A DNA stretch of 64,000 bases, taken from Lachnospiraceae bacterium. GTDB taxonomy: Bacteria; Bacillota; Clostridia; Lachnospirales; Lachnospiraceae. The first letter of the stretch is position 1. Every line of letters begins with the position of its first letter. Positions 1 through 64,000 of the stretch are shown in pieces. The stretch covers positions 17,275-81,274 of the forward strand of contig JAGAPK010000060.1 in assembly GCA_017623295.1 (NCBI GenBank), given 5' to 3'. Position numbers and translations under genes: made by a program. The notes beneath the pieces are model-generated. The model saw only the letters and a list, made by a program, of their open reading frames with translations, was not told where the DNA came from and did not search any database.

Positions 1-1
1 C

Positions 2-466
2 GGAACAACGTTTGAAGAAAATGCTATTATTAAGGCAAAAGCAGTAGCGCGGGAAACGAAGTATATTGTACTGGCAGACGATTCCGGGCTGGAAATAGAT
101 TATCTGAACAAAGAACCAGGAATTTATTCTGCGAGATATTTGGGAGAAGATACATCTTATGATATAAAAAACCGTAATTTGATTGAACGACTGGAAGGCG
201 TTGAAGATGAAAAACGTACTGCCAGATTTGTTTGCGCCATTGCGGCGGCAATGCCGGATGGCGAAATTATTACTACGCACGGTGTTATTGAAGGAAGAAT
301 TGGTTATGAACCAAAAGGAAGTAATGGATTTGGTTATGATCCTATTTTCTATGTGCCGGAATATGGGTGCAGCTCTGCCGAACTTAGTGAAGAAGAGAAA
401 AATGCTATCAGCCACAGAGGAAAAGCACTGGAGGCAATGAAAGAAGAACTGAAGAAAAGGATTTAA
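2..466 (+). CDS. rdgB: XTP/dITP diphosphatase RdgB/HAM1, 5' end outside window
   Basis: Nucleoside triphosphate pyrophosphatase that removes non-canonical purine triphosphates (ITP, dITP, XTP) from the nucleotide pool in the cytoplasm. The 154 visible residues start inside the protein at GTTFEENAIIKA and contain the family landmarks LADDSGLE (catalytic Asp and purine pocket), PGIYSARY, the GSNGFGYDPIF block and the C-terminal SHRGKAL. The family is usually about 195-205 residues, so roughly 40 N-terminal residues lie before the window. The gene is followed after 11 bases by a metallophosphoesterase, an rdgB-yfcE type order common in Clostridia, which suggests one transcript. Confidence 0.95.
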   Translation, partial: GTTFEENAIIKAKAVARETKYIVLADDSGLEIDYLNKEPGIYSARYLGEDTSYDIKNRNLIERLEGVEDEKRTARFVCAIAAAMPDGEIITTHGVIEGRIGYEPKGSNGFGYDPIFYVPEYGCSSAELSEEEKNAISHRGKALEAMKEELKKRI

Positions 467-477
467 CAGGTAGTAGT

Positions 478-960
478 ATGAAAGTGCTTATTGTAAGTGA
501 TACACATCGTCATAATGAAAATTTTTTCACAGTTATGGAAAAAGTAGGACCGGTTGATTTGGTAGTGCATTGCGGAGATGTAGAAGGTGCAGAAGCTATT
601 ATTATGGAAAAGGCCGGATGCCCGGTAGAGATGGTACAGGGAAATAATGATTTCTGGTCTGCCATGCCCAGAGAAAAAGAATTTTCAATTGGAAAACATA
701 AAGTATTCCTTACGCATGGACATAATTATTATGTTTCCATGAATTATGAAATCATTAAACAGGAAGCCATAGCGCGGGAAGCTGGTATTGTAATGTGCGG
801 TCATACGCATAAGCCGGTTATTGATATCGGTGGAGAGGTTACGGTTATTAATCCGGGAAGCTTGAGTTATCCAAGACAGGAAGGAAGAAAACCTTCCTAT
901 ATTATAATGGAAATAGATAGAAATGGCGAACCACATTACACATTAAATTATGTGGAATAA
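478..960 (+). CDS. YfcE/MJ0936-type metallophosphoesterase
   Basis: Small cytoplasmic phosphoesterase of the calcineurin-like superfamily (160 aa, normal for the YfcE/MJ0936 group). The metal-binding motifs are all present in order: D8-x-H10 (SDTH), G33-D34, G55-N-N-D58, H80 and G108-H-T-H111. The family hydrolyses model phosphodiesters with Mn2+ in vitro; the natural substrate is unknown. It starts 11 bases after rdgB with a weak Shine-Dalgarno, so it is probably translated from the rdgB transcript. After its stop a fresh strong promoter drives the tRNA cluster, so it ends the operon. Confidence 0.93.
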   Translation: MKVLIVSDTHRHNENFFTVMEKVGPVDLVVHCGDVEGAEAIIMEKAGCPVEMVQGNNDFWSAMPREKEFSIGKHKVFLTHGHNYYVSMNYEIIKQEAIAREAGIVMCGHTHKPVIDIGGEVTVINPGSLSYPRQEGRKPSYIIMEIDRNGEPHYTLNYVE

Positions 961-1000
961 CATTTTGTCAAAAAAATCTAAAAAAATGTGAAAAAATAGG

Positions 1001-1029
1001 TTGACATACCTAAATCCTTATTATATAAT
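1001..1029 (+). promoter_or_regulatory. Promoter of the tRNA cluster
   Basis: TTGACA at 1001-1006 and TATAAT at 1024-1029 are both perfect sigma-A consensus hexamers with a 17-base spacer, as expected for stable RNA. Transcription should start near 1036, about 38 bases before tRNA-Pro. Confidence 0.9.
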
Positions 1030-1073
1030 ATGACTTGCGTTGTGAACCGAAAGGTAGCAACAGAAAACAATAT

Positions 1074-1148
1074 CGGGGTGTGGCTCAGCTTGGCTAGAGC
1101 ACCTGGTTTGGGACCAGGGGGTCGCAGGTTCGAATCCTGTCACCCCGA
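1074..1148 (+). tRNA. tRNA-Pro(TGG)
   Basis: 75-nt cloverleaf. Acceptor CGGGGTG pairs with CACCCCG, the anticodon stem CCTGG/CCAGG holds loop TTTGGGA with anticodon TGG, and the T-loop is TTCGAAT. Discriminator A1148; CCA is not encoded. First gene of the six-tRNA cluster. Confidence 0.97.
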
Positions 1149-1161
1149 TTCAAATTTTTTT

Positions 1162-1232
1162 GCGGGTGTAGTTCAATGGTAGAACACCAGCCTTCCAAGC
1201 TGGATACGTGGGTTCGATTCCCATCACCCGCT
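1162..1232 (+). tRNA. tRNA-Gly(TCC)
   Basis: 71-nt cloverleaf. Acceptor GCGGGTG pairs with CACCCGC, anticodon stem CCAGC/GCTGG holds loop CTTCCAA with anticodon TCC, T-loop TTCGATT. Discriminator T1232; CCA is not encoded. Confidence 0.97.
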
Positions 1233-1254
1233 TTCCTTAAGTCATTAAGGATAC

Positions 1255-1328
<74 letters not shown>

Positions 1329-1374
1329 CTATGGGATTTTGGTAAGGTGGACTCACTGAATCGCATCCTATTAT

Positions 1375-1449
1375 GGTGGGTATGGCGCAGTCGGCTAGCG
1401 CGCCAGATTGTGGCTCTGGAGGCCGAGGGTTCGAGTCCCTCTATCCACC
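1375..1449 (+). tRNA. tRNA-His(GTG)
   Basis: 75 nt including the histidine-specific G-1 at 1375, which faces C73 at 1449. Acceptor GTGGGTA pairs with TATCCAC, anticodon stem CCAGA/TCTGG holds loop TTGTGGC with anticodon GTG. Confidence 0.96.
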
Positions 1450-1495
1450 TTTACACGGGAACGTGCTGGGAGCACAGCCTGGTGTTATCCAATAA

Positions 1496-1567
1496 TGGGC
1501 TATCGCCAAGGGGTAAGGCACAGGACTTTGACTCCTGCATTCGCTGGTTCAAATCCAGCTAGCCCAG
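1496..1567 (+). tRNA. tRNA-Gln(TTG)
   Basis: 72-nt cloverleaf. Acceptor TGGGCTA pairs with TAGCCCA, anticodon stem CAGGA/TCCTG holds loop CTTTGAC with anticodon TTG. The U1-A72 start pair is a normal glutamine identity feature. Confidence 0.96.
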
Positions 1568-1575
1568 TTTATTAT

Positions 1576-1648
1576 GGGCCACTAGCTCAGTCGGTAGAGC
1601 ACTTGACTTTTAATCAAGTTGTCTGGGGTTCGAATCCCCAGTGGCTCA
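1576..1648 (+). tRNA. tRNA-Lys(TTT)
   Basis: 73-nt cloverleaf. Acceptor GGGCCAC pairs with GTGGCTC, anticodon stem CTTGA/TCAAG holds loop CTTTTAA with anticodon TTT. Last gene of the cluster. Its 3' end is duplicated just downstream (see the repeat at 1634-1722). Confidence 0.97.
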
Positions 1649-1722
1649 TTTGAATTTTTAGAATGCTGTGGATATGGGGATTCGAACCCCTGTTGATATC
1701 CCCAGTGGCTCATTTGAATTTT
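1634..1722 (+). repeat. Duplicated tRNA-Lys 3' end plus inverted T-arm copy
   Basis: The 25 bases at 1634-1658 (T-stem end, 3' acceptor strand and the first flanking bases of tRNA-Lys) recur without mismatch at 1698-1722, 64 bases on. Between them, 1676-1690 is an exact reverse complement of the T-arm at 1625-1639. On the minus strand the inserted piece reads like the 3' half of a tRNA ending TATCCAC, which resembles the tRNA-His acceptor. A direct repeat of a tRNA tail is what integrases leave, but no integrase is present; a failed tRNA duplication is equally possible. Confidence 0.85.
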
Positions 1723-1727
1723 GAAGC

Positions 1728-1757
1728 GAGTTCGGATGTTATCTGGACTCACTTTTT
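1728..1757 (+). terminator. Terminator of the tRNA cluster
   Basis: A 10-bp stem, 1728-1737 against 1741-1750 (two G-T pairs), has a 3-base loop and is followed by a T-rich tract at 1753-1757. Confidence 0.8.
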
Positions 1758-1796
1758 GTTTGTCAATCTTTTCCATTCAGAAAAGGAGGATATGGT

Positions 1797-3179
1797 ATGG
1801 AACAAGGTGCTATAAAAGAAGAAAATAAAATGGGCGTTATGCCTGTGAATAAGCTGTTAATATCAATGTCATTTCCGATGATGGTTTCTATGCTTGTGCA
1901 GGCACTTTATAATATTGTAGATAGTGTTTTTGTATCGCGTATTAATGAAAATGCATTGACGGCAGTTTCACTGGCTTTCCCATTGCAGACGTTGATGATT
2001 GCATTAGGTGGTGGAACCGGTGTTGGTATCAATGCAATGTTATCAAAGTCTTTGGGAGAAAAGGATTTCGACAAGGCGAATAAAGCAGCGACAAATGGTG
2101 TTTTTCTTGCCGCAGTCAGTTATATTATATTCTTGTTAGTAGGACTTTTTGTGGTAAAACCATTTTATGCAAGTCAGACGACAGATGCACAGATTATGGA
2201 ATATGGTTACCAATATCTGTCGGTTGTATGCTGTTTTTCTTTTGGTATGTATGCCCAGTTTGTTTTTGAAAAATTATTGCAGTCTACCGGAAAAACTTTT
2301 TATACGATGTTAACACAGGGAACCGGAGCCATTATTAATATCATTCTTGATCCGATTTTTATTTTTGGTTATTTTGGCGTACCTAAAATGGGAGTGGCAG
2401 GTGCTGCGATTGCAACGGTTATCGGACAGATTGTTGCAGGCATTATGGCTTTTATTATCAACCAGAAAGTAAATAAAGAAGTTCATGTGAATTTTAAAGG
2501 CTTTAAACCGGATAAAAGAATTATCGGACAGATTTATATAGTTGGTATTCCTTCTATTATTATGCAGTCTATCGGTTCGGTTATGACTTACGGTATGAAC
2601 CGTATTTTGATGGTATTTACATCTACGGCAGCAGCAGTATTTGGCGTTTACTTTAAATTGCAGAGCTTTATTTTCATGCCGGTGTTTGGACTGAACAATG
2701 GTATGGTTCCGATTGTTGCATATAATTATGGTGCGGGCAAAAAGGACAGACTTTTGAAAACCGAAAAACTCAGTATTATGTATGCAGTTTGTATTATGTT
2801 TGTCGGTTTTTTGGTATTCCAGATCTTTCCGACACAGTTATTTGCGCTGTTTGATGCATCGGAAACGATGTTGTCAATCGGTATTCCGGCACTTAGGGCA
2901 ATCAGTATCAGTTTCCTTCTGGCTGGATTCTGTATTATTGAAGGTTCTGTTTTCCAGGCACTTGGAAATGGTGTTTACAGCATGCTTGTTTCCATTGCAA
3001 GACAGTTAGTGGTACTCTTGCCGGTTGCATATCTGTTAGCAAAACTGGGCAACGTAAATTATGTGTGGTGGGCGTTCCCGATTGCAGAATTGATGTCCCT
3101 TACGTTAACGATTATTTTCCGTATTAAAATAGGTAAAAAGATTATCAGACATATCGGAGAAACAACTATCGAAAGTTAG
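1797..3179 (+). CDS. MATE family efflux transporter (first of two)
   Basis: Polytopic inner-membrane exporter of the MATE family, which moves drugs or other organic cations out in exchange for Na+ or H+. At 460 aa it has the normal length and about 12 hydrophobic segments in two halves; the N-terminal half shows the typical LLISMSFPMMVSMLVQALYN helix and the NALTAVSLAFP loop. The ATG at 1797 is set by AAAGGAGG at 1782-1789. The gene sits directly behind the tRNA cluster terminator and has no clear promoter of its own, and nothing in context identifies the substrate. It is only distantly similar to the second MATE gene at 3496, so the two are not a recent duplication. Confidence 0.93.
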   Translation: MEQGAIKEENKMGVMPVNKLLISMSFPMMVSMLVQALYNIVDSVFVSRINENALTAVSLAFPLQTLMIALGGGTGVGINAMLSKSLGEKDFDKANKAATNGVFLAAVSYIIFLLVGLFVVKPFYASQTTDAQIMEYGYQYLSVVCCFSFGMYAQFVFEKLLQSTGKTFYTMLTQGTGAIINIILDPIFIFGYFGVPKMGVAGAAIATVIGQIVAGIMAFIINQKVNKEVHVNFKGFKPDKRIIGQIYIVGIPSIIMQSIGSVMTYGMNRILMVFTSTAAAVFGVYFKLQSFIFMPVFGLNNGMVPIVAYNYGAGKKDRLLKTEKLSIMYAVCIMFVGFLVFQIFPTQLFALFDASETMLSIGIPALRAISISFLLAGFCIIEGSVFQALGNGVYSMLVSIARQLVVLLPVAYLLAKLGNVNYVWWAFPIAELMSLTLTIIFRIKIGKKIIRHIGETTIES

Positions 3180-3212
3180 GGATTGTGTGTGGCAATAACG
3201 TAAAAGCAAGGA

Positions 3213-3241
3213 TTGACACAGAAGTGCCTAAATGATATGAT
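3213..3241 (+). promoter_or_regulatory. Promoter of tRNA-Leu
   Basis: TTGACA at 3213-3218 and TATGAT at 3236-3241 with a 17-base spacer, 38 bases upstream of tRNA-Leu. Confidence 0.85.
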
Positions 3242-3279
3242 ACATAAGGTCTGAACCTCAAAAGTTCAAACCTATATAA

Positions 3280-3360
<81 letters not shown>

Positions 3361-3367
3361 TTGTGAG

Positions 3368-3396
3368 AAAGTTGGTTCGTAAGAACCAGCTTTTTC
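3368..3396 (+). terminator. Terminator of tRNA-Leu
   Basis: Stem GTTGGTTC (3371-3378) and GAACCAGC (3383-3390), loop GTAA, flanked by AAA and a T run ending at 3396. Confidence 0.85.
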
Positions 3397-3455
3397 ATTT
3401 ATACGACTGACAGACAACGTAGAAACTACGGCAAGCTGCATCGCGAACTGACATT

Positions 3456-3471
3456 GTTCAAGTCCTGTCAT
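3456..3471 (+). repeat. Partial duplicate of tRNA-Leu 3' end
   Basis: GTTCAAGTCCTGTCAT at 3456-3471 repeats tRNA-Leu positions 3340-3355 (T-loop and start of the 3' acceptor strand) exactly. It lies 116 bases downstream of the gene copy and just before the second MATE gene. Similar in form to the tRNA-Lys tail duplication before the first MATE gene. Confidence 0.8.
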
Positions 3472-3495
3472 GCAACACACAAAAAGGAGTCCCTT

Positions 3496-4836
3496 ATGCA
3501 ACAGAAAAAAGACCTAACAGAAGGCAATATTGGAAAGCAAATTCTATTCTTCAGTATTCCTTTGATGCTTTCCAATGTTTTGCAGGTTTTATTTAATATG
3601 GCAGATGTAGCAGTAGTGGGCCGGTTTGCCGGTTCAATAGCACTTGGTGCAGTTGGCTCTACTACGATATTGGTTGCGTTGTTTACCGGCTTGCTTATTG
3701 GTATGTCTGGTGGTGTCAATGTACTTGTGGCGTTGCATTATGGAGCAAAAAATAAAAAGGAAATTACGGAAACAATACATACAGCAGCAATTTTATGTCT
3801 GTTCATTGGTATTTTGTTGTCTGTTGTAGGAATTGTTTTTGCAAGAGAAATTTTATCCATTTTGAATACAAAGCCGGAACTGATTGACGGTGCGGTGCTG
3901 TATTTGCGGATTTATTTTCTGGGAATGCCAGCACTCGCGATGTACAATTATGGTAATGCGGTATTCAGTGCTGTAGGAGATACTAAAAGACCGTTATTTT
4001 ATCTCGTGATGGCAGGAATTATTAATGTAGTATTAAACCTGTTTTTTGTCATTGTATGCGGTATGGATGTAGCGGGCGTGGCAACGGCGAGTGTAATATC
4101 TCAATACCTATCAGCTTTTCTGATTATTGCGGTATTATTCCGGAGCAAAGAATTGTATGGATTGCATATATCCATGCTTCGAATTACCCCGGGTAAAGCA
4201 AAGACTATTTTGCAGCTTGGTGTGCCGTCCGGATTGCAGAATGGCATTTTTCAACTGGCGAATCTTTTTATCCAGTCAGGAGTCAATTCTTTTGATGCGA
4301 CAATGGTAGCCGGAAATTCGGCGGCGGCAAATGCTGATGCAATCGTTTATGATGTGATGGCAGCATTTTATACTGCGTGCGGAAGCTTTATCGGGCAGAA
4401 TTATGGTGCGAAGAAGAAAGAGAGAGTATTAAAAAGTTACTGGGTCAGTCTGGCATATTCATTTGGTGTTGGCTTGATACTGGGACTTGCCCTGGTTGCC
4501 TGCGGAACTCATTTTCTGTCCTTGTTTACCAAGGAGGAGGCGGTTATAGAAGCCGGTATGATGCGACTTACGATTATGGGCTTTTCGTACTGTATTTCAG
4601 CTTTTATGGATTGTACGATTGCTGCATCCAGAGGACTGGGAAAAAGTATTGTGCCGACAATTATTGTAATTATGGGTTCCTGCGTATTCCGAATTATATG
4701 GGTGTATACAATTTTCGCTTATTTCAGAACGATTTCTTCATTGTATATGCTGTATGCCTTTTCGTGGAGTATTACTGCGATTGCAGAAATCATTTATTTC
4801 CGTCATATTTATAAAAAACAAGTAACAATAATGTGA
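3496..4836 (+). CDS. MATE family efflux transporter (second of two)
   Basis: Multidrug/organic cation exporter of the MATE family, 446 aa from ATG 3496. That start has AAAAAGGAG 8-9 bases upstream; the ORF stays open to 3454, but the extra 14 residues read through the duplicated tRNA tail and are unlikely to be translated. The N-terminus carries the classic MATE opening (GNIGKQILFFSIPLMLSN, then NMADVAVVGRF and ALGAVGSTT). Twelve hydrophobic segments are expected. No promoter is visible after the tRNA-Leu terminator. Substrate unknown. Confidence 0.93.
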   Translation: MQQKKDLTEGNIGKQILFFSIPLMLSNVLQVLFNMADVAVVGRFAGSIALGAVGSTTILVALFTGLLIGMSGGVNVLVALHYGAKNKKEITETIHTAAILCLFIGILLSVVGIVFAREILSILNTKPELIDGAVLYLRIYFLGMPALAMYNYGNAVFSAVGDTKRPLFYLVMAGIINVVLNLFFVIVCGMDVAGVATASVISQYLSAFLIIAVLFRSKELYGLHISMLRITPGKAKTILQLGVPSGLQNGIFQLANLFIQSGVNSFDATMVAGNSAAANADAIVYDVMAAFYTACGSFIGQNYGAKKKERVLKSYWVSLAYSFGVGLILGLALVACGTHFLSLFTKEEAVIEAGMMRLTIMGFSYCISAFMDCTIAASRGLGKSIVPTIIVIMGSCVFRIIWVYTIFAYFRTISSLYMLYAFSWSITAIAEIIYFRHIYKKQVTIM

Positions 4837-4890
4837 TAAAACTATAAAATCAGCTTGACATTTGTCTGAAAGATATGATAGGGTATTATG

Positions 4891-5010
4891 AAGTTAAGAG
4901 GGAGTAGTTGTTATGCGTAAGCAACATACCCTGGTGAAAACCATGTTTACGCATCTTTCAAATGATGAAAGTACGAGACTTTTAGCACGCAGGTGCTGAG
5001 AGTCTTTTTT
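4891..5010 (+). promoter_or_regulatory. yybP-ykoY-like (Mn2+) riboswitch with terminator
   Basis: The leader contains a GGGAGTAG element (4900-4907) followed by paired elements around CCCTGGTGAAAACC and ends in an intrinsic terminator: a 13-bp stem 4976-4988 against 4993-5005, then T5005-5010. This order (GGGGAGTAG box, CCTGG-type loop, GACTTTTAGCAC-type terminator) matches my memory of the yybP-ykoY class, which binds Mn2+ and switches on metal exporters. It lies 31 bases before a cation antiporter. A TTGACA at 4855-4860 may be the -35 box, but no well-spaced -10 is seen. Assigned by eye, not by covariance model. Confidence 0.65.
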
Positions 5011-5041
5011 ATTATATATCATAAAAACGGAGGAAAAGAAA

Positions 5042-5983
5042 ATGAGCATTTTGGTTCAGGTATTGTTGTTGGTTTTGGGATTTGTCATGCTGGTAAAAGG
5101 AGCGGACTGGTTCGTGGAAGGTGCCAGTAAGTTAGCAGAGAAATTCGGGATTCCACAGCTTGTCATTGGTTTGACAATTGTAGCAATGGGTACAAGCCTT
5201 CCGGAGACGGCAGTCAGCGTTTCTGCGGCTATCAAAGGTAGTGCAGAAATTACAATTGGTAACGTAGTGGGAAGTAATATTTTAAATATTCTGCTGATTC
5301 TGGGAATTAGTGCAGTGATTTCTCCGCTTATGGTACAGAAATCTACTATCAAATATGAAATACCGATGGTTGTTGCTGTATCTGTAGTATTGGCGGTACT
5401 TGGTTTGTCTGATGGCATTGTTGGAAGATTGGATGGTCTTATTTTGTTATTAGGTCTGGTATTATACTTGTTATACCTTTTACAGATGGCAAAAAAAGGA
5501 CAGGCAGTGATTGAAGAAGAGGAAAAGAGTGGTGTAGATGAGAGCCTTTGGAAATTGCTTGTTATGATTGTTGGCGGTGGTGTATTGATTGTATGGGGAA
5601 GTAACATTACAGTTGATGCAGCGACAGAACTTGCCAGAATCTTCGGTATGAGTGAACGTCTGATTGGTTTGACAATTGTAGCATTCGGTACATCTTTGCC
5701 GGAACTTGTAACTTCTGTAACAGCAGCAATCAAAGGCAAAGCGGATATTGCTGTTGGTAACATTGTAGGAAGCAATATTTACAATATTTTATTTGTTGTC
5801 GGTGTTTCTGCAGTTATTACACCGGTAGTATATCAGGGAGATTTCCTGGTTGATAGCGTGGTTTGTGCGTTGACAGCGGTATTGTTGTGGTTATGTGTTT
5901 TCCGCAAGGCGAAACTGCAGAGAGTCGGTGGTGCACTTATGTTAGTTTGTTATGCGGCTTATTTTGTATATTTGATACAGTAG
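5042..5983 (+). CDS. CaCA-family calcium/sodium (cation) antiporter, YrbG type
   Basis: Inner-membrane cation/Na+ or cation/H+ exchanger, 313 aa, the normal YrbG length, with about ten hydrophobic segments in two homologous halves. Both alpha-repeats are visible: GTSLPE at residues 50-55 and again at 216-221, each followed by AAIKG and then GN(V/I)VGSNI(L/Y)NI. A hydrophilic loop near residues 150-165 separates the halves. The ATG at 5042 follows CGGAGGAAAAGAAA. The upstream riboswitch-like leader suggests induction by Mn2+, so Mn2+ export is a plausible role beside Ca2+; this is inference from context. A strong terminator follows. Confidence 0.92.
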   Translation: MSILVQVLLLVLGFVMLVKGADWFVEGASKLAEKFGIPQLVIGLTIVAMGTSLPETAVSVSAAIKGSAEITIGNVVGSNILNILLILGISAVISPLMVQKSTIKYEIPMVVAVSVVLAVLGLSDGIVGRLDGLILLLGLVLYLLYLLQMAKKGQAVIEEEEKSGVDESLWKLLVMIVGGGVLIVWGSNITVDAATELARIFGMSERLIGLTIVAFGTSLPELVTSVTAAIKGKADIAVGNIVGSNIYNILFVVGVSAVITPVVYQGDFLVDSVVCALTAVLLWLCVFRKAKLQRVGGALMLVCYAAYFVYLIQ

Positions 5984-6014
5984 GCTGGTGGAGAGAAGGT
6001 CTGTATACGGTAGG

Positions 6015-6050
6015 AAAAAGCTGTCCTCTTGTTGGAGGACAGCTTTTTTT
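6015..6050 (+). terminator. Terminator of the antiporter gene
   Basis: AAAAAGCTGTCCTC pairs with GAGGACAGCTTTTT around a 6-base loop, followed by more T residues. Confidence 0.92.
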
Positions 6051-6082
6051 ATGAAAAAAATTTAAAAATTTCAAATTCATAG

Positions 6083-6145
6083 TTTACAAATAAAAAGATT
6101 TGTTATATTATGGTTATGGAAAACGATTTCCGGAAAACATTTTCC
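6083..6145 (+). promoter_or_regulatory. lacI-family gene promoter with two abutting operators
   Basis: TTTACA (6083-6088) and TATTAT (6106-6111) are 17 bases apart. Immediately downstream, two 14-bp inverted repeats abut: GGAAAACGATTTCC at 6118-6131 and GGAAAACATTTTCC at 6132-6145. Both have the GGAAA/TTTCC half-sites with a central CG or CA that LacI-family proteins use. Their place over the transcription start predicts repression, most simply autoregulation by the gene at 6222. Confidence 0.75.
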
Positions 6146-6221
6146 ATCAGTAATGACAAGGCTTTGAACCATTATTTGAAACACTTTGAATAAATGGTTA
6201 AATAGTTCGGAATGGAAGAAT

Positions 6222-7211
6222 ATGGTATCAATTAAAGATGTAGCAAAGCAGGCGGGTGTAGCAATATCTACCGTATCGAAGGTATTGAACAACTATCCGA
6301 ATGTGAGCGAGAAAACAAAGCAAAAAGTAAATCGCGCAGTAGAAGAACTCAATTTTGTTCCGAATTCTGTAGCGGCAGCACTCTCCTCAAAGCAATCCGG
6401 CAGAGTAGCTATTTTGTTGAAGCTGAGTGATGCTTCCCAGGCAGTAGATGAAATTAACATGCAGTATTTATCAGGAGCTATCAATCAGGCTGTGGAACTT
6501 AATCTGGATGTAATTACGGTTTTCTATTCAATGCTTAAGAACAAATCGTTGGATGAAATTATACGATATTTACAGTCACAAAGTATTACCGGACTCATTA
6601 TTTTCGGAATGTCAAAAGATGATAAGGTTTTACATGAATTAATTTCTTCAGAAATGTTCAAAATTGTAACAGTAGATGTGCCGATGGTAAATGAAAGTAC
6701 ATCATGTGTCTGGGTTGATCAGGCGAAAGCACAGTATGAAGTTGCAAAGAAGACAATTGCAGGAAACGGATGCAAGAGTATTTTGTATCTGGCCGGCAAG
6801 AAAAACGGTTATGTAACCGAGGAACGTTTAAAAGGTATTAAGCAACTGGCGGAAGAAATGAAACTTACCTTGATGGTTCAGAACGGAGAGTTCTCGGAAC
6901 TGGAAGCCAGAAAGCTGACCTTTAAATATGCCAAGAAAAAAGATGTGGTAGTGTGTGCATCGGATTTAATGGCAATCGGAGCGATGAAGGCTCTGACGGA
7001 AATGGATATTTTCCGACCTGTTTGTGGTTTTGATGGTATTACCCTGATGGGCTATGCCGGAAAGCAGATGAACACGGTGCGACAGAACTTTTCCAGAATT
7101 GCAGCGCAGGCAGTTACTGAACTGAAAAGACTGTTAGAAGGCGGTCAGGGAACTGAAATCGTTCTGGATTATGAATTGGTTCGTATGAAATATATGGATA
7201 TTATCTGCTAA
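6222..7211 (+). CDS. LacI family transcriptional regulator
   Basis: DNA-binding repressor or activator, 329 aa, the family's usual length. Residues 2-22 (SIKDVAKQAGVAISTVSKVLN) are the LacI helix-turn-helix, followed by the hinge helix (VPNSVAAALSS, about 46-56) and a periplasmic-binding-like sensor domain to the end. The ORF is open to a TTG at 6186, but the family starts with MVSIKDVA, so ATG 6222 is chosen. Two operators lie at its promoter. The next gene, 73 bases on with no terminator between, is glycogen phosphorylase, so this regulator probably controls glycogen or malto-oligosaccharide use; the effector sugar is not known. Confidence 0.93.
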   Translation: MVSIKDVAKQAGVAISTVSKVLNNYPNVSEKTKQKVNRAVEELNFVPNSVAAALSSKQSGRVAILLKLSDASQAVDEINMQYLSGAINQAVELNLDVITVFYSMLKNKSLDEIIRYLQSQSITGLIIFGMSKDDKVLHELISSEMFKIVTVDVPMVNESTSCVWVDQAKAQYEVAKKTIAGNGCKSILYLAGKKNGYVTEERLKGIKQLAEEMKLTLMVQNGEFSELEARKLTFKYAKKKDVVVCASDLMAIGAMKALTEMDIFRPVCGFDGITLMGYAGKQMNTVRQNFSRIAAQAVTELKRLLEGGQGTEIVLDYELVRMKYMDIIC

Positions 7212-7284
7212 TAATATCCAATAATAATATAAAACAAAATCAAAAACTATAAAAACAAAAAAGCGTAAAGCAGGAGGTATTTTT

Positions 7285-9594
7285 ATGGCACAGGCAAGCA
7301 ACCTGAAAAGAGATGTACTGATGATGAACTTGGAGAAAGAACTGGCAGACCAGGCAATGAATGCTTATGGTAAAAGCATTGCAGATTGTAGTAATGAAGA
7401 ATTATATTACAGTCTGTTAGAGCTGTCCAAAAGACTTATGGCAGTTTCTGAGCCAATCGAAGGCGAGAAAAAGATTTACTATATTTCTGCAGAATTCTTG
7501 ATTGGTAAACTTTTATCCAATAACTTAATTAACCTTGGTATTTATGATAAGTTAGATGAAATTTTAACAAAGAATGGCAAAAAGTTAAGCGCAATCGAAG
7601 AAGTTGAACCAGAACCATCTTTAGGTAATGGTGGTCTTGGACGTTTAGCAGCTTGTTTCCTTGATTCCATCGCAACTTTAGGATTACCGGGCGAAGGTAT
7701 TGGTTTGAACTATCACTTCGGTCTTTTCAAACAGGTATTTGAAGATAAATTGCAGAAAGCAGAGAAAAATGACTGGATTGAGAAACAGTCCTGGTTAAAC
7801 AAAACAGATGTTACTTTTGATGTAAACTTCGGTGATAGAAAAGTAACTTCCAGACTGTATGACATCGATGTTGTTGGTTATGACAACGGCGTAAATAAAT
7901 TAAGACTTTTTGATATTGAAACAGTAGATGAAAGCCTTGTAAAAGATGGCATCAACTTTGATAAAGAAAACATTGAAAAGAACCTGACATTATTCTTATA
8001 TCCGGATGATTCCGATGAAGCTGGTAACTTACTTCGTATTTATCAGCAGTATTTCATGGTAAGCAACGCAGCACAGCTTATCTTGAAAGAAATGAAAGAG
8101 AAGAAATACGACCTTCGTAAAATGTATGAACATGCAGTAATCCAGATTAACGATACACATCCTACTATGGTAATTCCTGAATTGATCAGAATCTTAGTAG
8201 ATGAAAAGGCATTCACAATGGATGAAGCAATCGATGTTGTAAGCAAGACATGTGCTTATACAAACCATACAATCCTTGCAGAAGCTTTGGAAAAATGGCC
8301 TTTAGCATACTTAGAGAAGGTTGTTCCTCAGTTAGTTCCGATTATCAAAGAACTTGATAAGAGAGTTGCAGCTAAATATACAGATCCTAAGGTACAGATT
8401 ATCGATAAAGAAAACAGAGTGCATATGGCACACATCGATATTCACTATGGATTCTCTGTAAACGGTGTTGCTGCTATTCATACAGAAATTTTGAAGGAAA
8501 CAGAGTTAAATGCATTCTACAAACTGTATCCTGAAAAATTCAACAACAAGACAAATGGTATCACATTCAGAAGATGGTTATTATCCTGTAACCGTGAATT
8601 AGCAGGATTCCTTTCTGAAACAATCGGTGATGGCTATAAGAAAGATGCAGATAAATTAGAGAAATTATTAGAGTTCAAGGATGATGAAGCTGTTCTTAAC
8701 AGAATCGCTGAAATCAAGATGAACCGTAAGAAAGACCTTGCTGCATATGTAAAAGAAGTAGAAGGTGTTACTTTAAATCCGGATTCTATTTTTGATCTTC
8801 AGTCCAAGAGATTACATGAGTACAAACGTCAGCAGATGAACGCTCTGTACATCATTCATAAGTATCTGGAAATCAAAGCTGGTAAGAAACCGGCTAGACC
8901 GATGACATTTATTTTCGGTGCAAAAGCAGCTCCGGCATATGTAATTGCACAGGATATTATTCACTTATTATTAGTATTACAGGAAATCATCAACAATGAT
9001 CCAGAAGTAAGCCCATACATGACAGTTCTTATGGTAGAAAACTATAATGTAGCTTATGCTGAGAAGATGATTCCGGCTTGTGATATTTCTGAGCAGATTT
9101 CCTTAGCTTCCAAAGAAGCTTCCGGAACAGGTAACATGAAATACATGTTAAACGGTGCGGTTACATTAGGTACTTCTGACGGTGCAAACGTAGAAATTAA
9201 TGAATTAGTTGGTGATGATAACATTTATATCTTCGGTGAAAAATCAGATGCTGTTATCGAACACTATGCAAAAGCTGATTATGTTTCTAAAGATTACTAT
9301 GCTAAGAGTCCTGTTATCAAAGAAGCAGTTGACTTTATCGTAAGCGAAGAAGCACTTAAAGTTGGACACAAAGAAAACCTTGAAAGACTTTACAATGAAT
9401 TACTCAATAAAGACTGGTTCATGACACTTCTTGACTTAGAAGATTATATCGCTGTAAAAGACAAGATGATGGCTGATTACGAAGACCAGAATAAGTGGAG
9501 AAAGATGATGCTTGTTAATATTGCAAAAGCAGGATTCTTCTCTTCTGACAGAACTATCGCAGAATACAACCGCGATATCTGGAAATTGAAATAA
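7285..9594 (+). CDS. glgP: Glycogen/starch/alpha-glucan phosphorylase
   Basis: Glycosyltransferase family 35 enzyme that cleaves alpha-1,4-glucans with phosphate to release glucose-1-phosphate in the cytoplasm. At 769 aa it is slightly shorter than E. coli MalP. The PLP site is intact: [14 protein letters not shown] with Lys619, followed by [10 protein letters not shown]. The N-terminal [19 protein letters not shown] block and the INDTHP segment of the active site are present. The ATG has CAGGAGG nine bases upstream. Codon use is notably AAA/GAA/TTA rich, as for a highly expressed gene. It follows the LacI regulator and closes with its own terminator. Confidence 0.96.
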
Positions 9595-9631
9595 TTATTT
9601 TGATAAATTTTCTTCCTTTAATAATATTATG

Positions 9632-9679
9632 AAGAGATATCTGGAATGGCGTGAAATGCGCTGTTTCAGGTATCTTTTT
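9632..9679 (+). terminator. Terminator of glgP
   Basis: AAGAGATATCTG pairs with CAGGTATCTTTTT around a loop that itself contains a small GCGTGAAATGCGC hairpin; T run follows. Confidence 0.85.
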
Positions 9680-9709
9680 AATTTTTTTAAAAAAAAATTC
9701 AATTTATAG

Positions 9710-9738
9710 TTGACAAGTAGGAAAAGTAGGAGTATTAT
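9710..9738 (+). promoter_or_regulatory. Promoter of the poly-Cys leader and cysK
   Basis: TTGACA at 9710-9715 and TATTAT at 9733-9738, 17-base spacer. Transcription should start near 9745, giving a leader of about 170 nt before cysK. No T-box motif and no S-box is visible in that leader. Confidence 0.85.
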
Positions 9739-9781
9739 CAATTCATACAAAACCTACAAGAACAATATGAAATAAGAAAGG

Positions 9782-9893
9782 AGCAACACAAATGAAAAAG
9801 AAAAATGGAATTTTATGTAAAGTGGCAAAGGATGGAAAGAATGTCATGTGTTGCTGCTGTATGATGATAAAATGAAACAGAAAATAATAGCAA
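9782..9893 (+). promoter_or_regulatory. Candidate cysteine attenuator: mutually exclusive pairings
   Basis: Segment 9782-9790 (AGCAACACA, between the leader's Shine-Dalgarno and its ATG) is perfectly complementary to 9847-9855 (TGTGTTGCT), which is the start of the Cys codon run. Part of the same run can instead pair downstream: TTGCT 9851-9855 with AGCAA 9889-9893 and CTGT 9857-9860 with ACAG 9877-9880, a stem ending five bases before the cysK Shine-Dalgarno at 9898-9904. A ribosome stalled on the Cys codons would block both pairings. The complementarity is seen; the regulatory role is inferred and no folding was computed. Confidence 0.5.
9792..9875 (+). CDS. Poly-cysteine leader peptide upstream of cysK (27 aa)
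   Basis: A 27-codon ORF starting MKKK and ending MCCCCMMIK, with four consecutive Cys codons (TGT TGC TGC TGT, 9849-9860) plus one Cys at residue 9. AAAGGAG at 9777-9783 lies eight bases before the ATG, an ideal ribosome binding site. The TGA stop overlaps an ATG at 9872 (ATGA) that is in frame with cysK, so coupled re-initiation would be possible. Poly-Cys leader ORFs that act as cysteine-responsive attenuators are known from mycobacteria; I know of no description in Clostridia. The peptide is probably not functional itself; its translation rate is the signal. Confidence 0.75.
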
Positions 9894-9913
9894 ATTTAAA
9901 GGAGATTAAAATC

Positions 9914-10855
9914 ATGGCAAATATTAAAAAAAGCGCAACAGAGTTAATTGGAAAAACACCTTTATTAGAGGTTACAAATTATGAGAAAGCAAATCAGATT
10001 ACAGATGCAACTATTTTAGTAAAACTGGAATACTTAAATCCGGCAGGTTCCGTTAAGGATCGTATTGCACTGAATATGATTGAGGATGCAGAGAAAAAAG
10101 GTGTTTTGAAACCAGGAGCAACTATTATTGAGCCGACTTCCGGAAATACCGGAATTGGTCTTGCAGCCGTAGCAGCAGCAAAAGGCTATCGTGCAATCTT
10201 GACACTTCCGGAGACAATGAGTGTGGAGAGAAGAAAACTTTTGCAGGCATATGGAGCAGAGCTGGTGCTGACTGAAGGCGCAAAAGGAATGAAAGGAGCT
10301 ATTGCTAAGGCAGAAGAAATTAAGGAAGCAACACCTGGCTCAGTCATCTTAGGACAGTTCGTAAATCCAGCCAATCCGGAAATTCATAAAGCAACAACAG
10401 GACCTGAAATCTGGCAGGATACAGATGGTAAAGTAGATATTTTTGTGGCAGGTGTTGGTACTGGCGGAACCGTTACTGGTGTCGGTGAGTATCTGAAAGA
10501 ACAAAATCCAAATGTTAAGATTGTAGCAGTAGAACCGGAAAGCAGCCCTGTTTTATCAGGCGGACAGCCGGGAGCTCATAAAATCCAGGGTATCGGAGCT
10601 GGTTTTGTACCGGATGTATTAAATACAGGTATTTATGATGAAATTATCAAAGTATCCAATGAAGATGCTTTTGCGGCAGGCAGAGAGATTGCGGTAAGAG
10701 AAGGTGTATTAGTCGGAATTTCTTCCGGTGCAGCACTTCATGCAGCAACGCAGCTTGCAAAGCGTCCTGAAAATAAAGGAAAAACGATTGTAGCGCTTTT
10801 GCCGGATTCCGGTGACCGTTATTTATCTACCCCATTATTTTCCATTGAGTCTTAA
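9914..10855 (+). CDS. cysK: Cysteine synthase A (O-acetylserine sulfhydrylase)
   Basis: PLP enzyme that makes L-cysteine from O-acetylserine and sulfide, 313 aa. The PLP lysine is K48 in NPAGSVKDR; the substrate loop TSGNTG (75-80) and the phosphate-binding GVGTGGT segment near 180 are intact, and GISSG-type and [11 protein letters not shown] motifs close the protein. ATG 9914 has AAAGGAG nine bases upstream. The same frame is open upstream through ATG 9872 and GTG 9848, overlapping the leader peptide, so a 14-residue longer form is possible. Regulation by the poly-Cys leader is proposed. The methionine-type ABC importer follows, giving a sulfur amino acid block. Confidence 0.96.
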
Positions 10856-10889
10856 TGGTATTCCTACGGGAACGATAGGAGATTAGTGC

Positions 10890-10918
10890 TTGACAAGAAT
10901 GGCAATTTGTAATAAAGT
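10890..10918 (+). promoter_or_regulatory. Promoter of metNIQ
   Basis: TTGACA at 10890-10895 with TAAAGT at 10913-10918 (17-base spacer); TAATAA at 10910 is an alternative -10. Confidence 0.65.
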
Positions 10919-10937
10919 GGACACGATTAAGATGTAA

Positions 10938-11001
10938 GGAAAGAGCCTAATTTGCGCAGGTGCATGATGCTCATGTGCCTGCATTTTGTTTTAGTCTTTC
11001 C
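10938..11001 (+). promoter_or_regulatory. Structured 5' leader RNA of metN, class unknown
   Basis: Three coaxial helices can form: 10938-10944 with 10995-11001 (GGAAAGA/TCTTTCC, 7 bp), 10947-10950 with 10991-10994 (CTAA/TTAG), and 10956-10967 with 10971-10982 (12 bp, two G-T pairs, loop TGC). An asymmetric internal loop (TTTGC opposite ATTTTGTT) lies between. The 3' strand TCTTTCC lies next to GAAAGAAAGGA, the metN Shine-Dalgarno, and could alternatively pair with it. It lacks the S-box and T-box landmarks. The inner stem followed by a T-rich strand could also act as an attenuator. Confidence 0.5.
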
Positions 11002-11020
11002 GAAAGAAAGGATGAACAAA

Positions 11021-12064
11021 ATGGCGGGAATTATTGAAGTTCGGAATCTTAAAAAGGTCTATACAACCAAAGATGCCGAAGTAGAAGCACTGCAGGATAT
11101 CAACCTATCCATACAGGCTGGTGACATTTATGGTATCATCGGAATGTCAGGAGCCGGAAAAAGTACATTAGTTCGCTGTTTGAACTTTTTAGAGCGGCCA
11201 ACGGAAGGAACGGTTGAGATTGAAGGAAAAGATTTAAGCACCTTGACAGATAAAGAGTTGCGGAAGCAAAGAAGCCAGATTGCAATGATTTTTCAGCATT
11301 TCAATTTATTGATGCAGAAAAATGTAATTGATAATATATGTTTCCCACTGGTAATCTCAGGTATGACGAAGAAGGAAGCCAGAAAGAAAGCGGAAGAACT
11401 TCTTGAGATAGTCGGTATGACAGAAAAGGCGAAGGCATATCCTTCCCAATTATCCGGTGGACAGAAACAGCGTGTGGCGATAGCAAGAGCATTGGCTGTA
11501 AATCCGAAAATATTATTATGTGATGAAGCAACCAGTGCGTTAGATCCACAGACTACCCAGTCGATTCTGGCCTTGTTAAAGGATATTAACAAACGGTACG
11601 GGATTACTATTGTAATCATAACTCATGAAATGGCGGTTGTCAGAGAAATCTGTTCTCATGTGGCTATTATTGGAAACGGACATCTGGTAGAACAAGGAAG
11701 AGTATTTGACATCTTTAGTCATCCAAAGACGAAAGAAGCCAAAGAACTGATTGTGAAAGGAAAAGGTGAGGGAGAAGTAGAACCTAATCTGGAGAGCAAT
11801 CAAAGAGAGTTAATGAAAGGCAAGAGTTGTATCCGAATTGTATTTTCTGAAAATTCATCTTTTGAACCGGTCATTGCCAACATGGTACTTAAATTCGGAC
11901 AGCCGGTAAATATTCTGAAGGCAGATACGAAAAACGTAGAGGGAATTGCCCGAGGAGAAATGATATTGGGATTACCGGAAGAAAAAGAAGTACAGGAAAA
12001 TATGAAGGCATATCTTAAAGAAAGAGGGCTTGCAGTAGAGGAGGTAGACGGTTATGTGGACTGA
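11021..12064 (+). CDS. metN: Methionine ABC transporter ATP-binding protein MetN
   Basis: ATPase of the D/L-methionine (possibly cystine or other sulfur compound) importer, 347 aa. Walker A GMSGAGKST (41-49), signature LSGGQ (144-148) and Walker B with D168-E169 are intact, and the C-terminal 80 residues form the NIL regulatory domain typical of MetN, which senses intracellular methionine. ATG 11021 has GAAAGGA eight bases upstream; ATG 11012 (three residues longer) is the alternative, and the longer open frame to 10952 runs through the leader hairpin. It overlaps metI by 11 bases. Confidence 0.95.
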   Translation: MAGIIEVRNLKKVYTTKDAEVEALQDINLSIQAGDIYGIIGMSGAGKSTLVRCLNFLERPTEGTVEIEGKDLSTLTDKELRKQRSQIAMIFQHFNLLMQKNVIDNICFPLVISGMTKKEARKKAEELLEIVGMTEKAKAYPSQLSGGQKQRVAIARALAVNPKILLCDEATSALDPQTTQSILALLKDINKRYGITIVIITHEMAVVREICSHVAIIGNGHLVEQGRVFDIFSHPKTKEAKELIVKGKGEGEVEPNLESNQRELMKGKSCIRIVFSENSSFEPVIANMVLKFGQPVNILKADTKNVEGIARGEMILGLPEEKEVQENMKAYLKERGLAVEEVDGYVD

Positions 12065-12716
12065 GGAAGTTATCTGGATGATTATAGAAGGAATCAGGGA
12101 CACTTTATACATGACATTAGCCTCTACACTGTTTGGATATGTTTTGGGGCTTCCTATGGGCATCACTTTAGCAGTAACGGATAAAAATGGAATTAAACCA
12201 AATCCGATTGTCTATAAGATACTGGATGTGATTGCCAATATTGTCCGTAGTATTCCATTTTTGATTTTATTAATTTTGCTTATTCCTTTTACCAGATTTC
12301 TGGTAGGAAAAAGTTATGGCTCTACAGCAACCATTGTTCCGCTGACGATTGCAGCAGCACCTTTTATTGCGCGTATGATAGAATCTTCGTTAAATGAAGT
12401 AGATAAGGGTGTGATTGAGGCTGCACAGAGTATGGGAGCCGGTACTTTTACGATTATCTGGAAGGTATTGCTGGTAGAAGCCAGAACTTCTATTTTAGTA
12501 GGAGCAACCATAGCAACCGGAACAATTCTTGGTTATTCCGCTATGGCAGGTACCGTTGGTGGCGGCGGACTTGGAGATATTGCAATCCGCTACGGATATT
12601 ACAGATATCAGACAGATATTATGATTGTTACCGTTATTCTGTTAGTTGTATTGGTGCAGATATTCCAGACGATTGGTATGAGATTGTCGAACCGCTTAGA
12701 TAAGCGAAAGATTTAA
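12054..12716 (+). CDS. metI: Methionine ABC transporter permease MetI
   Basis: Membrane subunit of the MetNIQ importer, 220 aa with five to six hydrophobic segments, the normal length. The permease loop that contacts MetN is seen as EAAQSMGAGTFTIIWKVLLVEA, the EAA motif, around residues 122-143. GAGGAGG lies upstream of the ATG inside the end of metN; the two genes overlap by 11 bases, so translation is coupled. metQ follows after 79 bases. Confidence 0.95.
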   Translation: MWTEEVIWMIIEGIRDTLYMTLASTLFGYVLGLPMGITLAVTDKNGIKPNPIVYKILDVIANIVRSIPFLILLILLIPFTRFLVGKSYGSTATIVPLTIAAAPFIARMIESSLNEVDKGVIEAAQSMGAGTFTIIWKVLLVEARTSILVGATIATGTILGYSAMAGTVGGGGLGDIAIRYGYYRYQTDIMIVTVILLVVLVQIFQTIGMRLSNRLDKRKI

Positions 12717-12795
12717 TGTGCTATATAAGGAATTTATATTCCTTTTATATAGAAAAAAGACCTGTATAAATACAGGCGTTAGGAGGAGAAAGATT

Positions 12796-13722
12796 ATGAA
12801 GAAAAAATTGATTGCAGGATTATTAACAACTGTATTGGCATTGGGAACACTTGCCGGATGCGGTAGTGAAGCAGCAACAGAGGAAGCGACAACAGAGGAA
12901 ACTGTTGCAGAAGAAACAAGTGAGACAGAAGCTGAAACAGAAGAAGTTGCTGCAGAAGAAACAGCAACAGAAGAAACAGCAACAGAAGAAAAAGGCACTA
13001 TTACAATTGCAGCATCTGCTACACCACATGCAGAAATCTTGGAAGAAGCTAAGAAGATTTTAGCTGAGCAGGGATGGACTTTGGAAGTAACTGTATTTGA
13101 TGATTATGTACAGCCAAACCTGGTTGTAGAAAGTGGCGAATTTGATGCTAACTATTTCCAGCACATTCCTTATCTTGATTCCTTTAATGCAGAACAGGGA
13201 ACACACCTTGTAAATGCAGGTGGCATTCACTATGAACCATTTGGTATTTACCCAGGTACAAAAACGGATTTAACAACTTTGGAAGCTGGCGATGTAATCG
13301 CAGTACCAAATGATACAACAAACGAAGCAAGAGCATTGTTACTGTTACAGGATAATGGTATCATTACTTTGAAAGAAGGCGCAGGCCTTGAAGCAACTGT
13401 AAATGATATCGAAGAAAACCCTTACGATATTGAGATTCAGGAATTAGAAGCAGCACAGGTATCCAGAGTAAAAGACGAAGTTGCTTTTGTAGTATTAAAT
13501 GGTAACTATGCACTGGAAGCAGGTTTCTCCGTTGCAAAAGATGCAGTTGCTTACGAAAAATCCGATTCTGAAGCAGCTCAGACATATGTGAATGTTATTG
13601 CTGTTAAAGAAGGCAATGAATCTAATGAAGGAATCACTGCATTAGTTGATGTTTTAAAATCCGATGAAATCAAAGAATATATCAATAACACTTATGACGG
13701 AGCAGTTATCCCTTTTGAATAA
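12796..13722 (+). CDS. metQ: MetQ/NlpA family substrate-binding lipoprotein
   Basis: Extracellular methionine-binding lipoprotein, 308 aa. Signal peptide 1-21 ends in the lipobox LAGC with C22. Residues 23-66 are a Glu/Thr/Ala-rich linker of imperfect ATEE repeats, and the mature NlpA domain starts at GTITIAASATPHAEIL; QHIPYLD and AVPND blocks mark the binding cleft. ATG 12796 has AGGAGGAG upstream; the longer frame to 12718 is not supported. The acidic linker is expansion-prone sequence, similar in style to the linker of the UgpB lipoprotein in this window. Last gene of metNIQ. Confidence 0.95.
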   Translation: MKKKLIAGLLTTVLALGTLAGCGSEAATEEATTEETVAEETSETEAETEEVAAEETATEETATEEKGTITIAASATPHAEILEEAKKILAEQGWTLEVTVFDDYVQPNLVVESGEFDANYFQHIPYLDSFNAEQGTHLVNAGGIHYEPFGIYPGTKTDLTTLEAGDVIAVPNDTTNEARALLLLQDNGIITLKEGAGLEATVNDIEENPYDIEIQELEAAQVSRVKDEVAFVVLNGNYALEAGFSVAKDAVAYEKSDSEAAQTYVNVIAVKEGNESNEGITALVDVLKSDEIKEYINNTYDGAVIPFE

Positions 13723-13758
13723 GTAGTATGAAATGCTTTTCATAGTAAATAGGTACAG

Positions 13759-13807
13759 AAAAGATATCTGTTGGAAGCAAGTCTTCCGCAGATATCTTTT
13801 TGTTTTT
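13759..13807 (+). terminator. Terminator of metNIQ
   Basis: AAAGATATCTG pairs with CAGATATCTTT around a loop that carries an inner GGAAG/CTTCC hairpin; a T-rich run follows. Confidence 0.9.
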
Positions 13808-13823
13808 CTTTTATTCCAAGATG

Positions 13824-13832
13824 TGGTATAAT
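13824..13832 (+). promoter_or_regulatory. Extended -10 promoter of apt
   Basis: TGGTATAAT at 13824-13832 is a perfect extended -10 element. The -35 region is only T-rich (13804-13809), which fits an extended -10 promoter. It lies about 65 bases before the apt start. Confidence 0.65.
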
Positions 13833-13898
13833 TTACCCTGTTGAGCAGAATATTAAAATATGTTTTGGTTATGAAACATTTTTATGGAGGAAACACTT

Positions 13899-14423
13899 AT
13901 GCGGAAGATGGAAGAATATGTGCGTAGTATTCCTGATTTTCCTGAGAAAGGCATTATTTTCCGGGATGTGACTAGTGTATTACAAGATGCAGATGGTCTG
14001 GCTCTTGCCATTGATTCAATGAAAGATTTACTCAAAGGTATTGATTTTGATGTTGTGGTAGGAACAGAATCCAGAGGTTTTATTTTCGGGGTGCCGATTG
14101 CCTATGCAATGCACAAACCTTTTGTACCGGTTCGTAAGAAAGGCAAATTACCTTTGGATACGATATCCAGAGAGTATGATTTAGAGTATGGAAGTGCGAC
14201 CATTGAGATGCACAGAGATTCTATTAAGCCTGGACAAAAAGTTGTTATTGTTGATGATTTGATTGCTACCGGAGGTACGATTGAAGCCTGTATTCAGATG
14301 ATTGAAGAGTTGGGTGGCGAAGTCGTGAAGGTGATTTTCTTAATGGAACTGGCCGGGCTGAAAGGTCGTGAACGTTTGAAAAATTATAATGTTGATAGTG
14401 TTATTGTTTATGAGGGTAAGTGA
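13899..14423 (+). CDS. apt: Adenine phosphoribosyltransferase
   Basis: Purine salvage enzyme that joins adenine and PRPP to AMP, cytoplasmic, 174 aa. The PRPP-binding motif VVIVDDLIATGGT spans residues 115-127, and the base-recognition start region YVRSIPDFPEKGIIFRD and GTESRGFIFG are typical of Apt. ATG 13899 is chosen because GGAGG lies eight bases upstream; the longer frame from ATG 13884 would place that site inside the gene. A nucleobase permease follows 27 bases later, so uptake and salvage are probably co-expressed. Confidence 0.96.
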   Translation: MRKMEEYVRSIPDFPEKGIIFRDVTSVLQDADGLALAIDSMKDLLKGIDFDVVVGTESRGFIFGVPIAYAMHKPFVPVRKKGKLPLDTISREYDLEYGSATIEMHRDSIKPGQKVVIVDDLIATGGTIEACIQMIEELGGEVVKVIFLMELAGLKGRERLKNYNVDSVIVYEGK

Positions 14424-14450
14424 TTTTCATAAGAAAAGGAGATAAAAGAG

Positions 14451-15809
14451 ATGTTAGAAAAAATGTTTAAGTTGAAAGAGAACAACACAGATGTCAGAAC
14501 GGAAGTGGTTGCAGGTATTACAACATTTATGACTATGGCGTATATTCTTGCAGTAAATCCTTCCATTCTATCAGCTTCCGGAATGGACAGCCAGGCCATT
14601 TTGATGGCAACAGCTTTGGCAGCCTTTGTCGGAACGCTTGCAATGGCTTTGTTAGCGAACTATCCATTTGCATTAGCACCGGGACTTGGATTGAATGCAT
14701 ATTTTGCCTATACGGTATGTGGTACTATGGGATATTCCTGGCAGATTGCGTTGCTTGCCGTATTTATAGAAGGATTGATTTTTGTTGTTCTTTCTGTGAC
14801 AAATGTGCGTGAAGCAATTTTCAATGCAATTCCGATGCAGCTAAAAAGGGGTGTGTCCGTAGGTATCGGACTTTTTATTGCATTCATTGGATTTCAGAAT
14901 GCAGGTATTGTTGTTAATTCGGATTCTACCTTAGTAACAGTTCTGGATTTTACAGAGAATTTCAACACAGCAGGAATTAGTGCAGTATTGGCACTGATTG
15001 GTACATTTATTATTACCATTTTATATATAAAGGGAATCAAAGGTTCCATTTTGATTGGTATTCTGGCAACATGGGTGTTAGGTATTATTTGTCAGTTAAT
15101 CGGTTTGTACACTGTTGTACCGGAAGCCGGATATTATTCATTGATTCCTTCATGGAGCAATTTCAGCCTGGATGCGATTGGATTGACCTTTGGACAGTGC
15201 TTTAAAGCCGATTTGGGAGCAGTTAAAATTGTAGATTTTATTGTTATTATTTTTGCATTTTTGTTTGTAGATATTTTTGATACTTTAGGTACTTTGATTG
15301 GTTGTGCAACAGAAGCTAATATGTTGGACAAGGATGGTAAACTGCCAAGAATTAAACAAGCACTTCTTGCAGATGCAATAGCTACCAGTGCAGGTGCTGT
15401 ACTTGGTACATCTACGACAACAACCTTTGTAGAAAGCTCTGCAGGTGTATCAGAGGGTGGTAGAACAGGACTTGCTTCTATTGTGACAGGACTTCTTTTC
15501 TTGCTTTCCGTTTTCTTTGCACCGATTTTTATTACGATACCAGGTTTTGCCACAGCACCGGCACTGTTATTCGTCGGCTTTCTGATGATAAAATCTGTGG
15601 TTTTGATTGATTTTGGTGATTTGACAGAGGCAGTTCCTGCATATTTGTGTTTATTGGCAATGCCGCTTATGTATAGTATCTCAGAAGGTATTGCAGTTGG
15701 AGTTATCTCTTATGTGGTAATAAATTTATTGTGTGGTAAGGCGAAAAAGATTACTCCATTAATGTACATATTGGCTGTGCTGTTTGTTTGTAAATATATT
15801 TTCTTGTAA
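14451..15809 (+). CDS. NCS2/AzgA-type purine permease
   Basis: Inner-membrane nucleobase symporter of the PbuG/PbuO-like (AzgA) group, which takes up adenine, guanine or hypoxanthine with H+. At 452 aa it has about 13 hydrophobic segments. Landmarks are the N-terminal TEVVAGITTFMTMAYILAVNP, ALAPGLGLNAYFAY and the ESSAGVSEGGRTGL loop near residue 325-338, all hallmarks of this branch. AAAAGGAGAT precedes the ATG. Its place behind apt supports adenine or hypoxanthine as substrate; this is inferred. A terminator follows at 15832. Confidence 0.93.
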   Translation: MLEKMFKLKENNTDVRTEVVAGITTFMTMAYILAVNPSILSASGMDSQAILMATALAAFVGTLAMALLANYPFALAPGLGLNAYFAYTVCGTMGYSWQIALLAVFIEGLIFVVLSVTNVREAIFNAIPMQLKRGVSVGIGLFIAFIGFQNAGIVVNSDSTLVTVLDFTENFNTAGISAVLALIGTFIITILYIKGIKGSILIGILATWVLGIICQLIGLYTVVPEAGYYSLIPSWSNFSLDAIGLTFGQCFKADLGAVKIVDFIVIIFAFLFVDIFDTLGTLIGCATEANMLDKDGKLPRIKQALLADAIATSAGAVLGTSTTTTFVESSAGVSEGGRTGLASIVTGLLFLLSVFFAPIFITIPGFATAPALLFVGFLMIKSVVLIDFGDLTEAVPAYLCLLAMPLMYSISEGIAVGVISYVVINLLCGKAKKITPLMYILAVLFVCKYIFL

Positions 15810-15831
15810 AATTGCAGATAAAGAAATGAAT

Positions 15832-15864
15832 GTGGCATGCTCCGCTGGGGTGTGCCACTTTTTT
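15832..15864 (+). terminator. Terminator of the purine permease gene
   Basis: GTGGCA (15832-15837) pairs with TGCCAC (15853-15858), extended by wobble pairs, with TTTTTT after it. The region from here to 16048 holds one promoter and no canonical gene. Confidence 0.8.
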
Positions 15865-15914
15865 GCTATAACTGAAAAATGCTCTGAGAGAATCCATATT
15901 GCACTGAAAAGGTG

Positions 15915-15943
15915 TTGAAATATGGATAAAATAGTGATACAAT
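15915..15943 (+). promoter_or_regulatory. Promoter in front of the small ORF at 16049
   Basis: TTGAAA (15915-15920) and TACAAT (15938-15943), 17-base spacer. It predicts a transcript of at least 200 nt before addB, covering the unusual small ORF. Confidence 0.7.
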
Positions 15944-16048
15944 ATCGGTAAAGCAAAAGATTTCTATTTTATCTACGAGCATATCGTTATCCTATCTTGA
16001 AATCCTGCTTTGAAACCCAAATGAAAAGAAAATAGGCAGGAAGATAAA

Positions 16049-16153
16049 ATTGTTAACAAATTACAGCAATACTTCTCTTTAAGCGAGGATGAAGCAGAAG
16101 AATATGTGAAAAGAATACAGCAAGATATGCAGAAAGAAATGAAAGTTGTTTAA
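16049..16153 (+). CDS. Possible 34-aa protein lacking a canonical start codon
   Basis: A frame open from 16025 to the TAA at 16151 encodes a plausible amphipathic helix with the core YFSLSEDEAEEYVKRIQQ. There is no ATG, GTG or TTG in frame. The only codon well placed behind the purine-rich AGGAAG (16038-16043) is ATT at 16049. Residues 1-34 would be charged and helical. CCTGC and TATCTT further upstream can pair with GCAGG and AAGATA, burying that ribosome binding site. It may be a real small protein with a rare ATT start, or a remnant that lost its start. I do not recognise a family. Confidence 0.35.
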   Translation: MVNKLQQYFSLSEDEAEEYVKRIQQDMQKEMKVV

Positions 16154-16174
16154 ACATAGCAAGCGCGGTATGAT
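16146..16174 (+). promoter_or_regulatory. Promoter of the small gene at 16212 and addBA
   Basis: TTGTTT (16146-16151) and TATGAT (16169-16174), 17-base spacer; the -35 box overlaps the stop codon of the preceding small ORF. Confidence 0.6.
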
Positions 16175-16211
16175 AAAATAAAAGTTAGTAACATTTTAGG
16201 AGGCAATCGGT

Positions 16212-16475
16212 GTGGAAAAAGAAATCTCTTTTCTTAGAAGTTATGATTTTATGAAATTGGGACAGGCAATTAATCATCAGAACTGGCAAGTGGCAGCGAT
16301 GACAGTACAGCGCATGCAAAAGACAGCACAGGAATTGGAAATGGATACCTTTGTCAGACAGTTTACAAATATCAGACAATGTGTGCTTCATAAGCAGGCA
16401 AGACAGGCGAAAGATATTATGGCTGTTATGATGGCGAAAAGAGCACAGATGTTGAACCAGATAACGGAGCAGTAA
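16212..16475 (+). CDS. Small hypothetical protein upstream of addB (87 aa)
   Basis: Not recognised. Soluble, Met- and Gln-rich, predicted all-helical protein of 87 aa with several conserved-looking hydrophobic repeats (AINHQNWQVAAMTVQRMQK, then FTNIRQCVLHKQARQAKDIMAVMM), which suggests a small helical bundle. No membrane segment or metal motif. GTG 16212 has AGGAGG at 16198-16203 in good spacing. It ends 14 bases before addB and shares the promoter at 16146, so it is co-transcribed with the recombination genes; a role in regulating or assisting them cannot be shown from sequence. Confidence 0.75.
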   Translation: MEKEISFLRSYDFMKLGQAINHQNWQVAAMTVQRMQKTAQELEMDTFVRQFTNIRQCVLHKQARQAKDIMAVMMAKRAQMLNQITEQ

Positions 16476-16489
16476 AGAAGGAGAAAAAA

Positions 16490-19400
16490 GTGGCACTTCA
16501 ATTTTACTTCGGCACTTCGGGAGCCGGCAAAAGCAGAAAATTACATGAAGATATTATACAAGCATCCCTAAAAGAGCCGGAACGCAACTTTTTGTTGATT
16601 GTGCCGGATCAGTTTACGATGCAGACACAGATGGATTTGGTTGTGGAGCATCCGAATAAAGGGATTATGAACATTGATGTACTTAGTTTTGGCAGACTGA
16701 CACATCGAATTCTGGAAGAAGTCGGATATGAAGATATTCCGATTCTGGATGACACAGGAAAAAGTCTGATTTTGAGAAAGATTGCAGAAGAAGAACAGTC
16801 CAAACTTACAGTTATCGGAAAGCATCTGCATAAAATTGGTTATATTCATGAAGTGAAGTCGGCTATTTCTGAATTTATGCAGTATGGCATTGGCGTAAAT
16901 GAACTTTCGGAACTGGTTGGCTTTGCGCAGAAAAGAGGAGCCCTTTGCTATAAGTTAAAAGATTTGGAGGTACTATATCAGGGCTTTTTATCTTATATTG
17001 ACAAGAAATTTATTACAACGGAAGAAACGTTAGACAGACTGCGGGAAGCGTTACCGAAGTCAAATATTATTAAAAATAGTGTGATTACGTTTGATGGGTT
17101 TACCGGATTTACACCAATACAGAACCGTGTTATTCAGGAACTTATGCGATTGACTGAAAGAGTCATTATAACGATCACGATTGATACAAACGAGAATCCG
17201 TACCAACTGGATGGGGAACAGAAGCTTTTTCATTTGAGTAAAAAAACGATTGCAGATATGAAGAAGCTGGCAGAAAAAGCAGGAACCGAGGTTCTTCCGG
17301 AAGTACTTTGTGAGGAAAAGATACAGGGCAGAGCACCACGTTTTGCGGACAATCCGGAACTTTCTCATTTGGAACAGAGTCTATTCCGTTATCCGGTAAA
17401 ACCTTACGAAGAACAGGTAGAGCGTGTCCATTTGTTTGAAGCTTCTACGCCAAAAGAGGAAGTGCGCCAGACCTGTATTGAAATCAGACGATTGCTGGAG
17501 GCACAGCCAACGTTACATTATCGGGATGTTGCCGTTGTTACAGGCAATATGGAAACCTATGGAAATGATATTGAAGAGGAGTTTGCCAAGTTTGGAATTC
17601 CGATTTACATGGATAGAACGAGAGGGATTTTAGCGAATCCTTTTACGGAATACATTCGAAGTGCATTACAGATTGTATTGCAGGACTTTAGTAAGGATGC
17701 GGTTTTCCATTATTTGAGAACCGGATTGTGCGGATTTGAGCAGACAAATATTGATCGCTTGGAGAATTATATCCGGCGGTTTGGAATTCGTGGCAGGAAA
17801 CAATGGAGCAATCAGTTTGTTTATAAGGAAGAAGAGGGGGAAAATGGTTTAATTCAGCTTGCACTTTATAATGAGATGCGAGAACAGCTGTTAACCCAGC
17901 TTGCACCATTGCTTGGCGAGCGTGAGACAACCGGCGAATTAGTGCGGGCAGTATACGAGTTTTTGGTACAAAATGAATTGCAGCAGAAGCTGAGTCGCTT
18001 TGAACAGAAATTCAAGGCGGAGGGCGATTTGGCAAGAGCAAAGGAATACGGACAGATTTATGGATTTGTCATTGATTTGTTAGACCAGATAGAAGGACTT
18101 TTACAGGAAGAAAAAATGGATTTGCAGGAGTTCTCCGATATTCTGGATGCTGGTTTTTCGGAAATATCAGTAGGAACGATTCCACAGAATGTTGACAGGG
18201 TGGTAATTGGTGATATAGAAAGAACCCGTTTGAAACAGGTAAAGGTGCTCTTTTTCATGGGAATCAATGATGGCAATATTCCAAAAGGCAGCGGTGGCGG
18301 TGGTATTATTTCTGACATTGACCGGGAATTTTTGCAGGAGTCCGGCTGGGAACTTGCACCGACACCAAGACAGCAGATGTATATTCAGCGTTTTTATCTG
18401 TATCTGAATATGACGAAGCCTTCCGAACAGCTGTATTTATCTTATGCGAAGATTGGCAATGATGGCAAGAGTATGCGCCCGGCGTATTTGATTGACGTCA
18501 TGCAGAAATTATTTCCTACTCTTGTGATAAAAAGACCGGAGCTTTTACCAGTGGAAGAACAGCTTGCAAGTGGTAATGATGGTATAATGCTCTTTACGGA
18601 TTTGCTGCGGGAGTATGCAGCAGAACGATTAAATTCGGGTGAAGAGAAGAAGCTGTTTACCTTTTATCATAGTTATCACAGCAATCCGGTGTATCAGAGC
18701 CAGATAGACCGTTTGCTTGAAACAGCTTTTTATCACTATCAGAGCAATCCGTTGTCTAAGCAGATTACCAAAGCCTTATATGGAAGTCTATTGCAAAACA
18801 GTGTCAGTCGTCTGGAAAAATATGCGGCTTGTGCTTATGCGCATTTCCTACAATATGGACTTTCACTAAAGGAAAGGGAAGAATACAGCTTTGAAGATGT
18901 GGACATGGGAAACGTGTTTCACGGTGTATTAGAGTTATTTGCGGATAAGTTAAAAGAGAATCATTATACATGGTTTGATTTTCCGAAAGAAGTCGGCGAA
19001 CAGATTTTAGACGAGGCAATAGAGGCATACGCGGTAACTTATGGGGAAACCATTCTGTTTTCCAGTGCCAGAAATCAATATCTGTTGTACCGTATTAAGC
19101 GGATTCTGAACCGGACGATACAGACACTGCAGACACAGCTTCGTAAGGGATCTTTTATGCCGGAACACTTTGAGATGTCTTTCTCTATGTTAGAGGATTT
19201 GGATGCTGTAAACATTGCGCTGACCGGAGAAGAGAAAATGAAGCTTCGTGGTCGCATCGACCGGATTGACACATGCGAGGAAGATGATACGGTTTATGTC
19301 AAAGTAATCGATTATAAGTCTGGTACGCGCAAGTTTGATTTGGCGGCATTGTATTATGGCTTACAGTTACAATTGGTGGTCTATATGAATGCGGCAGTAG

Positions 19401-19918
19401 AGATAGAGAAAAAGAAACACCCGGATAAAAAAGTCGTTCCGGCGGCAATGCTTTATTATCATATAGCGGACCCGATGATAGAAGATGGGCAGCGATTGAC
19501 ACCTGAGCAGTTAAACCAGAAATTGTTACAGGAATTGAAGATGACCGGTGTAGTCAATGAAAATGACAGAGCTATCAGTTTATTGGATGGAACATTTTCG
19601 GACAAGTCCGATATTCTCCCGATTGAGCGGAAAAAAGACGGTTCTTTTTCTGCTTACTCAAGTGTCATAAATGAAAAAGATATGGAAACTGTATCGAATT
19701 ATGTAAACTATAAAATTAAGGAACTTGGAACCGGTATTTTGCAGGGGAACATTGCAGTCAATCCATGTGAACAGAACGGAAACAATGCCTGTACCTACTG
19801 TGCATACAAGAGTGTATGTGGCTATGATAAGGGAATTGATGGTTATGAATTGCGAGAACTTGAGAAGCTTCCGCAGGAAGAGGCATTAAAAGCAATGCAG
19901 GAAGCAATGGATTCATAG
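16490..19918 (+). CDS. addB: AddB, helicase-exonuclease subunit
   Basis: Subunit of the AddAB helicase-nuclease, which resects double-strand breaks and recognises Chi for RecA loading. 1142 aa, the usual length. Walker A is GTSGAGKS at residues 8-15. The four cysteines of the nuclease-domain 4Fe-4S cluster are present: C781 (AACAYAHF), then C1101-x2-C1104-x5-C1110, the spacing known from B. subtilis AddB. A RecB-type nuclease core (GRIDRID and VIDYKSGT) lies just before the last three. GTG 16490 follows GAAGGAG. addA follows after 61 bases, which hold no terminator. Confidence 0.97.
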   Translation: MALQFYFGTSGAGKSRKLHEDIIQASLKEPERNFLLIVPDQFTMQTQMDLVVEHPNKGIMNIDVLSFGRLTHRILEEVGYEDIPILDDTGKSLILRKIAEEEQSKLTVIGKHLHKIGYIHEVKSAISEFMQYGIGVNELSELVGFAQKRGALCYKLKDLEVLYQGFLSYIDKKFITTEETLDRLREALPKSNIIKNSVITFDGFTGFTPIQNRVIQELMRLTERVIITITIDTNENPYQLDGEQKLFHLSKKTIADMKKLAEKAGTEVLPEVLCEEKIQGRAPRFADNPELSHLEQSLFRYPVKPYEEQVERVHLFEASTPKEEVRQTCIEIRRLLEAQPTLHYRDVAVVTGNMETYGNDIEEEFAKFGIPIYMDRTRGILANPFTEYIRSALQIVLQDFSKDAVFHYLRTGLCGFEQTNIDRLENYIRRFGIRGRKQWSNQFVYKEEEGENGLIQLALYNEMREQLLTQLAPLLGERETTGELVRAVYEFLVQNELQQKLSRFEQKFKAEGDLARAKEYGQIYGFVIDLLDQIEGLLQEEKMDLQEFSDILDAGFSEISVGTIPQNVDRVVIGDIERTRLKQVKVLFFMGINDGNIPKGSGGGGIISDIDREFLQESGWELAPTPRQQMYIQRFYLYLNMTKPSEQLYLSYAKIGNDGKSMRPAYLIDVMQKLFPTLVIKRPELLPVEEQLASGNDGIMLFTDLLREYAAERLNSGEEKKLFTFYHSYHSNPVYQSQIDRLLETAFYHYQSNPLSKQITKALYGSLLQNSVSRLEKYAACAYAHFLQYGLSLKEREEYSFEDVDMGNVFHGVLELFADKLKENHYTWFDFPKEVGEQILDEAIEAYAVTYGETILFSSARNQYLLYRIKRILNRTIQTLQTQLRKGSFMPEHFEMSFSMLEDLDAVNIALTGEEKMKLRGRIDRIDTCEEDDTVYVKVIDYKSGTRKFDLAALYYGLQLQLVVYMNAAVEIEKKKHPDKKVVPAAMLYYHIADPMIEDGQRLTPEQLNQKLLQELKMTGVVNENDRAISLLDGTFSDKSDILPIERKKDGSFSAYSSVINEKDMETVSNYVNYKIKELGTGILQGNIAVNPCEQNGNNACTYCAYKSVCGYDKGIDGYELRELEKLPQEEALKAMQEAMDS

Positions 19919-19979
19919 GGCATAATGAATTCGCAGGAAACAGTGGATTCGCAGAAAACAGAGTTGAGGAAAGAGTAAT

Positions 19980-22900
19980 ATGAGTGTTTCATTTACAAGT
20001 GAACAACAGAAAGTAATCGACACACATGGCTGTAATCTGTTGGTATCTGCGGCAGCAGGTTCCGGTAAGACTGCAGTTTTGGTGGAGCGAATTGTGAAGA
20101 TGGTCAGTGACGGGGAACACCCGGTAGATATTGACCGTCTTCTTGTGGTAACTTTTACGAATGCGGCGGCAGCAGAAATGCGTGAGCGAATCAGTAATGC
20201 GATAGCCGCCAAACTGGTTAAAGAGCCGGAGAATGAGCATTTACAGCGACAATCTGCGCTTTTGCACAATGCGCAGATTACGACCATAGACAGTTTCTGT
20301 CTGTTTGTGATTCGAAATCATTTTCATACGATTGGACTTGATCCGGGATTCCGAATTGCTGATGAAGGAGAATTGAAGCTGCTTAGGCAGGACGTATTGA
20401 GTGATGTTTTGGAGCAGTGCTATCAACGCGGTGAGGAAGCCTTCTTGCACTGTATGGAATATTTCAGCACTGGAAGTCGTGACAAAGCGGTGGAAGAGGC
20501 GGTTTTGAAATTATATGATTTTGCCATGAGTTATCCGTTTCCGAAGGAATGGCTGAAAGCACGGAAAAGAGATTATCAGATTCCGGAGCAGACAGAGGAT
20601 GAGCCGGACAGCACACTTATGCAGCTTTCGTGGATGCAGGAATTGATGGGAAATACGGATTGGTTGTTACGTGGGATGATAGACCGGATTAGTCAATGTA
20701 TTATCATCTGCGAGGAACCGGACGGACCATACATGTATGGAGAACTATTAGAGCAGGAAAAAGAAAAACTGGAGAAGCTGATAGTTGCAAAAACTTATGA
20801 GGAACGTTACACGGCATTTGAGAAAATAGAGTTTGGCAGACTGCCCTCGAAAAAAGATGATACGGTATCACCGGAGAAACGAGAACTGGTAAAAAATACA
20901 CGAACAGAAATAAAAGAGCAGGTACAGAAGCTGCAAAAAGAATTTTTTGCCTGTTCGGAAGACGAAATAAAACGCCAGATGGAAGTCTGTGAGGAAGCGG
21001 TTTGCGCATTGGTGGATTTGACAGTGCTGTTTCAAGAGAATTTTGAGGCAGCAAAGCGGTCAAAGAATCTGATTGACTTTGATGATATGGAGCACTTTGC
21101 ACTTTCTATTCTATTAGAGAAAAAGGAAAATGGCAGTTTCGCCCCGACCCCTACGGCATTGGAATATCGAAGCCATTTCACAGAGATTTTGATTGACGAA
21201 TATCAGGACAGTAATCTGGTTCAGGAATATTTATTGTCAGCCATTTCCGGAGAAGCAGAGGGAAACTTCAATCGATTTATGGTTGGTGATGTGAAGCAGA
21301 GTATTTATAAATTCCGTCTGGCAAGACCGGAATTGTTTCTGGAGAAATATAATACTTATGACACCACAGAAGGAAAAGAAACGCTTCGAATCGATTTGCA
21401 TAAAAATTTCCGAAGCAGAGAAGAGGTTCTGACCTCGGTTAATGCTGTTTTCTCACAGGTAATGAGACCGAGATTAGGTGGAATTGCATATGATGATGCG
21501 GCAGCGCTGTATCCCGGCGCGGTTTATCCAGAAAGCAAGAATAACACCGAACTGCTTTTGTTTGAGGAAGTGGAAGAAGCCAGAGGGATTGCAGGGAAAA
21601 TAAGAGAACTTATGGCTTCCTTTCAGGTAACGGACAAAGAAACCGGGGAACTTAGAAAAGTCAGCTATAAAGATATTGTGATTCTGCTTCGTACCACAAG
21701 CGGTTGGGATGAAGAGTTTAAGCAGATTTTGGAGGAAGAAGGAATTCCGGTGCACGTAACTTCTAAGACCGGATATTTTGCGGCAATGGAAGTACAGGAA
21801 TTGTTACATTTCCTGCGAGTTCTGGATAATCCGTTACAGGATATTCCATTCTATGGAGTGTTACATTCTTATTTCGGTGGATTTACGGAAGAAGAAATTG
21901 CAGTAGTGAAAGCAGCCTTTCCCAAGAAAAGATATCTGTATGATGCAGCGGTGGAATATGCAGCAGAAAAGAGCGAATCATGTGAACAGGAACGTCATGC
22001 AATAGCAGAAGATAAATATGAACAACTTTATAAGGAAGCTCTTGTGCAGAAGTTGCGCACCTTCCTATCAAAGATAGAGCATTATCGTGAACTGGCAGTT
22101 TATATGCCGGTGCATGAACTGTTGCAGACCATCATCAGAGATTACGCTTATCTTTCTTATGTGGCAGCCAGACCGAGTGGCAATAAACGGCGTGCCAATG
22201 TGGAGATGCTGCTTGTGAAGGCCTCGGATTATGAGAAGACAAGCTATTATGGTCTGTATCATTTCCTGCGTTATATCGAGCAGCTGGAGAAGTATGATGT
22301 AGACTATGGCGAAGCTAATTTGCAGGATGAAAATGCAGATGTGGTGCGAATTATGAGTATTCATAAAAGCAAAGGTCTGGAATTCCCGGTCTGTATCGTA
22401 GCCGGACTGGCAAAGAACTTTAACAACCGGGATACCAATGAACGGTTGGTGCTGGATGTGGATTTGGGAATTGGTGTGGACTATGTGAATTCGAAGCAGA
22501 GAGTTCATAGCCGTAACATTCGCCGGAATTTTATTGCATCCAAAATACGGCAGGACAATCTGGCAGAAGAACTTCGTATTCTGTATGTTGCCATGACGAG
22601 AGCCAAAGAGAAACTGATTATGACAGGCGTTCTGAAAAATCCAGAGAAAAAATTTGCTTCGTTGCAAATCGCACAGGGAATTAAAGAACGGGTTTTTCCT
22701 TATGATATGTTGTTGCAGATGGGAAGCTTTCTGGATGTGATGTTGCTTGCAACTGCCAGAACATTTGAACAGGAAGATAATAAAATAACCGTGTCTGTTA
22801 TCGGTCCTGAAGACATGCTGGAGAAACAGGTAAAAGAGTCGGTAGGAAAAGAAAATGCCAGACAGAAACTTCTTTTATCGAATGGCGAACAGGATATTGA

Positions 22901-23666
22901 TAAAAAACTGATGAAGCAGATGGAAGAAAAATTTTCCTATCAGTATCCGTATGAAAATCTGCGAGAACTTTATACAAAGACAACAGTGTCGGAACTTAAG
23001 AAAGCAGGAATGCAGGAAGATGCGGAATTTGCTTTTTCTTTATATGAAGAAGAACCGATTGTGCCTTATCTGCCCAAATTCATCAAGCAGGAGGAAAAAG
23101 TCAGTGGAACGGACAGAGGTAGTGCGTTCCATAAGGTAATGGAATTGTTTGATTTCAAATCCTTGTTGAGCCAAAATACAGAGGATAAAGTACAGATGAC
23201 AGAAATGGTACAGAATGCGCTTTCACAGATGTTACAGGAAGGAACGCTTTCTAAGACTTATTACGGAGCGGTTTCGGTTCCGAAGCTTGTACTTTTTCTA
23301 CAAAGTGACGTGGCAAAAAGGATGGCAGAGGCTGACAGCAAAGGGAAACTTTATAAGGAGCAGCCTTTTGTACTGGGACTTCCGGCGAATCGTTTGCGGG
23401 AAAATTTCCCGGAACAGGAAACTGTTCTGATTCAGGGAATTATCGATGTTTTCTTTGAAGAAAATGGAAGTTATGTGGTATTGGACTACAAAACAGATGT
23501 GGTAAAAACACCGCAGGAATTGATAAAACGTTATCAGGTACAGTTGGATTATTATGCGGAAGCATTGGAACAACTGTCTGGGTACAAATTTTCCGGCAAG
23601 GGAATGAAGACGGCAGAAAAAATGATATATTCCTTCGGGTTGGGGAAAGAAATACGGTTAGACTAA
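19980..23666 (+). CDS. addA: AddA, helicase-nuclease subunit
   Basis: UvrD-family helicase with a C-terminal RecB nuclease domain, partner of AddB in double-strand break repair, 1228 aa. Walker A AAAGSGKT is at residues 24-31; the UvrD motifs VTFTNAAAAEMRERI, ILIDEYQDSN, VGDVKQSIYKFRLARP, IMSIHKSKGLEFPV and ILYVAMTRAKEKL follow in order. The nuclease site includes VLDYKTD with D1169 and K1171. ATG 19980 has GAGGAAAG upstream. Followed directly by a strong terminator, so addBA is the end of the operon. Confidence 0.97.
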   Translation: MSVSFTSEQQKVIDTHGCNLLVSAAAGSGKTAVLVERIVKMVSDGEHPVDIDRLLVVTFTNAAAAEMRERISNAIAAKLVKEPENEHLQRQSALLHNAQITTIDSFCLFVIRNHFHTIGLDPGFRIADEGELKLLRQDVLSDVLEQCYQRGEEAFLHCMEYFSTGSRDKAVEEAVLKLYDFAMSYPFPKEWLKARKRDYQIPEQTEDEPDSTLMQLSWMQELMGNTDWLLRGMIDRISQCIIICEEPDGPYMYGELLEQEKEKLEKLIVAKTYEERYTAFEKIEFGRLPSKKDDTVSPEKRELVKNTRTEIKEQVQKLQKEFFACSEDEIKRQMEVCEEAVCALVDLTVLFQENFEAAKRSKNLIDFDDMEHFALSILLEKKENGSFAPTPTALEYRSHFTEILIDEYQDSNLVQEYLLSAISGEAEGNFNRFMVGDVKQSIYKFRLARPELFLEKYNTYDTTEGKETLRIDLHKNFRSREEVLTSVNAVFSQVMRPRLGGIAYDDAAALYPGAVYPESKNNTELLLFEEVEEARGIAGKIRELMASFQVTDKETGELRKVSYKDIVILLRTTSGWDEEFKQILEEEGIPVHVTSKTGYFAAMEVQELLHFLRVLDNPLQDIPFYGVLHSYFGGFTEEEIAVVKAAFPKKRYLYDAAVEYAAEKSESCEQERHAIAEDKYEQLYKEALVQKLRTFLSKIEHYRELAVYMPVHELLQTIIRDYAYLSYVAARPSGNKRRANVEMLLVKASDYEKTSYYGLYHFLRYIEQLEKYDVDYGEANLQDENADVVRIMSIHKSKGLEFPVCIVAGLAKNFNNRDTNERLVLDVDLGIGVDYVNSKQRVHSRNIRRNFIASKIRQDNLAEELRILYVAMTRAKEKLIMTGVLKNPEKKFASLQIAQGIKERVFPYDMLLQMGSFLDVMLLATARTFEQEDNKITVSVIGPEDMLEKQVKESVGKENARQKLLLSNGEQDIDKKLMKQMEEKFSYQYPYENLRELYTKTTVSELKKAGMQEDAEFAFSLYEEEPIVPYLPKFIKQEEKVSGTDRGSAFHKVMELFDFKSLLSQNTEDKVQMTEMVQNALSQMLQEGTLSKTYYGAVSVPKLVLFLQSDVAKRMAEADSKGKLYKEQPFVLGLPANRLRENFPEQETVLIQGIIDVFFEENGSYVVLDYKTDVVKTPQELIKRYQVQLDYYAEALEQLSGYKFSGKGMKTAEKMIYSFGLGKEIRLD

Positions 23667-23694
23667 GCGTGTTCAAAGAAATAAAAATAGTGTA

Positions 23695-23747
23695 GAAGAT
23701 AGTGCATTTGAAGTAATTATACTTCATTGCAACTATCTTCTTTTTTT
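23695..23747 (+). terminator. Terminator of addBA
   Basis: GAAGATAGT pairs with ACTATCTTC, with an inner GAAGT/ACTTC hairpin in the loop, followed by seven T residues. Confidence 0.92.
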
Positions 23748-23884
23748 ACGTTGTTTTACTTTTACCTTAATTATAATTTACAAAATTTTACAGGCACATG
23801 ATAGTTGCTTTACATGGGGATTTGCTATATTCAGACGTAGAGAGATGTAAAGGTTGGGAAAATTAAGTCATTAGGAGGCGTATC

Positions 23885-25048
23885 GTGACAGAGACAGAAA
23901 TTGTACTGAAAAATGTGTGTAAAGTTTATGACAATGGATTTGAGGCAGTGCGTGATGTAAATCTGCAAATTCGACCAAAAGAATTCATTATTTTTGTAGG
24001 ACCGTCAGGATGTGGTAAATCAACTACCTTGCGTATGATTGCCGGTCTGGAAGAAATTTCATCAGGAGAACTTTGGATTGGAGATGTTTTGGCAAACTTT
24101 CTGGAACCCAAGGAGCGAGAACTGTCAATGGTATTCCAGAATTATGCTTTATATCCCAATATGAGCGTATATAAGAACATTGCTTTTTCACTGGAAATAA
24201 GAGGTGTTAAAAAAGCAGAAGTGGATAAAAGAGTAAAAGAAACGGCAAAGCTGTTAGGTTTAGAAGAGGTGCTTGACCGAAGACCGAAGGATTTGTCCGG
24301 TGGACAGAGACAGCGAGTGGCTATTGGCAATGCAATTATCCGTAATCCGGAAATTTTGTTGATGGATGAACCACTTTCCAATCTGGATGCGAAGCTGCGC
24401 GGACAGATGAGAGTAGAACTTGCGAAGCTTCATGAGACATTGGGAAATACCATTATTTATGTAACGCATGACCAGACCGAGGCGATGACACTTGGTACCA
24501 GAATTGTAGTTATGAATGAAGGTGTGATTCAACAGGTTGATACGCCGGAACGTCTTTATGATAATCCGGTAAATCAGTTTGTGGCAGGATTTATTGGTTC
24601 TCCGGCAATGAATTTTATTGATTGCACCATTCAGAGAAATGCAGCAGTTCTGCAGATGGGCATTGAGAGAATTGGTTGTAATGCTAAAATTGCAGGTTGG
24701 TTAGAAGATATCGAGAAGCGTAGTGATTTGGTTGTTGGAATACGCCCGGAAGCGTTTCTGGATGAATACCGTAAGGAAAAGATGCAACGGGATGATTTGG
24801 GCGACGACCAGAAAATGATTGTTACAATAACACATCGAGAACTTCTGGGTAATGAAGTTTTGTTATATTTTGACTTCTGTGGTAAAAACTGCTGCATGAA
24901 AGCATCGGTTGATAATTATGCCAAAGCAGGAAATATGATTCCGGTCTGGGTAGATGTGAACAAAATCCATCTTTTTGATAAAGAAACCGGTAAGAATCTA
25001 TTCTATGAAAAAAACTTTTCCATAGGAAAAGAGAAAGCAAATAGATGA
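23885..25048 (+). CDS. ugpC: ABC transporter ATPase, UgpC/MsmK type
   Basis: ATPase of a carbohydrate/glycerol-3-phosphate type (CUT1) importer, 387 aa. Walker A GPSGCGKST (39-47), signature LSGGQRQR, Walker B ILLMDEPLSNLDAKLR and the H-loop YVTHDQTEA are intact; the C-terminal third is the OB-fold TOBE-type regulatory domain. GTG 23885 follows TTAGGAGG. It heads an operon with two permeases, a binding protein and glpQ, so a dedicated role in glycerol-3-phosphate or glycerophosphodiester uptake is likely, although UgpC/MsmK ATPases can serve several importers. Promoter boxes are ambiguous (TTTACA 23787 or TTGCTT 23805 with TATATT 23826). Confidence 0.9.
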   Translation: MTETEIVLKNVCKVYDNGFEAVRDVNLQIRPKEFIIFVGPSGCGKSTTLRMIAGLEEISSGELWIGDVLANFLEPKERELSMVFQNYALYPNMSVYKNIAFSLEIRGVKKAEVDKRVKETAKLLGLEEVLDRRPKDLSGGQRQRVAIGNAIIRNPEILLMDEPLSNLDAKLRGQMRVELAKLHETLGNTIIYVTHDQTEAMTLGTRIVVMNEGVIQQVDTPERLYDNPVNQFVAGFIGSPAMNFIDCTIQRNAAVLQMGIERIGCNAKIAGWLEDIEKRSDLVVGIRPEAFLDEYRKEKMQRDDLGDDQKMIVTITHRELLGNEVLLYFDFCGKNCCMKASVDNYAKAGNMIPVWVDVNKIHLFDKETGKNLFYEKNFSIGKEKANR

Positions 25049-25066
25049 AAGGAAAAATAAATTAAG

Positions 25067-25933
25067 ATGAAAAGCAAAGTAAAAAAATTCAGTGTGGAAC
25101 CTTATACATATCTGATACCAAGTATTCTGATATTTAGTATCTTTCTGTTTTATCCTTTTTTTAAAACAATTTATCTGAGTTTATACAAAACAGATAAGAT
25201 GGGTCTTCCTAAGAAATTTGTGGGACTGGAAAATTATATTAACTTATTAACTTCCAAGTCTTTTTATAACAGTCTTGCAGTTACATTGATTTTCGTTGCC
25301 ATTGTTGTAGTAGGCAGTATGGTGATTGGTCTGGCAGGAGCTGTTTTGTGTAATAAGGCATTTCCGGGTATTCGTATTTTCAGTACCGCCTATGCATTGC
25401 CAATGGCGATTGCAAGTAGTTCGGCAGCTATGATTTTCAAAATAATGCTGCATCCTTCGGTTGGTATTCTGAACAAAATTCTTGGACTGAACATTAACTG
25501 GGTTGCCGACCCGAAATATGCACTTGTGTGTGTGGCATTGTTGACGGCATGGCTTAACTCAGGTATTAACTTCCTGTATTTCAGTGCCGGACTCAGTAAT
25601 ATTGATGAAACGATTTATGAAAGAGCCAGTGTAGATGGAGCTTCTGAATTTCAGAAGTTTACCCGTCTGACTTTGCCGGGACTTAGCCCGATTATCTTTT
25701 ACACATTAGTGGTAGATATTATTCAGGCATTCCAGTCATTCGGACAGGTTAAAATCTTGACACAGGGTGGACCGGGCGAAAGCACGAATCTGATTGTTTA
25801 CTCCATTTATAGGGATGCATTCTTTAACTTCCGTTTCGGAAGTGCAGCTGCACAGTCAGTCGTTTTATTCATCATTATTATGGCACTCACTTTGATTATG
25901 TTTAAGGTGGAAAAGAAAGGAGTTAAATATTAA
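25067..25933 (+). CDS. ugpA: Sugar/glycerol-3-phosphate ABC permease, UgpA type
   Basis: Inner-membrane permease of the CUT1 family, 288 aa, six hydrophobic segments. The EAA loop reads YERASVDGASEFQKFTRLTLPGLSP with the invariant Gly in place, around residues 184-208. It pairs with the second permease at 25933; the stop and start codons overlap by one base (TAATG), which points to coupled translation and equal stoichiometry. Confidence 0.92.
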   Translation: MKSKVKKFSVEPYTYLIPSILIFSIFLFYPFFKTIYLSLYKTDKMGLPKKFVGLENYINLLTSKSFYNSLAVTLIFVAIVVVGSMVIGLAGAVLCNKAFPGIRIFSTAYALPMAIASSSAAMIFKIMLHPSVGILNKILGLNINWVADPKYALVCVALLTAWLNSGINFLYFSAGLSNIDETIYERASVDGASEFQKFTRLTLPGLSPIIFYTLVVDIIQAFQSFGQVKILTQGGPGESTNLIVYSIYRDAFFNFRFGSAAAQSVVLFIIIMALTLIMFKVEKKGVKY

Positions 25934-26847
25934 TGGAACAGGTAATAACCAATAAGAAAGCAATTTATAAAAGCAGTAACGTTGACATTGAACAGATTCG
26001 TGAAACCATGTACCGCAGACAGAAGGCGGTTCGCTTCAGAAGAACAGCACTTCGTTTAAGCGCAAATATTGTGATGGCACTGATTATTTTATTGCCGCTT
26101 TTATATGCAATCAGTGTGGCTTTTATGCCATCCAGCGAATTGTTTACAACAGAATTAAATATTTTACCGCAAAATCCTACGCTGGAAAATTTCAAGCAGG
26201 CATTAGCAAAAGTACCGCTGCTTCGTTTTGTAGGCAATTCCTTTCTGGTAGCAGGTCTGATTACGGTTGGACAGATTATTTCCTGCTCTCTGGCAGCATT
26301 CAGTTTTTCCTTCCTGGATTTTAAAGGAAAAAATATACTGTTTATGTTAGTTATGGCAACTATGATGATTCCGGGCGAAGCAACCATTATTTCCAATTAC
26401 TTAACTGTCAGCAGCTGGGGATGGCTGGATTCCTATCAAGTGTTGATTGTACCTTATTTAACAAGCGCAATGGGTATCTTCCTGTTTAGACAGTTCTATT
26501 TATCTTTCCCGATTTCACTATATGAATCGGCTAAGATTGATGGCTGCAAGAACCTCCGATTCATTGTGCAGATTCTGATTCCACTTACCAAATCAGCAAT
26601 CGGTGCGATGGCAGTTTATACCTTTATCAATGCTTGGAATATGTATATGTGGCCATTGTTGGTAACAGGTTCTGATACAATGCGTACAGTACAGATTGGT
26701 ATTGGTATGTTAGACAGTGTGGATTCTCAGTCTATTACCCTGATGATTGCAGGTGTTGTTATGATTATCCTGCCATCCTTATCTATTTTCATCGTAGGAC
26801 AGAAGCAGTTAATTAAAGGAATGTTCTCTGGCGCAGTCAAAGGCTAG
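25933..26847 (+). CDS. ugpE: Sugar/glycerol-3-phosphate ABC permease, UgpE type
   Basis: Second CUT1 permease, 304 aa, with an unusually long charged N-terminal tail (about 40 residues, rich in Lys and Arg) before the first of six membrane segments. The EAA loop is YESAKIDGCKNLRFIVQILIPLTKS. GNSFLVAG and INAWNMYMWPL segments match the UgpE group. Overlaps the preceding permease by one base and is followed after 39 bases by the binding protein. Confidence 0.92.
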   Translation: MEQVITNKKAIYKSSNVDIEQIRETMYRRQKAVRFRRTALRLSANIVMALIILLPLLYAISVAFMPSSELFTTELNILPQNPTLENFKQALAKVPLLRFVGNSFLVAGLITVGQIISCSLAAFSFSFLDFKGKNILFMLVMATMMIPGEATIISNYLTVSSWGWLDSYQVLIVPYLTSAMGIFLFRQFYLSFPISLYESAKIDGCKNLRFIVQILIPLTKSAIGAMAVYTFINAWNMYMWPLLVTGSDTMRTVQIGIGMLDSVDSQSITLMIAGVVMIILPSLSIFIVGQKQLIKGMFSGAVKG

Positions 26848-26886
26848 AAGTACATAAAAAATATTATAATTTATGAGGAGAAAAGT

Positions 26887-28329
26887 ATGAAAAAAAGAGT
26901 AGTAGCATCATTATTGACAGTAGCTATGGTAACAAGTGTTATGACGGGGTGTGGTTCTTCCACAGAAACAGCAGAAAGCACAGAAACAGCAGAAAGCACA
27001 GAAACAACAGAAAATACAGAAGCAACAGCAGATACAGGAGCTAATGTAGAATCTGTGGAAAATGCAGATGAAATTACAGCAATGGATGAAAGTCAGCTGA
27101 ATGGAACAACAATCACTTTCTGGCATGCAATGGGCGGTGTCAATGGAGAAGCACTGGATTATCTGGTAAATAAATTTAATGAAGAAAACGAATATGGTAT
27201 CACAGTTGTATCCGAATATCAGGGTTCTTATGATGATGCAATCAACAAATTAAAAAGTGCGCAGCTTGGTAATATGGGAGCTGATTTAGTGCAGGTATAT
27301 GATATCGGAACGAGATTTATGATTGACTCTGGCTGGATTGTACCAATGCAGGATTTAGTAGATGCAGATGGTTTTGACCTTTCCGTTATTGAGCCAAATA
27401 TTGCAGCATATTATACGGTTGGCGATACCTTGTATTCTATGCCATTTAACTCATCTACACCAATTCTTTATTATAACAAGGATATGTTTGAGGCAGCAGG
27501 CGTGGAAGCAGCACCAACAAGCTTTGAAGAAATCAAAGAAGTGGGTGACAAATTACAGAGCACAGGCGTAGAAGAAGTTATTTCCCTTTCCATTTACGGA
27601 TGGTTTTTTGAACAGTTTACCTGCAAACAGGGTCTGGAATATGTGAACAACGGCAATGGACGTGATTCCTATGCAACAGCCGTTTCTTTTGATGAAAATG
27701 GAGCAGCATTAAATATTTTAACAGCATGGAAAGATTTGTACGATAATGGGTATGCTCCTAATGTAGGACGTGGTGGCGACGCCGGTCTTGCTGATTTCTC
27801 AGCCGGAAAATCTGCTATGACACTTGGCTCTACAGCATCTTTGAAACAGATTTTACAGGATGTAAATGGTAAGTTTGAAGTAGGTACTGCTTACTTCCCA
27901 ACAGTAGTAGAAGGCAGTGAAGGCGGTGTTTCTATCGGTGGTGGTTCTCTCTGGGCATTGGATAATGGTGATGATGTGCAGAAGGCAGCAACATGGAAAT
28001 TCGTTAAATTCCTCGTTTCCGCAGAATCTCAGGCATACTGGAATGCACAGACAGGTTACTTCCCGGTTACAACAGAAGCGCACACAGAGCAGGTGTTCTT
28101 AGATAACATTGAACAGTATCCTCAGTTCCAGACTGCGATCGATCAGCTTCATGATTCTGCACCACAGTATGCAGGTGCGCTGATTAGTGTATTCCCGGAA
28201 GCAAGAGCTATTGTAGAAACAGAGATTGAAAATATGCTTAACAATGGTGTGTCACCGGAAGATACCGTAGCAACCTTAGCAGACCAGATTAACGCATCTA
28301 TCACAGAATACAACGAATTAAATTACTAA
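26887..28329 (+). CDS. ugpB: Extracellular solute-binding lipoprotein, UgpB type
   Basis: Cluster B/D substrate-binding lipoprotein for the importer, 480 aa. Signal peptide ends in VMTGC with lipidated C22, followed by a Ser/Thr/Glu linker made of near-perfect STETAE repeats (18-base tandem units near 26959-27010). The mature domain has TITFWHAMGG, LVQVYDIGTRFMIDSG and YSMPFNSSTPILYYNKDMFEAAG, the last block matching UgpB-type proteins that bind glycerol-3-phosphate or glycerophosphocholine. GAGGAG precedes the ATG. glpQ directly downstream supports a phosphodiester or G3P ligand. Confidence 0.9.
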   Translation: MKKRVVASLLTVAMVTSVMTGCGSSTETAESTETAESTETTENTEATADTGANVESVENADEITAMDESQLNGTTITFWHAMGGVNGEALDYLVNKFNEENEYGITVVSEYQGSYDDAINKLKSAQLGNMGADLVQVYDIGTRFMIDSGWIVPMQDLVDADGFDLSVIEPNIAAYYTVGDTLYSMPFNSSTPILYYNKDMFEAAGVEAAPTSFEEIKEVGDKLQSTGVEEVISLSIYGWFFEQFTCKQGLEYVNNGNGRDSYATAVSFDENGAALNILTAWKDLYDNGYAPNVGRGGDAGLADFSAGKSAMTLGSTASLKQILQDVNGKFEVGTAYFPTVVEGSEGGVSIGGGSLWALDNGDDVQKAATWKFVKFLVSAESQAYWNAQTGYFPVTTEAHTEQVFLDNIEQYPQFQTAIDQLHDSAPQYAGALISVFPEARAIVETEIENMLNNGVSPEDTVATLADQINASITEYNELNY

Positions 28330-28339
28330 TTATAATTGG

Positions 28340-29080
28340 ATGGACAAAGATATGAAAACAGAAGTTTGGGCGCATCGAGGCGCATCCGGCTATGCACCGG
28401 AAAATACAATAGAAGCTTTTCGTATGGCTGCACAATTGAATGCAGATGGTGTAGAACTGGATGTGCAGCTGACAAAAGATGGAGAACTTGTAGTCATTCA
28501 TGATGAAACGGTAGACAGAGTCAGTGACCGTGTCGGTTATGTGAAAGACTACACTTTGGAAGAACTGAAGAAAATGGATGTTGGAAATCCGATTCCGGGA
28601 TTTGGAACTGCCAGAATTCCAACCTTGAAAGAAGTGTTGGAAGAACTGCGACCAACAGGAATGAAAATCAACATTGAATGTAAAACCGGTATTTTCTTCT
28701 ATTCTGGTCTGGAAGAGAAGATGGTAAAATTGGTGGAAGACATGAAAATGACAGACAGAATCTGGTGTTCTTCCTTCAATCATGAATCCGTCCTGAAAGT
28801 AAAACAGCTTTGTCCGGCAATGAAAACTGGATTTTTGATTGCTGATGTCATTGTAGATGTAGCAGCTTACAGCAAGCGGTGCGGGGTAGATGCCCTGCAC
28901 CCTGCGCTTTACCATATGCAGGATGAAAATCTGATAACAAAGTGCAAGGAAAATGGTCTGGAGGTGCATGTCTGGACAGTCAACGAAAAAAACGACATGA
29001 AAAAATTATGTCAGGCAGGCGTAGAAGCCATTATAACCAATTTCCCGGATAATGCAAGAAATGTGGTGGACAGTTTATGA
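28340..29080 (+). CDS. glpQ: Glycerophosphodiester phosphodiesterase, cytoplasmic
   Basis: Hydrolyses glycerophosphodiesters to glycerol-3-phosphate and an alcohol, 246 aa, no signal peptide, so it acts on imported substrate like UgpQ. The catalytic GDPD motifs are intact: H12-R13 and E22-N23 in AHRGASGYAPENT, E39-x-D41 in GVELDVQLTKDG, and H54-D55 in VVIHDE. Two starts, ATG 28340 and ATG 28352, are possible; the sites before them are weak. It ends overlapping the next gene by four bases (ATGA). Co-location with ugpCAEB gives an uptake-and-cleavage pathway. Confidence 0.94.
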   Translation: MDKDMKTEVWAHRGASGYAPENTIEAFRMAAQLNADGVELDVQLTKDGELVVIHDETVDRVSDRVGYVKDYTLEELKKMDVGNPIPGFGTARIPTLKEVLEELRPTGMKINIECKTGIFFYSGLEEKMVKLVEDMKMTDRIWCSSFNHESVLKVKQLCPAMKTGFLIADVIVDVAAYSKRCGVDALHPALYHMQDENLITKCKENGLEVHVWTVNEKNDMKKLCQAGVEAIITNFPDNARNVVDSL

Positions 29081-29892
29081 TTTGCAGAAAGGATTTAGAA
29101 CTGCTTTTACAAAAGAAACTGTTTCTGTTTGATATTGATGGTACACTGGCGCTTGGTGATGAATTACTGGATGGAACCATACAACTGATTGACTACCTGA
29201 GAAAGAGTGGACGAACCGTTTTCTTCACAACCAATAATTCTACCAAAAGCCGGGAAGATTATGTAGAATATTTTGCAAAGCATGGTATGCAGGTAGAAAA
29301 GGAAGAAGTTCTGACAGCCGGCATATTGACTTTGCTTTTTTGTAAGGAAAATTTAGAGCAGAAAAAGATTTTTCTAATGGGTACGCCTTCGTTGAAAAAG
29401 GAAATGGAAAAAGCCGGATTGCTTATTACAGAACATTACGAAGAGGATGTGGACTGTGTGGTGGCGGCTTTTGATACCACACTTAGCTTTCAGAAGCTGG
29501 AAGATGCAAGCAGACTTCTAAGTACCAAAGAAGTGATGTTTCTGGCATCGAACCCGGATTTATGCTGTCCGACCGGTTTTGGGGCTGTGCCGGATTGCGG
29601 TTCCATCTGTGCTATGTTAAAAAATGCCACAGGACGGGAACCGAAATATTTGGGAAAACCATATCCTGATATCGTAAATCAGTGTCGGAAGATGTCCGGC
29701 ATTTCCGCGCAGGAAACTGTGCTTGTCGGCGATAGAATTTATACCGATATGGCATGTGCGGAGAATGCAGGAGTAGACGGAATCCTTGTGTTAAGCGGCG
29801 AAGCGACCAAGAAAGATGCACACGCCTGTGGACTTCAGATTCCTTATGTATTTCAGGATGTGCGGGAATTATATCAATATTTATCTTCATAA
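29077..29892 (+). CDS. HAD-IIA phosphatase, NagD/phosphoglycolate type
   Basis: Phosphatase of HAD subfamily IIA, 271 aa. The nucleophile motif DIDGT has D19 and D21, TTNNST is motif II, and GKPYPDI plus VGDRIYTDM carry the Lys and the acidic motif IV; a C2-type cap lies between about 90 and 190. Enzymes of this group act on small phosphates, including glycerol-phosphate and p-nitrophenyl phosphate in vitro. Its four-base overlap with glpQ suggests it dephosphorylates a product of that step, perhaps glycerol-3-phosphate to glycerol; this is inferred from context only. Confidence 0.88.
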   Translation: MICRKDLELLLQKKLFLFDIDGTLALGDELLDGTIQLIDYLRKSGRTVFFTTNNSTKSREDYVEYFAKHGMQVEKEEVLTAGILTLLFCKENLEQKKIFLMGTPSLKKEMEKAGLLITEHYEEDVDCVVAAFDTTLSFQKLEDASRLLSTKEVMFLASNPDLCCPTGFGAVPDCGSICAMLKNATGREPKYLGKPYPDIVNQCRKMSGISAQETVLVGDRIYTDMACAENAGVDGILVLSGEATKKDAHACGLQIPYVFQDVRELYQYLSS

Positions 29893-30019
29893 ACGTTATA
29901 CCTTCACGATTCCGGCGAACTACGGAGCAGAGAATCTGGAAGCATTACTGGATGAGAACGGCTACTGTGGCTTCATGTATCTGTTAAGTGTGTTTGGTGG
30001 AAGTGAGATTGCAGAATAA
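29893..30019 (+). pseudogene. Remnant: C-terminal end of an unidentified protein
   Basis: The frame ending in TAA at 30017-30019 encodes a protein-like tail, YTFTIPANYGAENLEALLDE then YCGFMYLLSVFGGSEIAE, with no start codon of its own after the HAD gene (the only ATG, 29816, lies within that gene out of frame). Composition resembles real protein, not random AT-rich DNA. It may be the end of a gene whose front was deleted when the ugp operon was joined here. The family is not recognised. Confidence 0.35.
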
Positions 30020-30065
30020 GTAATACGATAAAAAACACAAAATAAAACGGCTAAGAGTAAAATGA

Positions 30066-30097
30066 AAAAAGGAGATAGCGGGAACTATCTTCTTTTT
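30066..30097 (+). terminator. Terminator after the ugp-glpQ operon
   Basis: A 13-bp stem with wobble pairs, 30066-30078 against 30085-30097, ending in a long T run. The stretch 30100-30167 between it and the next promoter is AT-rich and shows nothing else. Confidence 0.85.
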
Positions 30098-30167
30098 TTG
30101 TTGCGTTTGTTGTAAATGCATTGTTATTATACAAAAGCAAGAAATAAAATATATATGTAAAATATAG

Positions 30168-30196
30168 TTGACAAATGCAAAAGACGGTAATATACT
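30168..30196 (+). promoter_or_regulatory. Promoter of the XRE regulator
   Basis: TTGACA (30168-30173) and TATACT (30191-30196), 17-base spacer, about 30 bases before the ribosome binding site. Confidence 0.85.
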
Positions 30197-30225
30197 AAGA
30201 CTATAAGAACGAAAGGAGTCAGCAT

Positions 30226-30435
30226 ATGAAGAACTTGAAAATGAAATTTGCCAGAATTGAACAGGATATTTCGCAGATTGAACTGGCAAACAGAATTGGT
30301 GTAACTAGGCAGACTATCGGTATGATAGAGGCTGGTGATTATAATCCGTCATTGAAATTATGCATTGCGATTTGCAAAGAACTTGGTAAAACATTGGATG
30401 ATTTATTCTGGGAGGAAGATAGTAATGAGAAATAG
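30226..30435 (+). CDS. XRE family small DNA-binding regulator
   Basis: Compact helix-turn-helix protein, 69 aa, of the type MKNLKMKFARIEQDISQ... seen in many Firmicutes. The XRE HTH covers about residues 15-35 (SQIELANRIGVTRQTIGMIE), followed by NPSLKLCIAICKELGKTLDDLFW. GAAAGGAGTC precedes the ATG. Its end overlaps the next gene by 11 bases. Such tiny XRE proteins often repress their own operon and pair with a small membrane protein, as here; the signal is unknown. Confidence 0.93.
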   Translation: MKNLKMKFARIEQDISQIELANRIGVTRQTIGMIEAGDYNPSLKLCIAICKELGKTLDDLFWEEDSNEK

Positions 30436-30895
30436 GAAAAGCAATTTGGATGAGATGCAGGAACAGAAATTATTACAGGTAGAGAAAAATGGCATGTGGC
30501 TGGCGTTCTGGGGCCTGCTAATTGCTATGGTAGTGCAAATGATGATTTATGGTTTTGATGTAAAAGAACAGCTTATCGGTGAGTGGGTTGTATTTATGTG
30601 TCTGGCACTTTATATGATTATAGGTTGTATGCGAATTGGTGTCTGGGACAGAAGAATGAAAGCAGATGCTAAGACAAACTTTCTGGTCAGTTTACTTGCC
30701 GGTGTTGTAACAGGTGTGATACTGGCAATCATCAATTATCGTTCTTATCAGATGATAGAAGGTGCGATTGCAACATTTGTTATCAATGTGATTGTTGTAT
30801 TTGTAATGTGCTTTGTTGGCTTGACTTTTGTGTCACACCTTTATAAGAAAAGACTGGCAAAGCTTGAACAGGAAGTTGAGGACGAAGAGGAATAA
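30425..30895 (+). CDS. Small membrane protein paired with XRE regulator
   Basis: Integral membrane protein of 156 aa with about four hydrophobic segments (near residues 24-43, 51-67, 88-105 and 112-133), charged at both ends; the C-terminus is very acidic (EQEVEDEEE). The start ATG 30425 overlaps the regulator; the frame open to 30365 is a shadow of it. It resembles proteins annotated DUF6773 that sit beside XRE genes in Lachnospiraceae, though I assign that from memory. A sensor or anti-repressor role for the pair is a guess. Confidence 0.8.
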   Translation: MRNRKSNLDEMQEQKLLQVEKNGMWLAFWGLLIAMVVQMMIYGFDVKEQLIGEWVVFMCLALYMIIGCMRIGVWDRRMKADAKTNFLVSLLAGVVTGVILAIINYRSYQMIEGAIATFVINVIVVFVMCFVGLTFVSHLYKKRLAKLEQEVEDEEE

Positions 30896-30912
30896 TTATG
30901 GTATCTTAAAGC

Positions 30913-30948
30913 AAACCGGAAAGTAATAAACTTTTCGGTTTGTTTTTT
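30913..30948 (+). terminator. Terminator of the XRE operon
   Basis: AAACCGGAAAGT pairs with ACTTTTCGGTTT around AATAA, followed by a T run. Confidence 0.9.
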
Positions 30949-30972
30949 CGCTTTTTTTCGTACATACCTATG

Positions 30973-31001
30973 TTGATTATAACACCTTTTTTTGATATAA
31001 T
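30973..31001 (+). promoter_or_regulatory. Promoter of the hybrid kinase operon
   Basis: TTGATT (30973-30978) and TATAAT (30996-31001), 17-base spacer, about 50 bases before the first kinase. Confidence 0.8.
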
Positions 31002-31050
31002 TTTTTAAATATGTTTTAAAAGCAGACACGAAGGAAAAGAGGAAAATCAG

Positions 31051-34000
31051 ATGAAGCGAAATGCAATGAATTATATTAAGCAAATAATACAAGTGCTTTT
31101 TTTTGCAGTTATTTTATTTGTTATATTAGGAGAACTTTTTTTACCTTCGGAAAATAAAACGACTTATGAAAGCAACCTTTTTGAAGCAGAGTGGTCACAG
31201 GTTCTGGAAGATGGAAGCCGCATACCGATTTCCGTTCCGGGACAGGCAGATGTTGAAAAAGGTGAATGGCTGGCAATTGAAACGGTATTGCCGACCGATT
31301 TGTCTGATCGTGATTGGTTATGTGTCCGTAGCTCACAGCAGGATATGAAAATCTATGTGGATGGGGAATTACGAGAGAATTATACAACGGAGAATTCAAG
31401 ACCTTTTGGCAAAAATAGTGTAAGTGCTTATGTATTTATAGATTTGTTAGAAGAAGATGGCGGCAAAGTAATGACAGTGGAAACGAAATCTTTTTCTATT
31501 TATTCCGGTGTAATAAATGAATTTTATTATGGGGATCGTATGTCTATATGGGTACATATTATTAAAGAAACCGGTCTGACGATTATTCTGGCATTTTCTC
31601 TAATGCTTTTTGCGATTGTCTGCATGATTTGTAGTGTTCTTTTATCCGTGCAGTATAAAAAAGTGAATCAGTTAGGATTTCTGGGCGCAGGTATCTTTTT
31701 ATCAGCGGCATGGCTTGTTATGGAATCACGATTGCGCCAGTTATTGTTTCCGAATCTTTCGGTAGTAGGAAGTGTTGCATTTATGCTGTTGATGCTGCTG
31801 CCATTTCCTTTTGTTTTGTATATCAATGAAATCCAGAAAAGAAGATATCAGAAGCTATATGTGGCATTAGATGTGGTAATGTTTATAAATATGGCGGTAT
31901 GTGTTATTTTACAGATTACTAATTGCAAAGATTTTCTGGAAACCATGTTTGCGATACATGGCATGATTGTAATTGCTATTGTAGTTATGATGATTACACT
32001 TATATTAGATTATAGAAGAGGATATTGGAAGGAATATGAAGCCGTTGCAATTGGTTTTCTGGGATTGACCTTCAGCGGAATAGCAGAACTTGTATTAGCC
32101 TATATGAAAAAACAGTCTATGTCAGGAATTGCTTTAAGTATTGGACTGTTATTCTTAATGGCAATGGCATTTACCAAAACCGGTCAGGAAGTATTGGAGA
32201 ACGAGAAAAAGAAAGAAAAGGCGCTTTCTGCAAGTGCTTCCAAAGCAAGCTTCCTTGCTAATATGTCTCACGAAATTCGTACGCCAATTAATAGCGTAAT
32301 TGGTATGAATGAGATGATTTTAAGGGAATGTACAGAACCTGAAATTAAAGAATATGCTTATAACATTCAAAGTTCCAGTAGAATTTTGCTTGGACTGGTA
32401 AATGATATCTTAGATTTTTCCAAGATTGAGGCAGGACAACTGCAGATTGTAGAGGGGCAGTATAATCCGACGGATTTGTTCCGCGATATTATTAAAGAAC
32501 TGCGAAACCGTGCAGATAAGAAACATCTGAGCATTCGTTTACAGATTGATAAAGAATTACCATCGGGATTGATTGGTGATGAAATCAGAATCCGTCAGAT
32601 TCTTTTAAATCTGATTTCTAATGCTGTGAAATTTACTACCGAAGGTACAATAACATTCAGTGTACAGGGGATTAAAAATGATGACGGTACTTTTGTTCTG
32701 AAAATGTCAGTGGCAGATACCGGTATCGGAATCCGCAAAGAGGATATTCCGAAGTTGTTCAGCAGCTTTACCAAGCTGGAGGACTATCGTTATATTTCTG
32801 TTGAAGGAAGTGGAATTGGTTTAAATATTGTAAAACATCTGGTAGACAGAATGCATGGTGATATGGTGGTACATAGTGCGCCGGAGAAGGGTTCTCTATT
32901 CACCATAAGTATTCCACAACAGGTAGTTGACGAAAAGCCTATTGGCGATTTGACTAAGGGAGTCAAAGAGGCAGAAGGAAGAAAAGCCTATAAAGAGTTA
33001 TTTACAGCACCGGAGGCGAAGATTCTGGTGGTAGATGACAATACCATGAATTTGCAGGTAGTAAAAGGTTTGTTGAAAAAGACAAAGGTGCAGATTGATA
33101 CAGTAGAGGGTGGCAGTGAATGTCTGGAGATATGTGCGGAAAAAGCATATGATTTAATTTTGATGGATCATATGATGCCGGAACCGGATGGAATTGAAAC
33201 ACTTCACTTGTTGCGCGAGAAAACGGATAATCCGAATGCTAAGATACCGATTATTGCTTTAACTGCCAATGCCGTTTCAGGAGTGAAGGAACTGTACTTA
33301 TCAGAAGGCTTCGAGGATTACCTGTCAAAACCGATTGTTCCGGAAGAACTGGAGGGTATGTTAATCAAGTATTTGCCGGATGAGCTGGTTATCAAAGAGC
33401 AGGTACTGATAGAGAAGAATGAACCGGAAAGCAAATCGGCTAAGCAGGAAGAAGTACAATCCGAGGTCAAAGAAGAACAGAAGCCGGAGGAACAAAAAGT
33501 AGAAGAACAAAGTACGGAAGCGGATAAGCCTGCAGTTGATGAAATTGATATGGTAAAAGGCATGACTTATTGTGCAAATGATAAGGATATGTATTATGAA
33601 CTCCTGCAGATGTTCTGTGACCAGAATGTTATCAATACAGGAAAACTGGAGAAATATTACGAAGAGAAGAATTGGAAAGATTTTTCTGTTCTGACACATG
33701 CCATTAAGAGTACCTCTCTTGGAATTGGTGCGGCTGTTTTCTCAGAGATGGCAAAACAGCAGGAATTTGCGGGCAAAGAAAATCGTGAGGATTTTATTCT
33801 GGAAACAAGAGATGAGTTTATGAATTCTTATCGTATTGTGAAAGAGAAAATACAGAGTATTTTGCGGGAAGCCGGTGCTTTGAAAGAGGAAGTGGCAGAA
33901 GCGCCAATGCCGGACAATGCGGAAATAAGTTTTGCTGAATATGAGAGTTTGTTAGAGAAAGTGCAAGACTTTGAAATGAATGAAGTTATTAAGCAGATAG

Positions 34001-34143
34001 ATGGAATGCTTGATAAAACGGATGAAAAGGAAAAAGAGGTTCTAAACAGTATCAAGCATGCGGTAGAAGAATTTGATTATGATACCGCAGAAAAGGTGCT
34101 GAGTGATTGGATGCAGGACATGCGCACTAAGAAGGGCGAATGA
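31051..34143 (+). CDS. Hybrid sensor histidine kinase with REC and Hpt domains
   Basis: Membrane sensor of 1030 aa. An N-terminal membrane anchor (about 8-28) is followed by an extracellular region of about 150 residues, then a seven-helix membrane block like 7TMR-DISM (about 175-385). HisKA has the phosphoaccepting H407 in SHEIRTP; HATPase follows with DTGIGI and GSGIGLNI boxes; a receiver domain has D706 (LMDHMMP); after an acidic Glu-rich linker comes an Hpt domain with H883 (THAIKSTSLGIG). All steps of a four-step phosphorelay are in one chain. First gene of a four-gene operon; the DNA-binding output partner is not in the window. Confidence 0.94.
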   Translation: MKRNAMNYIKQIIQVLFFAVILFVILGELFLPSENKTTYESNLFEAEWSQVLEDGSRIPISVPGQADVEKGEWLAIETVLPTDLSDRDWLCVRSSQQDMKIYVDGELRENYTTENSRPFGKNSVSAYVFIDLLEEDGGKVMTVETKSFSIYSGVINEFYYGDRMSIWVHIIKETGLTIILAFSLMLFAIVCMICSVLLSVQYKKVNQLGFLGAGIFLSAAWLVMESRLRQLLFPNLSVVGSVAFMLLMLLPFPFVLYINEIQKRRYQKLYVALDVVMFINMAVCVILQITNCKDFLETMFAIHGMIVIAIVVMMITLILDYRRGYWKEYEAVAIGFLGLTFSGIAELVLAYMKKQSMSGIALSIGLLFLMAMAFTKTGQEVLENEKKKEKALSASASKASFLANMSHEIRTPINSVIGMNEMILRECTEPEIKEYAYNIQSSSRILLGLVNDILDFSKIEAGQLQIVEGQYNPTDLFRDIIKELRNRADKKHLSIRLQIDKELPSGLIGDEIRIRQILLNLISNAVKFTTEGTITFSVQGIKNDDGTFVLKMSVADTGIGIRKEDIPKLFSSFTKLEDYRYISVEGSGIGLNIVKHLVDRMHGDMVVHSAPEKGSLFTISIPQQVVDEKPIGDLTKGVKEAEGRKAYKELFTAPEAKILVVDDNTMNLQVVKGLLKKTKVQIDTVEGGSECLEICAEKAYDLILMDHMMPEPDGIETLHLLREKTDNPNAKIPIIALTANAVSGVKELYLSEGFEDYLSKPIVPEELEGMLIKYLPDELVIKEQVLIEKNEPESKSAKQEEVQSEVKEEQKPEEQKVEEQSTEADKPAVDEIDMVKGMTYCANDKDMYYELLQMFCDQNVINTGKLEKYYEEKNWKDFSVLTHAIKSTSLGIGAAVFSEMAKQQEFAGKENREDFILETRDEFMNSYRIVKEKIQSILREAGALKEEVAEAPMPDNAEISFAEYESLLEKVQDFEMNEVIKQIDGMLDKTDEKEKEVLNSIKHAVEEFDYDTAEKVLSDWMQDMRTKKGE

Positions 34144-34144
34144 T

Positions 34145-35191
34145 ATGAAAAAAATTATTTTGGTAGTAGATGATGACAAGACGAATTTAATGATAGCGCA
34201 GCGAGTTTTGTCTGATGAATATCGTGTTGCAGCGGTTAATTCGGGTGAATTATGTTTTCACTATTTGGAAAGAAATTGTCCTGAATTGATTCTTCTCGAT
34301 ATTCAGATGCCGGGAATGGATGGCTTTGAAGTAATGGAAAAGCTGAAACAGCATGAGGAATGGTGTCGTATTCCGGTTATTTTCTTAACGGCGGATAGAA
34401 GTGAAGAAACAGAGGAGAAGTGTTTCCGTGTTGGAGCCGTAGACTATATTGGTAAGCCTTTTGTTCCTGCAATTATGATACAAAGAGTTCGCAAAACATT
34501 AGAACTGGAAGATTACCGTAAGAGTCTGGAGCAGATGGTAGAGAAACAGCTGCAGAGAATTACACAGCTTCAGCAGGACATTATCTTCACAATGGCGAAC
34601 CTCATCGAAAGTCGAGATGGTACAACTGGTGAACATGTCAGAAGAACCAGTATTTATACCGATATGTTGATTCGCCGCATGAAACAGCAGAATATTTATA
34701 CAGAGGAACTGACAGCAGAATTTGTTGATTATATGCATAAAGCAGCGCCTATGCACGATATCGGTAAGATTACCGTTTCTGATATCGTATTGCAGAAGCC
34801 GGGGAAATTAACAGACGAAGAGTATACGATGATTAAAAATCATACGGTAGCCGGTGGCAAAATGATTCGGGAAAATATGAGCAGTCTTGTAGAACCGGAA
34901 TTCATCGATATTGCCTATGATGTAGCAACTTATCATCATGAAAAATGGAATGGAAAAGGTTATCCGGAAGGAAAATCCGGGACCGATATTCCGCTTGCTG
35001 CAAGAATTCTTGCAGTTACAGACGTATTTGATGCACTTGTATCCAAACGTCAGTATAAAGCGGGAATGACTTTGGAGCAGGCTTTTGAGATTATGGCAAA
35101 AGACCGAGGAGAGAGTTTTGAGCCGATTATTTTAGATACCTTTTTCGAAATGGGAGAAGAACTTACCGAAGTCATGAAAGAGATGGAATAA
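34145..35191 (+). CDS. Response regulator with REC and HD-GYP domains
   Basis: Two-domain cytoplasmic protein of 348 aa. The receiver domain has D9-D10-D11 and the phosphoacceptor D52 ([11 protein letters not shown]), with TAD and K in IGKPF. A coiled helix (about 120-150) leads to an HD-GYP domain: H204-D205 in HDIGK, the [11 protein letters not shown] block and [15 protein letters not shown] domains hydrolyse c-di-GMP, so phosphorylation by the neighbouring kinases probably alters c-di-GMP level. ATG 34145 lies one base past the kinase stop; the longer frame from 34103 is a shadow. Confidence 0.94.
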
Positions 35192-35201
35192 GGAGTGCGC
35201 G

Positions 35202-37325
35202 ATGGAGCAAAAGAAAAACGGATGGATTCAGGCATTACAGGAAGATGTAATGCGTTTGGATAAAAAACTGGTACAGATGTTCAGCCTGTTGTTTGTCGTA
35301 CTGGCGGTACTTATGAGTGTTGTCAATCTGGTAGAAGGACACATTCAAATGACAAAAGTAACCGTATTAATGGCGATATGGATGTTAAGCAGTTTTGTTT
35401 TTTATAAAATCTGGAAAAACATATATCAGCTTATTATTCAGGTAATGAGTTTTATATTTGCATTGCTGTTGTATTTTCTGGTAATGGGAGGAGATGAAGG
35501 TTCCAGTTTCACATGGATATTCCTGCTTCCACCCGCAGCATGTTACTTTGTTGGTATGTATGTTGGTGGTTTGCTGAGTGTAGCGATGGGAATTATCATG
35601 GCAGTTTACATGTGGTCTCCGTTGCATGAATTGGGTTATACATATGAACAGGTGTACATTGTACGAATTCCGGTTGTATATCTGATTGAAGTTACGATGT
35701 GCCTGATTATTGAGTATCGGGCGTTGAATTATAGAAAGCAACAGGATATATTGTTGCAAAAGGCTGAGGCGGCGAATCATGCTAAGAGTGATTTCCTTGC
35801 TAATATGAGTCATGAAATCCGTACGCCGATGAATGCAATTCTTGGTATGTGTGAATTGGTATTAAATGAAGATTTAAGTGAGGAAGTACGTGAGAACTGC
35901 AATAACATTCATCTTTCCGGAAAGAATCTATTGGGTATTATCAACGATTTGCTGGATTTTTCCAAAATTGAGGCCGGAAAAATGGAGATTGTTGAGGATA
36001 CTTATCAGCTGTCATCTCTTTTAAATGATGTTATTAATATGGCGATGGCACGAATGGGAAATAAAGGAATTGAATTTCTGGTAGACTGTGATCCTAATAT
36101 TCCGGACAAGTTATACGGTGATGAAATTCGTATTCGCCAGATTATGGTAAATCTTCTGACAAATGCGATTAAGTTTACACGCGAAGGCGGTGTATTGTTC
36201 CAAATTCATGCAAGAGAAGAGCGTTATGGAATTAACCTGATTATTAAAGTGACGGATAGTGGTATTGGTATTAAGAAAGAAAATCAGGAGAAGGTTTTCA
36301 GTAGTTTTAGTCAGGTAGATACCAAGAAAAATCGTGCGATTGAAGGTACCGGACTTGGTCTGCCGATTTCCAAGAAATTAACCCAGATGATGGGTGGTTT
36401 CATTCATGTGGAAAGTGAGTATGGCGTAGGAACAGAGTTTACAGTTGTAATTCCACAGAAGATTATTGACCCAACACCGATTGTAGAAATCAAAGACAAA
36501 GAGAAGTTACACGTGCTTGTTTACATTCGTTTTCCGAAATTTGAGTATTCCTTTGTCGGTGAGAATTATCGGAATGTTATTCATAATATGGGAACTGGCT
36601 TTGATCTTGATTATAAGCTGTGTGATACTTTTGAAGAGGCCAGAGAAGAACTGGAACAGAAAGAATATACGCATCTGTTTATAGCAAGAGAAGAATATGC
36701 TGAGAATCAGGCTTATTTCAACCAGTTTATAAACAAAATGGATATTGCAGTGGTACAGAACCGAGATAACCGTATTCCGGTTGCAGAGGGAATTCGAAAT
36801 GTTTATAAGCCATTTTATGTTTTATCCGTTGGTAACGCCATTAACCGCGTAAATGTTATAAATGATTTGGCACAGAAAAATATTAACAGAGGTCGATTTA
36901 CTGCACCGGATGCCAAGATTCTGGTAGTAGATGATAATGCTATGAATCTGAAGGTTGCACTTGGACTTATGAAACCGTATCGAATGATGGTAAGAACGGC
37001 TGACAGCGGACAGGAAGCAATTGATTTGATGAAGCAGCAGCAGTTTGACATTGTATTTATGGATCACATGATGCCGGGCATGGATGGTGTGGAAACGGTT
37101 CATAAGATAAGAAGTTCTTCGAATCCATATTTCCAGAATGTTCCAATTGTGGCTCTGACAGCTAATGCGGTTAACGGAGCAAGAGAGATGTTTTTGGAAG
37201 AAGGATTCCAGGATTTTGTTGCTAAGCCAATTGAAATCAGTGCTTTGGAACGTTCCTTGAGAAAATTTTTGCCGCGTGATTTGATAAAACATGAGGAAAG
37301 GGAGATACAGGATAATGAAAAATAG
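35202..37325 (+). CDS. Hybrid sensor histidine kinase with REC domain
   Basis: Second hybrid kinase of the operon, 707 aa. Five to six hydrophobic segments fill residues 20-175 with almost no extracellular domain, so it probably senses a membrane-linked signal. HisKA has H204 in SHEIRTPMN; HATPase shows [20 protein letters not shown] and [16 protein letters not shown] degenerate receiver-like region (about 430-560) precedes a good receiver with D621 ([11 protein letters not shown]). No Hpt domain, so it may pass phosphate through the Hpt of the first kinase. It starts 10 bases after the HD-GYP gene and overlaps the DegV gene by 11 bases. Confidence 0.93.
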
Positions 37326-38166
37326 TATGGTTATGGTATCAACAGACTGTGTATGCGATATTCCCAATTCCTATCAGAAAAAATACGGCATTAAAATGAT
37401 GTATTATTATGTACAGACAGAAGAAGGGCGTTTTCAGGACATAAAAGAAGTCTCTTCTAATAATCTGTTAGAGTATTTGCGTGAAGGGAAAAAAGCATAT
37501 AGCAGTTCGGCACCCAAAGAAGAGTATGAAGAGTTTTTCCGCGCACTTAGAGCAAAGCATACTGGACCAGTTATACATATCTGTATGGCGCAGCATGTCA
37601 GTGTTGCTTATGAGGTGGCGAGTGAAGCAGCATTAAATTTTGAAGATGTTTATGTGGTTGATTCAGGGCATTTGTCCGGAGGAATGGCAATTTTAGTGCT
37701 GATGGCAGCAGATATGGCACAAAGAGGTGCATCCTACGAACTGATTATGGAAGAAATCAGAAGAATGCGGGAAAAGGTTTCTTCAAGCTTTAGTGTGGCA
37801 TCCACTGAATCATTATATCGAAACGGAAGAATTAACAAAAAGATTTTTCAGATTTGTAATGCATTACTGTTACATCCTGTTTTAAATTTGCATGATAGCA
37901 AAATGGTTCCGTCATGGATTTGTATCGGAAAACAAAAGAGTTTTGCGAAAGCATATTTAAGATGGGCGTTACGAAAAAGGAAAAGTATTAATACGGAAAT
38001 TGTTTTCCTCATTACGGCGGGATGTTCTTATGAGTTTCAGGAGTTTCTGAAAGAAGAAATGTTAAAAATTGTACCATTTAAAAAAGTGATTACCAATACA
38101 GCATCAGGCACTATTTGCTGTAACTGTGGAGATGGAGCATTTGGTGTATTATTTGTAAGAGAATAA
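37315..38166 (+). CDS. DegV family fatty-acid-binding protein
   Basis: DegV proteins bind one fatty acid, and some act as FakB subunits that present exogenous fatty acids to FakA kinase. 283 aa, normal length. The N-terminus has [10 protein letters not shown], with the binding-pocket STD in the usual place, and a middle domain around [13 protein letters not shown] and [14 protein letters not shown]. The C-terminal half is Cys-containing and diverged. ATG 37315 follows AAAGGGAGATACAGG; the longer frame to 37291 is not needed. Its place at the end of a two-kinase operon is unusual: a lipid-linked signal is conceivable, but this is inference. Confidence 0.88.
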
Positions 38167-38238
38167 GTCACTTTTGGAAGAAAGCGTCATATGATAAAAG
38201 GAAAATGTATCTGCCATAAGTATGGCATGGAGTTTTAG

Positions 38239-38721
38239 ATGGCGTATTCGAATTATGAACCGGTGACTGGCACTATTATGAATCTCTCCAGAGGGAACGA
38301 CTGTTGTAGCCAAATGATGTCAGTTTATACGGGAAATGGCATTGTTAATTTTATGATAGGTCCACAGACAAGAGTAATTGACAGCAGACAGTTGCGGCGA
38401 GGCATACAGGTGACAGCATTTTATGATAATAGCCTCCCGGTTCCACTTATTTTTCCACCACAATATCAGGCTCAGATTGTAACCGTATTGGATGGCAACG
38501 AACAGGTTATGCTTTCAAGATTCGATAGAAATCTTCTGGCAGAAGATGGTTCGCTGCAATTAAACATTGCAAGAAGCACTGTTGTAGAAACGATTAACGG
38601 GCAAAGCGTAAGCTGTCAGCTGGGTAATCAGACATTGCTTGTTTATTATACGGTAACGACCAGAAGTATTCCACCACAGACTACACCGAGGAAGGTCGTT
38701 GTATTATGCGATAATGGGTAA
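38239..38721 (+). CDS. Conserved hypothetical protein (160 aa)
   Basis: Not recognised. Soluble protein with mostly beta-strand character and no signal or membrane segment. It starts NYEPVTGTIMNLSRGNDCC and contains SVYTGNGIVNFMIGPQTRVID, the pattern of a small beta-barrel (OB-like or SH3-like) that repeats weakly in the second half (TVLDGNEQVMLSR). Two adjacent Cys at 22-23 and two near the C-terminus may be structural. The ribosome binding site before ATG 38239 is weak (GGAG). No visible promoter; it may be read from the kinase operon 73 bases upstream. Confidence 0.7.
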   Translation: MAYSNYEPVTGTIMNLSRGNDCCSQMMSVYTGNGIVNFMIGPQTRVIDSRQLRRGIQVTAFYDNSLPVPLIFPPQYQAQIVTVLDGNEQVMLSRFDRNLLAEDGSLQLNIARSTVVETINGQSVSCQLGNQTLLVYYTVTTRSIPPQTTPRKVVVLCDNG

Positions 38722-38779
38722 GGGAATACAGGATAAAATAGTACAAAAGTATAAATTTGAAATACAGGAAGGGATATAA

Positions 38780-39631
38780 GTGGCAAAAACAATTATAAAA
38801 GAAATAATTCATGCTAAAGGTGTGGATATCGGAATATATACAATGGATTTTGAAAATGAGTTTATATCTTTAACAGATATCGCAAAATATAAAAGTGAAG
38901 ATCCGACAGCAGTAATTCAGAATTGGATGCGTAATAGAGATGTCATTGAATTCTTGGGACTATGGGAAAGTCTCCATAATTTAGATTTTAAACCCCTCGA
39001 ATTCGAGGGGTTTAAAAATCAAGCAGGTGCAAATGCATTTACGATGTCTCCCAAAAAATGGATTGATGCCACAAACGCAATAGGAATCGTTTCAAAGTCA
39101 GGCCGTTATGGTGGAACTTTTGCTCATTCGGATATTGCGTTTGAATTTGCTTCATGGATTTCGCCCGAATTCAAGCTATATATTATTAAAGATTATAAAC
39201 GTTTAAAAACAGAAGAAAATAGTCGTTTATCTTTGAATTGGAATTTGAATCGGGAGATTTCTAAATTAAATTATCGAATTCATACAGATGCGATTAAATC
39301 CAATTTGATTCCACCAGAATTAACACCGGAACAAATTGGATTGGCATATGCAAGTGAAGCCGATATGCTAAATGTAGCATTATTTGGTAAAACAGCAAAA
39401 CAGTGGCATGCAGAAAATCAAGGAAAAAAGGGAAATATCAGAGATTATGCAACCCTCAATCAGCTATTGGTTCTTGCTAATATAGAAAGTTATAATGCGA
39501 TATTGATTGAGCAGGGAAGAAGCCAGTCAGAAAGATTAGTGATTTTGCATGACTTGGCTGTGAAGCAGATGCAGACGATGGAATCGTTGAATAAGTCAAA
39601 TTTACCCCAAATAGGAAAGAATAAATGCTAA
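38780..39631 (+). CDS. KilA-N domain protein
   Basis: 283-aa protein with an N-terminal KilA-N domain (about 20-140), a DNA-binding fold found in phages, large DNA viruses and some bacterial genomes. Typical blocks are FISLTDIAKYK, NWMRNRDVIEFLGLWE, FTMSPKKWIDATNAIGI, GRYGGTFAHSDIAFEFASWISPEFKLYIIKDY. The C-terminal half is helical with no known motif. GTG 38780 follows AGGAAGGG. Inside the domain a 32-bp perfect palindrome is read as codons 70-79 (FKPLEFEGFK). No phage genes surround it, so it is an orphan, perhaps a domesticated element. Terminator follows. Confidence 0.9.
   Translation: MAKTIIKEIIHAKGVDIGIYTMDFENEFISLTDIAKYKSEDPTAVIQNWMRNRDVIEFLGLWESLHNLDFKPLEFEGFKNQAGANAFTMSPKKWIDATNAIGIVSKSGRYGGTFAHSDIAFEFASWISPEFKLYIIKDYKRLKTEENSRLSLNWNLNREISKLNYRIHTDAIKSNLIPPELTPEQIGLAYASEADMLNVALFGKTAKQWHAENQGKKGNIRDYATLNQLLVLANIESYNAILIEQGRSQSERLVILHDLAVKQMQTMESLNKSNLPQIGKNKC
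38986..39017 (+). repeat. 32-bp perfect palindrome inside the KilA-N gene
   Basis: The two 16-base arms are exact reverse complements with no loop, centred between 39001 and 39002. In the reading frame the arms give codons TTT AAA CCC CTC GAA, then TTC GAG GGG TTT AAA. Both strands read in this phase give the same peptide. CCC, CTC and GGG are uncommon codons in neighbouring genes, so the palindrome is not a by-product of usual codon choice. It could be a protein-binding site or a cruciform-forming element. Confidence 0.97.
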
Positions 39632-39646
39632 GAAGCGTTAAGATTG

Positions 39647-39697
39647 TAAAGCCCATAGCCAAAAATCAAAATGTTATGGGCTTTATAATTTTTTTAG
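39647..39697 (+). terminator. Terminator of the KilA-N gene
   Basis: TAAAGCCCATA pairs with TATGGGCTTTA across a 17-base loop, followed by TAATTTTTTT. Confidence 0.88.
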
Positions 39698-39704
39698 AAA
39701 TGAA

Positions 39705-39747
39705 TTAGCACTCACCTATTGACAGTGCTAACAAAACGAGTTATTGT
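39705..39747 (+). promoter_or_regulatory. CIRCE element and promoter of clpB
   Basis: TTAGCACTC (39705-39713), nine bases, then CAGTGCTAA (39723-39731): the CIRCE inverted repeat bound by the heat-shock repressor HrcA, with one departure from consensus (C for G at 39723). It overlaps a promoter with TTGACA at 39719-39724 and TATTGT at 39742-39747 (17-base spacer), so binding would block transcription. Confidence 0.9.
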
Positions 39748-39784
39748 TATAGCATAAATAGAACAAACAACAAAAACATGAGAA

Positions 39785-39826
39785 ACATATGTAAAAGAGG
39801 ACAATACATATGTAAAAAGAGACAAT
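39785..39826 (+). repeat. Tandem 21-base repeat in the clpB leader
   Basis: Two adjacent 21-base copies (39785-39805 and 39806-39826) of ACATATGTAAAAGAGGACAAT differ at two positions. They lie in the untranslated leader between promoter and ribosome binding site; ACATATGT is palindromic. No function assigned. Confidence 0.75.
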
Positions 39827-39848
39827 ACTATAACAGGAGGTAGAGATT

Positions 39849-42431
39849 ATGAATTTGACGAAATTTACCCAGAAGTCCATGCAGGCAGTTGAACAATGCG
39901 AACGTCTTGCATACGAATATGGAAATCAGGAAATTGAACAGGAACATCTTCTCTATAGTCTTCTTACCATAGAGGATAGCCTGATTCTGAAACTGATTGA
40001 GAAAATGGAAATCCAGAAAGAATATTTCTTAAATCGTGTGGAGCAGGGCTTGCAGAAAAGAGTGAAAGTACAAGGCGGGCAGATTTATGTCGGTCAGGAC
40101 TTAAACAAAGCGTTGGTAACCGCTGAGGATGAAGCGAAACAGTTAGGGGACGAATATGTCTCCGTAGAGCATCTTTTCCTGGCAATGATAAAACACCCAA
40201 ATAAGGAAATTAAAGAGATTTTCCGTGAATTTGGTATCACAAGAGAACGTTTTTTGCAGGCACTTTCTACTGTGCGTGGTAATCAGAGAGTGACTTCTGA
40301 CAACCCGGAAGCAACTTATGATACTCTTGAAAAATACGGACAGGATTTAGTGGAAAAAGCTAGAAATCAGAAACTTGATCCGGTTATCGGCAGAGATAAT
40401 GAGATTCGAAATGTGATTCGTATTTTGTCCCGTAAGACTAAGAACAATCCGGTGCTTATTGGCGAACCGGGCGTTGGTAAAACAGCGGTAGCAGAAGGTC
40501 TGGCACAGCGTATTGTACGTGGAGATGTACCACAGGGGCTAAAGGATAAAAAGATTTTTTCACTGGACATGGGTGCACTGGTAGCAGGTGCCAAATATCG
40601 TGGTGAGTTTGAGGAACGTCTGAAAGCGGTGCTGGATGATGTGAAAAACAGTGATGGACAGATTATTCTTTTCATTGATGAGCTGCATACCATTGTGGGT
40701 GCTGGTAAAACAGATGGTGCGATGGATGCCGGAAATATGTTGAAGCCTATGCTTGCGCGTGGAGAACTTCATTGTATTGGTGCTACAACTTTGGATGAAT
40801 ACCGCCAGTATATTGAGAAAGACCCGGCATTGGAACGCCGTTTCCAACCGGTTCTGGTAGACGAACCGACCGTAGAAGACACTATTTCCATTTTGCGTGG
40901 TTTGAAAGAACGCTATGAAGTATATCATGGTGTGAAAATTATGGACAATGCGCTTGTCAGTGCGGCAGTGCTTTCAAATCGTTACATTTCAGATAGATTT
41001 TTGCCGGATAAAGCGATTGACCTGGTGGATGAAGCGTGCGCACTGATTAAAACAGAACTTGACTCTATGCCGACGGAACTGGATGAATTGCAGCGTAAAG
41101 TAATGCAGATGGAAATTGAAGAAACGGCATTGAAGAAAGAAGACGACCGTTTGAGTAAGGAACGTCTGGAACAGTTACAAAAAGAGTTGGCTGAGTTAAA
41201 AGAAGAATTAAAGAACCGTCTTGCACAGTGGGAGAATGAGAAAGCTTCGGTTGAAAAGCTTTCTAAAATCCGTGAAGAAATCGATGACGTGAATAATCAG
41301 ATTCAGATTGCCCAGCGTGAAGGTGATTACGAGAAGGCAGCAGAACTTAGCTATGGAAAATTGCCAAGCTTAAAACAACAGTTAGAAATAGAAGAAGAAA
41401 ATGTGAAAGCAAAAGACTTATCACTGGTACACGAAAGTGTTTCGGATGAAGAAATTGCCAAAATTATTTCCCGTTGGACCGGTATTCCGGTTGCAAAACT
41501 GACGGAAAGTGAGCGAAACAAAACTTTACATCTGGATGAAGAATTACACAAACGTGTCATCGGACAGAACGAAGGTGTTACGAAAGTAACAGAAGCCATC
41601 ATTCGTTCCAAAGCGGGTATCAAAGACCCGAAAAAGCCAATCGGTTCCTTTTTGTTCTTAGGACCTACCGGTGTTGGTAAAACAGAGCTTGCCAAAGCAC
41701 TGGCAGCCTCTTTGTTTGATGATGAGAACAATATGGTTCGTATCGATATGAGTGAGTATATGGAGAAATACTCTGTATCCAGACTGATTGGAGCGCCTCC
41801 GGGATATGTTGGTTATGAAGAAGGTGGACAGTTGACCGAGGCAGTCAGAAGAAAGCCTTATTCGGTAGTGCTTTTTGATGAAGTAGAGAAAGCACACCCG
41901 GATGTATTCAACGTTTTGTTGCAAGTATTGGATGATGGACGTGTTACGGATTCACAGGGAAGAACCGTAGACTTTAAGAATACGATTCTTATTATGACTT
42001 CCAACATTGGTGCCGGTTATTTGTTAGAGGGTATCGATGAAAACGGCAATATTAAAACGGAAGCAGAAGAAATGGTTATGAATGATTTGCGTAATCATTT
42101 CCGACCGGAGTTTTTGAACCGTCTGGATGAAACCATTTTGTTCAAGCCATTAACCAAAGACAATATCGGTGGTATTATCCATCTGATTATTGCAGATTTG
42201 AACAAACGTCTGGCTGACAGGGAACTTCAGATTGAACTGACACCGGAAGCAGAGCAGTTTATTGTAGACAATGCTTATGATCCTGTCTATGGTGCACGAC
42301 CGCTGAAACGTTATATTCAGAAGTACGTGGAAACTTTATCCGCCAAACTGATTCTGGCAGACGAAGTAGCAGCTAATGATACAATCCAGATTCTTCTTGA
42401 GAACGGAGCACTCACAGCGAGAAGAAAATAG
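39849..42431 (+). CDS. clpB: ATP-dependent disaggregase ClpB
   Basis: Heat-shock AAA+ disaggregase that, with DnaK, pulls proteins out of aggregates. 860 aa, normal length. Clp-N repeats cover about 1-145, first AAA with Walker A G205-EPGVGKT to T212, the middle coiled-coil domain about 400-530 (M-domain), second AAA with GPTGVGKT at 605-612, and the C-terminal D2 domain with arginine and ClpB signatures ([15 protein letters not shown]). No tripeptide for ClpP binding is evident in the D2 loop region, as expected of ClpB. CAGGAGG precedes the ATG. The CIRCE element upstream places it under HrcA. Confidence 0.97.
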
Positions 42432-42466
42432 AATATGCCAATGAAATAGAACAGAATAAGCAAAAG

Positions 42467-42500
42467 ATAGCAGACCTACTGGTGTGGGTTTGCTATTTTA
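42467..42500 (+). terminator. Terminator of clpB
   Basis: ATAGCAGACCTAC pairs with GTGGGTTTGCTAT (wobble pairs), followed by a T-rich tract. Confidence 0.75.
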
Positions 42501-42513
42501 TTGCTTTACGAGG

Positions 42514-42590
42514 CGAAAAAGTGTATCCATATGTCGAAAGATGGGACGAAAAAGTGTAGCACAATAGCGTTTTACGGGGCGAAAAAGTGT
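42514..42590 (+). repeat. Three direct repeats with exact 33-bp phasing
   Basis: CGAAAAAGTGT occurs at 42514-42524, 42547-42557 and 42580-42590, start points 33 bases apart both times. The first and third copies share a longer context, TTTACG(A/G)GG before the core. The third copy ends on the first base of the -35 hexamer of the ATPase promoter. The 33-base step is about three helical turns, so all copies face the same side of DNA. This is the layout of a cooperative regulator binding site. Confidence 0.9.
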
Positions 42591-42618
42591 TGAATAAAAA
42601 TAATAAAGGGAATATAAT
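42590..42618 (+). promoter_or_regulatory. Promoter of the DUF4143 ATPase
   Basis: TTGAAT (42590-42595) and TATAAT (42613-42618) with a 17-base spacer. The third upstream repeat abuts the -35 box. Confidence 0.88.
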
Positions 42619-42638
42619 GGAACTGTGGAGGTGAAAAT

Positions 42639-43928
42639 ATGCAACGCTTTTTGATGGAAGAACTGGTGAAGTGGAAAAACAAAGTGAATAGAAAGCCTTT
42701 AATATTGAAAGGGGCAAGGCAGGTTGGCAAGACCTGGCTTATGAAAGAGTTTGGAAAGCTTCATTTTGATAAAGTTGCCTATGTAACCTTTTATAATAAC
42801 CAGAGAATGAAAAAGGTTTTTGAGGAAGATTATGATATTGATAGAATTTTAATCAATATAAATATTGAATGTCATACAGAGGTAACACCACAGGATACGC
42901 TCATTATATTTGATGAAATACAAGAAGCCCCCCGGGCACTGGAGGCATTAAAATATTTTTGTGAAAATGCGCCTGAATATGCGGTTGTAGCAGCTGGTTC
43001 GCTTTTGGGAGTAGCGATGCATTCGGGCGTGTCATTCCCGGTGGGAAAGGTTGATTTGTTAGAACTGCATCCGATGAATTATAGAGAGTTTCTACTGGCT
43101 ATGGGTGAACAACAATTGACTGAATTATTGTTGGCAGACGATTACCAATTGATTTCAGATTTTAGTGATAAATATATATTCTGGCTGAAAAACTACTATT
43201 ATGTGGGAGGAATGCCGGAAGCAGTAAGCTATTTTAGTGAGCATAAGGATTACGATGAAGTAAGAAAAATACAGAATGCGATTCTTGAGCAATATGAAGG
43301 CGATTTTGGAAAGCATACAGGGGTAAATGAATTGCCGCGTATCAGAATGGTATGGAATTCCATCCCTTTACAATTGGCGAAAGAAAATAGAAAATTCTTT
43401 TTCGGAAAAATAAAAGAAGGCGCAAGAGCAAAGGATTTTGAAGTAGCGATTGAATGGCTGCAGGATTGTGGTTTAGTAAAAAAAGTATATAAAGTGAGCA
43501 AACCGGCAATGCCATTAAAGGCGTACATGGAGTTTTCTTCTTTTAAGTTGTTTATGCTTGATGTAGGGTTACTGGGGGCGCTTAGTGAGTTGAACGCCGA
43601 ATCCATTTTGGAGGGAAATGATATATTTGTTGAATTTAAAGGTGCACTGACAGAACAATATGTGCTGCAGCAGATTGTGTCTGATACGGACTATAATCCG
43701 TATTATTATGCAGGAGAAAAATCAACTTATGAAGTGGATTTTGTGATTCAGAAATCGAAAGCTATTGTGCCTGTTGAAGTAAAAGCAGAGGAAAATCTTA
43801 GAGCACAGAGCTTAAAAGCATATTGTGAAAAATTCAAACCTGAATATGCGGTCAGAACTTCTATGTCAAATTATCGAGAACAGGACTGGATGGTTAATAT
43901 ACCTTTATATTGCATATGCAGAATATAG
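42639..43928 (+). CDS. AAA family ATPase with DUF4143 C-terminal domain
   Basis: Member of the AAA_14/DUF4143 family, 429 aa, cytoplasmic, function unknown. Walker A GARQVGKT is at residues 25-32, Walker B LIIFDE at 88-93, followed by a sensor segment VVAAGSLLGVA; the C-terminal DUF4143 domain has YEVDFVIQ and PVEVKAEE, which resemble a PD-(D/E)xK nuclease core and give it a possible DNA link. GGAGGTG precedes the ATG. Many Lachnospiraceae carry several copies of such genes, often with no operon partner, as here. Its three phased upstream repeats suggest tight control, perhaps by its own product. Confidence 0.93.
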   Translation: MQRFLMEELVKWKNKVNRKPLILKGARQVGKTWLMKEFGKLHFDKVAYVTFYNNQRMKKVFEEDYDIDRILININIECHTEVTPQDTLIIFDEIQEAPRALEALKYFCENAPEYAVVAAGSLLGVAMHSGVSFPVGKVDLLELHPMNYREFLLAMGEQQLTELLLADDYQLISDFSDKYIFWLKNYYYVGGMPEAVSYFSEHKDYDEVRKIQNAILEQYEGDFGKHTGVNELPRIRMVWNSIPLQLAKENRKFFFGKIKEGARAKDFEVAIEWLQDCGLVKKVYKVSKPAMPLKAYMEFSSFKLFMLDVGLLGALSELNAESILEGNDIFVEFKGALTEQYVLQQIVSDTDYNPYYYAGEKSTYEVDFVIQKSKAIVPVEVKAEENLRAQSLKAYCEKFKPEYAVRTSMSNYREQDWMVNIPLYCICRI

Positions 43929-43965
43929 GAACGAGCTATAAAATACAAGAAAGGAATAAAAACAG

Positions 43966-44988
43966 ATGAGATACCCGAAATTTTTACCAGAGAACGGAAC
44001 AATTGGTTTTGTGGCACCTTCTTTTGGCTGTGCGACAGAGCCTTATAAAACAGCCTTTGTGAATGCACAGAAGAAATGGAAGGAAGCCGGCTATCAGTTA
44101 CAGTTTGGACCAAACTGTTATGTGGAAAAAGGAATCGGCATCAGTAACACACCGCAATTATGTGGTGCAGAGTTGGAAGAATCCTATTGTGGCACAGAAA
44201 ATGACAGCATTATTTCCTGTGGTGGCGGTGAATTGATGTGCGGCATTCTGGATTATGTGGATTTTGAGAAAATAAAAAAGGCAGATCCGAAGTGGTATAT
44301 GGGATTTTCTGATAATACGAATATGACCTTTTTGCTGACGACCTTGTGCGATACAGCTTCGATTTACGGACCATGTGCGGCTGCCTTTGGTATGGAACCC
44401 TGGCATCCGTCATTACAGGATTCTATGGATGTCATAACCGGCAAGAAACTGACTTTGCAAGGATATGATAAATGGGAAAAAGAGTCTTTGAAGGACGAGG
44501 AACATCCATTAGAGCCATATCATGTAACAGAGAAATCCGTAATCCGTAAGTTCCCGAATGAAACATTAGACTTTAGCGGAAGATTGCTCGGTGGCTGTAT
44601 GGATTGTCTCGTAAATCTGCTTGGAACGAAGTATGATAAAGTATGTGAATTTACAGAAAAATATAAGGAAGACGGAATTATCTGGTTTTTAGAAGCATGC
44701 GATTTGAATGTTATGAGCATCAGGCGTGCAATGTGGCAGATAGAACATGCCGGATGGTTTGAACATTGCAAAGGCTTTCTGATTGGCAGACCGCTCTGTC
44801 ATGGACAGGAGATGATGGGATTAGACCAATATGAGGCCGTTTATGAAGTGATTCGTAAATACAACGTGCCGGTAATTATGGATGTGGATTTAGGGCATAT
44901 CCCACCAATGATGCCGCTTATCTGTGGCAGCATGGCACAGATTCATGCACAGGGTAATGACTATACCGTGAAGATGGAATTAAAATGA
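43966..44988 (+). CDS. LD-carboxypeptidase, peptidase family S66
   Basis: Serine peptidase of the S66 family, 340 aa. LdcA-type members cleave the L,D bond between residues 3 and 4 of peptidoglycan tetrapeptides during wall recycling; MccF-type members hydrolyse peptidyl adenylates. The catalytic triad is visible: S115 in GFSDNTN, E243 in FLEACD, H311 in DLGHIPP. No signal peptide, so cytoplasmic. AAGGAATAAAAACAG precedes ATG 43966. The residue pattern does not decide LdcA versus MccF activity. Confidence 0.92.
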   Translation: MRYPKFLPENGTIGFVAPSFGCATEPYKTAFVNAQKKWKEAGYQLQFGPNCYVEKGIGISNTPQLCGAELEESYCGTENDSIISCGGGELMCGILDYVDFEKIKKADPKWYMGFSDNTNMTFLLTTLCDTASIYGPCAAAFGMEPWHPSLQDSMDVITGKKLTLQGYDKWEKESLKDEEHPLEPYHVTEKSVIRKFPNETLDFSGRLLGGCMDCLVNLLGTKYDKVCEFTEKYKEDGIIWFLEACDLNVMSIRRAMWQIEHAGWFEHCKGFLIGRPLCHGQEMMGLDQYEAVYEVIRKYNVPVIMDVDLGHIPPMMPLICGSMAQIHAQGNDYTVKMELK

Positions 44989-45007
44989 TATTAGAGGGAG
45001 AGAAAAC

Positions 45008-45181
45008 ATGATACCAAAAGACCCGGTTATGCTACTTAGTTTTGTGAATTTGAAATTAAGAGATTATTATGGAAGTCTGGAAAAATTATGTGACGACTTA
45101 GATATTAGTGAGTCTGAAATAGTCGATAAATTGGCTTCTATTGATTATCATTATGATAAGGAGAAAAATCAGTTTGTCTGA
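45008..45181 (+). CDS. DUF4250 family small protein (57 aa)
   Basis: Small soluble protein of 57 aa starting MIPKDPVMLLSFVNLKLRDYY, the DUF4250 pattern in Clostridia. After it, LEKLCDDLDISESEIVDKLASI looks like a helix-turn-helix-like pair of helices. GAGGGAGAGAAAAC precedes ATG 45008. Its stop overlaps the ASKHA gene by eight bases, so the two are translationally coupled. Function of DUF4250 unknown. It is too short to be caught by usual length cut-offs. Confidence 0.9.
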   Translation: MIPKDPVMLLSFVNLKLRDYYGSLEKLCDDLDISESEIVDKLASIDYHYDKEKNQFV

Positions 45182-46727
45182 GGGGGTAAAAATAACTATT
45201 GTTATAGAAACTGAAAATGGAATAGAACAAAAAAGAGAAGTGACACATGAATCTGATGCGACACTCATGTCAACTTTGCAGAAAACGAATTTGATTTCGG
45301 AAAGTTTTTGTGGTGGAATCGGTAAATGTGGTAGATGTCGGGTACAGTTTCTGAAAGGAGCACCGCTTCCGACAGCCATAGAAAGAAGTACGTTTTCACC
45401 GGAAGAATTAAGAGCAGGATATCGCCTTGCGTGTATGGTGAAGCCAAAGAACAGTTGTGTCATTCGCTTGGCGTTCATAAAGTCCGATAAAATAGACATT
45501 ATTACGGATGTGATGAAAATGTCGGGAAATAATGACTTGTCCGGTCAACAAAAAACGTCATTTTCTGACAGCAAATCAACAGAAAAAAAGAAACGTTATA
45601 TCGTTGCTGTTGATTTGGGAACGACCACGATTGCAATGCAGTTACAGGAACTATATTCCGGTAAAATAATTTCTACATATTGTGAGGTTAATCCACAGAG
45701 GAAATTTGGTGCAGATGTACTTTCCAGAATTCAGGCAGCCGGAAAGGGACATGCTGAGGAAATGAAAGAGAGCGTATGGCAGGTGCTTCGAAATGGTATT
45801 AAGAAATTTGATGCGCCGATTGATTGCATCTGTATTGCCGGTAACACGACGATGGAGCATCTGCTTATGGGACTTCCGGTAGAGTCGCTTGGCAGAAGTC
45901 CTTTTACTCCGGTAGAAATTGGATTGCAGCAGACCGAGTTTCAAGGGATTCCTGTTTACGTGACACCGGGGATTAGCACGTTTGTAGGCGGTGATATCGT
46001 AGCCGGATTATATTATTGTGGGTTACTGGAGCTTTCGAGTCAAACACCTGCTAAAGTGGACAAACCACACGAAGCAGACCAACCGCACGAAGCAGACCAA
46101 CCGCACGAAACCGTTTTGTTTCTGGATTTGGGAACTAATGGAGAAATGGCATTGACTGATGGAAAGCAGATGCTTGTGACAGCAACGGCTGCGGGACCGG
46201 CATTTGAAGGCGGCGCGGGAGCAGCAGTACCTGGCAGCGATATGGTTGCTTTGATTGCTTCTTTATTAAAGAAAGGAATCATGGATGAAACCGGACTTTT
46301 GCAAGAACCATATTTTTCAGAAGGAATTACAGTAGCCCCTCGGATTCATCTAACCCAGAAGGATATCCGGGATATTCAGATGGCGAAGGCAGCAGTATGT
46401 GCCGGGGTGGAAATTCTTTGGGAGAGGCTGGGAAAACCTTCTATTAAGGAAATATATCTGGCAGGCGGTTTTGGATATTATCTGGATGTAGATGCGGCAC
46501 TTGCTATTGGCTTGCTGCCGAAACAGATTTTGAGTGGACAGAATAAAACAGATGCTAAGATAAAATCTGTCGGAAACACTTCTTTGGCCGGTGCTTTTCA
46601 GATAGGAAGAGATTTGTGTACAGGTAAGTTTCATCTGCCGGAATCATTCGCAATAGAAAGCATCAATCTGGCAAGACAGGAGAAATTTCAGGAAATCTAT
46701 CTGAAAAACCTTAATTTCAAATTGTAA
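45174..46727 (+). CDS. Ferredoxin-ASKHA protein, RACo-like corrinoid activator
   Basis: 517-aa protein, from TTG 45174, with an N-terminal plant-type 2Fe-2S ferredoxin domain (C46, C52, C55 and C87) and a C-terminal ASKHA ATPase (DUF4445) domain, AVDLGTTTIAMQ, AGNTTMEHLL and AGGFGYYLDVDAA. This architecture is that of reductive activators of corrinoid proteins (RACo, RamA-like), which use ATP to reduce Co(II). TTG start is supported by AAGGAG ten bases upstream; ATG 45153 is an alternative seven codons further up. Near residues 298-313 sits an 18-base tandem repeat giving HEADQP units. No corrinoid or methyltransferase gene is in the window. Confidence 0.88.
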   Translation: MSEGVKITIVIETENGIEQKREVTHESDATLMSTLQKTNLISESFCGGIGKCGRCRVQFLKGAPLPTAIERSTFSPEELRAGYRLACMVKPKNSCVIRLAFIKSDKIDIITDVMKMSGNNDLSGQQKTSFSDSKSTEKKKRYIVAVDLGTTTIAMQLQELYSGKIISTYCEVNPQRKFGADVLSRIQAAGKGHAEEMKESVWQVLRNGIKKFDAPIDCICIAGNTTMEHLLMGLPVESLGRSPFTPVEIGLQQTEFQGIPVYVTPGISTFVGGDIVAGLYYCGLLELSSQTPAKVDKPHEADQPHEADQPHETVLFLDLGTNGEMALTDGKQMLVTATAAGPAFEGGAGAAVPGSDMVALIASLLKKGIMDETGLLQEPYFSEGITVAPRIHLTQKDIRDIQMAKAAVCAGVEILWERLGKPSIKEIYLAGGFGYYLDVDAALAIGLLPKQILSGQNKTDAKIKSVGNTSLAGAFQIGRDLCTGKFHLPESFAIESINLARQEKFQEIYLKNLNFKL

Positions 46728-46781
46728 AAGAATAAGGTTACGTTAAGGTTTCTAATGTTTTGCTTTAAGAAAAGGGTGTTA

Positions 46782-46844
46782 ATCTGTTTGTAACAAGAAA
46801 ACAACAGCAACGCAAAAGCGGTGCTTCAAAAAAAGCAAACAGAT
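46782..46844 (+). promoter_or_regulatory. Structured leader before the DUF975 gene
   Basis: ATCTGTTTG at 46782-46790 is perfectly complementary to CAAACAGAT at 46836-46844. The closing stem ends just before the AAGGAG Shine-Dalgarno. Inside, 46806-46825 can form AGCA-a-CGC/GCG-g-TGCT around AAAA. Upstream, TTAAGG (46743-46748) and TTTAAG (46764-46769) resemble an OmpR-type direct repeat; a target for the two-component regulator downstream is possible. Inferred from pairing only. Confidence 0.45.
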
Positions 46845-46860
46845 AAGGAGAGAAAAAATT

Positions 46861-47685
46861 ATGTGGACGAGAAAAGAATTAAAGGAAAAAGCCAAAGCGG
46901 CATTGAAAAGAAATTATTGGAAGGCGGTACTTGTAGCATTAGTTGTTCTTTTGATTGGAGGCGGAGCATCTTCGAGCAGCAGCAGTTACACTGCAGTGGA
47001 AACCAGTTCTGAAACAGCGGCTGATGCGCAGGAAGAGGTTGTAACTGATATTGTAGCAGAAAGCGGAAGCGTAGAACAGGCACTTGAAAATCATCTGGAA
47101 GAGATTGATAAACTGGATGAATCTGATACACTTGCTGTACTTACAGCATATCTCATTGTATTTGCACTGATTTTTGTTGTTATTTTGGCATTTGCATTGA
47201 CAGTCAGCTTTCTGGTATATAATCCACTGTTGGTTGGTGCACAGAAATTTATGTTGAAGAGTGTAGATGGTGAAGGCGAAATCAAAGACCTTGCATATAC
47301 ATTTGACCATAATTACAAAAATGGTGTGAAAACATTGTTCTTCCGTGATTTACACGTATTTTTATGGGCACTGTTATTTGTTATTCCGGGTGTTTACAAA
47401 AAATACCAGTATTATATGGTAGAATATATTTTAGCAGAAAATCCGGATATGCCTTATAAAGAGGTATTAGCACGCAGTAAAGAGATGATGGATGGACAGA
47501 AATGGAAAGCTTTTGTACTTGACCTTTCCTTCATTCTTTGGGAAATACTTGGAATTTTTACTTGTGGAATTTTGGATATTTTCTTTACAAGACCGTATAT
47601 GTATCTGACCCGTGCAGCACTTTATCGTGAATTAAACGGCGATACACAGGATACTGTAGAAGCAATCGAAATGCAGGAGATTTAA
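46861..47685 (+). CDS. DUF975 integral membrane protein
   Basis: Membrane protein of 274 aa. The N-terminal signature MWTRKELKEKAKAALKRNYW is the DUF975 opening. About six hydrophobic segments follow (first at 22-36). Between residues 37 and 95 a Ser/Glu-rich insert sits outside the membrane. Segments YNPLLVGAQKFML, FVIPGVYKKYQYYMVEYILAENPDMPYKEVLARSKEMM and TRPYMYLTRAALYRE match the family's C-terminal half. Function is unknown. It begins four bases before a response regulator gene and is thus the first gene of an envelope-signalling operon. Confidence 0.9.
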   Translation: MWTRKELKEKAKAALKRNYWKAVLVALVVLLIGGGASSSSSSYTAVETSSETAADAQEEVVTDIVAESGSVEQALENHLEEIDKLDESDTLAVLTAYLIVFALIFVVILAFALTVSFLVYNPLLVGAQKFMLKSVDGEGEIKDLAYTFDHNYKNGVKTLFFRDLHVFLWALLFVIPGVYKKYQYYMVEYILAENPDMPYKEVLARSKEMMDGQKWKAFVLDLSFILWEILGIFTCGILDIFFTRPYMYLTRAALYRELNGDTQDTVEAIEMQEI

Positions 47686-47688
47686 GAT

Positions 47689-48375
47689 ATGGGCTATAAG
47701 ATTTTGATAGCAGATGATGAAGCAGAAATTCGGGATTTATTATATCTGTATCTGGAGAAAGACGGATATGATGTTCTGGAAGCAGAGGACGGTGCGCAGG
47801 CACTGTCCCTTCTGCAGTCCGAAGATGTTGATTTAGTAATTTTAGATATTATGATGCCGGGAATCGACGGATATCGTGTGCTTCGTAATATCAGAGAAAA
47901 TAATAATATTCCTGTCATTATGCTTTCGGCAAAAAGCAGTGATGCAGATAAAATTCTGGGGCTTGATTTAGGGGCGGACGATTATATTACCAAACCTTTC
48001 CAGCCCCTTGAGGCGGTTGCAAGGGTAAATTCCAATATCCGCAGATTTTACGCACTGGGAGCCAGAAAACAGAAACAGGTGGAAGAACTGGTAGTACAGG
48101 ATTTGAAGCTGGATTTACAGGCTTGTCAGTTGCAAAGAGGAAATGAAATGATTGAGCTTACTTCTGTTGAGTTCAAAATTATGAAGCTTTTTATGGAAAA
48201 TCCGGGCAAAGTGTTTACAAAACAACAGATTTTTGAGCAGGGATGGGGCGACGATTACATGGTATCTGATAACAATATTATGGTATGTATCAGTAAATTG
48301 CGTGCCAAACTGAGCAAAGAGGGTAATGACTATATTAAGACGATTCGCGGATTAGGCTATCGATTGGAGAAATAG
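47689..48375 (+). CDS. OmpR/VanR-type response regulator
   Basis: DNA-binding response regulator, 228 aa. Receiver domain with D10-D11, phosphoacceptor D53 (LDIMMPGIDG), and K in TKPF; then a winged-helix trans_reg_C domain with LTSVEFKIMKLFMENPGKVFTKQQIFEQGWG and the wing IRGLGYRLEK. The gene follows DUF975 after three bases and is three bases before its kinase. This VanRS-like pair with a PAP2 phosphatase and wall enzymes points to cell envelope stress or antibiotic sensing. Confidence 0.95.
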   Translation: MGYKILIADDEAEIRDLLYLYLEKDGYDVLEAEDGAQALSLLQSEDVDLVILDIMMPGIDGYRVLRNIRENNNIPVIMLSAKSSDADKILGLDLGADDYITKPFQPLEAVARVNSNIRRFYALGARKQKQVEELVVQDLKLDLQACQLQRGNEMIELTSVEFKIMKLFMENPGKVFTKQQIFEQGWGDDYMVSDNNIMVCISKLRAKLSKEGNDYIKTIRGLGYRLEK

Positions 48376-48378
48376 TAT

Positions 48379-49560
48379 ATGGAAAATAAGAATTCCGCAA
48401 CCGGAACACATTCTTTAAGATGGTTTATGATTCAGCGTTTCCTGCTGATTATGCTGTTCATTTTTATCAGTGAAGAATTAATCGGCGTTTTCTATCGTGG
48501 GTGGATGGCTTCTTTTCTGACTGACGTTATGCATGTCAATGAAGTTTCTTTTACTGCAAAAGAAGGAAGCATTTTGCTGATTATATTACAGCAGGTATTA
48601 TTGGCTGTGGTAGAGGTTCTGCCGGAACAGACCGCATCGTGGATAAAACATGCCATTGGCAGCAATATGGAAAGTGGTGTGCAGGTTGCAATCAATTCTT
48701 CGGTATTGGATAACATATCAAATAATAGGGTAAACGAAACATATCAGTTTGCAGTTATTATTATTTACCTTGGCATGCTGGTACTTACACTATTGCCGTA
48801 TGCCATTGCAGCGCTTTGGTATTATAAAATCATTTCCGGGAAGGTAAAGGAATTGATGGAGGAAGAGAAAAAGCGCAAGGAAGAATATGATAAGCAGCGT
48901 AATCTCCTTCTTTCCGATATTGCACATGATATTAAGACACCAATTACTACCGTGTGCGGTTATGCAAAGGCGCTTTCCGATGATATGGTTGAAGATGAGC
49001 AAAAGAGGGAAGAATACTTACAGGCAATTTATGCGAAATCCATGCGCATGAGCGATTTGATTACACTTTTGTTTGAGTATGTGAAATTGGACAGCACCGG
49101 ATTTGAACTTCATAAGGAAAAAGGTGATATTGGTGAACTGCTGCGTGAAAATGTGGCGCTTTTGTACTCCGATTTTGAAGAAAAAGGCATTGAACTTCTG
49201 ATAGATATACCGGAAAAAGAGTTTCCTTTTGAAATGGATAAAATTCAGATGGCGCGAGCAATCAGTAACATATTGACTAATATGGTCAGATATAATGAAA
49301 GAGGAAATACGGTATCCGTTCGTCTGAGTGAAACTTATCGCATTCGTATTGCGGATAATGGTGCGCCAATTTCGGATGAACTGGCAGAGCACATTTTTGA
49401 ACCTTTTTCCAGAGGGGATGTGGCAAGAAGTACGACGGGAGGAACCGGACTTGGTCTTAGTATTGCTTCCAAAGTTGTACAGATGCATGGCGGCGTATTG
49501 AAATTGGAGCGGAATTGCAAAAATGGTTTTGTGAAGGAATTTCAGATTGTTTTAAAATAG
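48379..49560 (+). CDS. Sensor histidine kinase, VanS-like
   Basis: 393-aa kinase with two membrane segments, near residues 18-38 and 116-146, separated by an extracellular loop of about 75 residues. HisKA has H183 in AHDIKTPIT; the HATPase domain has ILTNMVRYN, IADNGAP and GGTGLGLSIA. Partner of the preceding regulator. The extracellular loop has no recognisable ligand fold. The arrangement AHDIKTP with DNGAPI matches VanS-like kinases of Clostridia. Confidence 0.94.
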   Translation: MENKNSATGTHSLRWFMIQRFLLIMLFIFISEELIGVFYRGWMASFLTDVMHVNEVSFTAKEGSILLIILQQVLLAVVEVLPEQTASWIKHAIGSNMESGVQVAINSSVLDNISNNRVNETYQFAVIIIYLGMLVLTLLPYAIAALWYYKIISGKVKELMEEEKKRKEEYDKQRNLLLSDIAHDIKTPITTVCGYAKALSDDMVEDEQKREEYLQAIYAKSMRMSDLITLLFEYVKLDSTGFELHKEKGDIGELLRENVALLYSDFEEKGIELLIDIPEKEFPFEMDKIQMARAISNILTNMVRYNERGNTVSVRLSETYRIRIADNGAPISDELAEHIFEPFSRGDVARSTTGGTGLGLSIASKVVQMHGGVLKLERNCKNGFVKEFQIVLK

Positions 49561-49600
49561 TGTTGGAGTTAACATGTGACGAAGCAAAGGAGTGGAGAAA

Positions 49601-50149
49601 ATGTTGGAAAATCTTGCAAAACTGGATGCTGATATTGTGATGTTTTTTCAAGAATATGTAAGAAATCCGGTGCTGACAAAAGTGCTGACATTTTTTACGA
49701 CACTTGGTAATGTGGCTATGATCTGGATTGCCATATCGTTAGGATTATCCATATATCGAAGAACCAGACAGATTGGCTTGATGGGAATTTTTGCATTACT
49801 GGGCTCTTTGCTTGTAAATAATATTTTTTTGAAAAATATAGTCGATAGAGCGCGCCCGTACGAAGTAATTGAAGGTCTTAAACTGTTGATTCGGGAGCCG
49901 GTGGATTCTTCCTTTCCGTCAGGGCATACGGCAAGTTCTTTTGCGGTAGCCTGCATTTTATTTCGGAAATTGCCGCGTAAATGGGGGATACCGGCATTGG
50001 TTCTTGCTGGTATTATTGCTTTTTCCAGACTATATCTGGGTGCACATTTCTTGAGTGATATTTTATTCGGCATGTTAAGTGGTATTTTAATCAGTTATAT
50101 GGCACAGTGGCTTGTAGAAAAAGTGATATATAAAGAAAGTGATGTATAA
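49601..50149 (+). CDS. PAP2 family membrane phosphatase
   Basis: Integral membrane lipid phosphatase, 182 aa, five to six segments. All three PAP2 motifs are intact: K78-x6-R85-P86 (KNIVDRARP), P106-SGH (SSFPSGHTAS), and S142-RLYLGAH-x3-D153. Members of this family convert undecaprenyl diphosphate to the monophosphate carrier or act on phosphatidate. ATG 49601 is preferred because AAAGGAG lies eight bases before it; the frame is open to GTG 49592. Position after a VanRS-like pair suggests that wall-lipid recycling is regulated by it. The 3' end contains a short AAAGAAAGTGAT repeat. Confidence 0.92.
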   Translation: MLENLAKLDADIVMFFQEYVRNPVLTKVLTFFTTLGNVAMIWIAISLGLSIYRRTRQIGLMGIFALLGSLLVNNIFLKNIVDRARPYEVIEGLKLLIREPVDSSFPSGHTASSFAVACILFRKLPRKWGIPALVLAGIIAFSRLYLGAHFLSDILFGMLSGILISYMAQWLVEKVIYKESDV

Positions 50150-50246
50150 AGAAAGTGATATATACAAAAATGTGATGCACAAGAAAAGTGCTATTTAGGA
50201 AATTATCAAGCATATATATAATAGAAAAAAGTCAAGGAGCAGATTC

Positions 50247-50936
50247 ATGAGCAGGAAAAGAAAGGGCATTATTCTCTTTTTTGGAATAGGGTTGATGAGT
50301 CTGTTTTTCTTTTGTTTTTATGTTAAAATAGAAAAAAATGGAACAATCGAGGTAATGAAGCAAATGGATAAAATACAGGAAGGCACCAAAATTGCAATTA
50401 CGTTTGATGATGGGCCACATCCTTATTATACGGAACAGTTGTTGGATGGATTAAAGGAAAGAGATGTGAAAGCTACCTTTTTTGTGACGGGTGAGCATGC
50501 ACAGCTACATCCGGATATCATCGAAAGAATGAATGAGGAAGGTCATCTGATTGGAAATCATACTTACAGTCATTTGCAATTGAGCAAGAGCAATCGTCAG
50601 GAATATAAAGAGCAGTTGATAAAGACCAATGAGATTATCACTGAAATTACGGGAAAAGAAGTGCTTTTCGTTCGTCCACCCTATGGAACATGGGATAAAA
50701 CGCTGGAAAAAGATTTGAATATGTTTCCGGTGCTTTGGACAGTAGATCCACTCGACTGGTGTTCTGATAATGTGGCTTGTATTAAGAAAAAGATTATGTC
50801 GGAAGTTGGAGAGAACGACATCATTCTAATGCATGATTCTTATGCATCGACTGTTACAGCAGCATTACAGGTAATTGATGAATTGCAGGAACAGGGGTAT
50901 GAATTTGTAACGGTGGATGAGATTTTGTTTGATTGA
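50247..50936 (+). CDS. Polysaccharide deacetylase (NodB type), membrane-anchored
   Basis: Extracellular metal-dependent deacetylase of carbohydrate esterase family 4, 229 aa. A single N-terminal membrane anchor (about 7-26) is followed by the NodB domain: FDDGPHP (53-59) with the catalytic and metal Asp, H105 and H109 of the metal site, RPPYG (143-147) and LMHDS (194-198). Likely acts on peptidoglycan GlcNAc or on another wall polysaccharide. CAAGGAG precedes the ATG. Located in the envelope block but with its own spacing of about 100 bases after the PAP2 gene. Confidence 0.93.
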   Translation: MSRKRKGIILFFGIGLMSLFFFCFYVKIEKNGTIEVMKQMDKIQEGTKIAITFDDGPHPYYTEQLLDGLKERDVKATFFVTGEHAQLHPDIIERMNEEGHLIGNHTYSHLQLSKSNRQEYKEQLIKTNEIITEITGKEVLFVRPPYGTWDKTLEKDLNMFPVLWTVDPLDWCSDNVACIKKKIMSEVGENDIILMHDSYASTVTAALQVIDELQEQGYEFVTVDEILFD

Positions 50937-51055
50937 AATGTTTTAACACAAGATAATGTATTTGCGCTTAACAGCGTAAAATGATAAGATATAAAGAGTG
51001 TGCAATAGATAATGGGGTATCATTCTTATTATCAGGAAAAGGATATAGGCAAAAC

Positions 51056-52438
51056 ATGGATTTGTTTGAATATATGAGAAATACCAATCAGGAGAAGGAG
51101 TCACCACTTGCGGCAAGATTGCGACCAACTACACTTGACGAAGTGGTGGGACAGCAGCATATTATTGGTAAAGACAAGTTGCTGTATCGTGCCATCCAGG
51201 CGGACAAGCTCAGTTCCATTATTTTCTATGGACCGCCCGGAACCGGTAAAACCACACTTGCCAAAGTGATTGCCAATACGACAAGTGCGGAGTTTACACA
51301 GATTAATGCGACGGTAGCCGGTAAGAAGGATATGGAAGCGGTGGTGGAACAGGCGAAGAATCTTCGCGGCATGTATGGAAAGAAAACGATTCTTTTCATC
51401 GACGAAATTCATCGTTTTAACAAGGGGCAGCAGGATTACCTGTTACCGTTTGTGGAAGATGGAACCATTATTTTGATTGGTGCTACGACAGAGAATCCTT
51501 ATTTTGAAGTGAACGGTGCGTTGATTTCCCGTTCCATTGTTTTTGAACTAAAACCATTATCCCGTGAAGACATCAAGTCATTGATAACGCGAGCAGTATA
51601 TGATAAGGAAAAAGGTATGGGAGCCTATGATGCCGTGATTGAGGACGATGCACTTGAATTTCTGGCGGAGCTTTCCGGCGGAGATGCCAGACATGCCCTG
51701 AATGCAGTAGAACTTGGTGTCATGACAACCAAGAGAGGGGAAGATGGCAAAATCCATATTACTCTGTCGGTTGCGGAAGAGTGTATTCAGAAAAGGGTTA
51801 TCCGCTATGACAAGACCGGAGATAACCATTATGATACAATTTCTGCTTTTATCAAAAGTATGCGGGGCTCGGATCCGGATGCGGCAGTCTATTATCTGGG
51901 AAGAATGCTGTATGCCGGTGAAAGCGTGACTTTTATTGCCAGAAGAATTATGATTTGTGCGGCAGAAGATGTTGGAAATGCGGACCCGAATGCTTTGCAG
52001 GTGGCGGTGAGTGCATCGCTTGCGGTCGAAAGAGTAGGTATGCCGGAGGCACAGATTATTTTGTCACAGGCGGCAATTTATGTGGCTTGTGCACCGAAAA
52101 GCAATGCCTGCTGTAATGCAATTTTTCAGGCAATGAGCGCAGTTGAGGAGAAGGGAAACTTACCGATTCCAACACATTTACAGGATGCACATTATAAAGG
52201 AGCTGCCAAATTGGGACACGGAACAGGTTATAAATATGCGCATGATTATCCGAATCATTATGTGCAACAGCAATATTTACCGTATGAACTGAACGGAACA
52301 GAATTTTATCAGCCGACAGGCAACGGTTATGAAATAAAAATCAAAGAACACATGAAACGAATAAAGGAAGAAGCTGCCCATGAATCAGAAAGAACCAATG
52401 GACAACCAGAAGAAGAAATTACGAAAAAGAACCATTGA
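51056..52438 (+). CDS. rarA: Replication-associated recombination protein RarA
   Basis: AAA+ ATPase of the RarA/MgsA/WRNIP1 family that acts at stalled replication forks with single-strand binding protein. 460 aa. Starts MDLFEYMRNT; Walker A GPPGTGKT is at 59-66, Walker B LFIDEIH at 113-119, the GATTENPYFEVN sensor and SGGDARHALNAVE follow, and the C-terminal MgsA domain ends in HDYPNHYVQQQYLP. ATG 51056 is chosen over the longer frame from 50981 because homologues begin this way. The last 59 bases overlap the next gene in another frame. Confidence 0.95.
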   Translation: MDLFEYMRNTNQEKESPLAARLRPTTLDEVVGQQHIIGKDKLLYRAIQADKLSSIIFYGPPGTGKTTLAKVIANTTSAEFTQINATVAGKKDMEAVVEQAKNLRGMYGKKTILFIDEIHRFNKGQQDYLLPFVEDGTIILIGATTENPYFEVNGALISRSIVFELKPLSREDIKSLITRAVYDKEKGMGAYDAVIEDDALEFLAELSGGDARHALNAVELGVMTTKRGEDGKIHITLSVAEECIQKRVIRYDKTGDNHYDTISAFIKSMRGSDPDAAVYYLGRMLYAGESVTFIARRIMICAAEDVGNADPNALQVAVSASLAVERVGMPEAQIILSQAAIYVACAPKSNACCNAIFQAMSAVEEKGNLPIPTHLQDAHYKGAAKLGHGTGYKYAHDYPNHYVQQQYLPYELNGTEFYQPTGNGYEIKIKEHMKRIKEEAAHESERTNGQPEEEITKKNH

Positions 52439-54536
52439 TAAAGAGAAGGTTGCAGAGAATAAGAAAAAAATAAAAGAAAAAAAGCGCAGAGAAAAAGAGA
52501 AAAAAGCGCAGTTTAAGAAGCACATGAAAGAACAGCGGGCCAAAATGCGCCTGGAGGCACAGCAGGGAACTGTGCTAGAGGACGAAATTAAAGTAGAAGA
52601 GTCCGTTGTGGTAAATGAATCCGGTGCTGTTGAGCGTACCATTAAGGTAGAGGAAACTTACACGATTGAGGAAACACCGGAAGCAGAGAAGAAGGAAAAT
52701 AAGAAGAAGCTTCGTAAACGTATCGCTATTATTTCGGCAGCTGTGCTTGTCGTGGCAGTCAGTTCTTTTTGTCTGATTCGTTATCAGATGATAAAAACGG
52801 CCAATGAAAATGCGGCTATCGAAGCTATGGTACATATGGAAGCGGTAGAACTTGCAGAATATAGTCAGACACAGCATAAAAAGGATAAAGTGCGTAAGGA
52901 AGCCGGCAAAGATGCAACAAGAGCGTTGGTAGAAGCTGCACGCTATATGATAAACGGTTTTGAAAACCGTCCGCCGGAAATTGAACTGACAGAGAGCAAC
53001 ACGGCTGATTTTGCTACGATTGAAAGCTGTGAGATTAACAGTGAAACCGGCAAAATCGATATTACCATGTCGGCACCGGGACTGGCAGTCAGTGATGATG
53101 GTTATTATTATCTGTTTGAACAGGAAACCTATGAAACGGAACTTACCGGCGAGGATTATATCATTGAAGACCAGAAGGATGTTGATTTGACATTTTCTGT
53201 TAATTTGAACTATAACACCGCCAGTTCAAGACTTTTCTCCAAGTTCGTCATTGCTGTGTTAAAGGATGGCGAATATGTGGCGATTAGTGAGCCGAAATAC
53301 ATTACCAATCCGGAAGCGATTGCGAAGTATCATCCGACTTTCTCTAATACAAAATCCAAGAAAGGATTGTTGGTAGACCCGGAAAGAATCGCGGGTGGAG
53401 AATTGGAGGATTTGGGCGTAAAACATGCGGCATACAATATTCCACTTAGCCGTATTATCGGTAATACAAGCAATGCTTATTATCCGACTGTTTACTATAC
53501 TTATAATGGAAAAACCTATGCGTTTAACGGTCAGATTGTGGCAGAGTATGATTATATTTTCTCGGCATTGACCCAAAAAGGAATTACAACGACTGCTATT
53601 ATTCTGAATGATATGTCACCACAAACAATGACATTGATTCATCCGAAGTCACGCTCTGGTGGTTCTGCGCCATATTATGCTTTTAACGCAGCAGATTCAG
53701 ATGGTACAGAATACATTGCAGCAGTAGCATCTTTCCTGGCAAGCCGTTATTCCGGCAGTGGACATGGTACTGTTATGAACTGGGTTATCGGAAATGAGAT
53801 TAATGCCAGAAAAGAGTGGAATTATATTGAATACATGGACACGGCAAATTATGTAGATGAATATGCGAAGGCATTTCGTGTTTTCTACAATGCCATTTTG
53901 AGTATCAATGGAAATGCAAGAGTCTATATCTCTTTGGATCAGCAGTGGGCAAAGAGTTTGTATTCGAATGGTGGTTATGGTTCCAAAGAAATTATGGATG
54001 AATTTAACCGTAACATTAAAAATGGTGGAAATATTGACTGGGCAGTAGCGCAGCATCCATATAATTATCCGCTTACCAGTGCGAAAGCATGGAGTACATC
54101 CGGCAAAGCAGGTTCTTATATTGTAAATTCGGAAACAACCCCGGTTCTTTCCATTCGAAATATTAACGTGCTTACCGATTATTTACAGAAAGAGGACTTT
54201 TTGACCGATTCCGGTGAAGTCAGACATGTTATTTTGAGTGAAATGGGATATACGTCATCAGCGGGACAGGATTTGCAGGCAGCATCTTTTATCTATGCTT
54301 ATAAAGTAATTGAAGCAAACCAGTATATTGATAGTATGCTGTTGTCCAGACAGACAGATGCTTCCGCAGAAATATCACAAGGTCTTGCCCTTGGTATCAA
54401 TACACTGGGCGGCGGCCGTAAGAGTATTTACAACGCCTATAAGTATATTGATACAGAACAGTCGGCAAAATATACAGATTTTGCACTGGATGTCATTGGT
54501 GTTTCCAGTTGGAGTGAAATCATTCGACAATATTAG
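52380..54536 (+). CDS. Membrane-anchored DUF5722 glycosidase-like protein
   Basis: 718 aa. A very Lys/Arg/Glu-rich cytoplasmic tail (1-112, likely coiled coil) precedes one membrane segment (about 115-133), so the large C-terminal part is outside the cell. Region 150-320 is a beta-rich domain; the final part is a TIM-barrel-like DUF5722 domain. Two Glu sit where clan GH-A glycosidases keep theirs: E473 in NWVIGNEIN (acid/base) and E621 in ILSEMGYTS (nucleophile). Substrate unknown. The start lies inside rarA, 59 bases before its end, in another frame. Adjacent polysaccharide deacetylase suggests wall polysaccharide processing. Confidence 0.85.
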   Translation: MNQKEPMDNQKKKLRKRTIDKEKVAENKKKIKEKKRREKEKKAQFKKHMKEQRAKMRLEAQQGTVLEDEIKVEESVVVNESGAVERTIKVEETYTIEETPEAEKKENKKKLRKRIAIISAAVLVVAVSSFCLIRYQMIKTANENAAIEAMVHMEAVELAEYSQTQHKKDKVRKEAGKDATRALVEAARYMINGFENRPPEIELTESNTADFATIESCEINSETGKIDITMSAPGLAVSDDGYYYLFEQETYETELTGEDYIIEDQKDVDLTFSVNLNYNTASSRLFSKFVIAVLKDGEYVAISEPKYITNPEAIAKYHPTFSNTKSKKGLLVDPERIAGGELEDLGVKHAAYNIPLSRIIGNTSNAYYPTVYYTYNGKTYAFNGQIVAEYDYIFSALTQKGITTTAIILNDMSPQTMTLIHPKSRSGGSAPYYAFNAADSDGTEYIAAVASFLASRYSGSGHGTVMNWVIGNEINARKEWNYIEYMDTANYVDEYAKAFRVFYNAILSINGNARVYISLDQQWAKSLYSNGGYGSKEIMDEFNRNIKNGGNIDWAVAQHPYNYPLTSAKAWSTSGKAGSYIVNSETTPVLSIRNINVLTDYLQKEDFLTDSGEVRHVILSEMGYTSSAGQDLQAASFIYAYKVIEANQYIDSMLLSRQTDASAEISQGLALGINTLGGGRKSIYNAYKYIDTEQSAKYTDFALDVIGVSSWSEIIRQY

Positions 54537-54596
54537 GAATGATATTATTGTAAACGATATTATTGCAAATGATGTGATTGTAAAAGAACACGGATA

Positions 54597-55112
54597 TTAA
54601 AAGAGTTGTTGAATTAAATACTGGTAAACCTCCTGATTCTTTTTCTGCCAGTTATCGCAGATAGAAGCGGCGGTTTCCTCATCGGGTACGGAGAGTGTAA
54701 TATCCACGATTCGTACCCCTTTTTCTTTTGCGACCAGGTGAGATTCGTATTCACCGGAAGTCGATTTGTAATAGTCGGCAAGAATCGATACTTCATCGCG
54801 CATTTCCATTTCATTTTCCTGAAAAAAGTTGTCAATCTCTTCTTTAATAGAATCGCTGATGCGGTTTTCGAAGAAAGATAAGGTTTCTTTGCCTTCATCC
54901 GTAATGGCAAGATGAGTACGATTGCGGATAGTGTTTGCTGTAATCAAATCAGCATCAATCAAATCGGCAATTGCCTGTTGCAATGTCAGAAAATTCGTAT
55001 ATTCTTTTTCCAGAATGAAATCGCCGACCTGTGACTTTGTCAGTGGAAAAGTCACGCGGTTGAGCATATATAAAACAATCAATTTATAAAGAGTTAATGG
55101 TTCCTGTGACAT
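54597..55112 (-). CDS. DUF4364 family protein, winged-helix type
   Basis: 171-aa soluble protein of DUF4364, found in Clostridia. N-terminal TLYKLIVLYMLNRVTFPLTKSQVGDFIL looks like a winged helix (PadR/MarR-like) that would bind DNA, and the rest forms an alpha-beta domain. The start MSQEPLTLYK (ATG at 55112) follows AAGGAAGG on the minus strand; the longer frame to 55163 overlaps the upstream gene. It is the last of three minus-strand genes and converges with the DUF5722 gene; the 60 bases between them carry a short repetitive ATATTATTG stretch and no clear terminator. Confidence 0.88.
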   Translation of the reverse strand: MSQEPLTLYKLIVLYMLNRVTFPLTKSQVGDFILEKEYTNFLTLQQAIADLIDADLITANTIRNRTHLAITDEGKETLSFFENRISDSIKEEIDNFFQENEMEMRDEVSILADYYKSTSGEYESHLVAKEKGVRIVDITLSVPDEETAASICDNWQKKNQEVYQYLIQQLF

Positions 55113-55140
55113 GGAATACCTTCCTTTTCTAATATAATAT

Positions 55141-56061
55141 TTATAAGCGACAGCCCTGAACAATGTTTCGCTGCTTCATTTCCCGGTGAAGAGAGTTGAG
55201 CACATCTCGTTTGTTCAGACTCCAGAGTGGAGCCAACAGCAAATCCTTAGGTCCATCTCCGGTAACTCTGTGAATGACTTTATCCGGTGCTAAATGAGCA
55301 ATTGCATCGATTAACAATTCCAGATATGCTTCTTTGGAAAGAGTAGTAACTTTTCCTTCTTCATAGAGTGTTCCCAAATCCGTTCCTTTTAGAATGTGAA
55401 GAAGCTGTAATTTGACACCCCAGACGGACGATTGATTTAAGTAGTCGATGGTTTTTAGCAGGTCTTCGTGGGTTTCATACGGAAGACCAATAATGACGTG
55501 TGCTATGACAGGAATCTGCAAGGTTTGAAGATTTCTGACAGCAGTGTCAAAACATTGCAAATTATAGCCACGTCTGATAAAATCGGCGGTTTTTTCATGT
55601 ACTGTCTGAAGCCCAAGTTCCACCCAGACAAACTTGTCAGGAAATTTTGCCTTAATATCGACTAATAGAGTCAACACTTTTTCGGATAAGCAATCCGGTC
55701 TGGTGGCAATTGAGATGCCAATGACGGAGTCATGGGAGAGTGCTTCTTCATAAATGTGGCGCAGATAATCGATTGGTCCGTAAGTGTTTGTATAGGCTTG
55801 AAAGTAAGCGATGTAGCGGCTGCCGATTTCTTTACCACGAAAGAGCCGGACACCTGCTGCAAGCTGGTCGGTAACAGAAGAATAGTCTGCCATATTGACA
55901 GCAAAATCACCGCTACCGCCGGCACTGCAGAAAATGCAACCGCGAGTGTCTAAAGTACCATCGCGGTTGGGACAGGTAAGTCCGGCATTTAAAGCAATTT
56001 TATAAATTTTTTCACCGTAAGTTTCCTTACAGTAATCATTCAGTGAATAATAAGGTTTCAT
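55141..56061 (-). CDS. TIGR01212 family radical SAM protein (YhcC-like)
   Basis: 306-aa radical SAM protein. The 4Fe-4S motif is atypical for the superfamily, with long spacing: C30 (CPNRDGT), then C42 and C45 (GCIFC), as in YhcC/TIGR01212 proteins. The SAM-binding region shows the glycine-rich IGISIATRPDCL and IGLPYET, and the end has the RVTGDGPKDLLLAPLW signature of the family. Related enzymes act in RNA modification, but the substrate of this group is not established. It is 28 bases downstream of the malic enzyme gene, in the same direction. Confidence 0.92.
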   Translation of the reverse strand: MKPYYSLNDYCKETYGEKIYKIALNAGLTCPNRDGTLDTRGCIFCSAGGSGDFAVNMADYSSVTDQLAAGVRLFRGKEIGSRYIAYFQAYTNTYGPIDYLRHIYEEALSHDSVIGISIATRPDCLSEKVLTLLVDIKAKFPDKFVWVELGLQTVHEKTADFIRRGYNLQCFDTAVRNLQTLQIPVIAHVIIGLPYETHEDLLKTIDYLNQSSVWGVKLQLLHILKGTDLGTLYEEGKVTTLSKEAYLELLIDAIAHLAPDKVIHRVTGDGPKDLLLAPLWSLNKRDVLNSLHREMKQRNIVQGCRL

Positions 56062-56089
56062 ACTTATTTAATGTGTTTAATGTGAGATT

Positions 56090-57241
56090 CTATTTAATAT
56101 GAGATTTTACAGCTTCGGCAACAGCTTCGGCAACCTTTGGATTGAATGCTTCCGGAAGAATATTATCTTCATTTAATTCATTATCCGGAACAAGGTCTGC
56201 AAGTGCGTGAGCAGCCGCCAGTTTCATTTCTTCGGTAATCTGGGAAGCACGTCCTTCCAAAGCACCTTTGAAGATACCAGGGAATGCTACTACATTATTT
56301 ACCTGATTTGGGAAGTCAGAACGTCCTGTTCCAACAACTCTTGCACCGGCAGCTTTGGCTACGTCCGGCATAATTTCCGGTACAGGGTTTGCCATAGCAA
56401 ACAGGATGGAATCCTTATTCATGGAAGAAACCATTTCCGGTGTTACGATATTCGGAGCAGAAACACCAACGAAGATATCAGCACCCTTTAGCGCATCTGC
56501 AAGAGAACCGGTTTCGTTGTTTGGATTCGTTACTTCAGTCATTTTCTGCTGCATCCAGTTCAAACCTTCGGTTGTTTTGCTTACGATTCCGACTTTGTCA
56601 CACATAATGACATTTGGAAAACCATAAGTAAGAAGCAGTTTGGTAATAGCAACGCCGGCACTTCCGGCACCATTTACAACGACTTTACAGTCTTCCTTTT
56701 TCTTACCAACTACTTTCAGACCATTGATAATACCGGCTAATACAACGATAGCAGTACCGTGCTGGTCGTCATGGAATACCGGAATATCTAGAATTTCTTT
56801 CAGTCTTTCCTCGATTTCGAAACAACGTGGTGCACTGATGTCTTCCAGATTGATTCCACCAAAGCCGGGAGCCAGATAAGTTACGGCTTTGATAATTTCT
56901 TCGGTATCCTGTGTATCCAGACAAATCGGGACTGCATTAACACCACCGAATTCTTTGAACAAAACAGCTTTTCCTTCCATAACTGGCATAGCAGCGTAGG
57001 GTCCGATGTTACCAAGACCAAGAACTGCACTACCATCGGAAACAACAGCTACGGTGTTGGATTTCCAGGTATATGTATAGGCAGCTTCTTTGTTTTCGGC
57101 GATTACCTTACAAGGTTCTGCAACGCCCGGTGTATAAGCAAGGGATAAATCCTCTCTTGATTTAACAGGTGTTTTGGAAGTGGTTTCCAGTTTACCGTTC
57201 CATTTTTCATGGAGCGCAAGTGCTTTTTCATTTGTTGTCAT
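56090..57241 (-). CDS. NAD-type malic enzyme
   Basis: Oxidatively decarboxylates malate to pyruvate and CO2, 383 aa, of the short bacterial type without a phosphotransacetylase domain. SLAYTPGVAEPC holds the catalytic Tyr (Y36); the malic-enzyme metal-site segment is GGINLEDISAPRCFEIE with IPVFHDDQHGTAIV; the NAD site is VVNGAGSAGVA and the C-terminal part has ANPVPEIMPD. ATG 57241 (MTTNEKAL) follows AAAGAAAGAGG on the minus strand; the longer frame to 57319 is not typical. Cofactor preference cannot be read with certainty. Confidence 0.95.
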   Translation of the reverse strand: MTTNEKALALHEKWNGKLETTSKTPVKSREDLSLAYTPGVAEPCKVIAENKEAAYTYTWKSNTVAVVSDGSAVLGLGNIGPYAAMPVMEGKAVLFKEFGGVNAVPICLDTQDTEEIIKAVTYLAPGFGGINLEDISAPRCFEIEERLKEILDIPVFHDDQHGTAIVVLAGIINGLKVVGKKKEDCKVVVNGAGSAGVAITKLLLTYGFPNVIMCDKVGIVSKTTEGLNWMQQKMTEVTNPNNETGSLADALKGADIFVGVSAPNIVTPEMVSSMNKDSILFAMANPVPEIMPDVAKAAGARVVGTGRSDFPNQVNNVVAFPGIFKGALEGRASQITEEMKLAAAHALADLVPDNELNEDNILPEAFNPKVAEAVAEAVKSHIK

Positions 57242-57281
57242 GATGCTACCTCTTTCTTTATTATAAATAATATCACTACTT

Positions 57282-57310
57282 ATCATATAGTATTTATCTT
57301 TTCTCTGCAA
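57282..57310 (-). promoter_or_regulatory. Promoter of the malic enzyme operon
   Basis: On the minus strand, TTGCAG (57310-57305) and TATGAT (57287-57282), 17-base spacer. It is divergent from the rho promoter. Confidence 0.75.
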
Positions 57311-57329
57311 TATTTTCAAAAAAAAACTC

Positions 57330-57358
57330 TTTTTATTTTGGAATAGTTAGTGTATAAT
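57330..57358 (+). promoter_or_regulatory. Promoter of rho
   Basis: TATAAT at 57353-57358 with a poor -35 (TTTTTA at 57330). A long untranslated leader of about 155 bases follows, including a tandem 14-base repeat TTGAATATATAGTA at 57446-57473 and a small AGGC/GCCT hairpin near the ribosome binding site; rho leaders commonly carry autoregulation. Confidence 0.65.
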
Positions 57359-57520
57359 GAATTCTGTACCTAGATATTTATGGCATTTCGTGTAACATAT
57401 CAAGTAGTAAAACCCCTAAACCAAAGATTTATAAGCGAAAATATATTGAATATATAGTATTGAATATATAGTAAGTAACAATAAAGAACGAACAGGCATA
57501 ATAGCCTTTTGGAGGAATGT

Positions 57521-58870
57521 ATGAGAGAAAAATATGAATCATTAGCTCTTGCTGATTTAAAAGAAATTGCAAAAGCAAGAGGAATCAAAGGTGCTTCTAC
57601 TATGAAAAAAGCTGATTTGGTAGAGGCAATGCTTCAGGCAGATGAAAAGGACAGGGCAGACGGCAAAGAAGTTGCTGTGAAATCGATTGTACCGAAGAAA
57701 AATGATGCTTTGACAGCAAATGAAGAGTATCCGGCTGAATTAGACAGTGGTATTACAGCACATGGTATTCTTGAAGTTATGAGTGACGGATTCGGTTTTA
57801 TTCGTTGTGAGAATTATTTGCCGGGTGAAAATGATGTTTATGTGGCACCAAGCCAGATTCGCCGTTTTGGTTTGAAGACAGGTGATATTCTGGAAGGCAA
57901 TACAAGAATTAAGACCCAGAGCGAGAAGTTCAGTGCACTTCTTTATGTGAAATCCATTAACGGATATCCACCGGAAATTGCAATGCGCAGAGTAAATTTT
58001 GAAGATCTGACACCAATTTTCCCGAATGAAAGATTGAAATTAGAGACAAATGGTGCTTCCGTAGCCATGAGAATTATGGATTTGATGAGCCCGGTTGGTA
58101 AAGGACAAAGAGGTATGATTGTATCTCCTCCGAAAGCCGGTAAAACCACTTTATTAAAAGAAGTAGCAAAATCCATTACAACCAATGCACCGGAAACCCA
58201 TCTGATTATTCTTCTGATTGATGAACGTCCGGAAGAAGTAACGGATATTAAGGAAGCGATTGAAGGACCGAATGTAGAAGTTATCTATTCTACTTTCGAC
58301 GAATTACCGGAACACCACAAACGAGTTTCTGAAATGGTAATTGAGCGAGGAAAACGCCTTGTAGAACATAAAAAAGATGTTGTTATCTTATTGGACAGCA
58401 TCACAAGACTGACACGTGCATACAACCTTACTGTTCCGCCAAGTGGACGTACCTTATCCGGTGGTCTTGACCCGGCGGCTCTGCATATGCCGAAACGATT
58501 CTTCGGTGCGGCGAGAAATATGCGTGAGGGCGGAAGTCTTACCATTCTTGCAACCGCTTTGGTAGAGACAGGAAGCAAGATGGATGATGTTGTTTATGAA
58601 GAATTTAAGGGAACCGGTAATATGGAAATGGTCCTTGACCGTAAATTATCCGAGAAGAGAGTGTTCCCGGCAATTGACATTCCGAAATCCGGCACCAGAA
58701 GAGAAGATTTGCTGTTAACACCGGAAGAACTCGAGGCAATTAATATTATCCGTAAAGCACTGAATGGACTGAAACCGGAAGAAGCGGTAGATAAGGTGCT
58801 TGATATGTTTGCAAAGACAAAGAATAACTTTGAATTTGTCAATATGGTTAAGAAGATGCGTTTTATCTAA
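57521..58870 (+). CDS. rho: Transcription termination factor Rho
   Basis: Hexameric RNA helicase that terminates transcription, 449 aa. The N-terminal LADLKEIAKARGIKGASTMKKADLVEAML is the Rho helical domain; the cold-shock RNA-binding fold follows (GILEVMSDGFGFIRCENYLPGENDVYVAPSQIRRFGL, in the family's usual form); Walker A PPKAGKTT is at 203-210, and the arginine-finger and Q/R-loop regions lie in SGGLDPAALHMPKRFFGAARNMREGGSLTILATALVETGSKMDDVVYEEFKG. ATG 57521 has TTGGAGG upstream; the alternative TTG at 57509 includes that site. Rho-dependent control is therefore available to leader-based attenuation in this genome. Confidence 0.97.
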   Translation: MREKYESLALADLKEIAKARGIKGASTMKKADLVEAMLQADEKDRADGKEVAVKSIVPKKNDALTANEEYPAELDSGITAHGILEVMSDGFGFIRCENYLPGENDVYVAPSQIRRFGLKTGDILEGNTRIKTQSEKFSALLYVKSINGYPPEIAMRRVNFEDLTPIFPNERLKLETNGASVAMRIMDLMSPVGKGQRGMIVSPPKAGKTTLLKEVAKSITTNAPETHLIILLIDERPEEVTDIKEAIEGPNVEVIYSTFDELPEHHKRVSEMVIERGKRLVEHKKDVVILLDSITRLTRAYNLTVPPSGRTLSGGLDPAALHMPKRFFGAARNMREGGSLTILATALVETGSKMDDVVYEEFKGTGNMEMVLDRKLSEKRVFPAIDIPKSGTRREDLLLTPEELEAINIIRKALNGLKPEEAVDKVLDMFAKTKNNFEFVNMVKKMRFI

Positions 58871-58878
58871 AAAAGTGC

Positions 58879-58907
58879 TTGCATACATGAAAAAGCTATG
58901 CTACAAT
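58879..58907 (+). promoter_or_regulatory. Promoter of rpmE
   Basis: TTGCAT (58879-58884) and TACAAT (58902-58907), 17-base spacer, immediately after rho. Confidence 0.85.
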
Positions 58908-59004
58908 GTAAAAGCTGTTGATTTAACAGTAGTGGATGAGAACATAGCTTTAGGTGGCGTTAGTATACGTCTATTTACTTTTTAGTTTAGAAGAGGTGAA
59001 AGAG

Positions 59005-59211
59005 ATGAGAGAAGGAATCCATCCTGAGTATTATCAGGCAACTGTAACATGTAACTGTGGTAACACATTCGTAACAGGTTCTACAAAACCAGAAATTCAC
59101 GTAGAAGTTTGTTCTAAATGTCATTCATTCTACACAGGCCAGCAGAAAGCAACACAGGCTCGTGGACGTATTGACAAGTTCAATAAGAAATACGGTGTGG
59201 AAAGCAAATAG
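59005..59211 (+). CDS. rpmE: Ribosomal protein L31, zinc-binding form
   Basis: 50S subunit protein L31, 68 aa. The four zinc ligands C16, C18 (TCNCGN), C36 and C39 (VCSKC) are present, so this is the C+ form used under zinc sufficiency. Starts [14 protein letters not shown] after AGAGGTGAAAG; the frame open to 58954 is not used. Own promoter after rho and own terminator. Confidence 0.97.
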
Positions 59212-59220
59212 TTTGGTTGA

Positions 59221-59255
59221 AAAAAGGTTGAGGTTATTATATCTCAACCTTTTCT
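59221..59255 (+). terminator. Terminator of rpmE
   Basis: AAAAAGGTTGAG pairs with CTCAACCTTTT around a short AT loop, with T residues following. Confidence 0.88.
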
Positions 59256-59272
59256 AAATAGAGGATATAAAT

Positions 59273-60304
59273 ATGGCATCAAAAAAGATAAATCGTTATT
59301 CCGGAATCGGTGGACAGGCTGTTCTGGAAGGTATTATGATGAAAAACAAAGACCAGTATGCGGTAGCTGTGCGTAAACCGAATGGAGAAATCGAAGTTGA
59401 TGTGGAAGCACATCACGGAGTTATGCATGGTAGTAAGCTTTTACAGATTCCTTTTATCAGAGGTGTCTTTAATTTTGTGGATTCTCTGGTGCTTGGAATG
59501 AAATGTCTGAACTATTCTGCAACTTTTTATGAAGATGAAGATGTTCAGGAAACCGCAACAGACAAGGCTTTTAATAAGATTTTCAAGGATAAGGCAGAAA
59601 GCGTTTTTACCGGACTTGTAACGGTGTTTTCTATTGTGCTTGCCATTGCTATTTTTATGGTATTGCCTTATTTTATCAGTTCTTTATTTGAAGAATATGT
59701 AAGAAATGCTTCCTTGATGGCAATTATTGAAGGTATTATCCGTATCTTTATTTTTGTAATGTATGTACTTCTGATATCGCTTATGAAAGATATTCGCAGA
59801 GTATATATGTATCATGGAGCAGAGCATAAATGTATCAACTGTATTGAAAAAGGAAGACCGCTTACGGTACACAACGTAATGCGTAGTTCCAAACAGCACA
59901 AACGTTGTGGAACAAGCTTTATGCTGTTTGTTATTTTAATCAGTATTATTGTATTTTTCTTTGTCCGCGTAGAAAATCCGGTTTACAAAGTGCTGATTCG
60001 TATCGCGCTTGTTCCGGTTATTGCAGGAATTTCTTATGAAATTATCCGTCTGGCAGGCAAAAGCGATAATATCCTTGTGCGTATTATTTCTGCACCGGGT
60101 ATGTGGTTACAGGGACTTACTACCAAAGAGCCGGATGAGAGTATGGTAGAAGTAGCGATTGCCGCAGTAGAAGCTGTTTTTGACTGGAAAGCATATCTGA
60201 AAGAAACCTTCGGCTATGAGGTAGACGATTCATGGATGGATGATGAGGCGAAGGATGAGGATGAGGAAACTTCAGAAGAAGAGAAAACTTCAGAAGATAA
60301 ATAG
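59273..60304 (+). CDS. DUF1385 membrane protein
   Basis: 343-aa integral membrane protein of the YqhQ-like DUF1385 family, four to five hydrophobic segments. Signature blocks are GIGGQAVLEGIMMKNK (near 13-28), RGVFNFVDSL and the central MYHGAEHKCINCIEKG, which has His and Cys typical of metal sites. A strongly acidic tail (DEDEETSEEEKTSEDK) ends the protein. The exact function is unknown; the gene is conserved next to rpmE and prfA in Firmicutes. It precedes prmC by eight bases. Confidence 0.93.
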   Translation: MASKKINRYSGIGGQAVLEGIMMKNKDQYAVAVRKPNGEIEVDVEAHHGVMHGSKLLQIPFIRGVFNFVDSLVLGMKCLNYSATFYEDEDVQETATDKAFNKIFKDKAESVFTGLVTVFSIVLAIAIFMVLPYFISSLFEEYVRNASLMAIIEGIIRIFIFVMYVLLISLMKDIRRVYMYHGAEHKCINCIEKGRPLTVHNVMRSSKQHKRCGTSFMLFVILISIIVFFFVRVENPVYKVLIRIALVPVIAGISYEIIRLAGKSDNILVRIISAPGMWLQGLTTKEPDESMVEVAIAAVEAVFDWKAYLKETFGYEVDDSWMDDEAKDEDEETSEEEKTSEDK

Positions 60305-60312
60305 GAAAAATC

Positions 60313-61221
60313 ATGGAATATAATGCACAGACAACTTACCGTGAATTATATAAACAAGGCATAGCATGTTTGCAGAAAGCGCAGATTGCTGAGGCAGAAC
60401 TAGATGCAAGACTGCTGCTTGAATGGTGTTGTGACACCAATCGGAATACCCTTCTGGTGCATGGAGAACGCAGTATTTCGCCGGAAGAATTTGAGAAATA
60501 TGAAGGCTGTATTTCCAAACGGGCAAAACATATTCCTTTGCAGCATATAACAGGGGAACAGGAATTTATGGGATTGACTTTTGAAGTCAATGAACATGTT
60601 CTGATACCACGACAAGATACAGAAATTCTGGTAGAAGAAGCTATGCGCCATCTTCATGATGGAATGAAGATTTTGGATATGTGCACTGGTTCGGGCTGTA
60701 TTTTGTTAAGTCTTCTGCATTATTCCAATGACTGTGTTGGCGTGGGTGTAGATATCTCAGAAGAAGCGCTTAACGTAGCCAAGCGTAATGGGGAGCGGAT
60801 GAAAGCATTGAAGGAAAACTTGCAGGTTTCCTTTTTACAGAGTAATTTGTTCGAAGTATTTGAAAATCCGCTATCGGATGATATGGGTGCCCGGTTTGGT
60901 ATGGATGCTCGGTTTGATATGATTGTATCGAATCCACCGTATATCAGAAGCGATGTGATACAGACTTTGATGCTGGAAGTGAGAGAGCATGAACCGATTC
61001 TGGCACTGGATGGCACAGAAGATGGATTGTATTTTTACCGGAATATTATTGAAAATGCCGGGAAGTATTTAATCGGAGGCGGTAAGCTTTTCTTTGAAAT
61101 CGGATACGATCAGGGAGAAGATGTAAAACGCCTGATGGAACAAGAAGGATATAAAGAAGTTGAGGTAATAAAGGATTTTGCAGGACTGGACAGAGTTGTG
61201 TGCGGTACTTTGCAGAAATAG
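60313..61221 (+). CDS. prmC: Release factor glutamine methyltransferase PrmC
   Basis: SAM-dependent methyltransferase that modifies the Gln of the GGQ motif in RF1 and RF2, 302 aa. The SAM loop is ILDMCTGSGCI and the catalytic NPPY is N207-Y210. N-terminal helical domain about 1-85 is complete, and EILVEEA and PRQDTE mark the substrate-binding border (IPRQDTEIL). ATG 60313 follows GGAAAAATC. prfA, its substrate, follows 12 bases later; the pair is a conserved operon. Confidence 0.96.
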   Translation: MEYNAQTTYRELYKQGIACLQKAQIAEAELDARLLLEWCCDTNRNTLLVHGERSISPEEFEKYEGCISKRAKHIPLQHITGEQEFMGLTFEVNEHVLIPRQDTEILVEEAMRHLHDGMKILDMCTGSGCILLSLLHYSNDCVGVGVDISEEALNVAKRNGERMKALKENLQVSFLQSNLFEVFENPLSDDMGARFGMDARFDMIVSNPPYIRSDVIQTLMLEVREHEPILALDGTEDGLYFYRNIIENAGKYLIGGGKLFFEIGYDQGEDVKRLMEQEGYKEVEVIKDFAGLDRVVCGTLQK

Positions 61222-61233
61222 ATGGAGGATGTT

Positions 61234-62307
61234 ATGTTTGACAAATTAGAGGACTTACTAAGAAAATATGAAGAAATCATGAATGAGTTGAGTGAGCCTT
61301 CCGTAGCCAATAATCAGGAACGTTTCCGTGCATTGATGAAGGAACAGAGTGACCTGACTCCAATCGTTGAGGCTTACAAAGAGTATCGTAAATGCAATCA
61401 GGATATCGAAGACAGTCTGGCTATGTTAGAAAGCGAATCTGACAACGATATGCGTGAAATGCTGAAAGAAGAACTTTCCGCATCTAAGAAACGTGTAGAA
61501 GAATTAGAGCATGAATTGAAAATTTTACTTCTGCCAAAAGACCCTAATGATGACAAGAACGTTATCGTGGAAATCCGCGCCGGTGCTGGTGGTGATGAAG
61601 CGGCTCTTTTTGCAGCAGAAATTTACCGTATGTATGTCCACTACGCAGAGGGCAGACGTTGGAAAGTAGAAACAGTAGAAGTGGAAGAAATCGGAATTGG
61701 TGGTATGAAGAGTGTTACTTTCATGGTAACAGGTCAGGGTGCTTATTCCGTACTCAAGTATGAAAGTGGTGTACACCGTGTGCAGCGTGTACCGGAAACA
61801 GAATCCGGCGGTCGTATCCACACATCTACTATCAGCGTTGCCGTTATGCCGGAAGTTGATGAGGACATCGACATTGTTATTGATGAAAAAGATATTCGTA
61901 TCGACGTTATGCGTGCATCCGGTAACGGTGGACAGTGTGTCAACACAACCGACTCCGCAGTACGTTTAACACACTACCCAACCGGAATTGTAGTTTACAG
62001 CCAGACCGAGAAATCTCAGTTGCAGAACAAAGCAAAAGCTTTTGCCTTGCTCAAAGCAAAACTTTATGATATGGAACAGCAGCAGCGACACGATGCAGAA
62101 GCAGAAATGCGTAGAAGCCAGATTGGTACCGGCGACCGTTCTGAGAAAATCAGAACCTACAACTTCCCACAGGGACGTGTAACAGACCACCGCATTAACC
62201 TGACCTTGTATAAGCTCGATAAGATTATGAATGGCGATATTCAGGAGATTATCGATGCTTGTATTGCAGCCGACCAGACTGCTAAGTTGGCGAAGATGAA
62301 CGCATAG
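61234..62307 (+). CDS. prfA: Peptide chain release factor 1
   Basis: RF1 terminates translation at UAA and UAG, 357 aa. The stop-codon reading motif PxT is P187-E-T189 (in VPETES), and the GGQ catalytic motif is G232-G-Q234, the target of PrmC. The N-terminal helical and PCRF domain is complete. ATG 61234 has GGAGG at 61224-61228 just upstream; the alternative ATG 61222 contains this site and is less likely. The gene ends with TAG (codon at 62305), a stop read only by RF1 itself. Confidence 0.97.
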
Positions 62308-62348
62308 CACGAACGCGAAGCGTTTTCGCAGGTGAGCGTTCGTGCTAT
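62304..62348 (+). terminator. Hairpin over the prfA stop codon
   Basis: A 13-bp perfect stem, 62304-62316 against 62336-62348 (ATAGCACGAACGC), spans the TAG stop; the loop contains GCGAA/TTCGC. There is no T run, so it may be a Rho-independent terminator only weakly or may stabilise the mRNA. Confidence 0.6.
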
Positions 62349-62421
62349 TCATATATCGATGGTCAGATAGTGTAAGAAATCGCTGAGTTGGAAAAATAGA
62401 CAGTTGAGATGAAAAGTAGAG

Positions 62422-62463
62422 TGCTTTACCTTGACTTTAAGTAGTTGAGGTAAGGCATTTTTT
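62422..62463 (+). terminator. Terminator downstream of prfA
   Basis: TGCTTTACCTT pairs with GAGGTAAGGCA (with wobble pairs) and is followed by TTTTTT. Confidence 0.7.
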
Positions 62464-62595
62464 AGTGTAGTTATTTTGTGAGTTTTGGGCGGATGATGGT
62501 GTTAAACAGTCTAAAATACTGTTGTGGAAATATGTGGAGGACTTTATAATGGATTATATAAACTTGAATTTGTCTAACTGATAAAATTAAACACA

Positions 62596-62632
62596 AATCC
62601 CACTACTCAAAAAAGTAGTGGGATATTTTATT
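62596..62632 (+). terminator. Second terminator-like hairpin before tetR
   Basis: ATCCCACTAC pairs with GTAGTGGGAT around TCAAAAAA, followed by ATTTTATT. Confidence 0.75.
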
Positions 62633-62779
62633 ACCCAAAGATCAATATTTGGAACTAAAAAGCAATCATTCTAGGAAGCTGACCGATACAATTGGTAAGA
62701 AAGGTTTTGGCGGCAAGATTTTTAGTTACAATAGAAATAGAATGTAGCGAGAGTAGAGTTAAAATAACAAAATTAACAC

Positions 62780-62826
62780 TTGACAATCTAACAATTGTTA
62801 GGTAATATAAATCTAACAGTTGTTAG
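62780..62826 (+). promoter_or_regulatory. tetR promoter with two operators
   Basis: TTGACA (62780-62785) and TAATAT (62803-62808) are 17 bases apart. Operator 1, CTAACAATTGTTAG at 62788-62801, is a perfect palindrome in the spacer; operator 2, CTAACAGTTGTTAG at 62813-62826, lies at the transcription start, 25 bases on. Both TetR-family sites would block polymerase: predicted autorepression of the tetR-SDR operon. Confidence 0.88.
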
Positions 62827-62841
62827 ATGGGAGGCGCTTAG

Positions 62842-63450
62842 ATGAATACACGAGAAAAAATATTAGAGGTTTCGTTGGACATGTTTGCAAAACAAGGTTA
62901 TACAGCAGTGTCTATAAGAGATATATGTAAACAGGTAGGAATCAAAGAAAGCTCGGTATATTATCATTTTAAAAATAAGCAAAGCATATTTGACGAGTTT
63001 ATGAACAAATTCACTGAAATCGCAAATGGTATGATGACACAGTTAGAAAATGGATTAACAGATGGACAAGGTTCATTTTCGGATGGTTTTAATTCAGTGG
63101 CAAATGCGTTCTTTGAGAAATATCTTATGGATGATTTTTGTAATAAGGTTATGCGTGTAATGCTCATTGAACAGTTTGGAAATGATGATGTACGAAAACT
63201 GTATCAGGAATGGCTCCTTGATAAACCGTTACAGATTCAAAGCAAAATCTTTCAAACGTTGATGAACCTTGGCGTAATTCCAAATGGTGATAATCAATAT
63301 CTTGCAATAAAATATTATTCACCAATTTATTTTTATGCGAATAAGTGGTTATTCAGTGAGGAACTTACTGAGGAAAATAAAACAGCTTTTCGGGAAGCTG
63401 CATACAAACATATTCAAATATTTTTTACGGAAATGGGAGGAAATAGATAA
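62842..63450 (+). CDS. TetR/AcrR family regulator
   Basis: 202-aa repressor, the usual length. The N-terminal HTH is TREKILEVSLDMFAKQGYTAVSIRDICKQVGIKESSVYYHFKNKQSIFDEF-like, with the YYHFKNK signature; the C-terminal ligand domain is diverged and gives no clue to inducer. GGGAGGCG precedes the ATG. Two operators flank the -10 region just upstream. The SDR oxidoreductase is translationally coupled (TAATG), so the pair probably senses and modifies the same compound. Confidence 0.93.
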   Translation: MNTREKILEVSLDMFAKQGYTAVSIRDICKQVGIKESSVYYHFKNKQSIFDEFMNKFTEIANGMMTQLENGLTDGQGSFSDGFNSVANAFFEKYLMDDFCNKVMRVMLIEQFGNDDVRKLYQEWLLDKPLQIQSKIFQTLMNLGVIPNGDNQYLAIKYYSPIYFYANKWLFSEELTEENKTAFREAAYKHIQIFFTEMGGNR

Positions 63451-64000
63451 TGGCAAATATAATTATAACAGGAGCAAATGAAGGTATCGGATACTATATG
63501 ATAGAAAAATTACTTGCTGATGGAAATAGGGTATCCGTTCTGGATATTGAAACCCAAAATCTTGCAAATCTAAAAAAACAGTACAACAGTAGTCTTATTT
63601 TTTATAAGGCTGACTTGAGAAATAATGAAGAGGTAAAAATGGCAGTAGATAAAACAGCTAAAGAGTTTGGTATTATTGATATTGCTGTACATAATGCATG
63701 TAAATGTACTTTTAAAAGCGAAATTGAAACAGATTTTGATACCTATAAAGATGTTTTTGATGTAAATTATTTTGGTGCATTGCGTTTTGTTAAGAGTATA
63801 ATTCCGTATATGACAGCACAGAAGAAGGGTAAGGTCATTTTTACAAGTTCTGGTGTAGGTGTAACGGGTTTTATGAATATTTCACCGTATAGTTCAACGA
63901 AGGGAGCTTTAGAAGCATTGGCTAAATGTCTTCGTATTGAATATGCAAAGGATAACATTACTTTTCATATTATGCATCCACCCCTTACACGAACAAAATC
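63450..64000 (+). CDS. SDR family oxidoreductase, 3' end outside window
   Basis: Short-chain dehydrogenase/reductase; 183 residues visible, so about two thirds of a 250-residue enzyme. The NAD(P)-binding T7-G8-x3-G12-I-G14 motif is at the N-terminus, the VHNAC segment (usually NNAG) is a variant, and the active site has Ser in FTSSG, Y147 and K151 (YSSTK). Start ATG 63450 shares one base with the tetR stop codon. Substrate unknown; regulated with TetR. Confidence 0.92.
   Translation, partial: MANIIITGANEGIGYYMIEKLLADGNRVSVLDIETQNLANLKKQYNSSLIFYKADLRNNEEVKMAVDKTAKEFGIIDIAVHNACKCTFKSEIETDFDTYKDVFDVNYFGALRFVKSIIPYMTAQKKGKVIFTSSGVGVTGFMNISPYSSTKGALEALAKCLRIEYAKDNITFHIMHPPLTRTK

What the first reader, a model, noticed from the sequence alone, without database searches (positions are those of the whole stretch)
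9782..9913. Poly-cysteine leader peptide: candidate cysteine-sensing attenuator for cysK
Seen: 27-codon ORF (9792-9875) with ideal ribosome binding site and four consecutive Cys codons, placed between a good promoter and cysK. Its TGA overlaps an ATG (9872) in the cysK frame. The Cys-codon segment is exactly complementary (9 bases) to the leader's own initiation region and partly to a site five bases before the cysK ribosome binding site. No T-box is present. Known: poly-Cys leaders control cysteine genes in mycobacteria. Inference: ribosome stalling when charged tRNA-Cys is low exposes cysK. I know of no clostridial example, so this may be new.
Basis: partly seen in the sequence, partly recalled or inferred. 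Interest (0 to 1): 0.88.

Follow-up and report, generated by a model that had tools for sequence, protein, structure and literature searches.

The report
Poly-cysteine leader peptide before cysK
A tiny gene with four cysteine codons in a row sits just before a cysteine-making gene in a gut bacterium; related bacteria carry similar leaders built as cysteine-sensing switches, but this copy lacks the switch's usual stop signal, so how it works is open.

Summary
A 27-codon ORF (9792-9875) with a good Shine-Dalgarno (SD) and four tandem Cys codons lies between a strong promoter and cysK.

It is not chance. In 227 non-redundant cysK upstream regions, Cys-dense SD-preceded ORFs occur in 13, against 0.04 in shuffles. 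One relative (G030) keeps a homologous leader, with both arms of the Cys-run:SD pairing identical while the ORF between them diverged. A closer relative (G024) lacks it.

Ten of 17 leader-bearing cysK loci have a terminator after the leader. Sixteen aligned copies show the anatomy of a classical attenuator with covariation. They precede cysK, metN or metQ, and DUF2292 genes. The window's own genome holds a full copy elsewhere.

Most likely it is a Cys-tRNA-sensing leader, akin to these attenuators, acting without termination (possibly by mRNA protection). A vestige is the main rival. Cysteine leaders are in print for Actinobacteria and Rhodobacterales; nine searches of a partial library showed none in Clostridia.

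The parts
9710..9738 (+). promoter TTGACA-17-TATTAT
   Evidence: 11 of 12 consensus; kept in G030 and G024
9753..9768 (+). degenerate copy of an inverted repeat (CCTA...TAGG) seen after the -10 box in many genus members; CymR/Rrf2 operator-like, a label that is recalled, not tested
   Evidence: pattern found in 57 of 212 leader-less and 8 of 17 leader-bearing cysK upstreams, 3.25 of 229 in plain base shuffles; in L038, L156 and L205 the match runs over the -35 box; no match in the window
9777..9783 (+). Shine-Dalgarno of the leader (AAAGGAG)
   Evidence: sequence
9782..9790 (+). 5' arm of the pairing with the Cys run (AGCAACACA)
   Evidence: 9-bp exact complement of 9847-9855; identical in G030
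9792..9875 (+). leader [30 protein letters not shown]
   Evidence: homologous ORF in G030 with an in-frame 12-nt indel
9849..9860 (+). four tandem Cys codons TGT TGC TGC TGT
   Evidence: same codons in G030
9847..9855 (+). 3' arm of the pairing (TGTGTTGCT)
9857..9880 (+). short hairpin CTGT 9857-9860 / ACAG 9877-9880, where the family's first hairpin (CTGTAT...ATACGG or ATACAG) would lie
   Evidence: predicted in the fold; equivalence is inferred from position
9898..9904 (+). Shine-Dalgarno of cysK (AAAGGAG); no terminator found between leader and cysK
9914..10855 (+). cysK, cysteine synthase (PALP family)
   Evidence: PF00291 E=4e-80
10890..10982 (+). promoter (10890-10918) and terminator-like hairpin (10956-10982) before metN; in G030 a second Cys leader lies between the two, here it is missing

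Best explanation
The ORF is a cysteine-codon leader that lets a shortage of charged tRNA-Cys stall a ribosome in the 5' leader of cysK and raise cysK expression. It is a terminator-less relative of the Cys-codon transcription attenuators that precede cysteine genes in its family (Lachnospiraceae, judged from the labels of the nearest named loci). Shown: the ORF, its conservation with G030, the excess of Cys leaders before cysK, and covarying attenuator structures in other members. Inferred: that the window leader is translated, that it responds to cysteine, that it shares descent with the attenuators, and the route. The route I think likeliest is neither termination nor exposure of the cysK SD: a ribosome stalled on the Cys run would hold open the helix that otherwise closes the leader's own SD, keep ribosomes loaded near the 5' end, and so protect the mRNA from decay. 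I give that particular route about one chance in four.
For: Cys-dense leaders in 13 of 227 cysK upstreams against 0.04 expected. G030 homologue: 18 of 18 bases of the two 9-nt arms identical against 37 of 52 aligned bases between them, Fisher p=0.008; with the longer identical blocks, whose ends I chose after seeing the alignment, 38 of 38, p=1e-4; 12-nt in-frame indel; two-fold codons of cysK are identical in only 61 of 86. Terminator within -150 to -15 of cysK in 10 of 17 leader-bearing loci against 13 of 210 others. Covariation in 16 aligned attenuators: 11 of 18 pairs with changes on both sides, 0 of 500 shuffles as high; complementarity of the intervening stretch to the terminator better than the shuffle mean in 15 of 16, combined z -5.9, rows not independent. 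The window's own genome has a full copy at G000:C66 (E=2.7e-16) before a DUF2292 gene. The window leader shares the 20-mer ATGTGTTGCTGCTGTATGAT with the full attenuator in L313. The SD:Cys-run helix is the main predicted structure.
Against: No terminator or antiterminator in the window. The family model gives only a 7.3-bit match (E=6.1) on the window's Cys run. The cysK SD is not predicted to be masked. G024, closer to G000 than G030 is (cysK 90% against 84%; pairwise identities, no tree), lacks the leader, so it is dispensable there. Of 77 genus genomes only 2 show it. The SD:Cys-run helix stands out from shuffles in only 2 of 16 leaders, the two homologues, and they are identical in both arms, so nothing covaries; Cys codons alone would conserve one arm. 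The mRNA-protection route rests on analogy with erm leaders, where the evidence conflicts (PMC5118997, passages).
Confidence: 0.6

Rival explanations
1. Vestige: the leader is what remains of a transcription attenuator whose terminator was lost; it no longer regulates cysK.
For: No terminator in the window. G024 lacks the leader. The metN attenuator next door is also incomplete in the window: promoter and terminator kept, leader gone, while G030 has all parts. G030's cysK spacer still holds GAATACGGTT, as in the first hairpin of L145 and L285 (read by eye).
Against: SD, frame, Cys run and both arms are kept over a divergence that changed 15 of 52 bases between the arms and added a 12-nt indel.
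Confidence: 0.2
2. One reading: stalling on the Cys codons exposes the cysK ribosome-binding site (translational attenuation).
For: 5-bp complementarity of the Cys run to 9889-9893.
Against: Openness of the cysK SD changes little between free RNA and the stalled-ribosome masks tried; in G030 the spacer before cysK is about 60 nt longer and different.
Confidence: 0.08
3. A small Cys-rich functional protein (for example metal-binding) that happens to precede cysK.
For: Intact ORF with a good SD; Cys run conserved in G030.
Against: Peptides vary freely outside the Cys run; no Pfam family for 3 leaders tried and no significant NCBIfam family for 8.
Confidence: 0.05
4. Chance ORF.
For: Seen in only 2 of 77 genus genomes.
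Against: Excess of Cys leaders before cysK and conservation in G030.
Confidence: 0.03

Closest known systems
Polycysteine leaders of cys genes in Mycobacterium and other Actinobacteria (PMC1262725, abstract and passages; Canestrari et al. 2020, seen only as cited in PMC9094748 and PMC13236596, paper not held)
   Same: Short ORF with a run of Cys codons near its stop, before cysteine genes, without a conserved terminator.
   Different: The M. smegmatis ones are leaderless by their title; this one has an SD, lies in Clostridia, and has terminator-bearing relatives.
uORFC-8-2 motif before cysS in Rhodobacterales (PMC8632094, passages)
   Same: Tandem Cys codons, two stems and a U run; same logic as the full copies found here.
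   Different: Different gene and phylum; the window copy has no terminator.
Histidine leader attenuators in Bacilli and Eubacteriales (PMC2965389 and PMC9413887, passages)
   Same: Amino-acid leader peptides with terminator and antiterminator in Firmicutes.
   Different: His codons and his genes.
erm-type leader peptides (PMC5118997, passages)
   Same: Short leader near the 5' end; mRNA stabilisation by stalling has been proposed.
   Different: Triggered by antibiotics; masking of the main gene's SD, not predicted here.

Membership tests
Ribosome-mediated transcription attenuator (trp/his type) | leader ORF with SD and tandem codons for the amino acid that the downstream gene makes | tested here: met
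Ribosome-mediated transcription attenuator (trp/his type) | intrinsic terminator between leader and gene | tested here: not met
   none found in the window; present in 10 of 17 leader-bearing cysK loci and in the window's own genome at C66
Ribosome-mediated transcription attenuator (trp/his type) | antiterminator that competes with the terminator | tested here: not met
   no terminator to compete with in the window; in other copies the complementarity beats the shuffle mean in 15 of 16, but only 4 of 10 reached p<0.05
Ribosome-mediated transcription attenuator (trp/his type) | expression rises on starvation for the amino acid | not testable with these tools
   needs expression data
Cys attenuators described here (model R1) | significant match to the covariance model | tested here: not met
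   7.3 bits, E=6.1, on the Cys run of L001 with filters off
Polycysteine leaders of Actinobacteria | Cys run near the stop, no conserved terminator, before a cysteine gene | tested here: met
Polycysteine leaders of Actinobacteria | leaderless start at the mRNA 5' end (M. smegmatis type) | tested here: not met
   SD present; start of transcription inferred about 45 nt upstream from the promoter match, not measured
erm-type translational attenuator | hairpin masking the SD of the main gene, opened by stalling | tested here: not met
   prediction only
T-box | match to the Rfam T-box model at the gathering score | tested here: not met

The most novel reading that the evidence does not exclude
Lachnospiraceae run a cysteine regulon (cysK, metN/metQ, DUF2292 genes) by Cys-codon leaders with classical terminator/antiterminator switches, which would need a ribosome close behind RNA polymerase; tRNA-Cys genes lie beside these switches and may share the control; and in the window clade the cysK copy has become a terminator-free switch in which the Cys codons also close the leader's own SD.
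Probability: 0.3. Interest if true: 0.75.

Novelty: new member of a known kind. Interest (0 to 1): 0.55.

Why it matters
In Firmicutes amino-acid supply is mostly read by T-boxes (passage in PMC1262725), and in B. subtilis RNA polymerase is reported to outrun the ribosome (passage in PMC9226507), which should weaken ribosome-mediated transcription attenuation. A recurrent set of cysteine attenuators in Lachnospiraceae makes it testable whether transcription and translation are coupled in these gut bacteria. The window copy, with the leader kept and the terminator gone, is a natural experiment in what a leader peptide does without a terminator.

Tried and rejected
Rho-dependent termination: the 169-nt leader region holds only 15 C and the untranslated gap before cysK is short; judged unlikely, not tested further. 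Reinitiation at the ATGA overlap (9872): not kept in G030, no SD seen before it. Masking of the cysK SD: not predicted. A general SD:Cys-run helix: only G000 and G030 of 16 leaders pass. Equilibrium folding as a test of the antiterminator: the terminator keeps 0.75 or more in all but one of the 30 states, so I used complementarity against shuffles, 4 of 10 loci reached p<0.05 (L145, L154, L200, L214), L151 and L158 did not, and L039, L041, L205, L241 showed nothing with the segment tried. Homologous leaders in the genera of G211 (2 genomes) and G260 (3 genomes): none beyond the queries. CM matches without a Cys leader, taken as false: L290, L293-L307, L310-L312, L316; L291 has the terminator before cysK but no Cys in the leader. 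The 17 leader-bearing loci were picked by eye and include looser cases (L038, L156, L200, L214, L241); L066 was left out. CymR: 131-residue parts of two Rrf2 proteins of G000 score 130.5 and 117.2 bits, below the curated CymR cut-off of 195, so no assignment. tRNA-Cys as part of the attenuated transcript: weakened, see the report.

Full report
Observation. No T-box reaches Rfam's gathering score and no terminator was found between the leader and cysK.

Is it more than chance? Of these 239 loci 238 had usable upstream sequence, 229 were non-redundant and 227 had at least 150 nt. Cys-dense SD-preceded ORFs occur in 13 of 227 against 0.04 expected, CCC in 8 against 0.07; Ile and Leu runs come next with 4 each against 1.4 and 1.3, Ala 3 against 0.22. 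So Cys leaders before cysK are a real, recurrent feature, in a minority of loci.

Relatives of the window copy. A DNA search of the 77 genus genomes held (10 candidates scored in each) finds an alignment over the Cys run only in G000 and G030. G030 encodes MKKRNGTISRAICKTITDRKDVMCCCCRG. Between the two, the 9-nt arms are identical (18 of 18 bases) while the ORF between the arm blocks has 15 differences in 52 aligned bases and a 12-nt indel that keeps the frame; Fisher p=0.008, or 1e-4 with longer blocks chosen after the fact. G024, closer to G000 by pairwise cysK identity (90% against 84%; no tree was built), has no leader: its single SD leads straight into cysK. The simplest history is a leader in the common ancestor and a loss in G024.

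The wider family. A terminator lies within -150 to -15 of cysK in 10 of 17 leader-bearing loci against 13 of 210 others; some of the 13 look like terminators of the gene upstream. Six alignable copies gave a covariance model. In 397 family genomes it matches 48 at E up to 0.05, in 55 rows. I read 32 of the 55 rows (L278-L307, L313, L316): 14 have a Cys-codon leader, six of them the seeds; one (L291) has the terminator before cysK without Cys in the leader; 17 have no Cys leader and are taken as false, among them all ten read between E=0.003 and 0.009. The other 23 rows were not read. The genus search gave six matches: L283 again, L308 and L309 (alike over the stretch printed) with a Cys leader, and L310-L312 without. 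The nine distinct new copies precede cysK (L285, L292), DUF2292 genes (L283, L313), metN (L286), metQ (L287), an ABC ATPase (L288), a family-5 solute-binding protein (L289) and a GST-like ORF (L308, judged by eye) (the DUF2292 of L313 by eye). On 16 aligned copies (seeds included, alignment fitted to the structure) the first hairpin and the terminator show changes on both sides in 11 of 18 pairs, 0 of 500 shuffles as high, slid controls far lower. The stretch between them is complementary to the terminator above the shuffle mean in 15 of 16, 5 of 16 with p<0.05 alone. Cys codons just before a first hairpin, an antiterminator strand that overlaps the end of the leader ORF, and a terminator: this is the anatomy of a trp/his-type attenuator.

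The window's own genome. The strongest non-seed match is G000:C66:25354-25476 (E=2.7e-16): leader MKNYKVSTICKSFVCCCKAVCMNTVYFSYALCT, terminator, then DUF2292, tRNA-Cys, a JAB-domain gene and a ThiS-ThiF gene on the same strand. So the organism carries the full device elsewhere.

tRNA-Cys. Of 15 tRNA genes found in 139 cysK loci with flanks (some may share a genome), 10 are tRNA-Cys, all just downstream of cysK; three of ten model loci scanned also hold one. Against a common switch: when I folded the stretch before the tRNA in six of these loci, all six had a strong hairpin and in five (L283, L158, L285, L291, L042) it ends in a T run like a terminator (the scan does not report the one of L283, its loop settings may exclude it). 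The tRNA may therefore be outside the attenuated transcript.

What the window copy does. The main predicted structure is the helix between the Cys run and the leader's own SD; the openness of the cysK SD hardly changes with a ribosome on the Cys codons. That helix stands out only in G000 and G030 of 16 leaders. I favour a Cys-sensing leader acting without termination, perhaps by keeping ribosomes on the 5' end and protecting the mRNA; this step is inference. A vestige is the main rival. The metN attenuator next door is incomplete in the window (terminator kept, leader gone) and has all parts in G030.

What is known. Cys leaders are in print for Actinobacteria (PMC1262725, abstract and passages) and for cysS in Rhodobacterales (PMC8632094, passages); His leaders for Bacilli and Eubacteriales (PMC2965389, PMC9413887, passages). 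Nine searches of the held open-access library, read as listings with passages of nine papers, showed no Cys leader in Clostridia; most subscription journals are missing, so this is weak evidence of novelty. Rfam has no family at the leaders in the window and 20 loci, Pfam none for three leader peptides, NCBIfam none below E=0.5 for eight.

Noticed in passing
L046, L051, L052, L056, L063-L067, L070-L072, L079, L080, L083-L085, L089, L091, L092, L097, L098, L100, L146, L167, L221, upstream of cysK: A second leader type: very short ORFs with Arg-Cys near the end (MFKRC*, MKRC*, MIIVKHERC*...RCC, LRCRRC) carrying CGATGT(T/C)G; the motif is in 26 of 227 cysK upstreams against 0.76 in shuffles (largest 3), 24 of the 26 with an in-frame ATG. 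Several have a single Cys codon right before the stop. L146 and L167 are also in the poly-Cys set.
   Followed up: partly
L042, L043, L048, L049, L148, L154, L158, L160, L161, L163; L283, L285, L291: tRNA-Cys genes just downstream of cysK or of DUF2292, with a strong hairpin between (six loci folded).
   Followed up: partly
window 10890-10982: Promoter and terminator before metN match G030's metN attenuator, but the Cys leader between them is missing in the window.
   Followed up: yes
window 9753-9768 and cysK upstreams of the genus: An inverted repeat CCTA...TAGG in 65 of 229 cysK upstreams (3.25 in base shuffles; at least three matches overlap a -35 box); its right half is changed in the window clade.
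   Followed up: partly
L162, L163, L048: Terminators like those of the family (GCAGTTGCC...GGTAACTGC) before cysK without any Cys leader that I could see.
   Followed up: no
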